64,000 nucleotides of DNA from Gelidibacter maritimus (GTDB taxonomy: Bacteria > Bacteroidota > Bacteroidia > Flavobacteriales > Flavobacteriaceae): NCBI RefSeq assembly GCF_014062315.1, contig NZ_JACGLT010000011.1:62001-126000 (forward strand), written 5' to 3'. A program made the position numbers and the translations under genes. The notes under the pieces were generated by a model. It ran no database searches and was not told the DNA's origin. It saw only the letters and a list, made by a program, of their open reading frames with translations. Positions 1 to 64,000 of the stretch are shown here, in pieces (within the stretch, counting starts at the first letter, position 1; every line of letters starts with the position of its first letter).

Positions 1-354
1 ATTTTAATGGGAAGGAAAGGGTTTCCTGGCAACTCTACTGTTACTTTAACGCACAGTCATACCAAAAACATCACCCAAATCACATCTCAAGCGGACATTA
101 TTATTTCAGCTCTCGGAGTGCCAAATTTCCTAAAAGCAGAAATGGTAAAGGATGATGCCGTAATTATTGATGTGGGAATTACCCGTGTTCCTGATGACAC
201 TACTGAAAAAGGGTATCGTATTACTGGTGATGTTGATTTTGAAAACGTTAGTAAAAAAGCAAGTTTTATAACTCCAGTTCCTGGTGGTGTTGGACCTATG
301 ACAATTGCCATGTTGTTGAAAAACACGCTTTTGGCGAGAGAACGTCAAATGTAA
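1..354 (+). CDS. folD: FolD, bifunctional methylenetetrahydrofolate dehydrogenase/cyclohydrolase (C-terminal part)
   Basis: The gene enters from the left edge, so only about the last 117 residues are seen; the reading frame is open from base 1. The family interconverts 5,10-methylene-, methenyl- and 10-formyl-tetrahydrofolate in the cytoplasm with NADP. Visible hallmarks are the NADP-binding Rossmann part (HSHTKN, then the ADIIISALG strand) and the C-terminal signature [11 protein letters not shown] about 25 residues from the end. The true start lies outside the window. Identification is firm because the signature is specific to FolD. Confidence 0.95.
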
Positions 355-383
355 ATCTCCATAAAAAAGAAGAATAGGGCCTT

Positions 384-1127
384 ATGCAAATTTCAGTTCT
401 AACAGTGCCCTTAGCAGTACAACGAGTCGTGATGGGAAGTATAGAACATTGGCTTCCCATTATTTTTGCTTCTTTGGTTGGGTTTGTGACCATACGATAT
501 GCCAAGAATAATCTGCTCAAAAACGAACAGCATCGTCTTATTCATTTCATAGCCATTGGTATCTCCATTACAGTAATTAGCTTTCATCTTCATAAGGTGA
601 TATTTGAAGACTATGATCTTCAAAAAGATTTACCTTTATACTTATGTAGCCTGTTGGCAATTTTAATTCCCATATTCACATGGTATCGTAAATTTTGGAT
701 GTATGAAGTCTTGGTGTTTTGGGTTATTGCTGGCACCTTACAGGCTGTGATCACTCCTGATATTGCATCAGGTTTTCCAACATTCAACTACTTTCGGTAT
801 TGGGTGGTGCATCTGGGATTGTTATTTGTTATAGGCTACGCAACAATCGTCCTTAGAATGACTCCAAATTTTAAAAGTGTGTTTAAGTCATTTTTTGTTT
901 TACAACTGTATTTTTTGACAATAATGTTGGTGAACCACCTTTTAAACGCCAATTATTTCTACCTCAGTCAAAAGCCGAAATCAGCATCGTTATTGGATTA
1001 TTTTGGGGAATGGCCGATGTATATCATCGTTGTTCAAGTAATATTATTGCCGTATTTTTTGCTCATCTACGTTCCGTTCTATTTGTACAATAGGGAAAGA
1101 GCAAATAAAATCATTAATAAAAAGTAA
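384..1127 (+). CDS. TIGR02206/YwaF-family integral membrane protein
   Basis: A 247-residue protein with about six or seven hydrophobic segments (roughly residues 18-38, 50-68, 80-102, 106-124, 135-160, 170-190 and 212-238) and a basic C-terminus. The LPLYLCSL segment, the N-Y-F-Y-L-x-x-KP stretch and the DYFGEWPMYI motif fit the TIGR02206 (YwaF-like) family, whose function is unknown. It begins 29 bp after folD on the same strand and may share its transcript. Start uncertain: the ATG at 384 is used, but the ATG at 432 (MGSIEHWLP) also gives a typical family start. Confidence 0.75.
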   Translation: MQISVLTVPLAVQRVVMGSIEHWLPIIFASLVGFVTIRYAKNNLLKNEQHRLIHFIAIGISITVISFHLHKVIFEDYDLQKDLPLYLCSLLAILIPIFTWYRKFWMYEVLVFWVIAGTLQAVITPDIASGFPTFNYFRYWVVHLGLLFVIGYATIVLRMTPNFKSVFKSFFVLQLYFLTIMLVNHLLNANYFYLSQKPKSASLLDYFGEWPMYIIVVQVILLPYFLLIYVPFYLYNRERANKIINKK

Positions 1128-1128
1128 C

Positions 1129-1554
1129 TTATTTGGCAAATAATTGATCCATGTCTTTAAAGGCCTTAAACTCTAAAGCATTGCCAGAAGGATCCTTGAA
1201 AAACATCGTAGCTTGTTCTCCAACCTCTCCTTCAAAACGAATGTAAGGCTCAATAATAAATTCAACACCTTGAGTAGTCAGGTGTTTGGCAAAATCTTCA
1301 AAAGATTGCCATGGCAGCACAACGCCGTAATGTGGTACCGGAACATTTTTGCCATCTACACTATTGCTGTGTGATTCTTCTGCTGACTTCGGTTTATAAT
1401 GAATGACCAATTGGTGGCCAAAAAAATTGAAATCCACCCAATGATCAGAACTTCTACCTTCTTCACAGTTTAAAACATCTTTATAAAAAGATCGACATTC
1501 CTCAAGATTATGTACAGGAATGGCAATGTGGAATGGAGATAAGGTTGTAGACAT
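1129..1554 (-). CDS. VOC family (glyoxalase-like) protein
   Basis: A 141-residue protein with the two babab halves of the vicinal-oxygen-chelate fold. The N-terminus [20 protein letters not shown] has the usual His on the first strand, and the C-terminal [15 protein letters not shown] carries the conserved PSGN-x-x-E metal-ligand motif. Members are metal-dependent lyases, isomerases or dioxygenases, or drug-binding proteins; the substrate cannot be read from sequence. It lies tail to tail with the membrane protein to its left and 3 bp downstream of the small membrane protein gene, with which it is probably co-transcribed. Confidence 0.85.
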
Positions 1555-1557
1555 GAT

Positions 1558-1743
1558 TTAATTTGTTGGTTCGTCTTTTCTGTACTTCAACATAGAAACA
1601 CCAGCTAAGAAGAAGATGCCTCCTAATATGGATAAAGCCCAGGGACTTAAAGAAGTAAAGTTGTTCCCGAATATTCCCAAGACACCAAGTATTAAGGCAA
1701 TCATTCCGCCAATGGTCAGTATTAATGCTAAGATTCTAATCAT
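1558..1743 (-). CDS. Small two-helix membrane protein
   Basis: A 61-residue protein with two hydrophobic segments (about residues 2-24 and 33-51) separated by a short polar loop and ending in a charged tail (YRKDEPTN). The glycine-rich helices resemble small inner-membrane proteins of unknown function common in flavobacteria. The ATG at 1743 is the only plausible start. It sits 3 bp upstream of the VOC gene in the same direction, which supports it being real and part of that unit. Confidence 0.65.
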   Translation of the reverse strand: MIRILALILTIGGMIALILGVLGIFGNNFTSLSPWALSILGGIFFLAGVSMLKYRKDEPTN

Positions 1744-1830
1744 ATATAGTTAATTTAAGATGTTGTATGCTTTTGCCATTATTGTTTGTATGAATGTTTG
1801 GGTTCCTATAAAGCAACCGGTGTTTCAATC

Positions 1831-2592
1831 TCAAGTTCTTTTTTTTCGAGTTGGAGATTTTTCTTCTGCCATCCGTTTTGCCGAATTATCCAAAAGCGCA
1901 TTCAATTCTTTGAATTCTTCTTGCGTTAACTCTCGATAAGTGCCAATAGGCATATCCAATTTAATGTTCATGATCCGAACGCGTTTCAAAGATTCTACCT
2001 CATAATCCAAATACTCACACATTCTACGAATTTGACGGTTCAAACCTTGGGTTAAAATAATCCTGAATTCATTGGTGTCCAGTTTCTCTACAAAACATTT
2101 TTTTGTGATGGTATTTAAAATGGGCACACCGTTAGACATGCGCTCAATAAACGTCTGCGAAATAGGCTTATTGACCGTTACCAAATACTCTTTTTCATTA
2201 TTATAACCAGCTCTCAATATTCTGTTGACAATATCACCATCATCGGTAAGTAAAATTAAACCTTCACTCGGTTTGTCCAATCGTCCAATCGGAAAAATTC
2301 GTTTATGATAGTTGATATAGTCAATTATATTATCTTTCTCAACACGTGTGTCCGTAGTGCAAACGATGCCAATAGGCTTATTGAAGGCTAAATAAACAAA
2401 ATCTTCATTGGTGTCTTTAACCAGTTTTCCATCAACATGGACAACGTCGCTTTTCGAGATTTTCGTACCCATTTCCGGAACTTTTCCGTTGATGGTGACG
2501 CGTCCTGCTTCAATGAGTTTATCGGCTTCCCTGCGTGAGCAATAGCCTACTTCGCTTAAAAATTTGTTGATACGTTTGAGATTTTCTTCCAT
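1831..2592 (-). CDS. rluF: 23S rRNA pseudouridine synthase, RluF/RluB family
   Basis: A 253-residue enzyme that isomerises uridine to pseudouridine in large-subunit rRNA. An S4 RNA-binding domain covers about residues 5-55 (RINKFLSEVGYCSRREADKL). The catalytic domain follows, with the motif GRLDKPSEGLILLTDD and catalytic Asp at residue 105, then the motif QGLNRQIRRMCEYL near residue 185. The overall pattern is closest to RluF, but RluB cannot be excluded. The C-terminal tail is short and basic. A TATCTTTG element ends 4 bp before the ATG, suggesting a leaderless transcript. Confidence 0.88.
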   Translation of the reverse strand: MEENLKRINKFLSEVGYCSRREADKLIEAGRVTINGKVPEMGTKISKSDVVHVDGKLVKDTNEDFVYLAFNKPIGIVCTTDTRVEKDNIIDYINYHKRIFPIGRLDKPSEGLILLTDDGDIVNRILRAGYNNEKEYLVTVNKPISQTFIERMSNGVPILNTITKKCFVEKLDTNEFRIILTQGLNRQIRRMCEYLDYEVESLKRVRIMNIKLDMPIGTYRELTQEEFKELNALLDNSAKRMAEEKSPTRKKRT

Positions 2593-2596
2593 AACA

Positions 2597-2604
2597 CAAA
2601 GATA
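2597..2604 (-). promoter_or_regulatory. -7 promoter element (TATCTTTG) for rluF
   Basis: On the minus strand the octamer TATCTTTG matches the Bacteroidota -7 consensus TAnnTTTG. It is followed by only four bases before the rluF ATG, so transcription would begin at or next to the start codon. No good -33 TTG is present at the usual spacing, so the assignment rests on the -7 element alone. Confidence 0.45.
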
Positions 2605-2610
2605 ATGGTT

Positions 2611-3438
2611 TTAGGCATCAATGAAGGCGTAAATATGTTCAGCAACGGAAGCGTCCATTAAAGAATGGCCTAATCCCTTGGTGGTAATTAGCTGACTGTT
2701 TTTAAAACTGTTCCTTATCAGTAATGCATCATTATAAGGGATTATATGGTCGTCTTGGTCATGAATAATCAAGCCTTCAGATTCAATTGTTTCAAGAAAC
2801 CTTGCGGTTGATAAAGTGTCAGAAGGACTGCCAAAACGTTGGATTATGGTCTCTTCCAACTGTGTAACAATCCGTTGGTTATAACCCAACATATCCGTAT
2901 AGCGTTTTATGACATCCTGAAATTCAGAAGGTGCGCCCAGCAGAATGATTTTCTTTAACTTGCTAAATTGATATTTATGTAGAAAAAAAGCGGAGGCCAT
3001 ACCACCAACAGAATGTCCGATAAGGATGTCAGGTGAAAAACGTCTGGCAACAACATTAATGAACTCAGCATATAACATGGCGTCAAAAGCACGACCTCCC
3101 GATTTGCCATGAGCAGGAGCGTCAAGAGCAATGACGTTAAAACCTTTCTTTTTAAGTGCTAAAATCAATTTTTTCCATCGCGCAGAATTACTTTCCCAGC
3201 CATGGGTCAATAAAATGGTTTGCTTTTTTCCCAACCATCTATAAGTCATAATCGGATAATGTTCATATTTAAGTTCTTCTTGGTAAGCGGTATGTGAAAA
3301 ATCCGATTGCTCCTCATTTATCCGTCCAGCTCGTGGTTTGGTAAATAAGTACATGGCCTTATTTGCAGCATAAGGTTTTGAAACATAGCTCAGCATATTA
3401 TAATAGGTCCCAATTAATTTGATAAGAACTTCCTTCAT
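2611..3438 (-). CDS. Alpha/beta hydrolase
   Basis: A 275-residue alpha/beta-fold hydrolase. The nucleophile elbow GHSVGG puts the catalytic Ser at residue 143. The oxyanion-side motif LTHGWESNSARW is near residue 77, the acid is probably in IIHDQDDHIIPY (about residue 228), and the His is in GLGHSLMDAS (about residue 256). There is no signal peptide, so it should act in the cytoplasm. The substrate (ester, lipid or thioester) cannot be told from sequence. It lies 18 bp upstream of rluF on the same strand. Confidence 0.85.
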   Translation of the reverse strand: MKEVLIKLIGTYYNMLSYVSKPYAANKAMYLFTKPRAGRINEEQSDFSHTAYQEELKYEHYPIMTYRWLGKKQTILLTHGWESNSARWKKLILALKKKGFNVIALDAPAHGKSGGRAFDAMLYAEFINVVARRFSPDILIGHSVGGMASAFFLHKYQFSKLKKIILLGAPSEFQDVIKRYTDMLGYNQRIVTQLEETIIQRFGSPSDTLSTARFLETIESEGLIIHDQDDHIIPYNDALLIRNSFKNSQLITTKGLGHSLMDASVAEHIYAFIDA

Positions 3439-3456
3439 GAAATTTTGGCTGCGGGA

Positions 3457-3825
3457 TTAATCTTCTCTATGAACAAGATCCATTGAGAATGCGGGAAGGC
3501 AAACGGCAAGATATTCACAAGGTTCCGTATACGGATTTGAATATTGAACACGTGTGTTTTTGTCTATTTTTATAGACTCCCCCGCTGATAAAATAACGGT
3601 TTCGCCGTCAATTATAAATTGCTTTTTACCACTTATGATAAATGTGTATTCGTCAAACTCCGGAGTTTGAAAAGGTTCACTCCAACCCGCTGGCGCCTTC
3701 ATATGCGCAATGCTTAATTTGGAGTTGCCATCTGTAGCCTGTCCGAAATGTTCTTTAATGATTTTACCATCGGTTGTCGGAACAACAAAAGGTGACCTTT
3801 GTATGATATAGGGTTTATTTGCCAT
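3457..3825 (-). CDS. Cupin-domain protein
   Basis: A 122-residue single-domain cupin. The start is taken at the ATG at 3825 (MANKPYIIQ) rather than an upstream ATG that would add a hydrophobic stretch unlike the family. The beta-barrel motifs are visible: FDEYTFIISGKKQFIIDGE for cupin motif 1, in which the usual metal-binding His residues are mostly missing, and ESIKIDKNTRVQYSNPY for motif 2. The weakly conserved metal ligands suggest a sugar- or ligand-binding cupin rather than a dioxygenase. It precedes the hydrolase gene by 18 bp in the same direction. Confidence 0.75.
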   Translation of the reverse strand: MANKPYIIQRSPFVVPTTDGKIIKEHFGQATDGNSKLSIAHMKAPAGWSEPFQTPEFDEYTFIISGKKQFIIDGETVILSAGESIKIDKNTRVQYSNPYTEPCEYLAVCLPAFSMDLVHRED

Positions 3826-3956
3826 TAATTCTGTTTTGTTATTAGGGATTAGTATTAATAATATGATTTTCAAATAAATTCCATGCCAAAGATATTCAGA
3901 GCAATCATAATTAATAAAATTGAAAAAATGAATTCATCTGTTTCGTTTGTCAGAGG

Positions 3957-4511
3957 TTAATTCCAATGGATGAAAAAGTACTTTATTTTGGCATTATCAG
4001 GAATTTGTGAGGCTTCAATAGAAATGCTTCTATCGAAGCGTAAATTGGATGGTAATTCCTTTTTGTCGATTGTAAAGGAGGCATTGATTTCATTAACACT
4101 TACACTAATGGAGTTGATGAGGTTATCAATTTTTGAAATTTCATAAGCATCTTGGATATCCTTAAAGGTGCTCTGTGTTGAAATGCCTTTTTCAGTTTTG
4201 TAGCGCGGATCTAAAATCCGGATATTGTTGATCACAGAAGTTGAATCGGCTCTTCTTTGAGGCGATATACTTAACAGTGCCACGCCATCTCTATCGAAAA
4301 TTTCGATGTTGTCAATATTTCTGGTAAATTCATCTCTGCCGATATAATTGGCAACGGAATCTTTATCAAATACCATATGTAAATCTTTGACTTGTGTTGA
4401 ATCTGTTAAATTGCCAATATTTTGCTTTTTGATCAAAAATGGATCTTGTTCCTTTCCACAGCTGGTCAATATGAATGAAATTATAACAATAAAAATAAAA
4501 GGTTTTTGCAT
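3957..4511 (-). CDS. Putative lipoprotein, function unknown
   Basis: A 184-residue protein with a lipoprotein signal peptide: a basic start, a hydrophobic core, and the lipobox LTSC with the lipidated Cys near residue 17. The mature part is polar, with two beta-rich regions and no motif I recognise. By its signal it should be anchored in the inner or outer membrane and face the periplasm. It ends 60 bp after the following DUF853 ATPase gene starts its own unit on the same strand. Confidence 0.65.
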   Translation of the reverse strand: MQKPFIFIVIISFILTSCGKEQDPFLIKKQNIGNLTDSTQVKDLHMVFDKDSVANYIGRDEFTRNIDNIEIFDRDGVALLSISPQRRADSTSVINNIRILDPRYKTEKGISTQSTFKDIQDAYEISKIDNLINSISVSVNEINASFTIDKKELPSNLRFDRSISIEASQIPDNAKIKYFFIHWN

Positions 4512-4571
4512 GTTTAATAGTGATTTTAATTTCCGTTAGGTTTATGATTTCCGGTAGATAATAGATTTGTT

Positions 4572-6113
4572 TTACTTCTTTTTCATGGCTTTTGACAGAA
4601 TGCCAAAAACACTTCTTATAAATGTGGCACTGGTAAGGACTTTTACAATCGGATTCATTGCAGAACTACGTCGAGTGGTCCGAGTGCGTTGCTTGGATTG
4701 GGCTTTCTTTAAGTCTTCCAATTCCTTTTTTACTTTTTCTTTTTCTTCCTCCGCCTGTGCTTTTTCAATCTTTCTGTTGAGCATTTCGTAGGCACTGTCT
4801 CTGTCAATGGTCTCATTATATTTTTTAATTAATTTGGACTTAGACAATAGATTTGATAACTCATCATCGGTGAGAATATCCATACGGCTCATTGGTGCGC
4901 GCATCAATGTGGCGGCCAATGGAGTGGGACGGCCTTTTTCATCCAAAGCACTTACCAGAGCTTCACCCGTTCCTAAAGAGGTTAAAACACTTGCCGTATC
5001 ATAATAAATGGTGTCAGGATAATTTTGTGCGGCCAATTTGATTGCTTTTCTGTCTTTGGCAGTAAAAGCACGTAGGGCATGCTGAACTTTTAAGCCCAAC
5101 TGACTCAAAACCGCTTCAGGAATATCGGTAGGGTTCTGGGTTACAAAATAAATTCCAACCCCTTTACTCCTGATTAATTTAACAATGCTCTCAATTTGAT
5201 TTAATAGTGCTCTTGATGCTTGATTAAAAATTAGATGGGCTTCTTCAATAAATATGATAAGTTCCGGTCGGTCGGTATCACCTCTTTCTGGAAAAGTAGA
5301 ATAGATTTCCGCCAATAGCGTGAGCATAAAGGTTGAAAATAGCTTTGGACGGTCTTGTATGTCGGTTAACCGAAGAATATTGATATAGCCCCTGCCGTTC
5401 TCGTCAATATTTAATAAATCGTCCACTTCAAAGGAGGTTTCTCCAAAGAACAAATCAGCGCCTTGTTGTTCCAAGGCTACAAGTTTCCTTAAAATAGCCC
5501 CAGTTGAAGCGGTTGAAATCCGACCATATTCGGCTTCAAATTCATCTTTACCTTCTTGAGTTGAATATTGTAAGATCTTTTTAAAATCCTTAATGTCCAA
5601 AAGAGGCATCTTATGGTCATCGCAATATTTGAATATCACGGAGACAATTCCCGCTTGTGTTTCCGTCAATTCCAAAATTCTCGATAAAAGTACAGGACCA
5701 AATTCGCTCACCGTTGCTCTCAATCGGACGCCATCTTGTTCAGACAAGGTTAGAATCTCGACAGGAAAACCCTTTGCTTTGTGCGGAATTCCAATTTTGG
5801 CGTGACGTTCATCTATTTTGGGGTGGGGTGCACCGGGCACTGCTAGTCCGCTTAAATCGCCCTTGATATCCATGAGTAAAACAGGAATTCCTTTTTCTGA
5901 AAGACCTTCCGCCAATACCTGCAAGGTTTTTGTTTTACCCGTTCCGGTAGCACCTGCAATGAGACCATGCCTATTTAAGGTTTTCAGTGGAACATTGACC
6001 AAGGCATTCGTAATGGTCTCTCCATCCAACATGGCAGCACCTAGGGTAATAAACTCGCCTTTGTTGGTGTTTCCGTCTAGAATATGTTTGAAGAAATCAT
6101 CCTTTCTGGCCAT
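4572..6113 (-). CDS. DUF853 family HerA/FtsK-like ATPase
   Basis: A 513-residue P-loop ATPase of the DUF853 (YjgR) family, related to HerA. Walker A is GATGTGKT at residues 54-61; Walker B is LIIFIEEAHLIF at about 285-296, with the sensor stretch YFVTQNP following. The C-terminal third (about 430-490) is strongly charged (KAQAEEEKEKVKKELEDLKK) and likely a coiled coil. The family is widespread but its cellular role is not settled; a DNA- or protein-translocating role is inferred from the fold. No nuclease (NurA) partner lies beside it. Confidence 0.85.
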   Translation of the reverse strand: MARKDDFFKHILDGNTNKGEFITLGAAMLDGETITNALVNVPLKTLNRHGLIAGATGTGKTKTLQVLAEGLSEKGIPVLLMDIKGDLSGLAVPGAPHPKIDERHAKIGIPHKAKGFPVEILTLSEQDGVRLRATVSEFGPVLLSRILELTETQAGIVSVIFKYCDDHKMPLLDIKDFKKILQYSTQEGKDEFEAEYGRISTASTGAILRKLVALEQQGADLFFGETSFEVDDLLNIDENGRGYINILRLTDIQDRPKLFSTFMLTLLAEIYSTFPERGDTDRPELIIFIEEAHLIFNQASRALLNQIESIVKLIRSKGVGIYFVTQNPTDIPEAVLSQLGLKVQHALRAFTAKDRKAIKLAAQNYPDTIYYDTASVLTSLGTGEALVSALDEKGRPTPLAATLMRAPMSRMDILTDDELSNLLSKSKLIKKYNETIDRDSAYEMLNRKIEKAQAEEEKEKVKKELEDLKKAQSKQRTRTTRRSSAMNPIVKVLTSATFIRSVFGILSKAMKKK

Positions 6114-6170
6114 AAATTTTAAATTTTGGATAAAAATAGTGTAATTTTATTCAAGTTTAGAAGATAAAAA

Positions 6171-6617
6171 ATGAAACTTAAATCTGTTTTTTCCACAATT
6201 TTCCTTGTATTCCTTGCCTTTGGATGCAAAAATCAATCTAATGGGATTATTTTTCATAAGTCACATGAGGCTAAAAAACAAGACACGCCTTTTAGTGATG
6301 TGGTTGAAAGCAATGGCTTTCTCTTTTTGAGCGGTCAATTGGGACTGGATCACAAAACGCGTACCCTGGTTGAAGGTGGGATTGAGGCTGAAACGCGGCA
6401 GTGTATTGAGAATATCAAAGCGGTCCTGGAACATCACCAATCTTCTATGGGGCAGGTTGTGAAGTGTACCGTCATTTTAAAAAACATGGATGACTTTACG
6501 ACATTCAATGCGATTTATAAAGAATACTTCCCTAATAAACCAGCGCGTACAACCTTTGCCGCAAGCGGATTGGCGCTCAATGCCAGTATAGAAATTGAGG
6601 TTATTGCTTCTAAGTAA
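6171..6617 (+). CDS. RidA-family lipoprotein
   Basis: A 148-residue protein made of a lipoprotein signal (MKLKSVFSTIFLVFLAFGC, lipidated Cys near residue 19) and a complete RidA/YER057c/UK114 domain. RidA proteins deaminate reactive enamine/imine intermediates. The Arg in PARTTFAASGLAL and the final IEIEVIA strand are conserved features of the active group. Most RidA proteins are cytosolic, so a membrane-anchored copy facing the periplasm is unusual. It is divergent from the DUF853 gene and 55 bp upstream of queE. Confidence 0.8.
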   Translation: MKLKSVFSTIFLVFLAFGCKNQSNGIIFHKSHEAKKQDTPFSDVVESNGFLFLSGQLGLDHKTRTLVEGGIEAETRQCIENIKAVLEHHQSSMGQVVKCTVILKNMDDFTTFNAIYKEYFPNKPARTTFAASGLALNASIEIEVIASK

Positions 6618-6658
6618 AAACTTCTATTATCAGGTCTCTTAGTATTAACTTTATCAAG

Positions 6659-6666
6659 TATCTTTG
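6659..6666 (+). promoter_or_regulatory. -7 promoter element (TATCTTTG) for queE
   Basis: TATCTTTG matches the TAnnTTTG consensus and ends 6 bp before the queE ATG at 6673. Transcription from here would begin at about the A of the ATG, giving a leaderless mRNA. No clear -33 TTG is seen at the standard distance. Confidence 0.5.
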
Positions 6667-6672
6667 CACGCT

Positions 6673-7305
6673 ATGATAAAAAGTGAAAAACAGGAATTGA
6701 TAGATCAGGGCCTTCTACTACCGTTGATGGAAGAATTTTACACCATTCAGGGTGAAGGCTTCCATAAAGGGACGGCTGCTTATTTTATAAGATTGGGCGG
6801 CTGCGATGTGGGCTGCCACTGGTGTGATGTCAAGGAAAGTTGGAATGCAGAACTACATCCACCAACTATGGCAGATGCTATTGTTGAAAACGCAATAAGA
6901 TACAGCAAAACCATCGTCATTACCGGGGGAGAGCCTCTCATGTGGAATATGGCTCCCCTAACTTCCAAGCTAAAATCGGAAGGCTTACAGATACATATTG
7001 AAACTTCTGGAGCTTATGAGTTGACGGGTACTTGGGATTGGATATGTTTGTCGCCAAAAAAACTGAAACGCCCTACCCAAGCGGTTTATGATCAGGCCAA
7101 TGAACTTAAAGTGATTGTTTATAATAAAGACGACTTCAGATTTGCCGAAGAGCAAGCGGCAAAAGTCAATAAAGATTGCATGCTGTTTTTACAGCCAGAG
7201 TGGAGCAAGCGCGACAAGGTAGTTCCGGAAATTGTGGATTATGTGATGGCAAATCCGAAGTGGAAAGTGTCTCTTCAAACCCATAAATATTTAAATATCC
7301 CATAA
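6673..7305 (+). CDS. queE: QueE, 7-carboxy-7-deazaguanine synthase
   Basis: A 210-residue radical-SAM enzyme that rearranges 6-carboxytetrahydropterin to 7-carboxy-7-deazaguanine in the queuosine precursor pathway. The substrate and active-site segment FYTIQGEGFHKGTAA is followed by the cluster motif GGCDVGCHWCD. That gives Cys 44, 48 and 51 (CX3CX2C), and TGGEPLMW is the SAM-binding glycine motif. The ATG at 6673 is chosen over the TTG at 6664, which overlaps the promoter element. FolE at 24 kb supplies the GTP cyclohydrolase step of the same pathway. A shared terminator lies just downstream. Confidence 0.92.
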   Translation: MIKSEKQELIDQGLLLPLMEEFYTIQGEGFHKGTAAYFIRLGGCDVGCHWCDVKESWNAELHPPTMADAIVENAIRYSKTIVITGGEPLMWNMAPLTSKLKSEGLQIHIETSGAYELTGTWDWICLSPKKLKRPTQAVYDQANELKVIVYNKDDFRFAEEQAAKVNKDCMLFLQPEWSKRDKVVPEIVDYVMANPKWKVSLQTHKYLNIP

Positions 7306-7311
7306 AAAAAA

Positions 7312-7339
7312 AGAGTTTAGGATTTCTAAACTCTCTTTT
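7312..7339. terminator. Bidirectional terminator between queE and the DUF2911 gene
   Basis: A perfect 9-bp stem (7312-7320 pairs with 7326-7334, loop of 5) sits between an A-tract on the left and a T-tract on the right. It can therefore end both converging transcripts. Confidence 0.85.
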
Positions 7340-7356
7340 TATTTCATAACGATGGG

Positions 7357-7896
7357 TTAAAACGTAAAAGGAACCTTTACTCTTAACGTGCCCCAGCCCA
7401 TATACATATATGCACCCGATTTTGATTCTTCAAAAGTTATTGAAAAGGCTTCCAGAATAGCTTTGCTTTGGGTTACGGGAACTTTAATTCGTGCCACATC
7501 GTTAGCTTCTTTATAGGTGTAAGCGCCCCAAACATTAATGTCAGAACTTAAGATAATGGTCCATTCTTCGTTCCCCGGAATCGTAAATAAAGAATAGGTG
7601 CCAGGCTTAATTTTGGTGCTTCCTAGTGTGACCGGTTTGTAGAATGTGATTTCCGTAGCTTCATTTGCACCTGTTCGCCAAACCTGGTGATTAGGCGTTA
7701 ATTTCGCTACATCTCTTCCTTTTAATTGGGGTCTGCTATAAATGATTTTTATTGTCTTATCAGAAACTTTATAATTGCTGGGATAGGTGGCAGCATCCAT
7801 TGGGCTAGGGTCTAAATCTGAGAATTTTTGTGCATTGGCGGTATAAGAAAATACTAAGACCAATGTAAATAATAGTGTTTTAATAACTGTTTTCAT
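7357..7896 (-). CDS. DUF2911 family secreted protein
   Basis: A 179-residue protein with a cleavable signal peptide (about residues 1-22, cut after ANA). The mature part matches DUF2911: IKIIYSRPQLKGRDV, then VWRTGANEATEITF, then LPAGTYSLFTIP-like text (here IKPGTYSLFTIPGNEEWTII), and a C-terminal MGWGTLRVKVPF. The family is common in Bacteroidota and is exported, but no biochemical role is known. It is transcribed alone, convergent with queE. Confidence 0.88.
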   Translation of the reverse strand: MKTVIKTLLFTLVLVFSYTANAQKFSDLDPSPMDAATYPSNYKVSDKTIKIIYSRPQLKGRDVAKLTPNHQVWRTGANEATEITFYKPVTLGSTKIKPGTYSLFTIPGNEEWTIILSSDINVWGAYTYKEANDVARIKVPVTQSKAILEAFSITFEESKSGAYMYMGWGTLRVKVPFTF

Positions 7897-8152
7897 AGAA
7901 TTTATTTTTAGGGTTAAATTTAAGATTTTTTATCTTAAACTTTTTATAAAAATAAACCCCTACTTAAGATTTACAATTGTTAAAAAAACCACACCGTTTA
8001 GAGTCGTCACGCTTGGGTATTTTAGTAATATAGGTTTTTTTAGTTATGAATTGTAATCATTTTGATATATATGGTTTCATAATTGAAATGATAGACCCAT
8101 ATTTGCCTAAGTTTTATAATAGAAAAAATAATAAATATAAAAGTATAAGATC

Positions 8153-9823
8153 ATGTGTGGAATTGTATGTGCCTTTGATTTAAAACAGAAAGCGGAAGAT
8201 TTACGTCCTCAATTGTTGGAAATGTCCAAAAGAATCCGTCATCGCGGACCAGACTGGGCGGGAATTTACAATAATGAGAAAGCGATTATGGTTCATGAGC
8301 GTTTGGCTATTGTTGATCCAGCCTCAGGAAAACAACCATTGTTGAGCGAAGATCAAAATCTCGTTTTGGCCACAAACGGAGAAATATATAACCATAGAGA
8401 ATTAAGAAAGCAATTTCCCGACTATAAGTTTCAGACTGAAAGTGATTGTGAGGTTATTTTGGCCTTGTATAAAGAAAAGGGGTTTGATTTTATCGATGAG
8501 ATGAATGGGATTTTTGGATTTGCCATTTACGATGTGGAAAAGGATGAGTATTTCATCGCTCGTGACCATATGGGCATTATTCCATTATATATAGGTTGGG
8601 ATCAGAACGGTACTTTTTATGTAGCATCAGAGTTGAAAGCTTTGGAAGGTTACTGCACCAAGATTGAACTTTTTCCTCCAGGCCATTATATGTCCAGTAG
8701 AGATGGGAAATTCGTGCAATGGTACAAGCGTGATTGGACAGAGTATGATGCGGTAAAAGATAATGAGACCAGCATCAAGGCCATTAAAGAAGCGTTGGAG
8801 GCAGCTGTGCATAGGCAATTGATGAGCGACGTGCCTTATGGGGTGTTGCTTTCAGGTGGATTGGATTCTTCCATAACTTCCGCCGTTGCTAAGAAATATG
8901 CTGAAAGACGTATCGAATCTGACGATACTCAGACCGCTTGGTATCCGCAATTGCATAGCTTTTCGGTAGGGTTGGAAGGGTCGCCAGATTTGGCAGCCGC
9001 CCAGAAAGTGGCAGACCATATCGGGACGGTACACCACGAAATAAAATTCACTATCCAAGAAGGTTTGGATGCGCTCAGAGATGTAATTTATAAGCTTGAA
9101 ACCTACGACGTAACCACCATTCGTGCCAGTACGCCTATGTATTTGATGGCGCGTGTTATTAAATCGATGGGTATTAAAATGGTGTTATCCGGTGAGGGTG
9201 CAGATGAGCTGTTTGGCGGTTACCTCTATTTCCATAAGGCACCAAATGCTAAAGAATTTCATGAAGAAACTGTTAGAAAACTGAGTAAACTTCACATGTA
9301 CGATTGTTTGCGTGCCAACAAAAGTTTGGCGGCATGGGGCATTGAAGGCCGCGTACCGTTTTTGGATAAAGAATTTATGGATGTTGCCATGAGCATCAAT
9401 CCACAAGACAAAATGATCAATGGCGAACGCATGGAAAAGTGGGTGGTCAGAAAAGCATTTGAAGATATGTTGCCAGAAAGTGTGGTTTGGAGACAGAAGG
9501 AACAGTTTAGTGATGGTGTGGGTTATAGTTGGATTGATACTTTAAAATTGTTGGTAAGCAATGAAGTGAGCGACGAGCAATTGGCAAATGCCAAGTACAA
9601 GTTTCCAATTCAGACTCCAACAAGCAAGGAAGAGTTTTATTACCGCTCCATTTTTGCAGAACATTTCCCAAGTGATGCTGCTGCGTTGAGCGTGCCGCAA
9701 GAAGCTTCTGTGGCGTGCAGTACAAAGGTTGCTTTAGAGTGGGATGAAAGTTTTAAGAATATGAACGACCCAAGTGGTAGAGCAGTAGCGAAAGTGCATT
9801 CAGATGCCTACGTAAAAGTGTAA
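8153..9823 (+). CDS. asnB: AsnB, glutamine-hydrolysing asparagine synthase
   Basis: A 556-residue enzyme that makes asparagine from aspartate, ATP and glutamine; E. coli AsnB has 554 residues. The N-terminal glutaminase domain starts with the nucleophile Cys2 (MCGIVCAF) and has RGPDWAG and NGEIYNHRELR. The synthetase domain has the PP-loop LLSGGLDSS near residue 235 and the GEGADELFGGY motif near 345. It stands alone, with a strong terminator just downstream. A possible weak -7 element (CATATTTG) is seen at 8096. Confidence 0.96.
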   Translation: MCGIVCAFDLKQKAEDLRPQLLEMSKRIRHRGPDWAGIYNNEKAIMVHERLAIVDPASGKQPLLSEDQNLVLATNGEIYNHRELRKQFPDYKFQTESDCEVILALYKEKGFDFIDEMNGIFGFAIYDVEKDEYFIARDHMGIIPLYIGWDQNGTFYVASELKALEGYCTKIELFPPGHYMSSRDGKFVQWYKRDWTEYDAVKDNETSIKAIKEALEAAVHRQLMSDVPYGVLLSGGLDSSITSAVAKKYAERRIESDDTQTAWYPQLHSFSVGLEGSPDLAAAQKVADHIGTVHHEIKFTIQEGLDALRDVIYKLETYDVTTIRASTPMYLMARVIKSMGIKMVLSGEGADELFGGYLYFHKAPNAKEFHEETVRKLSKLHMYDCLRANKSLAAWGIEGRVPFLDKEFMDVAMSINPQDKMINGERMEKWVVRKAFEDMLPESVVWRQKEQFSDGVGYSWIDTLKLLVSNEVSDEQLANAKYKFPIQTPTSKEEFYYRSIFAEHFPSDAAALSVPQEASVACSTKVALEWDESFKNMNDPSGRAVAKVHSDAYVKV

Positions 9824-9853
9824 TTTGACTGAAATTTTTAATTTTTTAATTTC

Positions 9854-9880
9854 AAAATCCCGCCTTAGCGGGATTTTGTT
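9854..9880 (+). terminator. Terminator of asnB
   Basis: A perfect 10-bp stem, AAAATCCCGC (9854-9863) with GCGGGATTTT (9868-9877) and a 4-nt loop, followed by T-rich sequence. Confidence 0.9.
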
Positions 9881-10030
9881 GTTTTTGCTTTTTTATGGAG
9901 ATGTTAAAGTTCATCAAAATCTATTTTAAGCACCTTTTTAGCCGTTTTAAGCGACTTTTGAGTAATTAACAAATGTTGATAAATTTAGCACATAATTGAT
10001 GAATTGCTTTCAAAAAGCCTCCTGATTTCG

Positions 10031-10038
10031 TATCTTTG
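10031..10038 (+). promoter_or_regulatory. -7 promoter element (TATCTTTG), probably for gyrB
   Basis: TATCTTTG fits TAnnTTTG. The nearest TTG (10004-10006) is 24 bp upstream, longer than the usual 19-21, so only the -7 element is well supported. Confidence 0.4.
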
Positions 10039-10228
10039 TGAGTATCCAAAAATGATGCGCAAGTATCATTTTTTTTATGAATTTTAATTAGCTGAAATTT
10101 AATTTTGAATGTTCTATGGTGTTGTTCTTCTTTGAGAATAGTTATCGAAAAGATGTTTTAAAAAGGGTAATTGAAATCTTGATAAAAAATATAAATAGTA
10201 ATTAAGGATTATAATAGAGAATAAGTAA

Positions 10229-12178
<1,950 letters not shown>

Positions 12179-12207
12179 ATAGTAGGGATTAAAATATATT
12201 AACTGAG

Positions 12208-12235
12208 AACACCCAAGATTGGGTGTTTTTTTTTG
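12208..12235 (+). terminator. Terminator of gyrB
   Basis: An 8-bp stem AACACCCA/TGGGTGTT (12208-12215 with 12220-12227) is followed by a run of T. Confidence 0.9.
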
Positions 12236-12394
12236 TTCATAGCATTGTTTAGTGCAAAATAAATAGAATTGTTTTAAGAGAATGAAGGAAAAGCGTAAGA
12301 GGAAATCGTACCCTTTCTTTATTAACAGCGATTTTATTCGTAATTTCGCAATCATTTTACACCCGAAGTTTCACATTAAATAACATATATAATT

Positions 12395-13315
12395 ATGAAA
12401 ATCACAGTAGTTGGAGCAGGTGCCGTTGGGGCAAGCTGCGCAGAGTATATCGCCATTAAAAATTTTGCAAGTGAAGTTGTTTTGTTGGATATTAAAGAAG
12501 GTTTTGCCGAAGGTAAAGCTATGGATTTAATGCAGACCGCTTCTTTAAACGGTTTCGACACCAAAATAACAGGAATCACTAATGATTATTCTGTAACTGC
12601 AAAAAGTGATGTTTGTGTCATTACTTCTGGAATTCCGCGTAAACCGGGAATGACTCGTGAAGAGTTGATTGGAATCAACGCCGGAATAGTTAAGGAAGTA
12701 TCTTCAAGTTTAATTAAGCATTCTCCGGACACCATCATCATCGTGGTTAGTAACCCAATGGACACTATGACCTATTTGGTTCATAAATCAACCGACCTTC
12801 CAAAACACAGAATTATTGGTATGGGTGGTGCATTAGATTCTGCACGATTTAAATACCGATTGGCGGAAGCCTTAGAAGCACCAATTAGTGATGTTGACGG
12901 TATGGTGATTGGTGGCCACAGTGATACCGGAATGGTGCCATTAACACGATTGGCGACGCGTAACAGTGTGCCAGTAACAGAGTTTTTGAGTGAGGACAGA
13001 TTAAGCCAAGTTTTGGAGGATACTAAGGTAGGTGGTGCTACACTTACGAAATTACTGGGTACTTCAGCGTGGTATGCGCCAGGTGCAGCTGTTAGTGGAT
13101 TGGTTCAAGCCATTGCATGCGACCAAAAGAAAATGTTTCCATGTTCAGTATTGTTGGAAGGCGAATACGGATTGTACGATATTTGTATTGGAGCTCCAGT
13201 AATTTTAGGGCGTAACGGCATTGAGAAAATCGTTGAAATTGAATTGAACGATGCTGAAAAAGCACACATGCAAAAAAGTGCGGAAGGGGTTCGTAAAACC
13301 AACGACTTATTGTAA
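12395..13315 (+). CDS. mdh: Mdh, malate dehydrogenase (LDH-like type)
   Basis: A 306-residue NAD-dependent dehydrogenase interconverting malate and oxaloacetate in the TCA cycle. The nucleotide-binding loop GAGAVGASCA is at residues 7-16, and the acidic residue ending strand 2 (VVLLDIKEG) specifies NAD. The Arg-containing loop SGIPRKPGMTREEL, the motif NPMDTMTYL and the catalytic His in GGHSDTGMVPLTR (about residue 174) fit the bacterial LDH-like MDH class. An imperfect -7 element (TAATTTCG) lies near 12341. It is monocistronic. Confidence 0.95.
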   Translation: MKITVVGAGAVGASCAEYIAIKNFASEVVLLDIKEGFAEGKAMDLMQTASLNGFDTKITGITNDYSVTAKSDVCVITSGIPRKPGMTREELIGINAGIVKEVSSSLIKHSPDTIIIVVSNPMDTMTYLVHKSTDLPKHRIIGMGGALDSARFKYRLAEALEAPISDVDGMVIGGHSDTGMVPLTRLATRNSVPVTEFLSEDRLSQVLEDTKVGGATLTKLLGTSAWYAPGAAVSGLVQAIACDQKKMFPCSVLLEGEYGLYDICIGAPVILGRNGIEKIVEIELNDAEKAHMQKSAEGVRKTNDLL

Positions 13316-13433
13316 GGCGCTATAAACAATTGAAGTTACAAGGTTTTTTAAATTTTTGTACCTACAGTTAATAGTTGGCATTATTTTAGTTACTTGTAAC
13401 AGAAATCATTTAAATTTAAAACAAACAATACTA

Positions 13434-14096
13434 ATGAGAAAAATATTATTTATAGTAGCCGTAACCTTGAGTGCAACAATGTTCGCTCAAAAGCAGATTG
13501 ACGAAGGCGTCATTATTTCAAAGCAAACCATGTCTAGTGATAATGAGCAAATGAATGCTCAGTTGGCCATGTTGGGTGATATGACGACAACTACCTATTT
13601 TAAGAATGACAAATCGCGTTCTGAACTAAGTAATCCAATGACTGGTAATACCGTTTTTATTGCAGACAACAATTCTAAAAAATCATTGGTATTAATGGAT
13701 AATCCTATGATTGGTAAGAAGTATATGGAGTCTGATATTTCACCTTCAGAAGAGGATGCAAAAGGAATTTCTATTGAAAAAACCAATGAAACAAAAACGA
13801 TTCTTGGTTACGAGTGTACAAAATACAATGTTACTATGAATAGAGATGGGGCCGATGTGCAGATGGAGGTATATGCTACTGATAAATTGAAAGCGATCTC
13901 TCAGCAAGCAACGACCTTTGGAAAGGAATTCTCTGGTTTTCCTATGTATATGAGTATGGCTATAAATCAACAGGGCATGAAAATGAATATGGTTATTGAG
14001 GTTACTGATGTTAAGGCTGAAAAAGTTGCTGATGAGAAGTTCAACATGACGCCGCCTGAAGGTTACTCGAAAACTGAAAACTTGCCTGGGATGTAG
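13434..14096 (+). CDS. Exported DUF4412-like protein
   Basis: A 220-residue protein. The ATG at 13434 begins a clear signal peptide (MRKILFIVAVTLSATMFAQ, cut near residue 19); an upstream ATG at 13356 would bury that signal and is rejected. The mature domain has the pattern of Bacteroidota DUF4412-type proteins: a strand with EGVIISKQTM, a methionine-rich region, and the motif TILGYECTKYNVT followed by the MEVYATDKL strand. Function unknown; probably periplasmic. A terminator follows. Confidence 0.7.
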   Translation: MRKILFIVAVTLSATMFAQKQIDEGVIISKQTMSSDNEQMNAQLAMLGDMTTTTYFKNDKSRSELSNPMTGNTVFIADNNSKKSLVLMDNPMIGKKYMESDISPSEEDAKGISIEKTNETKTILGYECTKYNVTMNRDGADVQMEVYATDKLKAISQQATTFGKEFSGFPMYMSMAINQQGMKMNMVIEVTDVKAEKVADEKFNMTPPEGYSKTENLPGM

Positions 14097-14124
14097 GGGT
14101 TGTTTTTATTAGAAATTATTAACT

Positions 14125-14152
14125 AAGACTGTAGAAATACAGTCTTTTTTTA
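14125..14152 (+). terminator. Terminator downstream of the DUF4412-like gene
   Basis: A perfect 9-bp stem AAGACTGTA/TACAGTCTT (14125-14133 with 14138-14146) with a GAAA loop is followed by T residues. Confidence 0.88.
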
Positions 14153-14320
14153 TATAAGACGTGTTTTCCCATAAGAAAAAACCGAAATAATTAGATGTTT
14201 AATCGATGATTTATAAGGTTTAACAGGCTATTTTTGGTTTTTTGTAATAAAATACTTTCATTAGTTCTTATTTATGTAAAATTTTTTAGTGAATAAGTTT
14301 AATTTAATGATCTTCCCGTT

Positions 14321-15451
14321 TTGAAGTATTTGAATTCAATAAACCACTATCGAGCCCTTTCGATCGTCATGATCGTTGCAATTCACGCGTATTCAGCGGC
14401 CGATTTAGTTCTTGATTCCTACACCAGTCGATTTTTATTCAATCTTGTCAGTGGTGCTACATTAAATTTTATTTTTATTTCCGGCTTCTTGTTTTATCTT
14501 GTTTTTTACGAAAAGTTTGAGTTTTTTAAATTTGTGAAAGGAAGGATAGACAGGTATTTAAAACCGTATCTGTTTTTATCTATTTTGCCCATAGCTATAA
14601 GCCTTCTTACAATGCCTATGTATTGGGATAATTCTATTATCATAGATTTTAATAAGGATACTATTGGAACTTGGCATTTTATATCTACTTTAAAATATTT
14701 GGTGTCGGGAGCTCATATTACCGCCTATTGGTATATCCCTTTTATAATGCTTATGGTGTTGCTTTCACCCCTATTTGTGGCATTTGTAAAACTCAACATA
14801 ACTAAGCAATTAATTATATTTGGCATTTTTCTGACGGTCTCAATGCTGATCCATAGGCCTTTTGAAAGAGTCGAACTGTTTCAAGCGGTGCATTCCGTGT
14901 TTTATTTTACTTCCATTTACCTAATGGGAATAATTTGTGCTATTCACAGAACAAAAATTTATGAAGTTCTACACAAAAAGGAATTATATCTATTGAGTAT
15001 AGTGCTGTTAATCGTTATTTGGCAGACTAATCAAGGTCATTTGGGATTATATAAAACCGAGTTTTTTGTTTATAATGGTATTGATTTAGTAGTAATCAAA
15101 ATGGTGTTTTTTTGTTTATTCTTTATGATATGGCTGCACAGATTTGAACATGTTAAAAGTTATGTCATAAGTACGATAGCCGCGGCCAGTTTTACGATTT
15201 ATTTTTTGCACGTTTATTTTCTAAAGGGAATAAATATTGTGAAAGACTACTTTAACCTGAGTTTCGAGAACTACCCCTTTATAGCGTATATACTACTCGT
15301 TATGACAATTATTTTTTTAAGCACCATTACTGCACGACTTCTTTATCGTCTCATACCCAATTATACACGCATCTTGATAGGATATAATAAAAGAGCAGCC
15401 AAAAATCCAAAATCAAAATGGACCAGAAAATTGATTTTCTCAAGAAAATGA
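14321..15451 (+). CDS. Acyltransferase 3 family membrane protein
   Basis: A 376-residue integral membrane protein with about ten hydrophobic helices. The N-terminal YLNSINHYRALSIVMIVAIH motif, with the catalytic-type His at the end, is typical of acyltransferase 3 proteins. These O-acylate sugars in lipopolysaccharide, capsule or peptidoglycan from the cytoplasmic side. The start is a TTG at 14321: no in-frame ATG exists before residue 17, and starting there would lose the conserved NxxRAL motif. The C-terminus is very basic. The target molecule is unknown; no polysaccharide genes lie nearby. Confidence 0.85.
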   Translation: MKYLNSINHYRALSIVMIVAIHAYSAADLVLDSYTSRFLFNLVSGATLNFIFISGFLFYLVFYEKFEFFKFVKGRIDRYLKPYLFLSILPIAISLLTMPMYWDNSIIIDFNKDTIGTWHFISTLKYLVSGAHITAYWYIPFIMLMVLLSPLFVAFVKLNITKQLIIFGIFLTVSMLIHRPFERVELFQAVHSVFYFTSIYLMGIICAIHRTKIYEVLHKKELYLLSIVLLIVIWQTNQGHLGLYKTEFFVYNGIDLVVIKMVFFCLFFMIWLHRFEHVKSYVISTIAAASFTIYFLHVYFLKGINIVKDYFNLSFENYPFIAYILLVMTIIFLSTITARLLYRLIPNYTRILIGYNKRAAKNPKSKWTRKLIFSRK

Positions 15452-15497
15452 TGCCTAAAACATTCTGGTTTCCTCTTACATAAGTCTTTATTTTTTA

Positions 15498-15505
15498 TAT
15501 ATTTG
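15498..15505 (+). promoter_or_regulatory. -7 promoter element (TATATTTG) for the gene at 15571
   Basis: TATATTTG fits the consensus, with a TTA in place of TTG 19 bp upstream. It would give a leader of about 60 nt. Confidence 0.45.
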
Positions 15506-15570
15506 CGCGATTCCAACCATAAGTAAATTATGATTTCCAATACTTGGGTATAGAATTTAAATTATAATAA

Positions 15571-16218
15571 TTGAAACTCTTTAAAGTCAATAAAATACAA
15601 CCAAAATGGTTCATCAGTGCAGCACTACTTTTTGTTGCTGTATTGGGTGGTGTTTTGGGTCAGCAACAGCATACGGTTCCAAATCAGGAAATTGTGGTGC
15701 AGTTTGCGAACGAGAATATCACTTTAAATGAAGCGAAGCATACCATTACAATAGTTGAACAAGAACTCCACCGCATTGGTGTATCCCACATTCAGATTAG
15801 TGAACAGGAAGATGGTAAGTTGGTCATCAGTTATTATAGCGATACCACCGTTGAAGCGATTAAAAAATTGCTTTCTGAACAAAACGAACTTGCCCTGGGT
15901 TTTGATTCTTCTGATAATCAAGAAAACCCATTACAATTTCCTTCTCAAAAAGAGTTGATTGCCTATAATCTTGATGTTTACGAAATTCATGTGGGCCAAA
16001 ATGCTTTTGCCGACGTTGGTGGGAAACATGCCTTGGAGCTAAAGACGAAACCATACCGTTTTGTAAATCACAACTTTTATATTCCTTCTTTTAACGCTTA
16101 TACTGTAAGTTGTATCCACCCGTTAAAAACTAAACTTAGCTTTCAAAGGTATACTGCGCTTACAAAAGATTACCGATCTCATAAAATACCAGAAGTCAGG
16201 GCGGGACCTTTGTCTTAG
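15571..16218 (+). CDS. Hypothetical membrane-anchored protein upstream of secDF
   Basis: A 215-residue protein that must start at the TTG at 15571: an in-frame TAA is directly upstream and the whole protein has no other Met. One transmembrane segment or uncleaved signal (about residues 12-30) is followed by a soluble, periplasm-facing part. Residues about 50-105 (GVSHIQISEQEDGKLVISYY, then IKKLLSEQNELALGF) resemble in layout the ferredoxin-like P1 repeat of SecD; this is my reading of the pattern, not a proven homology. It lies about 200 bp upstream of secDF, which has its own promoter. Confidence 0.6.
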   Translation: MKLFKVNKIQPKWFISAALLFVAVLGGVLGQQQHTVPNQEIVVQFANENITLNEAKHTITIVEQELHRIGVSHIQISEQEDGKLVISYYSDTTVEAIKKLLSEQNELALGFDSSDNQENPLQFPSQKELIAYNLDVYEIHVGQNAFADVGGKHALELKTKPYRFVNHNFYIPSFNAYTVSCIHPLKTKLSFQRYTALTKDYRSHKIPEVRAGPLS

Positions 16219-16357
16219 GAGGTTAGAAGTTATTGCGTAATTATTAAAACTTCCCCTTATTCCATCAAAATTAAACAATGTGATGTGCGAACAATGCATT
16301 TCATTTCTACAAAGCTTCTTAAGCTATAAACAAAACATACATAATCGTAAAAAACAA

Positions 16358-16387
16358 TTGTCAAATCGTCCGTAAACTCTATATTTG
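16358..16387 (+). promoter_or_regulatory. secDF promoter
   Basis: A full match to the Bacteroidota vegetative promoter: TTG at 16358-16360, a 19-bp spacer, and TATATTTG at 16380-16387. It gives a leader of about 30 nt before the secDF ATG. Confidence 0.8.
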
Positions 16388-16424
16388 CGCGTTGAAAAAA
16401 TTGACTTTTTAAAAATTTAAAATA

Positions 16425-19409
16425 ATGCAAAACAAAGGATTAGTAAAGCTGTTTGCTGTGTTATTTGGGTTGGTAAGTATCTATCAGCTATCATTTACAT
16501 TCAAAGCTAACCAAATTGAAAATCGTGCCGAAGAAATTGCAGCGCGTAAAACTGACAACCCTGATTTAAGGGCTGACTACGAAACCAATTATTTAGATTC
16601 TATAGCCAATCAAGAAGTTTTTAATCTTGGTATTGCTAACTATACCTATAATGAGGTAAGGGATAAAGCCATGAATTTGGGTCTTGACCTTAAGGGTGGA
16701 ATCAACGTTATTCTTGAAATATCTGTAAAGGATATTTTGAAAGGTCTTGCAAACAATAGTAAAGATCCTGTGTTCAACAAGGCTTTAGACGATGCTTCTG
16801 AACTTCAAAAAACAAGTCAGAATGCCTATGTGGATGACTTTTTTATCGCTTTTGATAAAATAAAGGGCGATCAAAAATTAGCATCTCCTGATATTTTTGC
16901 CAATAGAACCTTAAGTGAGGAAATTACATTTGACATGTCAGATCGTGCGGTACAACCAATCATCAGACAAAAGGTAGATGAATCTATAATCTCTGCATTT
17001 GAGGTATTGCGTAAACGTATTGACAAATTTGGGGTGACTTCTCCAAACATTCAGCGTTTGGGAAACACTGGACGAATTCTTGTAGAGTTACCAGGTGCAA
17101 AGGATGTAGAACGAATCAAAAATCTATTACAAAGTACGGCTCAATTGGAGTTCTGGGATGTGTACAGAGGTGAGGAGTTTCTTCCATTCTTGGCACAGGC
17201 CAACGAAGTTTTAAAGCCATTGGTCAATAAAGATGCTAAAAGTGAAGTTGCTGATTCAGAAATTGTAACAGATACTATTGATGATGCAGATAGCAGAATT
17301 AAGGAACTGACCGGTGTTATTGATACTGATTCTACCGAAGTTGGTGAGAATCCAATTTTAGATTTATTGAGAGGTTATGGTGCTGGCGGTCCAGTTGTGG
17401 CCATCTTTGAGGCCAATGATAAGGATCTTGTTATGGAGTATCTGAACATGCCACAAGTACGTTCGTTATTGCCAACAGATCAGCGTTACGTGAAATTTGC
17501 ATGGGGTATTCAAGCCAAAAACAGTGAATTTGTTGATTTATATGCCATTAAAGGAAATAGAGATAACACACCTGAATTAAGTGGTGCGGTTATTACAGAT
17601 GCACGTCAAGCATACAACCAAAGAAACCAGCCTACGGTGAGCATGCAGATGAACAGTAAAGGTGCTAAAATCTGGGAAGAGATGACCGGAAGAGCCTATG
17701 CGCAACAAAGCCAGATTGCGATTGTTCTTGATGATATTGTGTATTCTGCTCCAGGTGTGACTACAGGTCCTATATCTGGTGGAAATTCTGAAATTTCAGG
17801 ATCGTTTACACTGAACGAAGCTATTGACTTGGCAAACGTTTTAAGAGCTGGTAAATTACCGGCAAAAGCTGATATTGTTCAAGCTGATGAGGTTGGGGCA
17901 TCCTTAGGACAAGAAGCTATTGAAAGTGGTACAACCTCTTTCTTAATCGCACTATCTTTGGTGTTGGTTTGGATGGTTGTCTATTACGGTAGAGGTGGAT
18001 TATTTGCCGACATTGCCTTATTGTTGAACATCTTGTTGGTTTTTGGAGTCCTATCCGGATTGGGAGCTGTTTTAACACTTCCTGGTTTGGCTGGTATTGT
18101 ATTGACCATTGGTATGTCAGTAGATGCGAACGTGATTATTTTTGAGCGTATCAAGGAAGAGCTGGCCAAAGGCAAAAGTAGGCGAGAAGCTGTAAAGGAT
18201 GGGTTCAGCAATGCATTGTCATCAATTTTAGATGCCAACATTACCACCTTATTAACGGCTATTATCTTATTCGTATTTGGTACAGGTCCAATTAAGGGTT
18301 TCGCAACTACCTTAATTATTGGTATTGTGACTTCATTGTTCACGGCAATTTTCATTACAAGATTGTTGGTAGATTGGTATGTTGGTAAGGGTAAGGAATT
18401 GACCTTTACAACCGCAATCACCAAAGGGCTTTTCCAAAATATGAATATCAATTTCATCAGTAAAAGAAAAGTATCTTATGTAATATCGGCAATTGCTATT
18501 TTATTGAGTTTATTCTCATTGTTCACCAAAGGATTGGATCAAGGTATCGATTTTGTTGGAGGTAGAACATACCAAGTTCGTTTTGGCCAGGAGGTCAATC
18601 CTGAAGAAGTGAAAGCTGATGTTTTGGAGGCTTTTGGTAGCGCTGAGGTGAAAACGATTGGTAGTTCGCATCAATTAAAAATATCTACAAAATATTTGGT
18701 AGATGTCAATACCGCAGAAGCGGATGAGAAAGTACAATCTGAACTTTTCGAAACCTTAATCCCGTACCTTCCAAAAGGAATGACTTTTGAAGACTTTAAA
18801 GTAGGATCAGGTGATAAGAAGATAGGACAGATGTTCTCTAGTAAAGTGAGTCCTACCATTGCTGATGACATCAAAACGGAGTCGTTCTGGGCAGTCATCG
18901 GATCTTTGGTGGTTGTGTTCTTATATATCTTGTTAAGATTTAAAAGATGGCAATTCTCTCTTGGGGCAGTCGCGGCTGTATTCCATGATGTTATTATTGT
19001 ATTGGGTATATTCTCATTTTTCTACACATTTATGCCATTCTCAATGGAAATTGACCAAGCGTTTATCGCGGCAATCTTAACTGTAATTGGTTACTCGTTG
19101 AACGATACGGTGATTATCTTTGATAGGGTAAGGGAAACCGTAATGGAGCGTGGTGGATTTGCAGGAGGGCGTAACATCAACTTTGCCATCAACAGCACGA
19201 TTAGTAGAACCTTGAACACCTCGTTGACAACTTTGGTGGTGTTATTGGCGATATTTTTGCTAGGAGCTGACTCCTTGAGAGGTTTGCTGTTTGCGATTAT
19301 TGTTGGTATTGTGGTAGGAACCTACTCATCTATTTTTATAGCAACCCCATTAATGTATGACACTTTGAAAAATAAAGGTGAAGTTATTGATGAGGATTCA
19401 AAAATATAA
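16425..19409 (+). CDS. secDF: SecDF, fused protein translocase subunit
   Basis: A 994-residue fusion of SecD and SecF, the proton-driven accessory subunits that help pull exported proteins through SecYEG. Helix 1 is at the N-terminus; the large periplasmic P1 region covers about residues 35-500 and contains the GLDLKGG motif. The SecD helices carry VDANVIIFERIKEEL. The SecF half starts near residue 680 (GIDFVGGRTYQVRF) and carries GYSLNDTVIIFDRVRETV. It has its own strong promoter and terminator. Fusion is usual in this phylum. Confidence 0.96.
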   Translation: MQNKGLVKLFAVLFGLVSIYQLSFTFKANQIENRAEEIAARKTDNPDLRADYETNYLDSIANQEVFNLGIANYTYNEVRDKAMNLGLDLKGGINVILEISVKDILKGLANNSKDPVFNKALDDASELQKTSQNAYVDDFFIAFDKIKGDQKLASPDIFANRTLSEEITFDMSDRAVQPIIRQKVDESIISAFEVLRKRIDKFGVTSPNIQRLGNTGRILVELPGAKDVERIKNLLQSTAQLEFWDVYRGEEFLPFLAQANEVLKPLVNKDAKSEVADSEIVTDTIDDADSRIKELTGVIDTDSTEVGENPILDLLRGYGAGGPVVAIFEANDKDLVMEYLNMPQVRSLLPTDQRYVKFAWGIQAKNSEFVDLYAIKGNRDNTPELSGAVITDARQAYNQRNQPTVSMQMNSKGAKIWEEMTGRAYAQQSQIAIVLDDIVYSAPGVTTGPISGGNSEISGSFTLNEAIDLANVLRAGKLPAKADIVQADEVGASLGQEAIESGTTSFLIALSLVLVWMVVYYGRGGLFADIALLLNILLVFGVLSGLGAVLTLPGLAGIVLTIGMSVDANVIIFERIKEELAKGKSRREAVKDGFSNALSSILDANITTLLTAIILFVFGTGPIKGFATTLIIGIVTSLFTAIFITRLLVDWYVGKGKELTFTTAITKGLFQNMNINFISKRKVSYVISAIAILLSLFSLFTKGLDQGIDFVGGRTYQVRFGQEVNPEEVKADVLEAFGSAEVKTIGSSHQLKISTKYLVDVNTAEADEKVQSELFETLIPYLPKGMTFEDFKVGSGDKKIGQMFSSKVSPTIADDIKTESFWAVIGSLVVVFLYILLRFKRWQFSLGAVAAVFHDVIIVLGIFSFFYTFMPFSMEIDQAFIAAILTVIGYSLNDTVIIFDRVRETVMERGGFAGGRNINFAINSTISRTLNTSLTTLVVLLAIFLLGADSLRGLLFAIIVGIVVGTYSSIFIATPLMYDTLKNKGEVIDEDSKI

Positions 19410-19803
19410 GATGCATATAAAATCTTTATAAATTAAAAATGCCGCTCCTTTAGCGGCATTTTTTATGTTCATAAGTGATCTTAACTGGAGCAGAACCCTA
19501 AGTAAGACTATTAATGATTAAGTGTTATCGGATGATGTGAGCAAGACATATTTGGCCTACAAAGTCTTACAGATGGAGCGGATAAACATCGTTAAGTAAG
19601 GTGTAAAACTGACACTGAATAATGCTCCAATAGCTTAATTAAAATAATAGAAAGCAGTTTACTATGGCTTTCTTTTAGTAGTTATAGGATGTCTAAATTA
19701 TACTAAATACGAATCGGTTGGTTTAGGGGTGATTCGGTGTTGAATCTTTTATTTGGTTGTAAAGGGATGTAAATCTGTAAACTGCGTGAATTCCGCAACT
19801 TGA
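19410..19803. other. Intergenic region secDF / DUF192 gene
   Basis: This 394-bp gap holds the secDF terminator at its left end. The remainder (about 19470-19803) has no credible frame or recognised RNA on either strand. Confidence 0.6.
19436..19464 (+). terminator. Terminator of secDF
   Basis: A 10-bp stem AAATGCCGCT/AGCGGCATTT (19437-19446 with 19452-19461) with a 5-nt loop is followed by T residues. Confidence 0.9.
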
Positions 19804-20304
19804 TTATCGTTCTACCCTACTATACTCTATTTTATCCCCAACTTCCAATTGCCATTGGTCAGCTAAACCAGCGTTAATTTCCAACACATACTTTGCCGGT
19901 ACATTGGATGGCAATGAAGTTTCGTTATTAGGTTTCGCATTCTTTTGAAAGCTCACTATATTTTTATTGGCATCGATATAAATAATATCTAATGGAATGT
20001 TGGTGTTTTTCATATAGAATGATCGTAGATCTTCATCTGGAAACACAAATAACATCCCTTGAAGCTCGCCCATTGCATCACGGTACATTAGACCTGTTTG
20101 GGTCTTATACGCGTCATCGGCAATTTCTACATCTAATTTTTTAATGATGCTGTCATTGGTAGTTTTTAATACCAGTTCAGCTTCTTTTTTAAATTCAATC
20201 ACCAAAGGTTTCACCGTTTTTTGTTCCTCTTTACAACTTTGAAAGTTTACCAGAGAAACTCCAAAAACAAGCATAACAACCAGTTTAACCGTAGATTTTT
20301 TCAT
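19804..20304 (-). CDS. DUF192 family lipoprotein
   Basis: A 166-residue protein with a lipoprotein signal (lipobox FQSC, Cys at residue 24) and a DUF192 domain. The family core is visible: KTQTGLMYRDAMGELQGMLFVF, then SFYMKNTNIPLDIIYID, and the C-terminal VLEINAGLADQWQLEVGD. DUF192 proteins are small beta-barrels of unknown function. Its ATG overlaps the lgt stop codon by one base, so the two are translationally coupled. Lgt would lipidate this very protein. Confidence 0.88.
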   Translation of the reverse strand: MKKSTVKLVVMLVFGVSLVNFQSCKEEQKTVKPLVIEFKKEAELVLKTTNDSIIKKLDVEIADDAYKTQTGLMYRDAMGELQGMLFVFPDEDLRSFYMKNTNIPLDIIYIDANKNIVSFQKNAKPNNETSLPSNVPAKYVLEINAGLADQWQLEVGDKIEYSRVER

Positions 20305-21134
20305 TATGCGTGTTGTTTTTTCGATTTATAGAAGAACATAAAATACAAGCCAATAAGAATAAAAGGAATACTCAACATTTGACCCGTATTGAGTGTAGAT
20401 GTTGCTATATATTCGTGTTCACTTTGAGGTTCCTTGACAAACTCCACAAAAAACCGAACCACCCACAGCAAGACCAAAAAGAGCCCAAAAAGAAACCCTT
20501 GTTGCTCGCTTTTTTTACTTTTCCAATAGAAAAGCCATAGGGCAATGAATACAAAAATATAACAAAAAGCCTCGTAAAGTTGTGCTGGATGCCTTGGGAA
20601 AGCCTCCCCGTTTTGCGCAAAAACAACCCCAAAATCGGTGCCGGTTGGTTTACCTACAATTTCAGAATTGATAAAATTTCCAAGTCTCACAAATACAGCA
20701 CCAGCAGCTACAGGCACGACTACACGATCTAAGATCCAAAGAACTGATTTGTGCAACACTTTTTTATTGTAAAGATACATGGATATGATCATGCCAATGG
20801 CTGCACCATGACTCGCTAAACCTTGAAAACCTGTAAATTCAAATCCGCCCTTAAATTTAAAAGGTAAGAAAATGCTAAAGAAATCTTCCGAAATCAATTC
20901 ACGTTGATAGAAGAGCACATGACCCAAACGGGCGCCAAGCATAATTCCAATTACCGAATAGATGAATAAAGAGTCTAAGGATTCTTCAGATTGATGTTCG
21001 TTTTTATAAATACGCTTCATGATCAAAAATCCCAGAATGAAAGCAACAATCCACATCACACTATAAAAATGTAATGTAAAACCAAGAATATCGATGCCTT
21101 TTGTAGGATCCCAAACAATTTTAAGTGCGTGCAT
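20304..21134 (-). CDS. lgt: Lgt, prolipoprotein diacylglyceryl transferase
   Basis: A 276-residue inner-membrane enzyme with seven helices that attaches diacylglycerol from phosphatidylglycerol to the lipobox Cys, the first step of lipoprotein maturation. The Lgt signature is present as FVRLGNFINSEIVGKPT at about residues 132-148; the catalytic-type His region is GLASHGAAIG (about residue 107). The C-terminal helices end in a basic tail. It forms a two-gene unit with the DUF192 lipoprotein gene. Confidence 0.95.
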   Translation of the reverse strand: MHALKIVWDPTKGIDILGFTLHFYSVMWIVAFILGFLIMKRIYKNEHQSEESLDSLFIYSVIGIMLGARLGHVLFYQRELISEDFFSIFLPFKFKGGFEFTGFQGLASHGAAIGMIISMYLYNKKVLHKSVLWILDRVVVPVAAGAVFVRLGNFINSEIVGKPTGTDFGVVFAQNGEAFPRHPAQLYEAFCYIFVFIALWLFYWKSKKSEQQGFLFGLFLVLLWVVRFFVEFVKEPQSEHEYIATSTLNTGQMLSIPFILIGLYFMFFYKSKKQHA

Positions 21135-21334
21135 GGAGTAGAATTTAATTAGAAGGGTAAATATAATATTTTGAAAAGTAATAAGCGTGAATGCTACTGA
21201 ATTTTACGAAAGCTTTAGTAAAAGACCTCAATCGGTTTCAATGTTGAATCTAATCCTAAATTCAATCTGATTTGTTTTTGGAGATAAGGTATTACGGATT
21301 TACAGAATTTAAAAGGCAAAAACGTCTGGAGTTC

Positions 21335-21571
21335 TTATCTATCTTTATGATCTGGCACCGGGTCATAGCCAGATTTTCCCCATGGATGACAACTGAATAT
21401 CCGTTTTGTGGCCAACCATCCCCCTTTAAAAATACCATGCTTTTCAAGAGCCTCCTTGGCGTAAGCTGAACAGGTTGGTTGAAATCTACACGATGCGGGA
21501 GTCCATGGTGAAATAAAGGTTTGGTAAACCTTAATTAACAATAAAAACGGATATGTCAATATTTTCTTCAT
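21335..21571 (-). CDS. yidD: YidD, membrane protein insertion efficiency factor
   Basis: A 78-residue protein with the diagnostic YidD pattern: an N-terminal amphipathic helix ([20 protein letters not shown]), [20 protein letters not shown] with its three Cys, and the C-terminal [17 protein letters not shown]. YidD assists YidC-dependent insertion of inner-membrane proteins. The ATG at 21571 is chosen over 21589 because family members begin at this MKK. It follows cysS by about 50 bp on the same strand. Confidence 0.92.
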
Positions 21572-21619
21572 ATCACTATTCAGGTGCAAGCAATTGATTA
21601 CTTTAGGAAAGGATTATTA

Positions 21620-23101
21620 TTAATTGGTCGTGAAGGTTGTTCCTTCCTTGCCATCATTCAATTGAATGCCTGCAGCCGCTAACTCATCACGAATTTTGTC
21701 AGAGGTGGCAAAATCTTTATTTGCTCTGGCTTCTTGTCTTAATTGAATCAGAAGTTCCACAGCACCTGAGAGTTTTTCCGTTCCACTTTCTGTTGAGGTA
21801 ACATTGACCAACCCTAGGACATCATAAGCAAAAGCATGGAGTGTAGTCTTAAGTAAGGCTAAGTCATCTTCCGTAATCGTGGCGGTTCCTTCTTTCAGTT
21901 GGTTGATGATTTTAACGGCTTCGAACAAATTGGCAATAAGTGTTGGCGTGTTGAAATCGTCATTCATTGCCTCGTAACATTTTTGGCGCCACTCTTCAAT
22001 ATTGAAGGTGGAAGTAATGGTAGGTGTTATTTCATCCAACGCATTGATAGCATCCATAAGCCTGAAAAATCCTTTCTCGCTGGCTAGAAGTCCATTATTG
22101 GTAAAATCCAAAATGCTTCTGTAATGCGCCTGAAGCATAAAAAACCTTGCAACACTTGGCGTAAATGCCTTAGTGATATGAGGATTGTCTCCCGAGAAAA
22201 TCTCTGTTGGTAAAATAAAATTCCCAGTAGATTTCGCCATTTTCTTACCATTCATGATTAACATGTTGGCATGCATCCAATAATTAACTGGCGCTTTATC
22301 ATTGCAAGCTTCGGCTTGCGCAATTTCGCATTCGTGATGTGGGAATTTTAAATCCATTCCACCACCATGAATATCAAACTGCTCACCTAAATACTTTGTG
22401 CTCATTGCTGTACACTCTAAATGCCAGCCTGGGAAACCGTCACTCCACGGTGAAGGCCAACGCATAATGTGCAATGGCTCGGCTTTTTTCCATAAGGCAA
22501 AATCCTGCGGATTTCTTTTATCACTTTGACCATCAAGGTCCCGCGAATTATGCATCAGATCCTCAAGGTTTCTTTTGCTCAAAATACCGTATGGTTTCGT
22601 TTCATTATATTTTAAAACATCAAAATAAACAGAACCATTGACCTCATAAGCCAATCCCTTTTCAAGAATGACTTTGATGATTTCAATTTGTTCAATGATG
22701 TGTCCCGTAGCCGTTGGTTCAATGCTTGGCGGCAAGAAGTTGAATTTATTAAGGATGTTGTGAAAGTCAACTGTGTAGCGCTGTACAACTTCCATTGGTT
22801 CAATCTCTTCTAAACGCGCCTTCTTTGCAATACGGTCTTCACCAACATCAGCATCATTTTCCAAATGCCCAGCATCGGTTATGTTTCTAACATATCTGAC
22901 TTTGTATCCTAAATGCTTAAGATATCTAAAAATCACATCAAAAGACATGAAGGTTCTCACATTTCCCAAATGCACATTACTATACACAGTCGGCCCACAA
23001 ACGTACATGCCAACATAGCCTTCGCTAATAGGAGTAAACGTTTCTTTTTCTCCTGTCAGGGAGTTGTATATTTTTATGTGATTGTCTGTGTAAAGTGGCA
23101 T
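21620..23101 (-). CDS. cysS: CysS, cysteinyl-tRNA synthetase
   Basis: A 493-residue class I aminoacyl-tRNA synthetase that charges tRNA-Cys. The HIGH-type motif appears as [11 protein letters not shown], with the zinc Cys in VCGPTVY just before it. Other zinc ligands are in [10 protein letters not shown] and HHECEIAQ. The KMSKS-type motif appears as [11 protein letters not shown]. The C-terminal anticodon-binding helices follow, with [21 protein letters not shown] as the usual end. It is the first gene of a cysS-yidD unit. Confidence 0.96.
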
Positions 23102-23375
23102 TGGTATATGGTGTTTGTTGGGTGAGGCGATTGGCTGTTCTATATGCGACAGCCTTCCTATTACGTAATTTCTATTGTTTGGATTAATGTCAAATGTTTA
23201 TACTTTTAAGGTTTACTGCTAATTTGAAAACCTGTATGTCAACTAGCAACTTATAAAATTAAGAGACTATTGTTCCTAAGGCTTTAAATAATTTTATTAA
23301 AAGTAATTTATAGTGTCAGAATTAAAAAATTAAATCTGATTTTTTAAATATCACACGACAACATCGAAGCTAAAA

Positions 23376-24053
23376 TTAAAAATCAGTATCTAATTTGATA
23401 TAATCTAAAAACTCACGACGGGTCTCTGGATTTTTAAATTGACCGCCAAATTCTGAGGTGACCGTGCTGCTTGCCACATCTCTAATACCACGTGAGTTGA
23501 CGCATAGATGTTTGGCATCTACGACGCAGGCAACATCATCAGTGCCAAGAGCCTCTTGCAATTCTTTTACAATTTGAATGGTAAGACGTTCTTGAACCTG
23601 CGGTCGTTTGGCGTAATAGTCAACAATTCTATTCATTTTAGAAAGTCCTATCACGGTGCCATTACTAATATATGCTACATGTGCCTTGCCTACTATTGGT
23701 AGTAAATGGTGTTCACAAGTAGAGTATACGGTGATGTTTTTTTCAACCAACATTTCACCATATTTATATTTATTGTCAAAGGTGGATGCACTTGGTTTCT
23801 TATCAGGACTCAAGCCGCTAAATATTTCTTTGACAAACATTTTAGCAACGCGTAAAGGTGTGCCTTTAAGGCTGTCATCATCAAGATCAAGACCTAAGGT
23901 TTCCATAATGTGTCTTACGTCGTCCTTAATAATATCTATTTTCTCATCAGAAGTAAGCTTGAAAGCGTCACTTCGCATGGGAGTATCGGCGGAACTGCCA
24001 ATATGGTCATCACCAATGGCATCAATTTGTTGCATATTTTTATCTGTTTTCAT
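23376..24053 (-). CDS. folE: FolE, GTP cyclohydrolase I
   Basis: A 225-residue enzyme converting GTP to dihydroneopterin triphosphate, the entry to folate and, with QueE, to queuosine. The active-site and zinc motif YSTCEHHLLPIVGKAHVAYI and the later VVDAKHLCVNSRGIRD (third zinc ligand) are intact. The N-terminal ~45 residues are acidic and variable. The ATG at 24053 is used; an upstream TTG at 24071 is less likely. A TATCTTTG element lies about 66 bp upstream. The gene stands alone. Confidence 0.95.
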   Translation of the reverse strand: MKTDKNMQQIDAIGDDHIGSSADTPMRSDAFKLTSDEKIDIIKDDVRHIMETLGLDLDDDSLKGTPLRVAKMFVKEIFSGLSPDKKPSASTFDNKYKYGEMLVEKNITVYSTCEHHLLPIVGKAHVAYISNGTVIGLSKMNRIVDYYAKRPQVQERLTIQIVKELQEALGTDDVACVVDAKHLCVNSRGIRDVASSTVTSEFGGQFKNPETRREFLDYIKLDTDF

Positions 24054-24118
24054 AGTCGTTTTGTAAATCAAATAAGGTTACAATTACCTTAAAGGAGTAA
24101 TTTATATGAAATAGGGTG

Positions 24119-24126
24119 CAAAGATA
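24119..24126 (-). promoter_or_regulatory. -7 promoter element (TATCTTTG) for folE
   Basis: On the minus strand the octamer fits TAnnTTTG; a near-match to the -33 element (ATG for TTG) is found 19 bp upstream of it. It predicts a leader of about 60 nt. Confidence 0.55.
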
Positions 24127-24263
24127 AACAAAAATAAAACCATAACATTAGGTTGTCTGTATAATTGCTTTGGTGCATTTCAGGGTTTCCATAGCTCAAA
24201 ATTTCATGGAAATTAATCTGTTTCATGCTGATACTTTGCAAAATTCAAATTTCTCATAAATTG

Positions 24264-24293
24264 AAAAAGCACTCTCTTGGAGAATGCTTTTTT
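24264..24293 (-). terminator. Terminator of the FadL-like porin gene
   Basis: Inverted repeat AAAAGCA/TGCTTTT with an inner TCTC/GAGA pairing, flanked by A and T tracts on the two sides. It sits just downstream of the minus-strand porin gene and could also act on the plus strand. Confidence 0.7.
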
Positions 24294-24316
24294 TTCAATA
24301 TGTTTAGCTAAGCGTC

Positions 24317-25840
24317 TTACAAACTAAACCCTAAGGTCAGAGTAAAGTTTGAGTTATTGGTGTTAATTTGAGCAGCATCAGTTAAACCTACAGCATATAA
24401 CTGTTGGTTGTAGTCTCTTTTTGCGTGATCATAAGCAAGATCCAATTTGACATTTCCAAAATTAAATCCTAAACCTAAAGAGTAGCCATTTAAATCGCCG
24501 TAAAACGATTCATTCTCATAAGGACTTTCTTCCAATCTGTAACCAGCTCTAAGACTTACCATCTTAATTCTATATTCACCACCAATTCTGTAGGTGGATG
24601 CGTTTTTCAACGTGTTGCTGATGATGTCATTTTGAGAGGAGAAATAAGAATCAGATGTTGGTTTGAATTTTGTATTGCTATAGTTTTTTAAGGAATAATC
24701 AAAACTTATTAAACCTTGGTCGCCAAAAATATAGGCCAAACTACCAGTAATCTTACCTGGGGTCTGTAATTTGTAATCAGGATAGACGTTCACCACATAC
24801 GGATCTATAATTTGTGAAACATTCGATCCATTTTCATTTCTGATGGTTCCGAGATATTGTGTGGTCTCTTCTGAAATGGTATACCAAGTAGGGGAGTTAT
24901 AAGACAGTCCAGCTCGTAATTCATCATTTATTTTTGCAATCGCACCCAATTGAAAAGAAAATCCGCTCCCTATGGTTGACAATGCATTTTGAAACCTCAC
25001 ATCTCTTACCAATGAACCAGGATTGCTGTTGGTTTCATGAAGGTCGGTAAACTTATCGTAATTGATAAAGTGAGAATTCAAGTTCAGTCCAAAATAAAAA
25101 TTTTCACCGTATTGTGTCGAGGCATTAAAACTGAATTTACCATTATAGCCTGAGGCAGCGTATATGTATCCTTGATCAAAGTTATTTCCAACGATATTAG
25201 AAGTATATGAAGTATTGTCATCAGTGTCCATGGATGGCTCAATAATATAAGATTCGAAACCTAAGAAGGCCTGTTGATTGGCAAAACCATAGAGTCTATT
25301 AATTTCGGAATAAGCCGTGGATAAACTTTCATTATCAAGTGCCGAAATCTGATCGAGTCTTAAACCTTGGGCATGACCAAGAAAATAATTGCCAACGGAG
25401 TTGGAATTGGTATTCAACCCTCTTACATTCCATGAATTCTCAAAATCGGATATTTTATCGTAGGCAACGCCTAGTGAAAACTTCTTCCAAGGGGAATTAG
25501 GATTTGTATTATAAAAAACAAATGCTGCGCCTGTTTGGTTAAGATCAAATTTTGAATCTGATGATGAACTTGCGCCATTATAATAGTTGACTTCGTTTTT
25601 GGTTCCTAGATTAGATATGGATATCGAAGCGTGGCTTGAGGTGAATATAGATGATCCCGCAGGGTTGATGCTTACGGCCGACATATCGCCACCAAGCGCA
25701 CCAAAGGCGCCACTCATACTTCTAAATCGTGCCGTCCCTTGGACTTCATCATGTGAATATCTAACGGCATCAGTAATGTCCTGAGCCATAATACTAGACA
25801 TAGATAGGGCTGCTATGAACAGTAAATTTAACTTTTTCAT
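24317..25840 (-). CDS. OmpP1/FadL-family outer-membrane transport protein
   Basis: A 507-residue outer-membrane beta-barrel. The signal peptide (about residues 1-19, ending IMAQ) is followed by DITDAVRYSHDEVQGTARFRSM and the family hallmark FGALGGDMSAVSINPAG. This is the N-terminal plug segment of OmpP1/FadL proteins, which take up hydrophobic compounds such as fatty acids. Alternating beta-strands run to a C-terminal strand ending in Leu (NFTLTLGFSL), as is common for barrels. It lies 27 bp downstream of the Tyr/Gly-rich lipoprotein gene on the same strand, so the two may form one unit. Confidence 0.9.
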   Translation of the reverse strand: MKKLNLLFIAALSMSSIMAQDITDAVRYSHDEVQGTARFRSMSGAFGALGGDMSAVSINPAGSSIFTSSHASISISNLGTKNEVNYYNGASSSSDSKFDLNQTGAAFVFYNTNPNSPWKKFSLGVAYDKISDFENSWNVRGLNTNSNSVGNYFLGHAQGLRLDQISALDNESLSTAYSEINRLYGFANQQAFLGFESYIIEPSMDTDDNTSYTSNIVGNNFDQGYIYAASGYNGKFSFNASTQYGENFYFGLNLNSHFINYDKFTDLHETNSNPGSLVRDVRFQNALSTIGSGFSFQLGAIAKINDELRAGLSYNSPTWYTISEETTQYLGTIRNENGSNVSQIIDPYVVNVYPDYKLQTPGKITGSLAYIFGDQGLISFDYSLKNYSNTKFKPTSDSYFSSQNDIISNTLKNASTYRIGGEYRIKMVSLRAGYRLEESPYENESFYGDLNGYSLGLGFNFGNVKLDLAYDHAKRDYNQQLYAVGLTDAAQINTNNSNFTLTLGFSL

Positions 25841-25867
25841 ATGTTGTATTTTTTATGATTCTGATTT

Positions 25868-27004
25868 TTATCTACCGCTACGTCTTGATGATCCACTAGA
25901 ACTCCTTGCAGGAGATGAAGATCTTGAAGGCGCGCTGCTTCTTACCGCTGGAGCGGGTGAAGAACTAGAGCGTGAAGGTGCTGAATAATTTGAATTGCTT
26001 CTTGACCTCGGAGTCGAAACATTACCACCACCACTTCGTCTCGATCCAGAGTTATTGGATCTGGTTCGTGTTGCAGGCCGCGTGCTTCTATTGGTATTGG
26101 TCCTTCTGGCCGGCTGAACGTTTCTTCTATTGGTATTTGTTCTTGTAGTCGGTTGCGTGTTCCTATTGGTGTTCGTCCTTGATCTGGTGTTTGTAGAAGA
26201 ACGATTCGCATTAGATGAACTCCGTCTATTGATAGTACTATTGTTAGTTCTCGAATTTCTGTTTGAAGAATTGATCGTACTACGTCTTCCAATATTTGAA
26301 TTTGAATTGTTTCTGTTTAGAGTTGTTGAACGATAGTCGTTTGAATATATACTGCCGCGTCTGCCTCTCGTATAGGACGCATTTCTGCTGTTGCGATAGT
26401 AACTGTTGTAGTAAGGATAGTGTCCGTAGCCGTAACCATATCCATACCCATACCCATAGCCATATCCGTAACCATAGCCATAGTAAGGGTAATATCCAGG
26501 GAAATAACCATAAGAGTAAAAAGGATTATAAAAACCAGAATATCCCCAACCGGAGTAACCCCAGCCAGTGTAACCCCATCCGCGATACGGACTATATAAG
26601 CCAAATCTGCTATATGGGTACCAGCCAATATTGTTATGATAAACGTTTATATCTACATTTTGACTATTCTGTCCCCATCCAGCATAACCATCTTCATAGT
26701 ATATATCTTCATTGCCATCAGCATAGCTGCCTTGATAATCGTCAATATTTGTAAAAATAACATTGTCATTATGAGCTATTTCCTCAAACTGTTGTGATTT
26801 CTGTCCGAAAAATTCTTTGTAATAACTATTGTTATTATTTGGAACATCTTCATAGTAGACTTCATATTGTGGGGCTTCTGATCTATATATACCATCATTT
26901 TCATAACCGGCGTATTGGTATGATCCACAAGAAGCTAATAGAAAAAGTAAGCTTAGTGCAACAAACAATGGGAACCTGCGATATAAGTAAGTTTTAAATT
27001 GCAT
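25868..27004 (-). CDS. Low-complexity lipoprotein with Tyr/Gly and Arg/Ser/Asn-rich regions
   Basis: A 378-residue protein: lipoprotein signal (lipobox LASC, Cys near residue 26), an acidic Tyr/Asn-rich part (about 30-120), a strongly repetitive aromatic part (about 125-200) with Tyr-Gly dipeptides repeated about ten times in a row, and a C-terminal half made almost only of Arg, Ser, Asn and Thr. No enzymatic domain is seen. The layout is that of an intrinsically disordered, surface-attached protein. Function unknown. The DNA around 26430-26490 is correspondingly repetitive. Confidence 0.7.
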   Translation of the reverse strand: MQFKTYLYRRFPLFVALSLLFLLASCGSYQYAGYENDGIYRSEAPQYEVYYEDVPNNNNSYYKEFFGQKSQQFEEIAHNDNVIFTNIDDYQGSYADGNEDIYYEDGYAGWGQNSQNVDINVYHNNIGWYPYSRFGLYSPYRGWGYTGWGYSGWGYSGFYNPFYSYGYFPGYYPYYGYGYGYGYGYGYGYGYGYGHYPYYNSYYRNSRNASYTRGRRGSIYSNDYRSTTLNRNNSNSNIGRRSTINSSNRNSRTNNSTINRRSSSNANRSSTNTRSRTNTNRNTQPTTRTNTNRRNVQPARRTNTNRSTRPATRTRSNNSGSRRSGGGNVSTPRSRSNSNYSAPSRSSSSPAPAVRSSAPSRSSSPARSSSGSSRRSGR

Positions 27005-27032
27005 ATCTATTTGTTTTTATTGTTGAACATTA

Positions 27033-27040
27033 CAAAAATA
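27033..27040 (-). promoter_or_regulatory. -7 promoter element (TATTTTTG) for the lipoprotein-porin unit
   Basis: The minus-strand octamer TATTTTTG fits TAnnTTTG and lies 29 bp upstream of the ATG at 27004. There is no clear TTG at the -33 position. Confidence 0.45.
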
Positions 27041-27104
27041 GTTAGTTTTGTCGAACTATTTATTTATTTAACATTAGCACAACTTTTGTGCCAAAACCCA
27101 GGTA

Positions 27105-28583
27105 ATGAGTAAAAATCTTACAAGTAGAGCGGAAGACTATTCCAAATGGTACAATGAGTTGGTCGTTAAGGCCGATTTGGCTGAAAATTCAGCAGTTAGA
27201 GGCTGTATGGTGATTAAACCTTACGGTTATGCAATTTGGGAAAAGATGCAAGCAGAATTGGACAGGATGTTTAAGGAAACGGGTCACCAAAATGCTTATT
27301 TTCCACTTTTTGTGCCTAAAAGCCTATTTGAAGCAGAAGAGAAGAATGCAGAGGGTTTTGCTAAAGAGTGCGCTGTAGTAACGCACTATCGACTGCAAAA
27401 CAATCCTGATAGTCCGGGTAAGTTACAGGTAGATCCGGAAGCAAAATTAGAAGAAGAGCTTGTGGTGCGCCCAACCAGTGAAGCCATTATTTGGAACACC
27501 TATAGAGGATGGATCCAAAGTTATAGAGATTTACCAATATTGATCAATCAATGGGCCAATGTGGTGCGTTGGGAAATGCGCACGCGTTTGTTTTTAAGAA
27601 CCGCTGAGTTTTTATGGCAAGAAGGACATACAGCCCATGCCACGAAGGCGGAAGCTTTGGCGGAAGCTCGGTTAATGAACCAGGTTTATGCTGATTTTGC
27701 TGAGAATTTTATGGCCATTCCAGTAATTCAAGGCGTCAAAACAGAAAGTGAACGGTTTGCCGGTGCTGAAGAAACGTTTTGTATCGAAGCGTTAATGCAA
27801 GATGGTAAAGCGCTACAGGCGGGAACTTCTCATTTTTTGGGACAAAACTTTGCCAAGGCTTTTGATGTGAAATTTACGAATAACGAAGGCAAGCTTGACC
27901 ATGTCTGGGCCACGTCTTGGGGTGTTTCCACCCGCTTGGTAGGCGCATTGATCATGACGCACAGTGATGATAAAGGCCTTGTTCTGCCACCTAATTTGGC
28001 TCCAATCCATGTGGTCATCGTTCCGATTCATAAAACTGATGCGCAATTGGAGGAGATTGGTGTTGTGGTTAAGAACTTAACCAGTCAATTTAAGAAAAAG
28101 GGTATTAGCTTTAAATATGATGATCGTACAACACATCGTCCGGGAGCTAAATTTGCACAATATGAATTGCAGGGTGTCCCATTACGAATCGCTATTGGTC
28201 CGAAGGATTTAGAAAATAAAACGGTAGAGCTCGCTAGACGAGACACCTTGTCAAAAGAAAATATCCCTTTGGAAGGATTGGTAGAGAAAATTGACGATTT
28301 GCTCGTTGAAATTCAGGACACATTATTTAAAAAAGCTTTGGATTTCAGGAATTCGCATATTACTGAAGTAGACACTTTTGAGGAATTCAAAACTGTATTG
28401 GAGACCAAAACAGGTTTTGTTTCAGCGCATTGGGATGGGACTCCTGCCACAGAGGATAAGATTAAAGAACTAACAAAAGCAACTATTAGATGCATACCTT
28501 TAGATCAGCAAAAAGAAGTCGGAAGCTGCGTGTTTAGTGGAAAAACCTCTAATGGAAGAGTGCTATTTGCGAAAGCTTATTAA
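27105..28583 (+). CDS. proS: ProS, prolyl-tRNA synthetase
   Basis: A 492-residue class II synthetase of the shorter, archaeal/eukaryotic-like ProRS type, without the editing insertion of E. coli ProRS. Visible are motif 2 ([20 protein letters not shown], with the tRNA-contacting Arg), the proline pocket EGHTAHAT, motif 3 around [15 protein letters not shown], the anticodon-binding domain ([15 protein letters not shown] onward) and a C-terminal zinc-type domain. A small 6-bp hairpin GCACAA/TTGTGC (27077-27091) lies in the leader just before the ATG. Confidence 0.95.
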
Positions 28584-28611
28584 AAATAATAAAAAAAAGA
28601 TCGCGAAGGTG

Positions 28612-28641
28612 TTGCAACATTTAAAAATAGTTGTATTTTTG
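28612..28641 (+). promoter_or_regulatory. Promoter for tRNA-Glu and rpsT
   Basis: A full consensus match: TTG at 28612-28614, 19-bp spacer, TATTTTTG at 28634-28641. It lies upstream of tRNA-Glu. A second weaker element (TAATTTG, 28704-28710) lies closer to the tRNA. Confidence 0.75.
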
Positions 28642-28728
28642 CATCCGCAATGAAACAATTGTGAGTTCATTTGAAAAATTTGCTTATTGATAAAAAATGT
28701 TATTAATTTGCACCTTGAATAAACAAAT

Positions 28729-28800
28729 GGCCCGTTCGTCTATCGGTTAGGACGCCAGGTTTTCATCCTGGTAAGAGGGGTTCGATTCCCCTACGGGCTA
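28729..28800 (+). tRNA. tRNA-Glu (anticodon TTC)
   Basis: A complete 72-nt cloverleaf. The acceptor stem GGCCCGT pairs with ACGGGCT (first pair G-U), the anticodon stem CCAGG/CCTGG encloses the loop with TTC, and the T-arm is GGGGTTCGATTCCCC. The discriminator is A at 28800, and no CCA is encoded. It is followed 26 bp later by rpsT. Confidence 0.96.
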
Positions 28801-28826
28801 CAATTTTTTAAAAAGAAAGAAATAAA

Positions 28827-29078
28827 ATGGCAAATCATAAGTCCGCATTAAAAAGAATCAGAAGTAGTGAGTCAAAGCGTTTAACCAACAGGTATAAGCA
28901 CAGGACTACTCGTAGCGCTATCAAAAAATTGCGCGAAATGGAGAATGCAGAGGAAGCACAAGCGATGCTCCCTTCAGTTTCTGCCATGATTGATAAATTA
29001 GCTAAGAAGAATATTATTCATAATAATAAAGCAGCTAATTTGAAATCTGGCTTAGCTAAGCACGTTGCTTCTTTGTAA
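28827..29078 (+). CDS. rpsT: RpsT, 30S ribosomal protein S20
   Basis: An 83-residue basic protein that binds 16S rRNA early in 30S assembly. The N-terminus MANHKSALKRIRSSESKRL and the later LDKLAKKNIIHNNKAANLKS-like segment (here IDKLAKKNIIHNNKAANLKS) are the S20 signature. Length is typical. It probably shares a transcript with tRNA-Glu and ends at a strong terminator. Confidence 0.96.
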   Translation: MANHKSALKRIRSSESKRLTNRYKHRTTRSAIKKLREMENAEEAQAMLPSVSAMIDKLAKKNIIHNNKAANLKSGLAKHVASL

Positions 29079-29106
29079 GAAACAGAAGATCTAATTTTTA
29101 TATAGA

Positions 29107-29137
29107 AAATCCATTCGTAATGAATGGATTTTTTTGT
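29107..29137 (+). terminator. Terminator of rpsT
   Basis: A 10-bp stem AAATCCATTC/GAATGGATTT (29107-29116 with 29122-29131) is followed by T residues. Confidence 0.9.
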
Positions 29138-29253
29138 GCTTTAAACCAAGGAGTATCTTTTTCCTTCCTTTTGAATACGGCACACACACACACAATCCAA
29201 TTTGGTATCTGTGCAGTATAGTAACCTATATTAATAATAACACTTTGTCCTAT

Positions 29254-29289
29254 AAAAAAGCCCCAAATGAAAATTTGAGGCTTTTTTTT
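29254..29289 (-). terminator. Terminator of rho
   Basis: An A-tract, AAAGCC and CAAAT paired with ATTTG and GGCTTT (one bulge), and a T-tract. Located 17 bp beyond the rho stop codon; on the minus strand the hairpin ends in T residues. Confidence 0.85.
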
Positions 29290-29306
29290 ATATGCTGATG
29301 GACTTC

Positions 29307-31067
29307 TTATCCATTCATGGATACCAAAAACTCTTCATTGTTTTTAGTCTTTTTAACTCTATCGTTAATGAATTCCATAGCCTCGACAGGATTCATATCG
29401 GCTAGGTATTTGCGCATCACCCACATTCTTTGAATTGTATTGTCATCCAATAGGAGATCATCTCTACGCGTACTTGAAGAGGTTAAGTCAATAGCAGGGA
29501 AAATACGACGGTTAGATATTTTTCTATCCAACTGTAACTCCATATTACCTGTTCCCTTAAATTCTTCGAAGATGACTTCATCCATTTTTGATCCGGTTTC
29601 AGTTAATGCCGTAGCGATAATGGTCAATGAACCGCCATTTTCAATATTACGTGCAGCACCAAAGAATCGTTTTGGCTTATGCAGGGCATTGGCATCAACA
29701 CCACCACTTAATATTTTCCCAGAGGCAGGTTGAACGGTATTGTATGCTCTTGCTAAACGGGTGATGGAATCTAGAAGAATTACAACATCGTGTCCGCATT
29801 CTACCAAGCGTTTAGCTTTTTCTAATACGATATTAGCAATTTTAACGTGTTCATGGGCTTCCTTATCAAAGGTTGATGCAATAACTTCGCCACGGACGTT
29901 ACGTTGCATATCTGTGACCTCTTCAGGACGCTCATCAATAAGCAAGATCATTTGGTAAACTTCAGGATGATTGGCTGCAATTGCATTTGCAACATCCTTT
30001 AAAAGCATTGTTTTACCTGTTTTTGGTTGGGATACAATCATACCACGTTGTCCTTTCCCAATAGGTGAAAACAAATCCATGATTCGTGTAGAAATGGTAC
30101 TCTGGCGTTCAGCAATATTAAATTTCTCCTGCGGAAACAAAGGTGTTAAGTGTTCAAATGATACCCGGTCTCTGACAACTTCAGGGCGTTGACCATTGAT
30201 TCTGCTTACTTTAATTAACGGAAAATATTTCTCACCTTCTTTTGGAGGTCTTACATGTCCTAAGACCGTGTCTCCAGTTTTTAAACCAAACAATCTGATT
30301 TGAGATTGTGATACATAGATGTCGTCAGGGGAGGAAAGGTAATTATAGTCTGATGAGCGTAAAAATCCGTAACCGTCTTGCATGATGTCCAAAACACCTT
30401 CACTTTCGATAATGGCATCAAATTCAAAATCAGGTTCTCTGTAACGATTTCTATTGTCCTTGTTTCCGTTATTCGATTTAGAGGAAGAATGACCGCTATT
30501 GTCACGATTTTGGCTATGATCTTTAGAAGATGATTTGTTGCCATTGCTATCGCCCGAGCGTTGTTGCCTGTTATCTTTAGAAGATGATTTGTTGGAAGTG
30601 TCTTTATCTTTTTGAGTATGTTGCTTTTTCTCCCGATGCTCAGCACTTTTCGGGCTGGAGCTTTCTCTTTTTGAAGTGTCAGAAGCCTTGGCGGATGATT
30701 TGGCCTTAGGTGTCTGGGTTTTAGGCGCAGGACTTTTAACATCGGATTTTTTTGCCTCAGTCTTGTCGTCTGGAAGTTCCATTTTTTGTTGTGCCTTGTC
30801 TGAAGCTTGTTTTTTTACAACACGCTCTCTCTTTTTCTTTGGTGGCGGTGTTGACGCTTTTGGAGTTTCAGCCTTAGCGCTGTCTTTAGGGTCAGCTATG
30901 GCAGCTATTTCAGTTTTGACCACTTCTGGATTGGCCGCTTGTAAATCTAAGATTTTATAAACCAAATCTAATTTTTTAAGAGATCGGTACTTAGGGACAT
31001 TTAATTTTTGAGCTATTTCTTGTAAATCAGAAAGCTTCTTTTCTTTTAATTGCGAAATTTCAAACAT
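29307..31067 (-). CDS. rho: Rho, transcription termination factor with long disordered insertion
   Basis: A 586-residue hexameric RNA helicase that ends transcripts; E. coli Rho has 419. Order: Rho N-terminal helical domain (about 1-48, [19 protein letters not shown]), a disordered insert of about 160 residues (50-210) rich in Ser, Lys, Asp, Asn and Gln, then the RNA-binding CSD ([20 protein letters not shown]) and the ATPase core. The core has Walker [11 protein letters not shown], Walker [18 protein letters not shown], and the R-loop/Q-loop region up to the C-terminus. Such insertions are common in Bacteroidota. Monocistronic. Confidence 0.95.
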
Positions 31068-31288
31068 GTATGTTTATGAATATTAGTGTAAAATTGAAAT
31101 TGGATTAGTTCCGAATCTATTTTTGAGATTAAGAAGAGGAAAAAACCGAATGTAATTTTGAAGATTTAACAGCTTATTACTCTGTGAGTAACACTATGTT
31201 GTTGCAATAATACAATTTTATTTTAAAAATTACTGTATGATTTAAAAAGAAACTGTTAATTTTGGCTTTTAATTTTTTAGATCAATAC

Positions 31289-31699
31289 ATGTTACAGCGT
31301 ATCCAAACCGTATATTTACTAATAGCAGCCATTTTTTCCTGTGGCTTGATATTTGTATTTCATTTGTGGACCAATGCACAGGATGTCCCGGTGTATGCAA
31401 AAGATGATATGTTGTATTTGGCTATGTTTTTTGGATCGGCTGCCTTATCTTTGATTTCTATTTTTAATTATAAAAACAGGAAGTTCCAATTTGTTTTGGG
31501 GCGACTTAATATCATATTGAACTTTATTTTATTAGGATTATTTGTATATGTATTGCTAATGGCGCCTGGAGAGAGTGAAATCTCAGAGAAAGGCGTTGGG
31601 ATTTTCATTCCTATTTTCTCTATCGTGTTTTTGGTATTAGCCAATAAGGCCATAAAAAAGGATGAAGATCTTGTAAAATCTGTAGATAGATTGCGATAA
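31289..31699 (+). CDS. DUF4293 family membrane protein
   Basis: A 136-residue protein with four transmembrane helices (about residues 5-28, 45-63, 72-92 and 103-122). The start MLQRIQTVYLLIA at 31289 is the standard N-terminus of DUF4293 proteins; a TTG at 31262 would add nine residues and is not needed. The family is restricted to Bacteroidota and its function is unknown. It is divergent from rho and ends at a strong terminator. Confidence 0.85.
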   Translation: MLQRIQTVYLLIAAIFSCGLIFVFHLWTNAQDVPVYAKDDMLYLAMFFGSAALSLISIFNYKNRKFQFVLGRLNIILNFILLGLFVYVLLMAPGESEISEKGVGIFIPIFSIVFLVLANKAIKKDEDLVKSVDRLR

Positions 31700-31729
31700 A
31701 CCTATTATCTTAATTTTTTTAGTGCGTAA

Positions 31730-31757
31730 ACCCGAGGTGAAGACCTCGGGTTTTTTT
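31730..31757 (+). terminator. Terminator of the DUF4293 gene
   Basis: A 9-bp stem ACCCGAGGT/ACCTCGGGT (31730-31738 with 31743-31751), GAAG loop, followed by seven T. Confidence 0.92.
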
Positions 31758-31766
31758 AGTGAAATC

Positions 31767-31786
31767 CCTGTCTGTCGACAGGCAGG
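31767..31786. repeat. CCTGYCTGTC-type palindromic repeat
   Basis: CCTGTCTGTC followed by GACAGGCAGG forms a 10-bp palindrome with a single G-T type mismatch. Related GC-rich palindromes occur at 49382-49400 and 49494-49511, suggesting a dispersed repeat family. Confidence 0.65.
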
Positions 31787-31946
31787 CATATTGCAAAAGC
31801 CGAAGGCGCATTGGAAGATGCTGGTTGTCCCCATAGTTATAGTGATAATCCCTCCCGATGTATCGCAATTGGCGGAATCTCAAACTTTTTTATCACCATC
31901 TATATTACCATATATAACTCACGAAACAAACCATTGAAACGTTGAT

Positions 31947-32024
31947 AACACAGATTGAGCAGATTTTTCCTTGTTTTTAAGAACAGATCAGCGAAAATCA
32001 TAAAAAATCTGTATCATCCGTGTT
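31947..32024. repeat. Imperfect inverted repeat, probably a dispersed intergenic element
   Basis: Arms 31947-31968 and 32003-32024 (each 22 nt, about 17 matching positions) share the AACACxGAT...CAGATTTTT pattern in opposite orientation around a 34-nt loop. Similar short AT-rich inverted repeats are scattered in many Bacteroidota genomes (from general knowledge). Confidence 0.45.
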
Positions 32025-32043
32025 TCGTTTCTATTGATCAATC

Positions 32044-32535
32044 TCACCTCTTAAACTCAATCACCTCCAAATTATCAATCTTGCTACCATCAATTGTAAA
32101 CCGTAACATTGTTCTCACTTGCTGAAAACCATGTTTCCCGATGGCGCCTGGATTCATGTGGAGCAGATTCAGATTTTTATCTGGCATGACCTTTAGAATG
32201 TGCGAATGCCCACAAATATAAAGTTTGGGTGGATTTTGGTAAAGCAATTTGCGTACACGTGGCGTGTATCTGCCAGGGTAACCGCCGATATGGGTGATGA
32301 AAACATCAACGTCTTCGCACATGAACCGGTTGTTTTCCGGAAATTCCATCCGGGCTTTGGTGTCGTCAATATTACCATAAACTGCCCGGAGTGGTTTTAA
32401 TTTTTTGATGGTATCCGTAACGTTTAAATCGCCAATATCGCCAGCATGCCATACTTCATCAGCTTGTTTTACATATTTTAGGATATCATTATCAATATAA
32501 CTGTGGGTGTCTGATAAGAGCAGAATTTTTTTCAA
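32044..32535 (-). CDS. YfcE/MJ0936-type metallophosphodiesterase
   Basis: A 163-residue calcineurin-like phosphoesterase. Metal-binding motifs are complete: LLSDTHSYID (D-x-H), WHAGDIGD (GD), VYGNIDD (GN-D), FITHIGGYPG (GH-like His) and YICGHSHILK (GHSH). The family includes manganese-dependent phosphodiesterases acting on artificial and cyclic nucleotide substrates; the real substrate is unknown. Cytoplasmic, transcribed alone, divergent from truA. Confidence 0.9.
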   Translation of the reverse strand: MKKILLLSDTHSYIDNDILKYVKQADEVWHAGDIGDLNVTDTIKKLKPLRAVYGNIDDTKARMEFPENNRFMCEDVDVFITHIGGYPGRYTPRVRKLLYQNPPKLYICGHSHILKVMPDKNLNLLHMNPGAIGKHGFQQVRTMLRFTIDGSKIDNLEVIEFKR

Positions 32536-32600
32536 AATGGATTTTTCTGTGTTTTTTAATTCTTAAATCAACAATCGTTTAATCATCAATCTTAAATAAC

Positions 32601-32608
32601 TAACTTTG
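32601..32608 (+). promoter_or_regulatory. -7 promoter element (TAACTTTG) for truA
   Basis: TAACTTTG fits TAnnTTTG and predicts a leader of about 100 nt before truA. A good -33 element is not seen. Confidence 0.45.
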
Positions 32609-32713
32609 CAACTCACAAAAATAAAGCAATATTTTAATGTTTGCATCAAATCCACTTTTAGTTATATTGAAGTCTCTATTCTATAAGCAAAGCGGTCTTG
32701 GATCTATAGAAAA

Positions 32714-33463
32714 ATGAGATATTTTATTGAATTTTCATATAATGGGAAAGCCTATCATGGCTGGCAGAAACAACCCAATGCCATATCTGTACAACAAGTT
32801 TTGGAGCACGCGCTGACTACTTTATTGAGAGCCCCAATTAGCGTTATGGGGGCGGGTAGAACCGATGCTGGTGTACATGCCGCTCAGATGTATGCACATT
32901 TTGATATACAGACAGCACTGGATGCTGAAACATTGATCTATAAAATCAACTGGTTTTTGCCTCCTGATATTGCCGTGCATCGGGTTTTTAAAGTTCGAGA
33001 TACGGCCCACGCCAGATTTAATGCGCAAAGCAGGACATACCATTATCGCATTTCAAATACCAAAAATGTCTTCACCCACGATTTTGCTTATAAAATCCAT
33101 TTGCCTTTAGATTTGGATAAAATGAATGAGGCTTGCAAAATATTATTGCAGTATAGAGATTTTGAATGTTTTTCTAAAAGTAATACGGACGTTAAAACGT
33201 ATTTTTGTGACATTAAAGAAGCCTATTGGATACTTGAGGGTACAGAATTGACTTTTGTGATTACCGCCGATCGTTTTTTGAGAAACATGGTACGAGCCAT
33301 TGTAGGGACCATGGTCAACATTGGTTTAGGCAAAATGGAAGCTGAACAAATGCACGCCATTATCCAATCTAAAGATAGGGGCGAAGCTGGTTTCTCAGTT
33401 CCAGCACAAGGATTGTTCTTAATGCATATAGAATATCCCGATTCGATTTTTAACGCTATATAA
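32714..33463 (+). CDS. truA: TruA, tRNA pseudouridine synthase A
   Basis: A 249-residue enzyme making pseudouridine at positions 38-40 of the tRNA anticodon stem. The N-terminus RYFIEFSYNGKAYHGWQKQP and the catalytic motif GAGRTDAGVHA, with the essential Asp near residue 51, are conserved. The later ADRFLRNMVRAIVGTMVNIG is the C-terminal TruA signature. The stop codon is separated by one base from the ATG of the ABC transporter gene, so the two are probably co-translated. Confidence 0.95.
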   Translation: MRYFIEFSYNGKAYHGWQKQPNAISVQQVLEHALTTLLRAPISVMGAGRTDAGVHAAQMYAHFDIQTALDAETLIYKINWFLPPDIAVHRVFKVRDTAHARFNAQSRTYHYRISNTKNVFTHDFAYKIHLPLDLDKMNEACKILLQYRDFECFSKSNTDVKTYFCDIKEAYWILEGTELTFVITADRFLRNMVRAIVGTMVNIGLGKMEAEQMHAIIQSKDRGEAGFSVPAQGLFLMHIEYPDSIFNAI

Positions 33464-33464
33464 T

Positions 33465-35234
33465 ATGAGTGCCAAAAAGAAAACTATAGTTTATGATGTG
33501 AATCTTTTCAAAAGATTGATGCAATACATCAAGCCTTATAAACTTGTTTTTACACTGACTTTATTATTTGTAACCGGACTGGCAGCTTTCGGGGCGTTAA
33601 GACCTTATATATTACAACAAGCCATTGACAATCAGATTGAACTTCAAAAGTATGATGGTTTTTTGTTTTATATCATCGTCATGATAGTCCTGTTGCTCCT
33701 GGAGGTCATCTGTCAATTATTATTTATTTACAATGCCAGTTGGTTGGGGCAATCCGTGGTGAGAGACATCAGGGTTAAACTGTTCAAGCATATCATGAGT
33801 TTCCGGATGAAATATTTTGACAACTCTTCGGTAGGCGTATTAATCACAAGAACGGTCACGGATATGGAACGTATTTCCGATATTTTTGGGGAAGGTCTTT
33901 TTATGATCTTTAGTGACATCTTAAAAATGTTAGTGGTTGGAGGGGTTATGATTTATATGAACTGGAAGCTCAGTCTTTTGGTGTTTACAACCTTGCCCAT
34001 CGTCCTTTTTGCAACCACCATTTTTCAAAAGTATATGAAAATTGCCTTTGAGGATGTGCGCAATGAAGTATCCAATCTCAACTCCTTCGTTCAGGAACGT
34101 GTCACGGGAATGAAGATCTTGCAGCTCTTTACACGAGAGGAAACAGAATACCGTAAGTTCAAAGAAATCAATGCCCGTCATAAAAAAGGGTGGTTAAAAA
34201 CAGTTTGGTATAACTCAGTATTTTTTCCGATTGCTGAGTTCTTATCGTCCTTGACGTTAGGGATGGTTGTTTGGTACGGCGGACTCAATATTATATCTGA
34301 TGACTTGGCTTCTCAAGGCGATTTGTTTGCCTTTATCATGATGATCCCGATGTTGTTCAGGCCTTTGAATCAAATTGCAAACAGGTTTAATACACTGCAA
34401 ATGGGAATTGTAGCCGCCAATCGTGTGTTTGCGGTTTTAGATACCACTTCGCAAATTGATGATACTGGCAAAATTGAAGCGGCACCTTTTAAAGGTGATA
34501 TAAAGTTTGAAAACGTGTATTTTTCCTATATCGAGGATGAAGAAGTTTTGAAAAACATTTCTTTCAATGTCCAATCAGGTCAGACCATTGCTATTGTGGG
34601 GGCTACCGGGGCAGGAAAATCAACCATTATTAATCTGTTGAACCGTTTCTACGATATTCAAAAAGGAACGATTTATATTGATGAGGTGGATATAAAACAA
34701 ATGACTTTAACCTCGTTAAGAGCTCAGATAGCTGTGGTGCTCCAGGATGTATTTCTTTTTGCCGATACCATTTTAAACAATATCACTTTGAACAATCCTG
34801 ATATTACGGAAGAAGACGTACAACAAGCTGCTAAGGATATTGGAATTCATGAATTTATAATGAGTCTGCCCAATGGTTATCATTATAATGTTAAGGAGCG
34901 CGGGGTTATGTTATCCTCCGGACAGCGGCAATTGATTTCGTTTTTAAGAGCTTATGTCACCAATCCGAGCATTTTGATTTTGGATGAAGCCACCTCTTCC
35001 GTAGATTCTTATTCGGAGCAGTTGATGCAAGTTGCTACTGAGAAAATCACAAAAGGAAGAACATCCATAGTTATCGCCCATCGCTTGGCAACGATTCAAA
35101 AAGCAGATAGTATTATTGTGATGGATGCAGGACGCATTGTAGAACAAGGCACACATCAAGAGCTGCTCCAAAATGAAAATGGTTACTACAGAAATTTGTA
35201 TGAAGTGCAGTTTTTAAAGAATGAGGCCGTTTAA
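33465..35234 (+). CDS. ABC transporter, fused permease and ATPase (MsbA/MdlB type)
   Basis: A 589-residue half-transporter: six transmembrane helices in about residues 20-320, then the ATPase. Visible are Walker A GATGAGKSTI (about 383-392), the Q-loop VVLQDVFLF, Walker B SILILDEATSSVDS and the H-loop VIAHRLAT. The usual LSGGQ signature is replaced by LSSGQRQLISF, seen in many MdlB/YheH-like exporters. It should work as a dimer exporting lipids or drugs; the substrate is not evident. Tightly linked to truA. Confidence 0.92.
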   Translation: MSAKKKTIVYDVNLFKRLMQYIKPYKLVFTLTLLFVTGLAAFGALRPYILQQAIDNQIELQKYDGFLFYIIVMIVLLLLEVICQLLFIYNASWLGQSVVRDIRVKLFKHIMSFRMKYFDNSSVGVLITRTVTDMERISDIFGEGLFMIFSDILKMLVVGGVMIYMNWKLSLLVFTTLPIVLFATTIFQKYMKIAFEDVRNEVSNLNSFVQERVTGMKILQLFTREETEYRKFKEINARHKKGWLKTVWYNSVFFPIAEFLSSLTLGMVVWYGGLNIISDDLASQGDLFAFIMMIPMLFRPLNQIANRFNTLQMGIVAANRVFAVLDTTSQIDDTGKIEAAPFKGDIKFENVYFSYIEDEEVLKNISFNVQSGQTIAIVGATGAGKSTIINLLNRFYDIQKGTIYIDEVDIKQMTLTSLRAQIAVVLQDVFLFADTILNNITLNNPDITEEDVQQAAKDIGIHEFIMSLPNGYHYNVKERGVMLSSGQRQLISFLRAYVTNPSILILDEATSSVDSYSEQLMQVATEKITKGRTSIVIAHRLATIQKADSIIVMDAGRIVEQGTHQELLQNENGYYRNLYEVQFLKNEAV

Positions 35235-35321
35235 TTTTGTCAGTTGAAGCGTTATTATTTATCTCATTGACATTTCTAAAACAACCTAATAAACTGTTTA
35301 AATGCTGTACTTGGTCTCTTA

Positions 35322-36104
35322 TTAGGCCAAATCTTTTTTGATCATATCAATGAGTTCAGAATTCTCTTTGAACATCATAAATTCGCCATTTTTTATATAA
35401 GAAATCTGCCCAGTCTCTTCGCTCACAGCAATGGCAAGGGCATCAGTTTTTTCGGTAATTCCAACGGCTGCTCTATGTCTTAGTCCAAAACGTTGCGGAA
35501 TACTTCTTTCACTACTGACTGGGAGAATGACCCGCGTGGCTTTTACAGTATTGTTTGCAATAACTATCGCGCCATCGTGCAGCGGACTGTTTTTAAAGAA
35601 GATACTTTCTATAATTGGTTGGGTAACGGCAATATTCATCGCATCGCCAGAGCTCGTCAAAAAATCTAAATTGTTATTGCGCTCAATGACTATTAAAGCT
35701 CCCGTTCTGGTCTTGGCCATTTTTTTACATGCCGAAATGATAACGTCAACATCGGTTTGTACTTGATCTTCGGTTTTCAAAAAATTAAGATGTCTTAAGA
35801 ACCTTCGCTTATTTCCAAAATTTGTTGAACCGACCATCAATAGGAATTTTCTAATTTCAGGCTGAAAAACAACAATTAATGCAATAATTCCAACGTCCAT
35901 AAATCCACTGAAGATGGAGCTCAATAAGCCCATTTTGAGAAATGCGGTCAACTTCCACACAAAATAAATGATGATGATGCCAATAAATATATTAATGGCC
36001 ACAGTACCCTTTATAAGTTTATAGACATAATATAAAAGTATGGCAACGAGAAAAACATCAATAAAATCTATAATCCCGAAATCCCAAAATTTAAGCTCGT
36101 CCAA
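35322..36104 (-). CDS. cdaA: CdaA, membrane diadenylate cyclase (c-di-AMP synthase)
   Basis: A 260-residue protein with three N-terminal helices (about residues 12-95) and a DisA_N (DAC) domain. The catalytic motifs DGAIVI and RHRAAVGIT are intact. It makes c-di-AMP from two ATP, which usually controls potassium and osmotic balance. The start is a TTG at 36104; the frame is closed upstream without any ATG and the next Met (MGLLSS) lies inside helix 3. It is the last gene of the folP-lipoprotein-cdaA unit. Confidence 0.92.
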   Translation of the reverse strand: MDELKFWDFGIIDFIDVFLVAILLYYVYKLIKGTVAINIFIGIIIIYFVWKLTAFLKMGLLSSIFSGFMDVGIIALIVVFQPEIRKFLLMVGSTNFGNKRRFLRHLNFLKTEDQVQTDVDVIISACKKMAKTRTGALIVIERNNNLDFLTSSGDAMNIAVTQPIIESIFFKNSPLHDGAIVIANNTVKATRVILPVSSERSIPQRFGLRHRAAVGITEKTDALAIAVSEETGQISYIKNGEFMMFKENSELIDMIKKDLA

Positions 36105-36139
36105 TCCAAAAATATTTTTGTAAAATTAAAAAATTATGG

Positions 36140-36820
36140 CTAATAAATGAATTCGTTTTCATTAATGGTCACATGACCCAATTTTACCTTAGAGAGAGTT
36201 GATTTAAAAGTTATATAATCCTGAAATGTTAATTGGTCATTAATATTCAGGACTATATCGTATTCTTTGTCATTGGGTAAGGCATCAAGATCTGTTTTGA
36301 GCGTTTTCAGCGTTGAGTTTTTGATAATGGAATCATTGTAAAGCGTCACAAATTTTATATCATTTGGAGTTTTGAAATTCAAGATCATCCGTTTTTTCTT
36401 GGCGTTAGAATAATCTGAAGAAACGTTGGGAAGAATAGAGTTCATCTTATAAATGATAGGCGTGAATTCTATAAACCCTAAATTTTGAATGCTGGTATCA
36501 TTACAGCTGAAATAGTTTTTTGAATTCTCATTTTTATGAAGTTCGGCATTCCGTTTTTTATCCTGTAACATTATGATTTTTGGTACCACTTGACCCAAAG
36601 TAAGCCTCTTATCAATATTTAGGAGCCAGTTGGTGGTGCTAATAACATTGTTTCTATTCAGTTCAAGACTGTCTGCTTTAGTCTCATCATAAAAAATATA
36701 GATCGGAGAAATATCATGAACCTCAGTAATATCAGCATGTTCAATTTCCGGAAGGAAAACTGTTTTTTGATGGTTACAGGAAAATGTTAAAACAAGTAAT
36801 AGGAGGAATGGATATTTCAT
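36140..36820 (-). CDS. Lipoprotein of unknown function between folP and cdaA
   Basis: A 226-residue protein with a lipoprotein signal (lipobox LTFSC, Cys near residue 15). The mature part has no recognised domain. The C-terminal 60 residues (TLKTDLDALPNDKEYDIVLN, then a helix and GHVTINENEFIY) vaguely recall the periplasmic ExbD/TolR fold, but I would not assign it. It starts 3 bp after folP stops and ends 35 bp before cdaA, so it belongs to the same transcript. Confidence 0.65.
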   Translation of the reverse strand: MKYPFLLLLVLTFSCNHQKTVFLPEIEHADITEVHDISPIYIFYDETKADSLELNRNNVISTTNWLLNIDKRLTLGQVVPKIIMLQDKKRNAELHKNENSKNYFSCNDTSIQNLGFIEFTPIIYKMNSILPNVSSDYSNAKKKRMILNFKTPNDIKFVTLYNDSIIKNSTLKTLKTDLDALPNDKEYDIVLNINDQLTFQDYITFKSTLSKVKLGHVTINENEFIY

Positions 36821-36823
36821 GGA

Positions 36824-37648
36824 TCAATAGTTTAATTGCTGGGTCAGTTCAATACATTCCTTAGCTTCCTTGACATCATGGACTCTTAAAATGGATGCAT
36901 TTTTTTCTAAGGCAAGGGTGTTTAAAACGGTAGTGCCATTAAGGGCTTGGGCTGCCGATATATGAAGGGGTTTATAGATCATTGATTTTCTGGAAAATCC
37001 AACTAATAAAGGTTTTTCCAACATTCTAAATAGTTCCAAATTCTTTAATAGTTCATAATTCTGAGCCACTGTTTTTGAAAACCCGAATCCCGGATCCACA
37101 ATCACATCTATAATACCCAAAGCTTTGGCAGCAGCAATACGTTCAGAAAAGTAAAAAAGAATGTCCTTTATTAAATGCTCATAGGTGACGTTTTGTTGCA
37201 TATTTTGAGGTGTACCCTTCATATGCATCATAATATAAGGAATGTTGAGTTCAGCAACGGTGTTCAACATATGGTCATCCATTTGTCCAGCGGAAATATC
37301 ATTGATCATGCAGGCTCCTGCATTAACAGCTTGCTTGGCCACTTCGCTTCTAAAGGTGTCAACAGAGAGCAAAATCTGAGGAAACGTGTTAGTCAGCAAT
37401 TTTATAATTGGAAGTAACCTGTGCAACTCTTCCGTTTCCGAAATATGAACGGCATTGGGTCTTGAGCTATAAGCCCCTACATCAATAAAATCTGCTCCCT
37501 CGTTCAGCATTTTATCCACTTGCCTTATAATATCGGTATCATTATTATAAACCCCACCGTCATAAAATGAATCTGGGGTGAGATTAAGGATGCCCATAAT
37601 TTTGGGAATCGTCAAATCTATAAGCTGCCCGTTACAGTTGATGGTCAT
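36824..37648 (-). CDS. folP: FolP, dihydropteroate synthase
   Basis: A 274-residue TIM-barrel enzyme that joins p-aminobenzoate to dihydropterin pyrophosphate in folate synthesis (the sulfonamide target). Signature 1 MGILNLTPDSFYDGG and signature 2 GADFIDVGAYSSRPNA are both present. The VSVDTFRSEVA-like (here LSVDTFRSEVA), INDISAGQMD and DPGFGFSKT motifs follow. The Lys/Ser pair sits in VGFSRKSMI. First gene of a three-gene unit; divergent from the DUF1599 gene. Confidence 0.95.
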   Translation of the reverse strand: MTINCNGQLIDLTIPKIMGILNLTPDSFYDGGVYNNDTDIIRQVDKMLNEGADFIDVGAYSSRPNAVHISETEELHRLLPIIKLLTNTFPQILLSVDTFRSEVAKQAVNAGACMINDISAGQMDDHMLNTVAELNIPYIMMHMKGTPQNMQQNVTYEHLIKDILFYFSERIAAAKALGIIDVIVDPGFGFSKTVAQNYELLKNLELFRMLEKPLLVGFSRKSMIYKPLHISAAQALNGTTVLNTLALEKNASILRVHDVKEAKECIELTQQLNY

Positions 37649-37812
37649 GAGGTTGATTCGAATTTATAGTTTAAATTATAAAATGATATGGGATACAAAG
37701 TCAAATCGATCAATATTCTCTAAAATATAATTTGATATCTGGAAAACTTTGAACCCTGAACTTTGAACTCTGAACTATTTAGGCGAAATTTACGCAAAAT
37801 TACCAATTTTCT

Positions 37813-38355
37813 ATGCAAGATACCTCAAAACAATACGATGCTGTGATTGAAAAATGCAGAAATCTCTTTGTTGATAAAATGTCCGATTATGGAAGTGCTT
37901 GGCGCATTTTAAGGCTCCCATCCCTAACTGATCAGATTTTTATAAAAGCGCAACGCATACGGGGCTTGCAACAAAATGTTGAACGTAAGGTTGATGAAGG
38001 AGAGGAGAGCGAGTTTATGGGCATCATTAACTATTGTACCATGGCATTGATCCAATTGGAGAAAGGCGTGGTTGAAAAACCAGACCTGTCTGTGGCAGTA
38101 GCCACAAAACTTTATGATGAAAAAATAGCTTTGACCAAAGAGTTGATGATGAATAAAAATCATGATTATGGCGAAGCATGGCGGGATATGAGAGTCAGCA
38201 GCTTGACTGATCTCATCTTGCAAAAACTCTTAAGGGTAAAACAGATAGAAAACAACGCAGGCAAAACCTTGGTGAGTGAAGGTATTGACGCCAATTATCA
38301 GGATATGATCAATTATTCGGTATTTGCCTTGATTCACTTAAACGAAAAAATATAA
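37813..38355 (+). CDS. DUF1599 (nucleotide-modification-associated Nmad1-type) protein, two repeats
   Basis: A 180-residue protein made of two copies of the same ~80-residue unit: YDAVIEKCRNLFVDKMSDYG...SLTDQIFIKAQRI and YDEKIALTKELMMNKNHDYG...SLTDLILQKLLRV. Each ends in a MINY-type helix (IINYCTMALIQL; MINYSVFALIHL). This is DUF1599. Its biochemical role is unproven. It is the first gene of a co-directional row (DUF1599, DoxX, tpiA, prmA, clpS) and is divergent from folP. Confidence 0.85.
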   Translation: MQDTSKQYDAVIEKCRNLFVDKMSDYGSAWRILRLPSLTDQIFIKAQRIRGLQQNVERKVDEGEESEFMGIINYCTMALIQLEKGVVEKPDLSVAVATKLYDEKIALTKELMMNKNHDYGEAWRDMRVSSLTDLILQKLLRVKQIENNAGKTLVSEGIDANYQDMINYSVFALIHLNEKI

Positions 38356-38413
38356 GTATAGTATCATCTACAATCTCCGATGGGAGTTTGGAATTTTTAA
38401 CTTTTGAAATTTT

Positions 38414-39508
38414 ATGAAATTTATAGTAGGCATCAGTAGAGTATTTGTAGGTATCCTTTTTATAATATCAGGATTTGTTAAATTAAATGATCCTTTGGGG
38501 TTCTCCTACAAACTTCAAGAGTACTTTGGAACTGACGTTTTAAATCTTCCTTTTTTAGACCCTTATGCATTGGGAATTGCCGTTATAGTGGTTGTGTTTG
38601 AAGTGGTATTGGGCATTTTTCTGCTCATTGGTTATAAACCAAAATTTACGGTGTGGAGCTTGTTGCTCATGATTATCTTCTTTACCTTCTTAACCTTTTA
38701 CTCTGCATACTTTGATAAAGTGAAGGATTGTGGCTGTTTTGGAGATGCCATGCCGATGACGCCATGGCAGAGTTTTACTAAAGACATTGTATTGTTGGTC
38801 TTTATTCTAATTCTCTTTTTAGGCGTTAGGCATATAAAACCAATTTTCAGTAAACTTGGTGTCACTGTTGTAGCGCTTTTAGGTTTTCTAGCCTCGCTTT
38901 CATTTGCATATTATGTACTGATGCACTTGCCGGCCATTGATTTTAGAGCGTATAAAATAGGTGACAACCTACAGGAAAATATGATGCTTGCACCAGATGC
39001 TAAAAGAGCTATCATAGATTATGAATGGACCTATACCATTAATGGTGAGGAAAAAACACTGACGGACCGCGGACAGGGACCAGCAGAGTACGATGAGATC
39101 ATAGGTGTGGAAACCAAAGAAATACAGGCAGCCGACCTACCTAAAATTCAGGATTTTTCAATAGAATCAGAAGATGAAGATTTGACTTCCTATTTCTTGG
39201 ACAAGGATAAACTGTTGATGATTGTTGCTTACGACTTAAATTCTTCAGAAAAGGATGGAATGATGAAATTGAAATCATTGGCAGACAAAGCACTTAAGGA
39301 AGGCTATACTGTTATTGGTCTAACCACTTCAAATGAAGCTAAAAAGCAAGAAGTCAAATCGGCTTATAACCTTGATTTTGAATTTTATTTATGTGATGAA
39401 AAAGTTCTAAAAACTATTGTACGGTCCAACCCAGGAGTAGTTATTCTAAATAAAGGTACCGTGATGCAAAAGAAACATTGGAATGACATTGAGGATTTAA
39501 AATTATAA
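38414..39508 (+). CDS. BT_3928-family protein: DoxX membrane domain with thioredoxin-like C-terminus
   Basis: A 364-residue protein. Residues about 1-155 are a DoxX-like bundle of four helices (GISRVFVGILFIISGFVKL start; AYFDKVKDCGCFGDAMPMTPW between helices 3 and 4, with a Cys-Gly-Cys pair). A polar linker follows (about 190-240), then a thioredoxin/AhpC-like domain from about residue 255 (LMIVAYDLNSSEKDGMMKLK) that lacks a CxxC. The Cys pair and thiol-fold domain suggest a redox or protein-folding role at the membrane; not proven. Confidence 0.8.
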   Translation: MKFIVGISRVFVGILFIISGFVKLNDPLGFSYKLQEYFGTDVLNLPFLDPYALGIAVIVVVFEVVLGIFLLIGYKPKFTVWSLLLMIIFFTFLTFYSAYFDKVKDCGCFGDAMPMTPWQSFTKDIVLLVFILILFLGVRHIKPIFSKLGVTVVALLGFLASLSFAYYVLMHLPAIDFRAYKIGDNLQENMMLAPDAKRAIIDYEWTYTINGEEKTLTDRGQGPAEYDEIIGVETKEIQAADLPKIQDFSIESEDEDLTSYFLDKDKLLMIVAYDLNSSEKDGMMKLKSLADKALKEGYTVIGLTTSNEAKKQEVKSAYNLDFEFYLCDEKVLKTIVRSNPGVVILNKGTVMQKKHWNDIEDLKL

Positions 39509-39564
39509 AATAGAATATTAATTTAAAACATAAAGCTTTCACAATAAAGAGCTTAGTATCGACT

Positions 39565-40314
39565 ATGAGAAAAAATATAGTAGCAGGAAATTGGAAAATG
39601 AACAATGATTTATCGGAAACAGAAACATTGATCAGAGAAATAAAACAACAAAATAAAATCGCCGATGTTGAAGTCATGATTGCACCATCATTCACTAATC
39701 TTTGGCAGGCTTTTAATTCTTTAAAAGATAGTAGCGTTGAAGTGATTGCGCAAAACATGCATTTTGCAGAATCTGGTGCTTACACAGGTGAGGTCAGTGC
39801 GGCAATGATAAAAAGTCTTGGCGTCAAAACAGTCATTTTAGGGCATAGTGAGCGTCGCGCTTATTTTAATGAAACTGATGAGGTATTGGCTAAAAAGGTT
39901 GATGCAGCCATAAAAAATGAAATGCGAATTATTTTCTGTTTTGGAGAGGAACTTAACGATAGAAAATCTGGAAATCATGAGCAGGTTGTTGAAAATCAGA
40001 TCAAAAATGCTTTGTTTCATTTAGAGGCATCAAGGTTTGAGAATATCGTATTGGCTTATGAGCCGGTTTGGGCCATCGGTACCGGAGAAACTGCAAGCCC
40101 CGAGCAAGCGCAAGATATGCATGCCTTTATTAGAAAAACTTTGGCGGACAAGTACAATCAAGACTTGGCGGATAGCGTCTCTATTTTATATGGAGGAAGT
40201 TGTAAGCCATCAAATGCCAAAGAGATTTTCTCCAAACCAGATGTTGATGGTGGATTGATTGGTGGGGCTGCTCTTAATGCGGACGACTTTTTTGCCATTG
40301 TCAATTCATTTTAA
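39565..40314 (+). CDS. tpiA: TpiA, triose-phosphate isomerase
   Basis: A 249-residue TIM-barrel glycolytic enzyme interconverting dihydroxyacetone phosphate and glyceraldehyde 3-phosphate. Start VAGNWKMNND (catalytic Asn and Lys), catalytic His in LGHSERRAYF, catalytic Glu in AYEPVWAIGTG, and the phosphate-binding GGSCKPSNA and GGLIGGAAL loops are all present. Lies between the DoxX-type gene and prmA in the same direction. Confidence 0.97.
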   Translation: MRKNIVAGNWKMNNDLSETETLIREIKQQNKIADVEVMIAPSFTNLWQAFNSLKDSSVEVIAQNMHFAESGAYTGEVSAAMIKSLGVKTVILGHSERRAYFNETDEVLAKKVDAAIKNEMRIIFCFGEELNDRKSGNHEQVVENQIKNALFHLEASRFENIVLAYEPVWAIGTGETASPEQAQDMHAFIRKTLADKYNQDLADSVSILYGGSCKPSNAKEIFSKPDVDGGLIGGAALNADDFFAIVNSF

Positions 40315-40380
40315 GTATAAATAAATCAGTTTTTGAGCCTATCACATTGAGCTCTGTAATACGGAAATTAAAGGTCAACT

Positions 40381-41217
40381 ATGTCCAATAGTATTTATAT
40401 AGGTTATCAATTTAAGGTAGAGCCTTTGCAGCCAGGAACAGAAATCCTAATTGCGGAATTGGGCTATGCAGGCTTTGAGAGTTTTGTGGAAACAGACCAG
40501 GGTGTTACGGCTTACATTCAAAAGGATGAATGGCATGAGGACATCTTAGAGGATATTCAGATCTTAAAATCTGATGAATTTGAATTTCAATATACTTTTG
40601 AAGAAATAGAACAGGTCAATTGGAATGAAGAATGGGAAAAGAATTTCAATCCGATTGTTGTGGACGATTTGTGTTCCGTTCGAGCGCCATTTCATGAAAA
40701 ACCAAACACTAAATACGACATTGTTATTGAGCCCAAAATGAGTTTTGGCACCGGACATCATGAAACCACCCACATGATGATTCAGCACATTTTAAAAAAC
40801 GATTTTAAAGATAAAGCAGTATTGGATATGGGGTGTGGTACAGGTGTTTTGGCGATTCTTGCTGAAATGAAAGGCGCTAAACCCATTGATGCCATAGATT
40901 ATGACAATTGGTGTTATGTGAATAGTTTGGAAAATGTAGAGCGAAATAACTGTCAGCATATTACCGTCTTGGAAGGCGATGCCAAATTATTACAAAATCA
41001 AAAATATGATATTATTATTGCCAACATCAACCGGAATATTCTCTTGAACGACATGGCTGCTTACGTTAAATGCCTCAAGCCAAATGGATTGCTATTCTTG
41101 AGCGGTTTTTATAATCAAGATATTCAGGCCATTCAGGAAGAATGCAATAAACACGGGTTGACCTACGTTGAAAGTTTGGAAAGAAATAATTGGGTTGCTT
41201 TAAAATTTGTAAATTAG
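40381..41217 (+). CDS. prmA: PrmA, ribosomal protein L11 methyltransferase
   Basis: A 278-residue SAM-dependent methyltransferase that modifies ribosomal protein L11. An N-terminal substrate-binding domain (about 1-105, including WNEEWEKNFNPI) is followed by the PrmA-specific MSFGTGHHETT motif, SAM-binding motif I LDMGCGTGVLAI and the IIANINRNILL motif. The length is slightly short (E. coli 293). Followed by clpS in the same direction. Confidence 0.94.
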   Translation: MSNSIYIGYQFKVEPLQPGTEILIAELGYAGFESFVETDQGVTAYIQKDEWHEDILEDIQILKSDEFEFQYTFEEIEQVNWNEEWEKNFNPIVVDDLCSVRAPFHEKPNTKYDIVIEPKMSFGTGHHETTHMMIQHILKNDFKDKAVLDMGCGTGVLAILAEMKGAKPIDAIDYDNWCYVNSLENVERNNCQHITVLEGDAKLLQNQKYDIIIANINRNILLNDMAAYVKCLKPNGLLFLSGFYNQDIQAIQEECNKHGLTYVESLERNNWVALKFVN

Positions 41218-41289
41218 CTAGCAAATAAAGAACCTAATAATTGTATTAACTTGTGCAGACTGAACACTGCAGATTTATGACTGGGAAAA

Positions 41290-41565
41290 ATGAGTACTAA
41301 AGAGAAAATTCAAGAAGACCTTCTCGTTGATACACTTGAACAAAATCTGAACGAGATTGTATTGTATAATGATGACGTCAATACTTTTGATTACGTCATT
41401 GATACGCTTATTTATGCGTGTGACCATACTCCGGAACAAGCCGAGCAATGTTCCATTTTAGTACATTATAAAGGAAAATGTACAGTGAAAACAGGATCCT
41501 ATGACGATCTGAAACCACGCTGCTCCATGCTTTTGGAAGCAGGGCTAAGTGCCGAAATAGTATAA
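41290..41565 (+). CDS. clpS: ClpS, adaptor for the ClpAP/ClpCP protease
   Basis: A 91-residue adaptor that delivers N-degron substrates to the Clp chaperone. The core pattern is present: IVLYNDDVNTFDYVIDTLIY, then CDHTPEQAEQCSILVHYKGKC, and the final strand. Binding-pocket Asn-Asp-Asp residues are intact. Last gene of the tpiA-prmA-clpS row; a terminator follows directly. Confidence 0.93.
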   Translation: MSTKEKIQEDLLVDTLEQNLNEIVLYNDDVNTFDYVIDTLIYACDHTPEQAEQCSILVHYKGKCTVKTGSYDDLKPRCSMLLEAGLSAEIV

Positions 41566-41568
41566 TTA

Positions 41569-41610
41569 AAAACCTCAGAGTTTTTTAACGAAACTGTGAG
41601 GTTTTAATTT
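41569..41610 (+). terminator. Terminator of clpS
   Basis: AAAACCTCA (41569-41577) pairs with TGAGGTTTT (41597-41605), with further internal pairing, followed by T-rich sequence. Confidence 0.85.
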
Positions 41611-41775
41611 TTTATTGCCCATTTGCAAAAACCTCCCATTCATCTTAACAGGCTGTTTTTTCGCGATTTTTAAAGGAAACCTTATAAATGTTGTTCCAAT
41701 CCTTGCTTAAAGTAATACTTATTTGAACAATGCCTGACATCACAACCTTTTTGACATTCTACAAAATGTTACTAC

Positions 41776-42189
41776 TTAATGTGGAAGTTTACCTTTCAAG
41801 ACGCCGTAAACATAGGTGCCGAGCATTGCCGCTATAATAGCAATCAGAATGGTGAAAACACCAGTGCCTATCAAAATATACATCGGTCCTGGGCAGGCTC
41901 CAGATAGCGCCCAACCTAAGCCAAATAACGTTCCGCCTAAAATATAACGCGTAAAACCTTTTTCTTTATCAGGAACGCTCATTAGACCTCCTTCAATGTT
42001 TTTAAACTTAAATTTTTTAGTGATCAGGAGTAAAATAACACCTGTTGCAATAGCGGTACCAATGATACCATACATGTGAAACGATTCAAAACGGAACATT
42101 TCGTAAATACGATACCATGATACGGCTTCTGATTTCACTAGAATAATTCCGAATGCGATTCCGACGAGTAAGAATTTTAAAAATTTCAT
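41776..42189 (-). CDS. YeeE/YedE (DUF6691) transporter, second half
   Basis: A 137-residue protein with four helices. The motif GGTLFGLGWALSGACPGPMY carries the conserved Cys of YeeE/YedE-type channels for thiosulfate or other reduced sulfur compounds. These are often split into two genes in Bacteroidota; this is the DUF6691 half. It lies about 90 bp downstream of its partner gene. Confidence 0.88.
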   Translation of the reverse strand: MKFLKFLLVGIAFGIILVKSEAVSWYRIYEMFRFESFHMYGIIGTAIATGVILLLITKKFKFKNIEGGLMSVPDKEKGFTRYILGGTLFGLGWALSGACPGPMYILIGTGVFTILIAIIAAMLGTYVYGVLKGKLPH

Positions 42190-42276
42190 TTGTATATATA
42201 TGTTTTTTGAGAGTCAGATGCCATGTCCAAATTAACTTTTTGAATCTATTGTAACTTGACAAATAGACCAGTCATA

Positions 42277-42837
42277 TTAACCAAAAATTAAAGGAAACAA
42301 TAAGTGTATCATAATCAAGCCGCCCAGAAAGAAACCAATCACAGCAATTAAGGAAGGTAACTGTAAGCTGCTTAACCCAGTAATGGCGTGCCCAGAGGTG
42401 CAGCCGCCGGCATAACGGGTGCCAAAACCAACCAGAAATCCGCCAATGATTAGAATAGATAATCCTTTCAGGCTAAAGGCAGCTTCCCAACTGTACAATT
42501 CGGCTGGTAATAAACTTTTACCTGCGTTTTCAAAGCCCAATTCCGATAGGCGCTCAACGGTTACGGGATTTAAGTCAATATCCACTGGATTGGACAATAG
42601 AAAATGCGCAATGAAGCCTCCTATAATAGCACCCAGAACAACGACAAGGTTCCAGCGTTGCGATTTCCAATCGAAGTCAAAAAACTTGGTCTTTTTTCCT
42701 GCGCCAGCAATGGAGCAAAGGGTCCTTAAATTAGAGGACATGCCAAAAGTCTTCCCAAAATAAATAAGTACAAACATAATCATGGCCAGTAGTGGTCCCG
42801 AGACATACCACGGCCAAGGTTGTAAAATGTAATCCAT
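42277..42837 (-). CDS. YeeE/YedE transporter, first half
   Basis: A 186-residue membrane protein with about five helices. The conserved RYAGGCTSGHAITGLSSLQLP segment near residue 140 is the hallmark of YeeE/YedE proteins, with the sulfur-relaying Cys. It pairs with the following gene to form a full transporter for thiosulfate-like compounds (substrate inferred from family). No rhodanese or sulfur-oxidation gene lies next to it here. Confidence 0.9.
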   Translation of the reverse strand: MDYILQPWPWYVSGPLLAMIMFVLIYFGKTFGMSSNLRTLCSIAGAGKKTKFFDFDWKSQRWNLVVVLGAIIGGFIAHFLLSNPVDIDLNPVTVERLSELGFENAGKSLLPAELYSWEAAFSLKGLSILIIGGFLVGFGTRYAGGCTSGHAITGLSSLQLPSLIAVIGFFLGGLIMIHLLFPLIFG

Positions 42838-43016
42838 TAAATTATTTTTTTTTGCAAATGTAAGTGTACTAACTCAATTTTGTAAGGATTGTCCATAAAA
42901 AGTACTTGTTGGGTGGGCTTGAAATGCGTCAATAATCAAAAAGCTGTTGCAATGAATTGCAATTTTTGCCAATTGATACTGAAAATGCAAACATTTACAA
43001 ATTTGAAATAAATTGT

Positions 43017-43048
43017 TTGGTTCTAAATTAATAAAAGTGTTATATTTG
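43017..43048 (+). promoter_or_regulatory. Promoter for tRNA-Arg
   Basis: TTG at 43017-43019, 21-bp spacer, and a perfect -7 element TATATTTG at 43041-43048, 14 bp before the mature tRNA. Confidence 0.65.
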
Positions 43049-43062
43049 CACCCACTTTAAAA

Positions 43063-43136
43063 GGCCTCGTGGCGCAACTGAATAGCGCACTTGATTACGG
43101 CTCAAGAGGTTACAGGTTTGAATCCTGTCGAGGTCA
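43063..43136 (+). tRNA. tRNA-Arg (anticodon ACG); ICE integration site
   Basis: A complete 74-nt cloverleaf. The acceptor stem GGCCTCG pairs with CGAGGTC, the anticodon stem CTTGA/TCAAG encloses loop TTACGGC with anticodon ACG (normally deaminated to ICG), and the T-arm is ACAGGTTTGAATCCTGT. No CCA is encoded. An integrase gene starts 233 bp downstream, and ICE genes fill the rest of the window, so the 3' end is the likely attachment site. Confidence 0.96.
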
Positions 43137-43161
43137 CTCAAAGCTATTTTAAATAGCATCA

Positions 43162-43193
43162 AAACCACGCAAATCTTAGGATTTGCGTGGTTT
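43162..43193. terminator. Perfect 14-bp hairpin after tRNA-Arg (terminator or att-region structure)
   Basis: Arms 43162-43175 and 43180-43193 (AAACCACGCAAATC and its complement) enclose a 4-nt loop. Only a short T run follows, so it may be the tRNA terminator, a structural part of the ICE end, or both. Confidence 0.6.
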
Positions 43194-43240
43194 CGTGGTT
43201 TTTAGGGGTTCATTTAATTTGATATGATTTGGTTTAAAAT

Positions 43241-43280
43241 GTTACCTCAGAGGTTACCTCAAAATTAAAAAGGTTACCTC
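43241..43280. repeat. Three direct GTTACCTC repeats next to the integrase gene
   Basis: GTTACCTC occurs at 43241-43248, 43253-43260 and 43273-43280. The middle copy is part of the near-palindrome GAGGTTACCTC. The position between the tRNA end and int fits arm-type integrase or Xis binding sites; this is inferred. Confidence 0.55.
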
Positions 43281-43368
43281 GGGTGTATTTTAAGCTAATA
43301 TGTTATTACTCAATTGTTTGTTTGATTTGACAATCGGAACTTAAGTTTAACTTAAAACAGCAACAATT

Positions 43369-44733
43369 ATGAGAACAGTAAAAACACTTGGGATTCACTT
43401 CTGGGTCAACAAGCAAAAGGAAATTGATGGTGAAGTACTTCTGTATGTTAGAATCACTATCGATAAAAAACGTGTCAATATCAGTTTAAAGCGCAAAGTT
43501 CCATTGGGGTTATGGGATTTCAAACACCGAAAGATGATTGGCAACTCCGCTAAATCAAAAGAAATTAATAATTACTTAGAAGTAACGAAGGCTGAACTTT
43601 ATAATCGTTATCAAATTCTACGTAGTGAGAATAGTGATATAACGGCCGAAAATTTAAAAAATGAATTTTTGCAAGATGGGGTAGACTCAAAAACGCTTCT
43701 TGAGCTATTAAATTACCACAGTCAAAAAATTGAAAATACTTTGGCTATTGGTTCCATTAGAAATTTTAAAGTCACTGAAGGTTATATTTTACGATTTTTA
43801 AAACGGAAAAAGCTCAATGATATTTCTTTATCTCATTTGAATTATGAATTTTTATGTGATTTTGAGAACTATTTAAATGCCTACTATCCAAAAGGTCATC
43901 CAAAGGCGATGAGCCATAACACGGTAACAAAACACATTCAACGTTTTCGAAAAGTGGTAACGCTTGCCTATAATCTTGAATGGATCAAGGATGATCCATT
44001 TCGAAGATGGAAATCTTCATTTGATAGAGTAGATAGAGAATTTCTGTCCGATAATGAGCTTTCAAAACTCGCCACACATCATTTTGAACTTGACCGTTTG
44101 GACCGTGTCAGGGATCTTTTTGTTTTCAGTAGCTATACAGGAATCTCTTATGTGGACATTCTGCATTTGACAAAACAAAATGTTTGGATTGGTGATGATG
44201 AAGGTCATAAATGGATTACAACATACAGGCGAAAAACAAATACTAAAATCAAAATTCCATTGTTGTTCCGCGCAGAAGAGATTCTTCTTAAATATGAGGC
44301 GCATCCAGTGACCCAGTTTTCGGGTAAGCTTTTGCCAACAATAACCAATGAGAAAGCTAACCTTTATCTGAAAGAAATTGCAAAAGAAGTTGGAATTGAA
44401 AAAAATCTCACTTTTCATATGGCACGGCATACGTTTGCAACAACAGTGGCGTTGAGCAACGGAATGCCAATTGAAACGGTTTCTAAGATATTAGGACATT
44501 CTAAAATTACAACTACCCAAATTTATGCTCGTGTCATGGATCACAAAGTAAAATCAGATATGGACGCTGTGCAAAGAAGACTTGACATAAAAGCGAAAAA
44601 ACTGGAAGACGATCAGGAGCTGAAACTGCTGCGAAAAAAAATTGCAGATGCCGAAAAGAATAAATATGCTGAGATGTCTAAAGAACAACTTCTTAATAAG
44701 TTGAACGAAATAATGCAGGAAAAATCGGATTAG
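43369..44733 (+). CDS. int: Tyrosine recombinase (ICE integrase, IntDOT-like)
   Basis: A 454-residue site-specific recombinase: an N-terminal arm-binding domain (about 1-95), a SAM-like core-binding domain (about 105-215), and the catalytic domain (about 225-400). Catalytic residues: Ser260 in SYTGISYVDI where the first Arg normally sits, Lys near 289, His350 and Arg353 (HMARHTF), His377 (LGHSKITTT) and nucleophile Tyr386. The same Arg-to-Ser exchange is known for IntDOT of CTnDOT. The C-terminal 50 residues form a charged coiled coil. It should integrate and excise the ICE at tRNA-Arg. Confidence 0.92.
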   Translation: MRTVKTLGIHFWVNKQKEIDGEVLLYVRITIDKKRVNISLKRKVPLGLWDFKHRKMIGNSAKSKEINNYLEVTKAELYNRYQILRSENSDITAENLKNEFLQDGVDSKTLLELLNYHSQKIENTLAIGSIRNFKVTEGYILRFLKRKKLNDISLSHLNYEFLCDFENYLNAYYPKGHPKAMSHNTVTKHIQRFRKVVTLAYNLEWIKDDPFRRWKSSFDRVDREFLSDNELSKLATHHFELDRLDRVRDLFVFSSYTGISYVDILHLTKQNVWIGDDEGHKWITTYRRKTNTKIKIPLLFRAEEILLKYEAHPVTQFSGKLLPTITNEKANLYLKEIAKEVGIEKNLTFHMARHTFATTVALSNGMPIETVSKILGHSKITTTQIYARVMDHKVKSDMDAVQRRLDIKAKKLEDDQELKLLRKKIADAEKNKYAEMSKEQLLNKLNEIMQEKSD

Positions 44734-44795
44734 AAATAAGATGAAGCATCCAATCTGAAGATATCATGGATAGGTTTGGCACGGCTGGTATTGAA

Positions 44796-45349
44796 AACCG
44801 GATATTTCTATTTTAGATGATATCTATTATTAGAAGCGAAAAGAAAAGATGGCTCGGCCCTGAAAATAGAATTGATAAAAAACATCAATAAAGATGAAAT
44901 CAAGTTACGATTGCATAAAGATATCAAGAAATATAACTCACTTAAGGAAGAGCTTGAAAAAGTGATCAATCGCTACCATTCCAATGCGTTGGATAGTTAT
45001 GCCACTATTGCCGAACTGGTGCCAACGTGCCAAAGATTTACAAAGCGATGATGAACGCACCAAAGATTTAGGATTGAGTGAGGGAGAACTTGCTTTTTAT
45101 GACATTCTCAACGCCAAAAAGGATTTGATTCAAGAAGAAGGTCCCATCCAAGATATTGTGCAGGCGGTTATAAAAGCAGTAAAATCCAACTTGTAACTGG
45201 ATTGGACTAAGAAAGAAAATGCAAAGGCTGCCATTAGATTGGCCGTGAAAAGAGAATTACGGGGCAAAATATCAATGACAAAACTTAATGATATTTTACA
45301 GGAAATTATGCTTCAGGCGGAAGGACAGCATAGTGATTGGATTGCTTAG
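44796..45349 (+). pseudogene. Relic of HsdR, type I restriction endonuclease C-terminus
   Basis: No intact frame, but in consecutive frames one reads KPDISILDD, LLLEAKRKDGSALKIELIK, INRYHSNALDSYATIAELV, RAKDLQSDDERTKDLGLSEG ELAFYDIL..., and LDWTKKENAKAAIRLAVKRE LRGK. This is the order of the C-terminal domain of type I restriction HsdR proteins. At least two frameshifts (near 44820 and near 45022) and an in-frame TAA at 45194-45196 break it. The endonuclease and helicase parts, hsdM and hsdS are absent. It is dead remains of a restriction system beside the integrase. Confidence 0.75.
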
Positions 45350-45416
45350 GGTTTAAATGAATCACAACATTAGTGTTTTTGAGTAGGATAAGTTGCTTCT
45401 ATAAAATCATCTTAAT

Positions 45417-46093
45417 TTATTCCTCAGGATATTTTGAGATTCCGGGCTCACTGTGTTCAAAAAGTCCAGATTCATAGAAAAAATTTGCCATTGCCAATCC
45501 ATCCCCGTTGGATTCCTTTGTAGCTCTTAACTCGAACCATTTTTCCATAAACTGATTCTGTCCGACAAGTTCCGTGCTTGTTTGGGCGATCATCTGGTTT
45601 AAATCGGTCAAATTGTTTTCATCCACTACTTTTACATAAAAATTACTTCCATAACTGTTAATACATAAATTACCCATTGGTTCCCCAATGAGATTGGTGC
45701 AGTTATTTGTTTTTATTGTGAAGTGTGCATATGAGATGATGGGGTTTTGTTTTAAGTCTGAAATTATTTTTGTTATCTCTTCACAACTTTTCTGAGCGTT
45801 TAGTTTAAAGGTATTTCCTTAAACTTATAGTTTACAACTTTATGAATTAGGTAGTCATAGTTTTGATCAAAAGTGCTTAGGGTTGAAATTAAATTTTCAA
45901 TTTCATGATCTAAAGAAATACTATCAACTGCAATTAAAACATAATCATTTGACATTTCTCCCAATACATCCTGGCTTCCATTGTAATATTTGAAATTTAT
46001 AAAATCACAAGGACCTTGATTAATTTCAGCCTCATCATTTGAACAGCTTATTAAGGGTAAGGCAATTAGAAAAAATAAAATGCAATTCCTCAT
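45417..46093 (-). pseudogene. Lipoprotein resembling the propeptide domain of S8 peptidases, frameshifted
   Basis: The first part (46093 to about 45820) has a lipoprotein signal (lipobox PLISC) and YYNGSQDVLGEMSNDYVLIA. The second part continues in another frame as LNAQKSCEEITKIISDLKQN, NLCINSYGSNFYVKV, QNQFMEKWFELRA and MANFFYESGLFEHSEP. The joined text has the order of the N-terminal domain that precedes S8 (subtilisin-like) peptidases in Bacteroidota. No protease domain follows, and a one-base shift near 45820 breaks the frame. Family assignment from memory of the pattern; moderate certainty. Confidence 0.5.
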
Positions 46094-46183
46094 AGTGATG
46101 TATTTTTAGCAGCTATTTTTTATTTCATTGAACGTTTGCTTCAGAATGTCACACATTGACTGCTTTTAATTTGCGCTATAATA

Positions 46184-46582
46184 TTATGGCAATCTTTCTA
46201 TGACCAGATGAGTCTCATTCAACGTTCGAATTTTCCAATGATTATCCATTAAACCAGCCATCCCATTATCATTAGAAATGGTAATTATGGAATCATTTTT
46301 CTTCCATTTTCCTTGGAAATCTGCAAAGACCAGGGGCGGTGTGCCACACCATCCTGAGCTTCTTTCCACGCTTATATTTTCAGTTAAAAAAGCCACGCCA
46401 TACGCGGCATCTTTGAATCTGTTGGCTCTTTCGAATGTTGTTACTGGGTCGGTGTAAACCGGGTTGATCCAATACCCAATCAGCATATTGGATTCGTCAA
46501 TCTTTAGCGATTCATTGTCATTATCACAACCAATATTGACAATTATAAACAGAAATAAAAAAGCTTTAAGTAGTGGTTTCAT
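46184..46582 (-). CDS. Small lipoprotein, function unknown
   Basis: A 132-residue protein with a lipoprotein signal (lipobox NIGC, Cys near residue 19). The mature part, with FADFQGKWKKNDSIITISND and a final LNETHLVIERLP strand, reads like a small beta-barrel of lipocalin-like type, in which a polypeptide measures 'weight against expectation' of strands; this is only a shape impression. It lies in a row of minus-strand exported-protein genes in the ICE cargo zone. Confidence 0.6.
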   Translation of the reverse strand: MKPLLKAFLFLFIIVNIGCDNDNESLKIDESNMLIGYWINPVYTDPVTTFERANRFKDAAYGVAFLTENISVERSSGWCGTPPLVFADFQGKWKKNDSIITISNDNGMAGLMDNHWKIRTLNETHLVIERLP

Positions 46583-46594
46583 ATGCCTTGTATT

Positions 46595-46996
46595 TTAATT
46601 AATAGTGAGATTGATTGTAACGAAATCTGTTGGGCTTGATTTAAATTTCAACGCGTGATTTCCGACCTCGCTGGTGATAAATTCATAATTTACCGTCCGA
46701 ATTGGCAGGTTATCGGTACAAATACAACCTACATATTTTGCTTCAACTTCAATAACTCGCGTATTTCCGTCTTTTTTTTCAATAAATTTACCAAAACCTC
46801 CACAGCCGTTTGTTACTTGAAAATTGACTTCAATATCGAGGGCCTTATTCACATTTCCTGTCTTGGGCGCATCAACAGAGGTGACGAAAACAGTTTGGGT
46901 CGAAATGCATTTATCATTTTTATCATCGCTACTGCAGCCAATTAGCAAGCCGAGAATCAACATACAAAATGTTAGAATGATTTTATTTTTTTTCAT
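46595..46996 (-). CDS. Lipoprotein with Ig-like strand pattern, function unknown
   Basis: A 133-residue protein. The ATG at 46996 (MKKNKIILTF) starts a lipoprotein signal with lipobox LIGC (Cys near residue 21), followed by SSDDKNDK as is usual in Bacteroidota surface lipoproteins. The rest alternates strands (IEVNFQVTNGCGGFGKFIEK; KYVGCICTDNLPIRTVNYEF) with several Cys and resembles a single Ig-like domain. It overlaps the end of the upstream pseudogene by 14 bp. Confidence 0.6.
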   Translation of the reverse strand: MKKNKIILTFCMLILGLLIGCSSDDKNDKCISTQTVFVTSVDAPKTGNVNKALDIEVNFQVTNGCGGFGKFIEKKDGNTRVIEVEAKYVGCICTDNLPIRTVNYEFITSEVGNHALKFKSSPTDFVTINLTIN

Positions 46997-47528
46997 CTGG
47001 ATAAAATAACACATTTATACTTTTAATTGTAATGCCGACAAGGCAATCGTCCATACAGTCCTTTTCTACGTAGCCACATGTTGAAATCAGTCCATTATTT
47101 TTGGATTCAAAATAGGACGTTGAATTCTTTCTCTTAATTAACCAATCGGTTTCCGCTTTATTATAGATCTGATCCAATGTCAAAGCGTCTGCAGCAATTG
47201 AAGATTCGTGACTGTTTAATTCATTCTCATTTTCTGTCCATTCCAAATGGTCTTCAGGAATGTTGTCTGGATTCCCAGTGAACGTAAAATGACGTTGAAT
47301 TATGATTCCATGTAATACTGTTATCGTCGTTTCCTAGCCATAAGTCGTAAAAACGGAGCCTCCAGATACCACATATTTATATGAATTGTTCGATGATTCT
47401 TTAAAATGCAACCAAGCATTTTGACTGGCTTCAAAATCACTTTGATAATTCAAATCGTCATCTGACGAGCAGGAAAATATGAAGCTGGTAATTAATAGGA
47501 CTGTAAAAATGTGTATTTTCTTTTTCAT
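46983..47528 (-). pseudogene. Lipoprotein gene interrupted by an in-frame TAG
   Basis: A lipoprotein start at 47528 (MKKKIHIFTVLLITSFIFSC) reads to SGGSVFTTYG and then a TAG at 47334-47336. The same frame continues without another stop as ETTITVLHGIIIQRHFTFTG ... LEWTENENELNSHESS ... WLIKRKNSTSYFESKNNGLI and ends at 46983. The joined protein would be 181 residues. The codon was most likely TGG (Trp). Calling either half a separate gene would be misleading: the 3' half has no signal peptide. Function unknown. Confidence 0.75.
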
Positions 47529-47629
47529 AAGGCGGTTGGTATATCTAATAGATGCACAATCAGAGGTTTGGTTGCGTCGATTAGCTTGCGAATTCAAATT
47601 GGAATGACCATAAATTACTATAGAGTCAA

Positions 47630-48246
47630 TTAGCAATGCGAACAACTTACGATTGATATTGTCCCATATTTTATTGGTTTAACCTTTAAAAACCGATACC
47701 CTGCTCGCAAATACAAATTCACTGCGACATCAGGCTCATTTACCATAATCACATTCTCTTTTTTAAAGTAATGTAAATACCCAACGCCGATTCCTGCTTC
47801 GTAATTAAAATGTTTGCCAATATTTCTTCTAATTCCCCAAGTTGGTACAATAGAAATATCAGTAATAAAACTAAGGTTCGTTTCATTAGAAATAACAAAC
47901 CAATCTGGATGATACGTGGTCTTTATGGAGATGAAATTTCCGCTATTTCCATATGTCCGCCGTGATTTGCTTGCTCGTTTGTTTAAATTGTAGTACCATC
48001 GAGGTTCTAAGGTTAGGACAGGTGAGAGCAAAAATCCCGTTACATTATTACCATTTCTTATTGTAACTCCTGTATCGAGACCAATTTCGGTTCTTAATGC
48101 GATGAGATTTGATAATTTGGATTCATTATGCACCCAAACTCCTAAGAATCCGGTTTGAATCCCAAAGTTTGATTTCTCAACACTGACACTTTGTGAATTT
48201 ACTTTCAGCGCTATTCCTAAAATAAGGACAATAAAATTTTTTTCAT
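47630..48246 (-). pseudogene. Outer-membrane beta-barrel protein with a poly-A frameshift at its start
   Basis: The main frame (47630-48133 and further upstream) encodes a signal peptide end FIVLILGIALKVNSQS and then SVEKSNFGIQTGFLGVWVHN, LTLEPRWYYNLNKRASKSRR, TTYHPDWFVISNETN, TWGIRRNIGKHFNYEAGIGV and NLYLRAGYRF. This is a small beta-barrel family common in flavobacteria. The only ATG able to start the signal peptide (48246) is followed by seven A; eight are needed to stay in frame. The GTG at 48133 would lose the signal. It is disrupted, phase-variable, or a sequencing error. Confidence 0.65.
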
Positions 48247-48682
48247 AACATCATTTTTTAAGGGTATTGGCATGCAATAAGTTATTTGTGCAATGATCTT
48301 TTTGTAATATTTATATAAATGATAAAAATAATTTCTACTTCTATTATCTTATTCACTATGTATTTTAATTTATAGAGTGCGGATTATTTCACTAAAGTTA
48401 TCTATGTGAACTCATAACATTTAAATAACCCCTGATTTTTTGATGGAGCCAAAATAGAGAATTAACTGATGTCACATAATTAAATTCGATGAAGTGCGAA
48501 TATTAATTTTTCCGATTTTAGTATTGCTAATAGTATTTCAAATAGCCCAATTAACATGACATTATGGGAGATTTTAAAAGTTAGAAGAAAGATTTTGTTG
48601 ACCGGATATAATGTGGGATTTAAACGGAGTATGAGCAATTTGGAATGATTAGTATCTTAATTAGTCGTTCAGCCCATTGCCG

Positions 48683-48857
48683 CTCCATTTCGCAAAAGCT
48701 CCATTACGGGCAAAGCGCTTCATTAAAAAGTCTTGGACCCAAATCCAAAGTCTATGGTTTCCATTCCACTTGCCCGCCATTCCCGAAAAAACGGGGAGGC
48801 GGGCAAACTCCATTGCAACCTCCAACTTTGAAGTCGCGTCCGCTTAGCCTCGGCTAA
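48683..48857. repeat. Structured direct repeat, copy 1
   Basis: Begins CTCCATTTCGC and aligns with copy 2 at 48899. Hairpins in order: AAGC/GCTT (about 48697-48720); TTGGA/TCCAA (48733-48737 with 48744-48748); a large stem TTGCCCGCC/GGCGGGCAA (48770-48778 with 48798-48806) enclosing CCCG/CGGG; ACTT/AAGT (48825-48834); TTAGCC/GGCTAA (48844-48857). Confidence 0.6.
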
Positions 48858-48898
48858 ACGTGGTAATTCCATTAAAGCAATTCGGGAAGCACATTCCC

Positions 48899-49075
48899 CT
48901 ACATTTCGCGAAAAGCTACATTCCAGGAAAAGAGCTTCCCTACAATACTCTTGGACACCATCCCCAATTTCTACTTTCCATTTCGCTAAACCCGCTCCGT
49001 CCCGATCGCTATCGGGACGGAGCGGAACGCTTCATTCCCAATTCGAAATTGAGGAGGAGTCCGCAAATTCGGAGT
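48899..49075. repeat. Structured direct repeat, copy 2
   Basis: Begins CTACATTTCGC. Hairpins in the same order as copy 1 but with different sequences: AAGCT/AGCTT (about 48913-48937); TTGG/CCAA (48951-48954 with 48964-48967); a perfect 15-bp stem (48992-49006 with 49011-49025, loop CGCT); CAATT/AATTG (49039-49043 with 49047-49051); TCCG/CGGA (49060-49073). Confidence 0.6.
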
Positions 49076-49087
49076 TCCATGTCATCA

Positions 49088-49373
49088 TTTGGTGCCACTT
49101 CCTATGTTTTTATATTTCACATAAGTCTTTAGAACTACCTCCGCACCCTCGCTACCCCAACCTTTTTTTGCCAGCAAAATACCAATATTTTGAACTTGAA
49201 CAGACTGCATAAACCGTTACGCTGCGCTTCACTTTTTATAAGTCCTTATCAATTCAAAATATTGAAACTGTATCAGCAACAAAAAAAGGTAACAGCGAGG
49301 GCGCTATGGGAAGTAAATCTAAAATGAAACTTATGAAATCTTACAAAAACATACAAAAGGAAGTGGCACCAAA
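49088..49373. repeat. Large imperfect inverted repeat upstream of ssb
   Basis: Left arm 49088-49194 and right arm 49253-49373 are reverse complements over most of their length, with a 58-nt loop. Exact blocks: 15 bp TTTGGTGCCACTTCC (49088-49102 with 49359-49373), 8 bp CCCTCGCT (49146 with 49301), 11 bp (49160-49170 with 49280-49290) and 12 bp CAATATTTTGAA (49183-49194 with 49253-49264). Several 5-9-bp blocks lie between. Confidence 0.8.
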
Positions 49374-49381
49374 AAAACAAA

Positions 49382-49400
49382 CCTGCCTGCCGCAGGCAGG
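49382..49400. repeat. CCTGCCTG palindrome
   Basis: CCTGCCTG (49382-49389) and CAGGCAGG (49393-49400) form a perfect 8-bp hairpin with a 3-nt loop. It is related to the palindromes at 31767 and 49494. Confidence 0.7.
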
Positions 49401-49459
49401 AAAGGAAAACGCTCAAGATATAATAAGTAAATCACTTCAAAAAAATATAACAATAAACG

Positions 49460-49511
49460 GTCTGAATGGTTCAGACAGCATTTTAGTTAACCCGCCTGCC
49501 GGCTGGCAGGC
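49460..49511. repeat. Two short perfect palindromes before ssb
   Basis: GTCTGAA/TTCAGAC (49460-49466 with 49470-49476) and GCCTGCC/GGCAGGC (49494-49500 with 49505-49511). The second is 17 bp before the ssb ATG and could hide or expose the ribosome-binding area. Confidence 0.6.
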
Positions 49512-49527
49512 CTTTAAATCTTTTATT

Positions 49528-49872
49528 ATGAGTACTCTAAAAAATCACGTACAGTTAATCGGAAACGTTGGACAGGAGCCAACCATTACGAACCTTGAAA
49601 GCGGTAAGAAAGTAGCCCGTTTTTCACTCGCCACTAATGAATATTACAAAAACGATAAGGGCGAGAAAACGCAAACTACAGATTGGCACACGGTGGTAGC
49701 CTGGGGCAAGACCGCCGAAATTACCGAAAAATATGTAGGTAAAGGCAAAGAAGTAGGTGTTACCGGAAAATTGAAATCACGAAGCTACGAGGACAACGAC
49801 GGTATCAAACGATATGTTACCGAAATTGAAGCGAATGAAATCCTTTTGCTCGGAACCAAAAATGGCAAGTAG
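49528..49872 (+). CDS. ssb: Ssb, ICE-encoded single-stranded DNA-binding protein
   Basis: A 114-residue OB-fold protein: MSTLKNHVQLIGNVGQEPTI start, then KVARFSLATNEYYKNDKGEK, DWHTVVAWGKTAEITEKYVG, KGKEVGVTGKLKSRSYEDND and the final YVTEIEANEILLLG. It lacks the acidic C-terminal tail that chromosomal SSBs use to bind partner proteins, as is common for element-borne SSBs. An in-frame extension up to the ATG at 49306 covers the inverted repeat and palindromes and is rejected. Such genes often help protect and convert transferred single-strand DNA in the recipient. A terminator follows. Confidence 0.92.
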   Translation: MSTLKNHVQLIGNVGQEPTITNLESGKKVARFSLATNEYYKNDKGEKTQTTDWHTVVAWGKTAEITEKYVGKGKEVGVTGKLKSRSYEDNDGIKRYVTEIEANEILLLGTKNGK

Positions 49873-49883
49873 CCATTAAAACT

Positions 49884-49922
49884 AAAGAGGGCGTACCTCT
49901 TAAAGTTGCGCCCTCTTTTTTC
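49884..49922 (+). terminator. Terminator of ssb
   Basis: AAAGAGGGCG (49884-49893) pairs with CGCCCTCTTT (49909-49918), followed by T residues. Confidence 0.88.
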
Positions 49923-49991
49923 ATTATTCACACATTAAATATATGCACAATGAAATCGAAGATTCACGATTTCGATTAAAAAATAGAAATT

Positions 49992-50375
49992 ATGAGTAAA
50001 ACACAAGTTAACGACATCAAAGAAGGATTGCAACATTTTCATGGAACGGAAATGTTCTATCAAATTCCATTGTTACAGACCCGTTTTACGGACGGATTGA
50101 AATATTTAGCCGAAGTTGCAGAATGTTTTTGGCTCATTACAGACACTTCAGTAATTGCTAAAAGCCTGATGGATCACAGCAGGTTCATAACCATAGATTT
50201 TAAAAGGTTGTCCAGGGAAACGCAGGAATCCAAAGGCTACGAAGCTGAAATAATTTATTCCGATGGCAATGATAATATTTTGGAAAAACATGGCTATCGG
50301 GTTACCGATTTCCCCTTGGATGAACTGCGATTGTATTTTGTAAATGATACGTTGATGTTACCAAGCGAATACTAA
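49992..50375 (+). CDS. DUF6876 family protein
   Basis: A 127-residue soluble protein. GLQHFHGTEMFYQIPLLQTR, FTDGLKYLAEVAECFWLITD and the closing FPLDELRLYFVNDTLMLPSE match the DUF6876 pattern, found mainly on Bacteroidota mobile elements next to ssb or mobilization genes. The family has no known function. It lies between ssb and the candidate oriT, in the putative leading region. Confidence 0.75.
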   Translation: MSKTQVNDIKEGLQHFHGTEMFYQIPLLQTRFTDGLKYLAEVAECFWLITDTSVIAKSLMDHSRFITIDFKRLSRETQESKGYEAEIIYSDGNDNILEKHGYRVTDFPLDELRLYFVNDTLMLPSEY

Positions 50376-50377
50376 AA

Positions 50378-50575
50378 ATGTACGCTATGGTTTAGCTCAA
50401 TTTTACAGACCTGAGCGAGATGGCTCAAAAGCGACTTTTGGAAGATTCCTAAAAGGATGTGGAACGAAAATTTGGCGAAGAAATTCGAAAATACTTAGAG
50501 AAAAATTACACCGACTTTAAAACGATGATAGCCGGAAGCATTGCGAAATTTATAGTCCTACACATTCGTTTCTAA
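50378..50575 (+). pseudogene. Possible decayed small gene with two in-frame stops
   Basis: Starting at the ATG at 50378 the frame reads past a TAG (50393) and a TAA (50450) as LNFTDLSEMAQKRLLEDS and then KDVERKFGEEIRKYLEKNYT DFKTMIAGSIAKFIVLHIRF before a final stop. The composition looks protein-like, but no family is recognised. It could also be chance. Confidence 0.3.
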
Positions 50576-50600
50576 CATTTGATATTCTAAACTTATTGAG

Positions 50601-50630
50601 AAACACCTCTAAATTTTGGAGGTGTTTTTT
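50601..50630 (+). terminator. Terminator upstream of the candidate oriT
   Basis: AAACACCTC (50601-50609) pairs with GAGGTGTTT (50619-50627), followed by T residues. Confidence 0.85.
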
Positions 50631-50782
50631 AGTTTCGTAATTACAATTTAACAAAAAAAGTGTATCTTTATTTCGCTGAGATTCGGCATTCAATTTTAAG
50701 TAGGGTTATCCATTTTTCACTTTCGCCGATAACTTCACACATCGAAAATAACATATCGGAAAATCATTTTCCCTAGAACTTG

Positions 50783-50901
50783 CAATCGGCTCCGACAGCT
50801 GTCGTAACTGCCGGATTGTATGGATTTTTGTCCCGCTGCGCGGGACGAAAAGGAATAGCAAGAGGGTAACACGCTGCGCGATGTTACAGATTCCTTTTCG
50901 T
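50783..50901. other. Candidate oriT: cluster of nested palindromes
   Basis: CAATC/GATTG (50783-50787 with 50814-50818) encloses the perfect 12-bp palindrome CGACAGCTGTCG (50793-50804). Then GTCCCGC/GCGGGAC (50830-50836 with 50840-50846) and ACGAAAAGGAAT/ATTCCTTTTCGT (50845-50856 with 50890-50901) enclosing GTAACA/TGTTAC (50866-50871 with 50882-50887). It lies about 120 bp before the mobilization genes, the usual place of oriT. A T-run after the last arm means terminator activity is also possible. No nick site can be named. Confidence 0.5.
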
Positions 50902-51022
50902 TTTTAAATTGCTGATTATTAAGCTCTTACATTTGATGTAATTGCTTTGGAATCAACAGTTTGCGACAAACGGCTTGGATACACCCATTTTTAGGGAAGA
51001 TTTTGCGACAATACGGCGAAAT

Positions 51023-51424
51023 ATGGACACATTTATTGGAATCAGATTTAAAAAGGAAACTGCCAAACGGTTTCAGGAATTTTCAAGGACCCACTTCAGA
51101 TCACATACTGAGGCCATGGCCGCCATGCTCGATTTTTTCTTCTATAATGAGATTTCGCCGAAGGAAAAATTGGGTCCGACCGGAAGGACCATCGAAGCTT
51201 CCATTAAAAAGCGGATCAATGCTGTTATTGCGATCATGAGAGATGTTGAAAAAACACAGACCAAACCGACTGCAGCAATGATCGCGTCCCTCTTTCAGGC
51301 AGAAGAAGCTCCCAAAAAACCTCTGATTTTGGAAAAGGCAATGCGGGAAGAAAAAAAGGAGATCCGCCGTAAGGCAGGAGAAAAGGGTTTTCAGAAAAAG
51401 CTGAACACAAATAATGAACTCTAA
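51023..51424 (+). CDS. BfmA/BtgA family mobilization accessory protein
   Basis: A 133-residue protein with an N-terminal ribbon-helix-helix-like segment (MDTFIGIRFKKETAKRFQEF, then SHTEAMAAMLDFFF) and a helical, charged C-terminus. This is the BfmA/BtgA pattern: small DNA-binding proteins that help the relaxase recognise oriT. The ATG at 51023 is chosen, since the upstream TTG at 50942 adds 27 residues unlike the family. It lies just right of the candidate oriT and 10 bp upstream of the relaxase gene. Confidence 0.82.
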   Translation: MDTFIGIRFKKETAKRFQEFSRTHFRSHTEAMAAMLDFFFYNEISPKEKLGPTGRTIEASIKKRINAVIAIMRDVEKTQTKPTAAMIASLFQAEEAPKKPLILEKAMREEKKEIRRKAGEKGFQKKLNTNNEL

Positions 51425-51434
51425 TATTTAAGCG

Positions 51435-52487
51435 ATGTACATCACTATCACACCTCAGAAACTGGGCGGCAATTACTCCCAAAGTTCTGCCGATTTTGTC
51501 GAATATCTGGAGAAGGAAAATCAAGGTCTGGAACTAGGAGAATTGACTTCCCAAGCAGCAGGGGGCGAACATTTTTTCAATCAATATGGCGATCGAATCT
51601 CTGCGGAGGAAGTAATCAGGGAAATAGATGGAAATACGGCAAAATTAAAAAGGAACGAACCGAAATTTTATTCCATAACTGTAAGTCCCTCTAAATATGA
51701 ACTGAACCGGTTGCAAGACAGTAGCGTAGACCTAAAAATATATACTCGTGAACTGATGAAGGATTATGTGGCTTCTTTCAACCGGGAAATTCATTGGCGT
51801 CCCCTAACCATCGATGACATTAAATACTTTGCAAGAATAGAACATCAAAGGACCTTTAAAGGAACAGACATACAGATAAGGGAAAATCAACCTTATGCCT
51901 CAAAGATCCTTCTGTTAAAAACAGAGATCCAGAATATCCGGGAAGGTAGGGCAGTAGGCAATGTCCAAAAAATAAGAGCGGAAATCGAAAATTTGGAAAA
52001 GGCCGCACCGCATCAGCAGGATGGCAAGCGCATTGTACAAGGAATGCCAAAGGCGGGAAACCAAAGCCATATCCATATCATCGTAAGCCGAAAGGATGCT
52101 TCAAATACCTTCAGTCTCTCGCCAGGAAGTAAATATAAAGCTTCGGAGATTGAGATGCACGGGAAAATTGTCAAACGTGGGTTTGACCGTGCTACATTCT
52201 TTAAAAATGCCGAAAAAACGTTTGATAAAACGTTCGATTATAACAGAAACTTTGCTGAGAGCTATAAGGCGCGAAATGATTTTATCAAGAATCCAAAGAT
52301 ATATTTTGCAGCACTTATGAAATTGCCTACCAATGAAAAAGCACTGGCGTTTAAAATAATGGGTAAAGCTGGCATTCCTATAATGCCGACGATTCCTGCA
52401 ACACAGGCACAATTGGCAATGAAAATATTTAACAGGTTACGCCGCGGTGCGGAAGTGGCCATCAAATCTAGTTCTATCGGGATTTAA
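51435..52487 (+). CDS. mobB: MobB-like relaxase (DUF5712)
   Basis: A 350-residue mobilization protein of the Bacteroidota MobB/DUF5712 type that would nick oriT and lead the DNA strand into the recipient. The N-terminus MYITITPQKLGGNYSQSS has the likely Tyr; KFYSITVSPSKYEL and KYFARIEHQRTFKG follow. The HxH metal motif sits in NQSHIHIIVSRKD at about residue 215, and YNRNFAESYKARNDF near 285 is a family segment. The C-terminal 40 residues are hydrophobic/basic. It is followed 6 bp later by the coupling protein gene. Confidence 0.85.
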   Translation: MYITITPQKLGGNYSQSSADFVEYLEKENQGLELGELTSQAAGGEHFFNQYGDRISAEEVIREIDGNTAKLKRNEPKFYSITVSPSKYELNRLQDSSVDLKIYTRELMKDYVASFNREIHWRPLTIDDIKYFARIEHQRTFKGTDIQIRENQPYASKILLLKTEIQNIREGRAVGNVQKIRAEIENLEKAAPHQQDGKRIVQGMPKAGNQSHIHIIVSRKDASNTFSLSPGSKYKASEIEMHGKIVKRGFDRATFFKNAEKTFDKTFDYNRNFAESYKARNDFIKNPKIYFAALMKLPTNEKALAFKIMGKAGIPIMPTIPATQAQLAMKIFNRLRRGAEVAIKSSSIGI

Positions 52488-52493
52488 TATGAA

Positions 52494-54077
52494 ATGATGC
52501 AGTTCGACAATTTCCTAACGCTAGCTTTTGTTATTGGTAGTGCCAGCAGTTTTTTCTATGGGACTTTTCGGCTAAGTAAATATGCCTTTATAGGTAATTT
52601 CCTCCTGCTTGGTATTCTTGTGTATGTGCTGGATCAGCAATTTCCATTGGTGCACATAGCACTTTATTTGGTTTGTCCCTTGGTCTTGATCAACATCGGG
52701 ATGTACGTGTTTTTACATAAAACGGACCAGTCCGAAAATGGAAATATAAAATATCAGGTCAACTTTGATACCACCAAAGGAAAATTTAAACTTGAAAACA
52801 TCAAACGTGGGGCATCCATCATAGGTTCTGCGGGGAGTGGTAAGACCGAAAGTGTGGTCTATGGCTTCTTGAAACATTTTAGAAAAGAGAGCTTTTGTGG
52901 GGTCATCCACGATTATAAGGATTTTGAACTGACCGAAATGGCATATCCTCTCTTTAAGAATAGTGACGTTCCGTTCAAGGTCATTTCCTTCGACAGGATC
53001 ATCGACAGGGTAAATCCTATCGCGCCACGCTATTTAGAAAACGAGGAAAGCGTAAATGAGGTGTCAAGGGTGTTAATCGAAAACCTATTGGAGCAACGAG
53101 AAAGCGGAATAACCGGTACAACCAAATTCTTTAACGATGCCGCGGAAGGTCTGATCGGTGGCCTGATCTGGAAATTGAGGACCAACTATCCACAATTCTG
53201 TACCCTTCCACATTTGATTGCTATTTACCAATACCTGGACACGGACAGCCTGATCAAGTTTTTGGAGACGAATACGACATCGAGGGCAATGGCAGATGCC
53301 TTTATCAGCGGTAAGGACTCGGAGCGGCAGACGGCAGGTGTTAAAAGTACCTTGGCCAATGCGCTGAAGCGAATCAGCACGCAACGCATCTTCATGGCCT
53401 TATCAGCGGATGAGGTGCCGCTCAATATCAATAGTCCGGAAAATCCTTCTGTGGTTTCGATTGTGAACAATCCTAAATTTGAAACGTCGTATTCACCGGT
53501 CATTGCTATGATCATCCATACCATTACTAAACAAATGAGTGTTCGAAACAAAGAACCTTCATTTTTATTGATGGAGGAGGCACCGACCATTCGCTTATTG
53601 AATATGCACCGCATTCCCGCAACATTACGGAGTTACAATATTTCTACAATTTATGTGATGCAGGACAAGATCCAAAACGATATGATGTATGGCGATAAGG
53701 CGAGTAAGGCAATTTTGAGCAACCTTTCCTATCAGTTCTTCGGAAAGGTCAACGATCCGGATACGGCTAAATATTATGAACGGTTCTTTGAGATCATTAA
53801 GGACCCTACCAAAAGTGTAAGCCGCGGTTACAGTCTTGATTTTGATACGCGCGTCACTACAGGTGAAAAGGAGATCCCTAAAATTAGGGCTGATGTCTTC
53901 TTTAGATTGAAACAAGGTGAATTTATTACGTATGCGGATGGTAAGGATAAAAGAGTCCAGTTTAAATTGCGGCCAATTAAGAGACAATTGCCGCAACCAA
54001 CAATTGGGTTTTCTGATGCGGATTTGGCATCTAATTTTGAAAGGATTTATAAGGAAGCCAGGTCAATTTTTGAATAG
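52494..54077 (+). CDS. mobC: VirD4/TraG-type coupling protein (MobC)
   Basis: A 527-residue conjugative coupling ATPase that brings the relaxase-DNA complex to the type IV secretion channel. Three hydrophobic segments (about residues 5-75) anchor it in the inner membrane. Walker A GSAGSGKT is at residues 111-118, Walker B is FLLMEEAPTIRL near 360, and the IYVMQDKIQND motif follows. It forms a compact unit with the two preceding mobilization genes. Confidence 0.9.
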   Translation: MMQFDNFLTLAFVIGSASSFFYGTFRLSKYAFIGNFLLLGILVYVLDQQFPLVHIALYLVCPLVLINIGMYVFLHKTDQSENGNIKYQVNFDTTKGKFKLENIKRGASIIGSAGSGKTESVVYGFLKHFRKESFCGVIHDYKDFELTEMAYPLFKNSDVPFKVISFDRIIDRVNPIAPRYLENEESVNEVSRVLIENLLEQRESGITGTTKFFNDAAEGLIGGLIWKLRTNYPQFCTLPHLIAIYQYLDTDSLIKFLETNTTSRAMADAFISGKDSERQTAGVKSTLANALKRISTQRIFMALSADEVPLNINSPENPSVVSIVNNPKFETSYSPVIAMIIHTITKQMSVRNKEPSFLLMEEAPTIRLLNMHRIPATLRSYNISTIYVMQDKIQNDMMYGDKASKAILSNLSYQFFGKVNDPDTAKYYERFFEIIKDPTKSVSRGYSLDFDTRVTTGEKEIPKIRADVFFRLKQGEFITYADGKDKRVQFKLRPIKRQLPQPTIGFSDADLASNFERIYKEARSIFE

Positions 54078-54188
54078 CATGATCACAGTGTACAGCTTGA
54101 GGTGTCTTGTTCTTAACCCTGTACGTTGTTGGGAAAATATTTTTGTTTTATATCTAAGAATTCTTAAAACATAGACCTTTCACTAAGA

Positions 54189-55046
54189 TCAAGTGGTCTC
54201 AAATTTAATTTTTTGAATTAAATCCTTGAAATATTTCGGGCTCCAAATATTTAAAACATCGTCATTTGGGATAAACTTAACGACGTCCTCTTTGATCCTG
54301 CTGAATGAAACAGAATCGATTTTGGTGTCCAATAGCTCGATGATCTGTTCTTTGGAAATGGTAGTGTCAGGCCAGTCATTGGTGTCTTTCGCTCTCGTTA
54401 AGAAATGATTTACGTCCAAAGGAATTCCCTTTTTGATATACCATTCTAAATCATACCAATCCCTTCCTTTAACTCTATTTAGCCACTTTCTAAATAGAAG
54501 GGCATGCAGTTTTCCTGCAAATAAACTTGGTTTCGTAAAGCATTTTACGTAAAAGGAAAATGGACGGAGCAATAACTTTTCTTCGGTTTGGAAATCTAGT
54601 GGAGGCTGTCGATCAACTTCTATTTTTATCTTTAAGGTCTTGTTGGAGCGCACCCCAGTTTCCTTGATGATGTCTTCTAATACAATTTCCTGCCATATGG
54701 TTTCGGCTTTTAGAAACGCAGAATCAATAGCCGTTTGTTTTGTTTTTTTCTTTTCCTTGATACTAATGGTCAGGCCCAATGACTTAAATTCATCTATAAT
54801 GGCATTGAAATATGGCTCAATAGAAAAATTAGGATTGGGCTTAAGTAATGAGAAATCCAGATCTTCCGAATATCTATCCAATCTATAGAAAATCCGGAGA
54901 GCGGTTCCTTCATAAAAAGCTGCCTTCTCAAAAAAATCAGTTCTTGATAAGCCTGCTAAAGTAATTTCTTGCATTATTTCTCGTAATGCAGATAAAATCT
55001 CTTCCTCATTCTGAGGGTTATAGTCCTCTATCCATTCTCTTATCAT
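54189..55046 (-). CDS. abiEii: AbiEii toxin, nucleotidyltransferase
   Basis: A 285-residue protein of the nucleotidyltransferase AbiEii/AbiGii toxin family. The DNA polymerase beta-like core is seen in EGTALRIFYRLDRYSEDLDF (GT-A motif and D-x-D pair, about residues 48-67), and GRDWYDLEWYI is a conserved C-terminal motif. AbiE toxins block growth, by family knowledge through adding nucleotides to tRNA, and protect against phages or stabilise elements. It overlaps its antitoxin gene by 4 bp and is transcribed opposite to the mobilization genes. Confidence 0.92.
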   Translation of the reverse strand: MIREWIEDYNPQNEEEILSALREIMQEITLAGLSRTDFFEKAAFYEGTALRIFYRLDRYSEDLDFSLLKPNPNFSIEPYFNAIIDEFKSLGLTISIKEKKKTKQTAIDSAFLKAETIWQEIVLEDIIKETGVRSNKTLKIKIEVDRQPPLDFQTEEKLLLRPFSFYVKCFTKPSLFAGKLHALLFRKWLNRVKGRDWYDLEWYIKKGIPLDVNHFLTRAKDTNDWPDTTISKEQIIELLDTKIDSVSFSRIKEDVVKFIPNDDVLNIWSPKYFKDLIQKIKFETT

Positions 55047-55681
55047 AATTCCATCAGTGTTTTAATAAGCATTTTTAGACTACTTTTTTTAGGGGCGCTA
55101 TCAATCCATAAGTCCATGATTTTTGTATTTAATGTGCTTAATATATCACTGTCCATGCGAAGATCTTCCGATAAAAATTCCCGTGTTTGTTTGATGCTTC
55201 TAAGATGAATTTTGGGTGTTAGAACAATTTTGTCACATAATGCCTTTTCTGGGGAGGCAATTAACACGGTTTGTTTAGGCGAATATTCTATGTTTTTAAT
55301 CCCATAAGAATAATAGGGAGCCTTTGATTGTTGGTAACTAAATCGTCCAACAGCAGTTTTATATGTCTTTGTAGTTTGTAGAGTTACTGAACTTATTTCA
55401 TAGGCCATTTCCGGTATCATGTTCCAATAGGACAATGCGGATTCTAAGGAGACGTAACTCGGTCCCCTAAGGTGATTGGCAATCAGAAACGGCTCTGGTG
55501 TTGGTAAGTCCAATTTAGGTCCTGTTATATATAGTCCTCTTCTGATAGAAATAAGCTTTTTACTTTTAAGCAACTCACTGATTTTATCATTTGGACGCTT
55601 ATAATCTTTTAATAAATCCAAAATCAGGTGCCTGGATATAGGTGTTTCTGCATATTCCTTTATCCTCTTTCTAAACTCCAT
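55043..55681 (-). CDS. abiEi: AbiEi antitoxin, transcriptional regulator
   Basis: A 212-residue AbiEi-type antitoxin. An N-terminal winged-helix region (about 1-60: ISELLKSKKLISIRRGLYIT) is followed by the AbiEi core LIANHLRGPSYVSLESALSY and a C-terminal helical domain (ASPEKALCDKIVL). In this type IV toxin-antitoxin family the antitoxin does not bind the toxin but represses the operon and counters its effect. Its stop overlaps the abiEii start. No clear promoter motif was identified upstream. Confidence 0.9.
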   Translation of the reverse strand: MEFRKRIKEYAETPISRHLILDLLKDYKRPNDKISELLKSKKLISIRRGLYITGPKLDLPTPEPFLIANHLRGPSYVSLESALSYWNMIPEMAYEISSVTLQTTKTYKTAVGRFSYQQSKAPYYSYGIKNIEYSPKQTVLIASPEKALCDKIVLTPKIHLRSIKQTREFLSEDLRMDSDILSTLNTKIMDLWIDSAPKKSSLKMLIKTLMEL

Positions 55682-55952
55682 GATGTGATTTTCATGAATG
55701 ATAATCGGATTATTTCCGATTAAATGCTGATATAATTACAAGAGTGGTGTCGTTGTTTGGTTAAATCTACTCTGTTGATTTAATATAAGATCATGTTTTG
55801 TACAACCTAGGATAATTAAAAACGATCCGAATATAGTGATGTGACTATGAGATGAAAAAATATCGGATGAAAAATATTTGTGTTCTTGCAAAATAAGTTC
55901 TCCAGTTGAGCATTTCTTTAATCAACCTATATTTGGACTATTTGAAGGTATT

Positions 55953-56810
55953 CTAATTAGGATTGTTGAGATATCTGTGAGATATTTTTAGCTCAATATT
56001 TCGTTCACCATCTTTTTCGCTCAGCTCTAAAATAGCTCTACGGTCGGTTGAGAGTGAGAGTTTTGGCAACACATATACGAGCCGCGTCGATTCACCTTTT
56101 ACAATTTTGGAGGGTAAATTCTTTGTGAAAATAGTCTCTTTATGAAGGCGTTGTACAGATTTCCGTTTTCCTTTATGTCTTGTCTCTATAGATAACGTGA
56201 GGAAATTTAAGTCGTAATCGAGTGTTGACTTGTTATCGATCTTGATCACAAAGTAAAGTTCATTTCGATTGTAAACAATATCTTCCACGCCCAAAACAAT
56301 GTTGTGCCGTCGTTTTTTTGTTTTGCCTCTGCGCGGTTTCCGCTCAAGAAGATGGGAACTTAATTCCTGGCGGTAGTACTCCTTGTTTTCCTTGTTGATT
56401 TCTTGGGATGTTGCTGGAATGGAGTCTTTGGTAACTGGTTTTTCGTTTCCGATACTGCTCGACATTGGAATGAAATAATTCAATTTTGATAGCTCCGATT
56501 TATATCTAACGATATATGAGAATACTGAACCGTTTTTATTGATGACCAGAAGATTGCTGTCCTTTCCGCGAGTCGCTTGCAGCAATCCAAAATATTGCTC
56601 GTTCTCTCGGTTATAGGTAAAAACAAAATTTTCTGATCCGGTAATGCCCTGTCGAATGGGTTCTGGGAAGAAGAGGGCGACATTCATGGTGTCATTGGCA
56701 TAAATCGTATCCATGACCGTAATGTTTTGGTCTTTTGCTTGTGCTGTACAGTAGAGTGATACTGAACTGCACGCCATAAAAATGATTGGAATTAAAGAAT
56801 GTGTTTTCAT
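55953..56810 (-). CDS. traN: TraN, conjugative transfer protein (DUF4138, VirB9-like)
   Basis: A 285-residue exported protein (signal peptide about 1-23, ending TAQA). DUF4138/TraN features: ITVMDTIYANDTMNVALFFP, ENFVFTYNRENEQYFGLLQA, the central GKTKKRRHNIVLGVEDIVYN and the final NIELKISHRYL strand. TraN is the outer core component of the CTnDOT-type secretion channel. It is the last gene of the visible tra operon, 4 bp after traM. No traO, traP or traQ follows; abiE takes that place. Confidence 0.88.
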   Translation of the reverse strand: MKTHSLIPIIFMACSSVSLYCTAQAKDQNITVMDTIYANDTMNVALFFPEPIRQGITGSENFVFTYNRENEQYFGLLQATRGKDSNLLVINKNGSVFSYIVRYKSELSKLNYFIPMSSSIGNEKPVTKDSIPATSQEINKENKEYYRQELSSHLLERKPRRGKTKKRRHNIVLGVEDIVYNRNELYFVIKIDNKSTLDYDLNFLTLSIETRHKGKRKSVQRLHKETIFTKNLPSKIVKGESTRLVYVLPKLSLSTDRRAILELSEKDGERNIELKISHRYLNNPN

Positions 56811-56814
56811 AAGA

Positions 56815-57738
56815 TTAAGGTTTTAAAATAAGTTGGTAATTGTTCAGCACGGTTACTTTCACACTGCGGTTATGGCGCTTGAGTACTTTGCTGATGCCAC
56901 CAACTTGGGGGATACTTGGAATATTGATGTCGCCGATGATGTCGTCCACAACTTCATCGGTGGCTTCAGCACGAAAATTGTTTTCAATATAGATGCCCTC
57001 GCTGCCATCCTGAAGATCGTAGGCTTTGAGCTTGGTGGGTTGGTGTTGGATATTTTCGATGTTGATCATTGCGCGATTGGGTTGGAAACTAATGAACCCA
57101 AAAACCAGAGTGTTTTTTGGCAGTTTCCGGTTATTGATTACCGCGGCTTTTGTCAGCCGCATTCGCAATCGGCTATTGGTTTTCACGACCTGATCGCCAT
57201 CAACAACGACATGGATGGTTTTATCGGTAGTGCCAAAAACTGAATTGTCATCAGGTTTGGGTGACGCAGCAAAGAACAATTGATGTTCCAGGCCCAGTTC
57301 CTTGGCTTCAATCTTCTGTTCTCTTTTTATTTCTGCGGAATCTATTTCTTGTACATTTTTGGTTTCTGGCTTTCTTTCTCCAAGAACCTGATAGGACCGT
57401 TCAGAATAGTTGATTTTCCCTGCGGAATAGATGCTATCCACAATCCGCTCTTTTTCACGTTCTGGTAAATCTCGATCATAATAGCCCAAGGAGTCCATCA
57501 GTTTTTCATCATAGATACTTGGGGCATTGGATTCCCGAACGTCTTTCAGATCGTTGAGGGCATCCAATTTGGATTTATACTGTTTCTGGGTTTCTTCCAG
57601 GGGAGGTACCAACGTCTGCTTTAAATGTTCACTTTCACTTTTGCCATCGTCCATAACCATCAGGGTATAGGCCACTAGGAATAAGACAATCACGGCCATT
57701 ACGGTCGCGAAGACCATTTTATTTTTTTCTATTTTCAT
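56815..57738 (-). CDS. traM: TraM, conjugative transfer protein (VirB10-like)
   Basis: A 307-residue protein with a short cytoplasmic start, one helix (about residues 8-28), a charged, probably coiled segment (about 35-150), and a C-terminal beta domain. There, LRMRLTKAAVINNRKLPKNT and LVFGFISFQPNRAMINIENI match TraM of Bacteroidota conjugative transposons. TraM bridges inner and outer membrane in the channel. Its start overlaps the end of traK by 20 bp, indicating translational coupling. Confidence 0.88.
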   Translation of the reverse strand: MKIEKNKMVFATVMAVIVLFLVAYTLMVMDDGKSESEHLKQTLVPPLEETQKQYKSKLDALNDLKDVRESNAPSIYDEKLMDSLGYYDRDLPEREKERIVDSIYSAGKINYSERSYQVLGERKPETKNVQEIDSAEIKREQKIEAKELGLEHQLFFAASPKPDDNSVFGTTDKTIHVVVDGDQVVKTNSRLRMRLTKAAVINNRKLPKNTLVFGFISFQPNRAMINIENIQHQPTKLKAYDLQDGSEGIYIENNFRAEATDEVVDDIIGDINIPSIPQVGGISKVLKRHNRSVKVTVLNNYQLILKP

Positions 57739-58342
57739 TGGAGATTTTTTTTAAGGTGTTTTCAAAATAATCGGTGATCAATAATCCGTGCGGATTGTTC
57801 GGGAAATTCCGATCAACTAGAATCAAACTGCCGGTAGACACAAGTTCATAGGAATCGGTAATCGACCCTCTGTTGATTTCAAATAGGGTGGTGGTATGAA
57901 ATGTATACTTACCGTTGGTTTCCGTGAGTTTTGAATCGATACTTTTCACCTTTTGGACCAAGGAATATTGCAGTAAACGGTTGTACACCCCATCTGCTTT
58001 TTTCTGGCGGTACAGATTGTCCACGGAACTATTGCCCAGCCACAGGGCCTTTTGTAAATGACGTTCATAGTTGCTCGCATCAATATTGTAAAAGTAGGTA
58101 TGGAACAATTCCAAATGTGCCAGGGCTTCTACCGTAAAGTTTTCTTTTTGGGTAACGATTTTCAGAGGAATAACACTGCCATCGGTGTTGATGGCGAAGG
58201 CACTGTTGAGCGCATTTTTATGGGTCGTAAAGGCAATCCAAACCGAAAACGTACTTGCCGTAAAGGCACACACAACGACGGCCAGGACGATAAACCGGTT
58301 CAATTTGAGGAGGTGATAAATATTCTTATAGGGTGTTTTCAT
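57719..58342 (-). CDS. traK: TraK, conjugative transfer protein (VirB8-like)
   Basis: A 207-residue protein with one N-terminal helix (about residues 16-36) and a periplasmic domain. FTVEALAHLELFHTYFYNID, HLQKALWLGNSSVDNLYRQK and a TKYTFHTTTLFEINRGS-like strand (here GKYTFHTTTLFEINRGSITD) match TraK of CTnDOT-type elements. TraK is a VirB8-like scaffold of the channel. It follows traJ by 12 bp and overlaps traM. Confidence 0.88.
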   Translation of the reverse strand: MKTPYKNIYHLLKLNRFIVLAVVVCAFTASTFSVWIAFTTHKNALNSAFAINTDGSVIPLKIVTQKENFTVEALAHLELFHTYFYNIDASNYERHLQKALWLGNSSVDNLYRQKKADGVYNRLLQYSLVQKVKSIDSKLTETNGKYTFHTTTLFEINRGSITDSYELVSTGSLILVDRNFPNNPHGLLITDYFENTLKKISNENRKK

Positions 58343-58354
58343 AAAAAAGCTGCT

Positions 58355-59197
58355 TTAGTTGTTGAATAATCTGAGGGTAAAGGACGTGGCTCGCGCATAT
58401 AACCTGAATTTCAGGAACACGATAAAACCTACAGAACCTAACTGTACCACCGGCGCGAAGAATCCCTGTCCGAAATCGGTACCGAACAGGGTTGTCCAAA
58501 AATTGGTGTTTATTTCGGTGTAGATGGCGTTGATAAAGATGTTGACCAAAAAGAATGCAGGTACCAACATATAAACCGCAGCGTATAGTTTGAAGAATGA
58601 ATAGGCAAGCGATCTGAATTTCTCGAATACCGCCAAACTGATGACCAACGGAAAAAATGCCTGCATGATCCCCAATAGAAAGAAGCGTTCCGCCAGAAAA
58701 AGGGGATAGATGAACAGGTCGAGGATCCAAAGGATGACGCTCAGGATAAAGGCTAAAATCTTGAATCCATACAGCGGGGTTACCAAGGCCTCATAGAGTA
58801 ATGTCATGGCACTTTTCATCGCATCCATGAGATTGATATCCTCTTCTATCGCAATGTCCTGCAAATGTAAAGGCAGCAGGGCAGGAGCGGTCCCGCGATA
58901 TTGTGATTCGATCGCCACGAGAATGGCATCAAAGAACCCCAATACCTGAGTTGAAAAGATGACTAATAGGACCACGGCAAAATTCTTGGCGAGTTCACTT
59001 GGGCTCAATCCCCAGGTGTAGCCGTCCTTGTCCACAATGCCTTCATTGTATTTTTTAAGAATATTGACCAGAAAAAACAGTACGGCAAGCGTCTTCATCC
59101 CTGCCATGGTATATTGCGAAAAACTGCTGTTCTGTATGGTCTGGAAAATCGTATCGATATATTCCAGTCCGATCCCTAAAATTATCATACTGGTCAT
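58355..59197 (-). CDS. traJ: TraJ, conjugative transfer inner-membrane protein (VirB6-like)
   Basis: A 280-residue polytopic protein with about six helices. TMAGMKTLAVLFFLVNILKK near the start, the LAKNFAVVLLVIFSTQVLGF segment and the FFPLVISLAVFEKFRSLAYS motif match TraJ of Bacteroidota conjugative transposons. It is the presumed inner-membrane pore component. It starts 2 bp after the preceding DUF4141-type gene ends. Confidence 0.87.
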   Translation of the reverse strand: MTSMIILGIGLEYIDTIFQTIQNSSFSQYTMAGMKTLAVLFFLVNILKKYNEGIVDKDGYTWGLSPSELAKNFAVVLLVIFSTQVLGFFDAILVAIESQYRGTAPALLPLHLQDIAIEEDINLMDAMKSAMTLLYEALVTPLYGFKILAFILSVILWILDLFIYPLFLAERFFLLGIMQAFFPLVISLAVFEKFRSLAYSFFKLYAAVYMLVPAFFLVNIFINAIYTEINTNFWTTLFGTDFGQGFFAPVVQLGSVGFIVFLKFRLYARATSFTLRLFNN

Positions 59198-59199
59198 GT

Positions 59200-59769
59200 T
59201 TAGTATTCTGTGTCCCGGTTATTGATTTTGTCCTGCATTTTTCTAAAGGAAATAATGTCTTTGTAGCGTCGCGTCCGAATGCCAATATTGGAAACCATCT
59301 CTTTGGATTCTTCCTCTTTTTGTTTCAGTATGGTGGCACGTTCGGCATCGCTCATTTTGAGATAATCACTCGAAAGTATCTGATCAATGAAGTCCATGGT
59401 CTCCAATGAATTTAGGACGATGGCATTGAAGGATTCTGAAATGCGTGTCATTTCATCTGGTCTTATATAAGGAGAATTCAGAATGTCCCTTAAATCATTT
59501 TGCATGACCTGGATCAGCCGCTGGTTATTCCGCCCAATCTCCCTGACGGCATTCATCTGTCGGACAACATTGTTGACCTTCTCGAGATTCTCCTTTTGCT
59601 GTTTTAGAAACTCAGCCGTTTTTAAAAGCTGTGAGGTTTGTTTGGCCGATTCTACCAGTGTTTTTACCAAGCTTACAAAGTTAGTGTTGTCGTATACTGG
59701 CATGCCTTGGGCATGTATATTAACACTTAATACCAATGCGATTCCGGTGGTGAGGATTTTGATTTTCAT
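59200..59769 (-). CDS. TraI-position exported protein (VirB5/DUF4141-like)
   Basis: A 189-residue protein with a signal peptide (MKIKILTTGIALVLSVNIHA, cut near residue 20). The rest is almost wholly helical, with long coiled segments (TLVESAKQTSQLLKTAEFLK; ILKQKEEESKEMVSNIGIRT). The position between traG and traJ and the helical exported form fit TraI/DUF4141, a VirB5-like pilus-tip or channel protein. The ATG at 59769 is chosen over one 27 bp upstream because the signal starts there; this leaves one base between it and the traG stop. Confidence 0.72.
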   Translation of the reverse strand: MKIKILTTGIALVLSVNIHAQGMPVYDNTNFVSLVKTLVESAKQTSQLLKTAEFLKQQKENLEKVNNVVRQMNAVREIGRNNQRLIQVMQNDLRDILNSPYIRPDEMTRISESFNAIVLNSLETMDFIDQILSSDYLKMSDAERATILKQKEEESKEMVSNIGIRTRRYKDIISFRKMQDKINNRDTEY

Positions 59770-59770
59770 A

Positions 59771-62176
59771 TTATTTTGATTTAGAAGTGAATTCAATTAT
59801 TGCTTTTTTCATATCGCGATGTTGCTCGTAGAGCGTCATTATTGCCTCGTTTTCCTGGCCATCCGTGAGATATGCAGCATATACCTCCTTGGGAACTTCG
59901 AGCCTGAAAATGTTGCTTTCCTTTCCAATCTTGATAAACATCTCCGTGTATTTTCGAGGTCCTGAAAGATTGTTCTTGATGGATTTTAATTGGTTCAGAT
60001 CATGACTGGATAGGTTGAGCCTTTTGACCAGCTCGGCGTAGCCTTTCTCATTGTTTAGACTGTAAATGACCTGTGTGTTTTCCAAAATGCTGGCGGAAGT
60101 AGAGTTGTTCGGAAGTTGGTTGATGGATTGCAGAATAATGCCGATGGCGCCGTTTTGTTTACGGATGGCTTGATAGTAGAATTCTACACTTTCAAGGACA
60201 TTATCGAACTTCAGCTGTTTGGCAAATTCATCAAAAAGGATAATGCCTTTTTCAGCGCGATTTTTCCAGATGGTCCGTTGTATGGCCGATTTGATCAGTT
60301 TCAACATGACGGACAGGATTTCTTTATTGTCCTTCACTTCATCCAGTTCAAAAACAATCAATCGTTTGTCCTCGATCTTATAGGTCTGGTCCTCGTTGAT
60401 TTCAAAAAGGAAACTATAGAGACCATTGCCTACGTACTCCGACATGACATGCAAAAAGCTTGTGATATTGAAATAATCGGAATGGATATTCAGTGTGCTC
60501 AATAGGTCTTTCTGATGTTTTTCTATGAAATGGTAGAAATTTTCCAATGAATGGTTCTCTAAAGTGCCATCATAGTAATGACGCAGGATCTTTTTGATGG
60601 AAACGGATTGTGCTTTGGTTATTTTCAAATCCGAAGCAAAGAGTTCGAAAAGGAATACGGAAAGATCTTCAAGACGTTCAGGGGTAAGGTCATTTTGATG
60701 ACTGATGTAGAACGGGTTGATGCCCAAATTTTTTCCGCTCTCGTAGCGCAACACTGTATATTGTTCAGGATAAAGCTTTGCGAACTTTGTATAGGAACCA
60801 CCCAGATCGATAAGGACCAAACGGACACCACTTTCAAAATATTGGCGCAGGATATTATTGGCCAAAAAGGACTTTCCTTCACCAGTGGGTGCGAAAATGG
60901 CAAAGTTCCTTGCCTTGATGCGTTTTTTGCGTTCGTCCCATACGTCCTTTAAGACCGGAATATTATGTTCGCGGTCGTTGAAGATAATTCCAGTGGCATC
61001 CGATTTATAATTCGTATTGTTTATGAACAGACAAAGGGCATGCTTCAGATCGGTCACGTAGAGATCGGAATTCGAGAAATTGGAAGAGAAGCAACAGTAG
61101 CTGTTGAGAAAATAATTTTTGCGTGCTTCACCTCTCGGATAATAGGGGAGGATATCCAGTTCCTTGAACTCGGTCTTTATTTTGGAGGTTATCTTATCGA
61201 GCTCTTTGGTTGTTTTGGTCCAATAAAGAATATTGAGATGTCCACGAATGATCCGTGAACTGTCATCGGCATTGATCTGGTCAAGAATATGTTGGATTTT
61301 TCCGAGTACGACCTTGTTCTGTGAACCAAAATTGGAGCTTTTGTTCAGTTCTTCAATCTTTTTATCCAGCAGCTTTCGCCATTTTTGCTTGTCATCCAAA
61401 TACAGGATTTGATTGATAATGTGATTTTCATCGAGCGTAAGCCCTAAACCATCAATGAACCCTTGATGAAACACAAAATCATCAGAAGTGAATTTCTCAT
61501 TGGTCTTGCTACTCTGTACACTTTCGCCAAAGCACAGTTCGCTATTGATGGCCAGGGCATCAAAATGGTTTTCGCCAATAGTGACGCTTTTTTTATCGAG
61601 TAAAATATCTGTATCAAAGCCTTCATTGAAACCGTTGAAGTAGCTGCTTGTAAGTTCCAGGATCTCTTCGGCAACAAGCGGGAGAAATGCCATTTTTCTA
61701 CTGTTGTTGATGAACGAAATGGAATCGCTTACGGCATTGCTAAAACTTTTGATATTGTCATCCAGTTCGCCCGCGATTCCCTTGGAAACCTTTCGGAAGG
61801 GATTGATGTATTTGGCATTGTTGAGTGCTTTATTCTTGGGCAAAATGAAAAATAAATAACAACGATGTTCAATATGTTCGCGTCCCTTGAAATGGTCGTG
61901 GGTTGCTTTTTCCAAAAAGCTGTTGTTTGGAAGTTGTTCTGAGGTATACAATGTTTTGAGATAAACATCCTGTTTATGAACCACCGTCCCCACCGGCAGG
62001 GATTTCAAGGCTTGAAACCAGACACTATGGGTATCTTCAAAGTCCTTTTCAGAAAGCGAATGGATTTCAGGTAAGTCCCCTTCATAGCACAGGACCACAT
62101 TACCATTGGTGGCAAAAATGATATGGTTCTGAACATCCGCAATTGGTGTGTATGTCGAAAGATCAATCTTGTTCAT
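59771..62176 (-). CDS. traG: TraG, conjugation system ATPase (VirB4-like)
   Basis: An 801-residue cytoplasmic ATPase driving assembly of the secretion channel. The N-terminal ~400 residues are the VirB4 N-domain; Walker A is APTGEGKS at residues 429-436, Walker B is GIILFDEFAKQL near 650, and the Gln-rich sensor GAIGIILQSINQLP follows. It is the largest gene in the tra operon and overlaps traF by 14 bp. Confidence 0.92.
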   Translation of the reverse strand: MNKIDLSTYTPIADVQNHIIFATNGNVVLCYEGDLPEIHSLSEKDFEDTHSVWFQALKSLPVGTVVHKQDVYLKTLYTSEQLPNNSFLEKATHDHFKGREHIEHRCYLFFILPKNKALNNAKYINPFRKVSKGIAGELDDNIKSFSNAVSDSISFINNSRKMAFLPLVAEEILELTSSYFNGFNEGFDTDILLDKKSVTIGENHFDALAINSELCFGESVQSSKTNEKFTSDDFVFHQGFIDGLGLTLDENHIINQILYLDDKQKWRKLLDKKIEELNKSSNFGSQNKVVLGKIQHILDQINADDSSRIIRGHLNILYWTKTTKELDKITSKIKTEFKELDILPYYPRGEARKNYFLNSYCCFSSNFSNSDLYVTDLKHALCLFINNTNYKSDATGIIFNDREHNIPVLKDVWDERKKRIKARNFAIFAPTGEGKSFLANNILRQYFESGVRLVLIDLGGSYTKFAKLYPEQYTVLRYESGKNLGINPFYISHQNDLTPERLEDLSVFLFELFASDLKITKAQSVSIKKILRHYYDGTLENHSLENFYHFIEKHQKDLLSTLNIHSDYFNITSFLHVMSEYVGNGLYSFLFEINEDQTYKIEDKRLIVFELDEVKDNKEILSVMLKLIKSAIQRTIWKNRAEKGIILFDEFAKQLKFDNVLESVEFYYQAIRKQNGAIGIILQSINQLPNNSTSASILENTQVIYSLNNEKGYAELVKRLNLSSHDLNQLKSIKNNLSGPRKYTEMFIKIGKESNIFRLEVPKEVYAAYLTDGQENEAIMTLYEQHRDMKKAIIEFTSKSK

Positions 62177-62447
62177 AATTGAAACCTATGTTTTTTTTGT
62201 TACTTATAATTTTGGGAAAGACCTTGGTGATCTGGAATAGTTGTGGATGGTTCGTAATACGAATCAGTGCCACGTAAAGCGCAGCATTGAAAATTAAAAC
62301 CCCTATTATGATCCCAAAGCTGAATGAGAAAATGATGACCAATAGTGAAGCGAGTATGGCAACCATCATTAGCGCAAATAGGGAAATAGGCAGTCCGAAA
62401 ATGACCGCCTGTTTCCTGATGTTCCTATAGACCTCGAATGTCTTCAT
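62163..62447 (-). CDS. traF: TraF (DUF4133), small inner-membrane conjugation protein
   Basis: A 94-residue protein with two adjacent helices (about residues 16-63). The RNIRKQAVIFGLPISLFALM start is typical of DUF4133, the VirB3-like component of CTnDOT-type channels. It overlaps traG by 14 bp and follows traE by 32 bp. Confidence 0.88.
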   Translation of the reverse strand: MKTFEVYRNIRKQAVIFGLPISLFALMMVAILASLLVIIFSFSFGIIIGVLIFNAALYVALIRITNHPQLFQITKVFPKIISNKKNIGFNYEQD

Positions 62448-62479
62448 ATTGCATATTTTTTTAAATACCTCTTGGAGGC

Positions 62480-62767
62480 TTAGACGACGATGCCAATGAG
62501 ATAGGTAAAAATGCCAACTACGGCACCCGCGATCAAGACGAATACCAAAACTCGAGTGATGCCCTTCTTTAAGTCTGCGTTCTCTCCGAAGAAGTGTCCA
62601 GCGTTAAAAAGGAAGCCCACAAGGAAAATAACGCCCAAAATGATTGGAAAAATAGTTCGGATGGTGTTCGATACATCATCAACCGAATCTTCAATACCAC
62701 CAATTTGTGCAAAAAGTGTTGTTGAGAGGAGCGAGAGAAATCCTGCGAAATAGTTTGATTTTTTCAT
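62480..62767 (-). CDS. traE: TraE (DUF4134), small conjugation membrane protein
   Basis: A 95-residue protein with a signal-like first helix (about 1-21, cut after FAQ) and two further helices (about 36-58 and 70-92). The GHFFGENADLKKGITRVLVF segment is characteristic of DUF4134/TraE, a VirB2-like subunit. It is the first gene of the visible tra operon; a promoter should lie in the 190-bp gap to the divergent amidase gene, but no perfect motif was found. Confidence 0.88.
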   Translation of the reverse strand: MKKSNYFAGFLSLLSTTLFAQIGGIEDSVDDVSNTIRTIFPIILGVIFLVGFLFNAGHFFGENADLKKGITRVLVFVLIAGAVVGIFTYLIGIVV

Positions 62768-62955
62768 AACGAGAAGGTTTAAAATTTTGTGTTGTTTTCG
62801 ATATGGAAATTTACATATATTTGTTTATAAAATGCTGTAAATCAGATAATTGTGAATAAAATATTATTTAGTTTTGTTTAGTTTCGGATGGTGTCAACTG
62901 ACATTAAATTTTATGATTTAAAGACATCAAGTTGTTGATAACCCAAAAATTGAAA

Positions 62956-63585
62956 ATGAAAAATGGACTCAAAAACGTCAGTTTTATGATTTTGCTCTTA
63001 AAAATGTGCATCATTTTAGGACAGGAAACAGTCTCGCAAAAACGAATTGTAATTGATGTTGGACATGGTGGAAAAGATTCTGGTGCCATTGGTATAAATG
63101 GAATTAAGGAAAAAGATGTAGTCCTTAATATCGCTTGGGAAATTCTGAGGCTAAACGAACAATTGGAAGCACCCCTGAAAATCTTTATGACCAGATATAG
63201 TGATACGCTTATTTCATTATCTGATCGGACAAAATTAGCTAAAGCTCTAAAAGCAGATCTGTTTATTTCCTTGCATTGTAACCATGCCGATAATCCGGAT
63301 GCCAGGGGAATAGAAGTGTATGTGTCAAATGCGACTTCACAATATTCGAGGGATGCCATTTGGTTGGCCTTTGAATTGCAAGCGGCGTTCAAAAAGGAAT
63401 TGGGTTTTGAGAATAGGGGTGTGAAGTTTTCGAATTTTCAGGTGCTAAGGGAGACTGATGATCATTGCCCTTCAGTGCTTTTGGAATTAGGGTTTTTGAG
63501 TAATCGTGATGAGCACGCATATCTGTCTAACATTAGAAACTTAAACGCTATTGCACAAGTAATTTTAAGGACCATAAAACGATAA
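62956..63585 (+). CDS. N-acetylmuramoyl-L-alanine amidase (amidase_3)
   Basis: A 209-residue exported zinc amidase that cuts the peptide from peptidoglycan glycan strands. The start at 62956 begins a hydrophobic signal (about residues 8-25). Zinc ligands are seen in IDVGHGGKDSGA (His) and FISLHCNHADN (His), with Glu in GIKEKDVV; the catalytic Glu is in VLLELGFLSN. Its place beside the tra operon suggests it opens the cell wall for the transfer channel, the job of VirB1-like lytic enzymes in other systems. It is divergent from traE. Confidence 0.9.
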   Translation: MKNGLKNVSFMILLLKMCIILGQETVSQKRIVIDVGHGGKDSGAIGINGIKEKDVVLNIAWEILRLNEQLEAPLKIFMTRYSDTLISLSDRTKLAKALKADLFISLHCNHADNPDARGIEVYVSNATSQYSRDAIWLAFELQAAFKKELGFENRGVKFSNFQVLRETDDHCPSVLLELGFLSNRDEHAYLSNIRNLNAIAQVILRTIKR

Positions 63586-63590
63586 GATTT

Positions 63591-63689
63591 ATGAAAGAGA
63601 TTTATTTGTCACTGACAAAAAGTTTGAGAGAAATTATAGTCCTGTTTATTTTAGAGTTGGTTTTATTGTACAAATCATTCCGTAGATAG
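63591..63689 (+). CDS. Possible 32-residue hydrophobic peptide
   Basis: An ATG 5 bp after the amidase stop opens a 32-codon frame with a hydrophobic middle (REIIVLFILELVLLYKS) and a basic end (FRR). It could be a small membrane peptide co-transcribed with the amidase, or chance. No family is recognised. Confidence 0.3.
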   Translation: MKEIYLSLTKSLREIIVLFILELVLLYKSFRR

Positions 63690-63690
63690 A

Positions 63691-64000
63691 CTACCCTCTC
63701 TTATCCATAGATTTTTTATCAAACGCAATCAAATTGAACAATTCCCGCATTCTGCTCCGCACCCGGTGGCCATAATGTTCTTCAAGCTCATCAGCACCAA
63801 GATTGGTGGTAGCATGGGTTTTAACTTTCTGTTTGGTGTCCAGAAAAAGTTCATATCTGGACAATAATACTTCGCCCATCACATTGAGGTCTTTTCCATA
63901 GAATCGGCCCATTGGCTCTATGCCCAAATCATCAAAACAAAAGGACTTAGTGTTTCCGTAATCTTCAATAGTTTTGAAGCCAAGATGATTAAAGCTAAAA
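63691..64000 (-). CDS. DnaC/IstB-like ATPase (C-terminal part)
   Basis: The frame is open to the right edge, so only the last ~103 residues are seen. SFCFDDLGIEPMGRFYGKDL carries a Walker B-type Asp pair, and KTHATTNLGADELEEHYGHR VRSRMREL carries the sensor Asn and arginine-finger Arg typical of DnaC/IstB-like AAA+ proteins that load a helicase. In an ICE it may support replication or DNA processing. The start and Walker A lie beyond the window. Confidence 0.75.
   Translation of the reverse strand, partial: FSFNHLGFKTIEDYGNTKSFCFDDLGIEPMGRFYGKDLNVMGEVLLSRYELFLDTKQKVKTHATTNLGADELEEHYGHRVRSRMRELFNLIAFDKKSMDKRG

Follow-up and report, generated by a model that had tools for sequence, protein, structure and literature searches.

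The DNA analysed here is a stretch of 64,000 nucleotides from Gelidibacter maritimus, called the window below, and the region described in the following is read as an ICE carried by marine bacteria. A tRNA found by Rfam search (43063-43136) is followed by an integrase gene (43369-44733), and small lipoprotein-like ORFs on the minus strand lie between the integrase and an array of tandem non-coding units. To the right of the array, on the plus strand, are ssb, encoding a single-strand binding protein (49531..49872; PF00436, E 4.9e-35; start chosen by similarity to relatives), and a DUF6876 gene assigned to the leading region (49992..50375; PF21781, E 3.1e-32), after which the sequence holds a terminator-like hairpin with a T-run (50604..50624, plus strand). 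The DUF6876 gene follows ssb and has a relative in 40 of the 80 related loci described below; its location hints at a function in establishment or anti-defence. Further right, also on the plus strand, lie a gene for a MobA-like accessory protein (50942..51424) and a DUF5712 gene (51435..52487; PF18976, E 1.6e-111). The MobA-like name was inferred from position; the protein had no Pfam match and belongs to a cluster (CL1) with 16 members in 14 loci. The DUF5712 protein is taken as the relaxase, a putative role based on its position and its conserved HIH residues. Neither DUF5712 nor DUF6876 was found mentioned in the literature searched. The coupling protein, an AbiEii gene and the T4SS genes are located to the right of the DUF5712 gene. 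The AbiEii-type gene and its partner ORF (54189-55681) stand between the mob and T4SS genes; in locus L096, another AbiEii gene comes after a remote unit.

A core of conserved inverted repeats at 50848..50898, recognised by its motif, is the best candidate for oriT. Exactly one such core is present in 79 of 81 loci (80 relatives and the window). The core separates the ssb genes from the mob genes; in those relatives that were inspected, its distance upstream of the DUF5712 gene is about 560 bp. As a strand indicator the core was too conserved to give any signal.

The array in the window consists of two tandem units of ~205 bp upstream of ssb, both delimited by profile match and both folded on the minus strand. 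Unit 1 (48664..48868), for which the fold and pair counts of its type are also available, belongs to type A. Its domain D2 (48671..48719), seen in the sequence and the consensus folds, has AGC/GCT and TTGCC/GGCAA stems, and its domain D1 (48735..48841), defined by consensus fold and pair counts, has a GGAC/GTCC basal helix, a CAAAG/CTTTG helix and an apical hairpin. Unit 2 (48881..49089), of type B, is the copy adjoining ssb. Its D2 (48884..48940) contains GGGAAGC/GCTTCCC and TTCCC/GGGAA stems and a doubled GNA-AT-GNA loop, while its D1 (48953..49062) contains GGAC/GTCC and CAATTT/AAATTG helices, another doubled GNA-AT-GNA loop and an apical hairpin. The first-pass annotation had described two imperfect direct copies here, and these are present, matching each other at BLAST E 4e-8 with 75.5% identity in 98 aligned columns; the intervals it gave, 48683-48857 and 48899-49075, did not hold, their left ends being shifted by 18-19 bases relative to the profile matches. 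The hairpins with altered stems that it placed at matching positions are real, and the two stems it cited, TTGCCCGCC in copy 1 and a 15-bp stem in copy 2, proved to be the apical part of one shared domain. A second, related copy pair is found on another contig of the same genome (80% identity over 425 aligned columns), and a third contig holds an incomplete copy (83% over 158 columns). The related pair in the same genome, together with covariation in sequences outside the model, means that the pair in the window is not a product of chance.

The 15-bp apical stem of unit 2 is an inverted repeat (48992..49025) that a palindromic insert has made longer; three of 18 aligned units, this one included, have bases in the insert columns. 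Palindromic inserts in the D1 apical loop were also seen in units of L058 and L029, as if the D1 fold tolerated or attracted them, and a similar palindrome lies at 49381-49400. ORFs do cross the units (for example 70, 56 and 90 aa on the plus strand, 54 aa on the minus strand), but these were not taken as genes because aligned units differ from one another by gaps whose lengths are not multiples of three.

To collect relatives, GTDB genomes were scanned with an alignment of 10 relaxases and the best 80 of 571 loci were taken. Their source genera are nearly all ones that we take to be Flavobacteriaceae; Membranihabitans presumably belongs to the Saprospirales, as would one further locus so labelled. 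An iterated nucleotide profile found units in 69 of these best 80 loci. Ten loci could not be assessed for position, the ssb match not being intact or the contig being cut within 1 kb of ssb; L127, which is of full length but lacks both ssb and unit, is counted among them. A unit lies within 1 kb upstream of ssb in 69 of the 70 assessable loci, the exception being L082, and the proposed place upstream of an ICE ssb is thereby borne out. All 136 unit matches share the orientation of ssb, including 15 units more than 2 kb away from it. The number of contiguous units adjoining ssb is 1, 2, 3, 4 and 6 in 41, 19, 7, 1 and 1 loci, respectively; such locus counts are not all independent because some of the 80 loci are near-identical and three (L064, L071 and L135) come from genomes already used. 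The distance from the last unit to the ssb start is 376-508 bp in 69 of 75 rows, with a bimodal distribution. Six contiguous units stand in a Subsaximicrobium locus (L063:6363-7738), with a further unit at 2257-2445; as two of the six agree in both model coordinates and E-value, the array may have been amplified recently.

The units fall into two types, A for upstream copies and B for mostly the copy adjoining ssb. They were split in this way because the consensus fold collapsed when the types were mixed in a plain MAFFT alignment (minus-strand RNA energies -4.6 kcal; 0 with DNA energies and for the plus strand). From 18 type B units, part 48881-49067 of unit 2 among them, we built a covariance model, R1, of 175 positions and 44 pairs, and ran it on 77 of the 80 loci, leaving out the three from re-used genomes. 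R1 gave 124 matches in 66 of the 77 loci, every one on the strand opposite ssb. No matched row was identical to a seed, and for the 79 rows with a seed match of at least 150 columns the median identity was 83%, with two rows reaching 95%. Across 105 distinct R1 rows, 94.4% of 4358 cells were paired, compared to 86.2% in shuffles. Two-sided changes were observed in 35 of the 44 pairs (17.3 in shuffles) and in 323 cells (78.7 in shuffles), and pairing fell to 33-50% when the partners were slid by 1-3 columns. With a tree-based null of our own, distinct from R-scape, the six top-scoring column pairs were all structural; four pairs were significant over all column pairs, and within the tested set 7 of 44 were. 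The R1 alignment was fitted to the structure and hence leans towards it. When the all-pairs test was applied to plain MAFFT alignments (89 units of type B, 66 of type A), it gave no structural pair at E<0.1 (best E 0.12), so the strict all-pairs evidence rests on the fitted alignment. The sole pair at E<0.1 in the plain alignments, columns 4 and 8 of type B, was rejected as a flank artefact. The hairpins are conserved in related elements, as units or model matches occur in most related loci. Taken with the covariation above background in loci outside the model, this upholds the first-pass suggestion that structure, as RNA or as folded single-strand DNA, is selected here and not coding.

In the fold of the minus strand, each unit forms two hairpin domains. 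D1 runs from a GGAC/GTCC base through a long helix to an apical hairpin, and D2 has an AGC/GCT stem plus either TTCCC/GGGAA or TTGCC/GGCAA. Each domain also contains two facing GNA-AT-GNA strands as an internal loop, and the whole motif is present at its four places in 90 of 103, 90 of 102, 84 of 104 and 95 of 104 rows. These loops resemble the human centromeric repeat (TGGAA)n, of which GGAATGGA is a permutation; the likeness is one of local motif only and implies no relation to the units. Sheared G.A pairing is the pairing associated with TGGAA-type motifs, and Zhu et al. in 1996 reportedly found that TGGAA repeats can form fold-back hairpins after a G-to-C change. The aligned apical loop is three bases long in 58 of 105 rows, 34 of them GNA (GCA 20, GTA 8, GAA 5, GGA 1) and 10 ATA. 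Among 162 distinct units, the strict DNA mini-hairpin GCGNAGC occurs in 27 on the minus strand and in two on the plus strand, with 7.3 expected and a maximum of 12 in 20 shuffles. Looser loop patterns were not enriched on the minus strand of the same 162 units: C-GNA-G was found in 65 units (86.0 in shuffles), GC-GNNA-GC in none (7.1), GNRA on C-G in 35 (64.5) and TTCG on C-G in two (10.3). In DNA, GNA and GNNA loops closed by G-C stems are described as giving mini-hairpins of extraordinary stability (PMC4686876).

The minus strand is the strand under structural selection. A one-sided change in a pair reads as G.T or as A.C according to the strand. For the 15 pairs showing at least two Watson-Crick types, each in five or more rows, 1460 cells contained 309 G.T and only 13 A.C combinations when read on the minus strand. 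Over all 44 pairs the non-Watson-Crick cells were G.T 535, G.A 86, G.G 39, A.C 38, T.T 29, A.A 25, C.T 23 and C.C 4; the pairs had been picked on the minus strand, which favours G.T in this full count, and the 15-pair subset is less open to such bias. The excess of G.T over A.C thus identifies the minus strand as the selected molecule. Folding energies gave the same picture, most clearly with RNA parameters. With RNA energies, the consensus folds reached -74.2 kcal on the minus strand and -54.7 kcal on the plus strand for type A, and -75.8 and -50.1 kcal, respectively, for type B. Of single units, after dropping the 7 of 162 outside both clusters, the minus strand was the more stable in 89/89 of type B and 66/66 of type A with RNA energies, and in 81/89 and 63/66 with DNA energies. 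In a fold scan of 43-64 kb of the window, the lowest z-scores belonged to the array, a second folded region, the ssb end, the oriT core and the tRNA. The mean strand difference of the region was -13.1 with RNA energies, compared to 2.9 (sd 7.3) elsewhere in the ICE, where two windows reach -18 and -21. With DNA energies it was small, -2.2 kcal compared to 0.2 (sd 2.2).

The second folded region fills the gap between the array and ssb. In the window it is a long imperfect hairpin on the minus strand (49088..49373), supported by a consensus fold of 29 sequences, with an inverted repeat as its outer arms (49088-49103 and 49358-49373). The gap holds one of two unlike folded regions, each stronger on the minus strand: among 64 distinct gap regions, 29 are of the window type (U1), 32 are of the other (U2) and three were not classed. 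The U1 fold has -82.0 on the minus and -42.6 on the plus strand (n=29), and U2 has -118.5 and -72.3 (n=32). G.T outnumbers A.C here as well, 392 to 26 in U1 and 471 to 10 in U2, counts that are biased because the pairs were predicted on the minus strand. These hairpins may be the real start site of the activity proposed below, with the units as accessories.

We also surveyed how far the units extend beyond the 80 loci. Units were found in 21 of 98 genomes searched as relatives, the source genome included (E<=0.001), and R1 matched six of 395 genomes of the class. When PF18976 was run over 395 genomes drawn alike and identically labelled, DUF5712 matches were obtained in 27. The six genomes with a DUF5712 match above 369 bits were exactly the six with a unit, while the 21 with matches below 325 bits had no R1 match. 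In 17 loci fetched around the weaker DUF5712 matches (at most 10.7 kb each, three of them under 5 kb), tblastn found no ssb, and there was no convincing unit, the best nhmmer matches having E 0.0038 and 0.069. The joint presence and absence across the sampled genomes thus indicates that unit, ssb and relaxase subfamily go together, as far as sampled. No blastn match was obtained in the plasmid and phage collections.

Of 11 loci fetched from R1-matching genomes, seven have ssb near the unit and four do not. The latter (L163, L164, L165 and L167) contain units with neither ssb nor relaxase in the fetched 15-16 kb, and an integrase match is present in L163 and L167; their units could be remnants or part of a smaller mobile element. 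Altogether 19 of 93 arrays stand away from ssb. The genes downstream of them read in the unit direction in 16 of 19 cases, which does not count as evidence because the upstream neighbours show the same 16 of 19. Pfam analysis of ten genes beside such arrays revealed mixed cargo. In L048, L049 and L050, which lie on one contig, arrays are spread over ~50 kb with cargo-like genes between them, and tblastn found in these stretches no relative of ssb, DUF6876, MobA, the relaxase or the coupling protein.

We propose that the array is a single-strand initiation element of the T-strand, a promoter and/or a priming site, in the leading region of Flavobacteriaceae ICEs, and put the probability of this reading at roughly 55%. 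On plasmids, mob genes normally enter the recipient last. Since the candidate oriT lies between ssb and the mob genes, the ssb side would therefore be leading and the minus strand would be the one transferred. After a nick at oriT, the minus strand would thus pass into the recipient with the ssb side first, and there each unit would fold into its two hairpin domains. The folded units and the long hairpin could then recruit host RNA polymerase or primase to the single strand, which would be the active form. RNA made on the minus-strand template would run rightwards through ssb and DUF6876 towards oriT, providing early SSB and/or a primer for the second strand; promoter and priming site could be one activity, and more tandem units would give higher efficiency.

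The predicted place in the leading region and the precedents of Frpo2, of SSBs encoded on the T-strand and of the ICEBs1 sso are among the reasons why the element is taken as a single-strand initiation site. In the F plasmid, Frpo2 lies upstream of ssb and is predicted to fold; when it was deleted, an ssb reporter no longer showed its early rise in recipients, and conjugation did not drop measurably (PMC9849209). SSB families are described as enriched in plasmid leading regions, where they are encoded on the T-strand (PMC11541004). The Frpo/ssi elements of F and related plasmids (PMC9849209, PMC11541004) share with the units a stem-loop structure, a leading-region place just upstream of ssb and, if the minus strand is the one transferred, T-strand-encoded leading genes. 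The units likewise lie upstream of ssb in 69 of 70 loci, 'leading' here depending on the putative direction of transfer. They differ in being two-domain modules of ~205 nt in one to six copies, accompanied by a long hairpin, in Flavobacteriaceae ICEs. Moreover, in Frpo a stem reconstitutes the -35 and -10 boxes, whereas our scans revealed no conserved promoter boxes. For ICEBs1, sso1 has been described as an orientation-specific ICE element acting on single-strand DNA, with three predicted stem-loops and activity in one orientation (PMC4595007). The units resemble it in their 136 of 136 matches in one orientation and their strand-specific covariation. They are, however, larger and tandem and belong to another phylum; the likeness is one of description, and a priming role of the units is predicted.

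The main competitor, which we regard as unlikely although well ahead of the other alternatives, is a structured non-coding RNA transcribed leftwards from the region upstream of ssb, comprising the long hairpin and one to six ~205-nt modules and serving ICE regulation or assembly. Strand-specific covariation with many G.U-type pairs is a classical mark of RNA and fits this explanation equally well, the G.T share (535 of 4358 cells) being just as typical of RNA, and the folding is far more one-sided with RNA than with DNA energies. There is also a precedent in STAXI (Weinberg et al. 2010), a motif whose structured repeats stand in tandem near genes for DNA handling, ssb among them, and for which RNA and single-strand DNA were both discussed (PMC2864571). 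Its authors considered action as RNA more likely because of its UUCG loops (PMC2864571). For the most part STAXI is a pseudoknot, repeated two or three times, in which UUCG loops are frequent (PMC2864571), whereas the units have two nested hairpin domains with GNA-type loops, and the same kind of loop argument makes the units lean, weakly, to DNA. The enriched GCGNAGC is likewise a DNA-stabilising loop.

The searches for transcription signals bear on the same alternative. Upstream of ssb, the promoter pair of Bacteroidota (TTTG / TAnnTTTG), required to match at 9 of 10 positions, was not conserved: it occurred in 3 of 64 loci on the plus and in 9 of 64 on the minus strand. Weak leftward promoter-like sites matching at 8 of 10 positions recur in up to 27 of 64 loci around -60/-50 from ssb, and in up to 23 around -170/-160, which would suit a leftward RNA. 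Yet the pair is not commoner than in shuffles at this threshold (2.33 compared to 3.34 per 930 nt), and the recurring sites are copies of a few related sequences. Sigma-70-type sites in window positions 48300-49600 were at chance level (three, with 3.6 expected). All these scans covered boxes that follow one another in the linear sequence. Terminator-like sites on the minus strand lie between ssb and the array in the window (49381-49400, 49460-49476 and 49292-49307) and none was found left of the leftmost unit, an arrangement that speaks against a leftward transcript; the strongest, 49381-49400, is a palindrome of the kind inserted elsewhere. Furthermore, the 15 units more than 2 kb from ssb hold the same orientation, which separate transcription units need not do.

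Rfam does not help the RNA explanation either. At the gathering score, Rfam 15 returned only tRNAs, two in the window and one among four relatives, in agreement with the first-pass statement that no known family is recognisable. Up to E 5, positions 48500-50950 gave four sub-threshold matches at chance level and none of a related kind; two of them were plant-type microRNA precursors on the long hairpin. The STAXI model was absent both from the window at the gathering score and from 48500-50950 up to E 5. Single-strand DNA is therefore favoured over RNA as the acting molecule, with some counterpoints: the strand difference with DNA energies is small, GCGNAGC occurs in just 27 of 162 units, conserved promoter boxes were not found, and 19 of 93 arrays stand away from ssb.

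The remaining explanations fare much worse. Folded single-strand recombination sites of the integron attC kind, with cargo inserted between the units, are an improbable reading: a folded bottom strand, a constant orientation and the cargo genes between units in several loci (L048-L050 among them) would suit such sites, but 41 of 70 loci have a single unit adjoining ssb, and the near-constant distance between unit and ssb suits a role towards ssb. Equally doubtful is a double-stranded site, that is, protein-binding repeats or cruciforms regulating ssb or relaxosome assembly. The conserved sequence blocks and the closeness to ssb and oriT would agree with it, but selection distinguishes the two strands, as the 15-pair G.T and A.C counts show, and a double-stranded site would not. 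Ordinary dispersed palindromes of the REP kind lying together by chance, suggested by the inserts in some apical loops, are refuted, since the insert occupies only three of 18 seed units and the two-domain core is conserved, covarying and fixed in location.

The observation from which this work started was correct and understated what is present, namely the specificity for the minus strand, a contiguous copy number of one to six and two domains with conserved internal loops. Start sites on single-strand DNA in leading regions are already known; the fold, the repetition of modules and the host range are new as far as searched, and by their titles none of the publications among the matches listed describes the element. 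Beyond the initiation reading itself, we put forward, with slightly less than even confidence, that the units represent a new class of natural folded single-strand DNA. Its modules, variable in dose and built with GNA triloops and paired GNA-AT-GNA loops, would work on no strand but the transferred one; by initiating transcription and/or second-strand synthesis on the incoming DNA, they would set the speed at which the ICE supplies its own SSB.

If this last reading is true, these ICEs would hold a single-strand DNA element with a fold that covariation supports in many genera, and Bacteroidota ICEs would have an initiation system in their leading region. A definite structure backed by covariation stands where it would be expected across many genera, which makes the question testable. 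Should the acting molecule be RNA instead, the units would constitute a new family of large structured RNAs linked to conjugation. In either case, the model can be used to find the leading regions of these ICEs.
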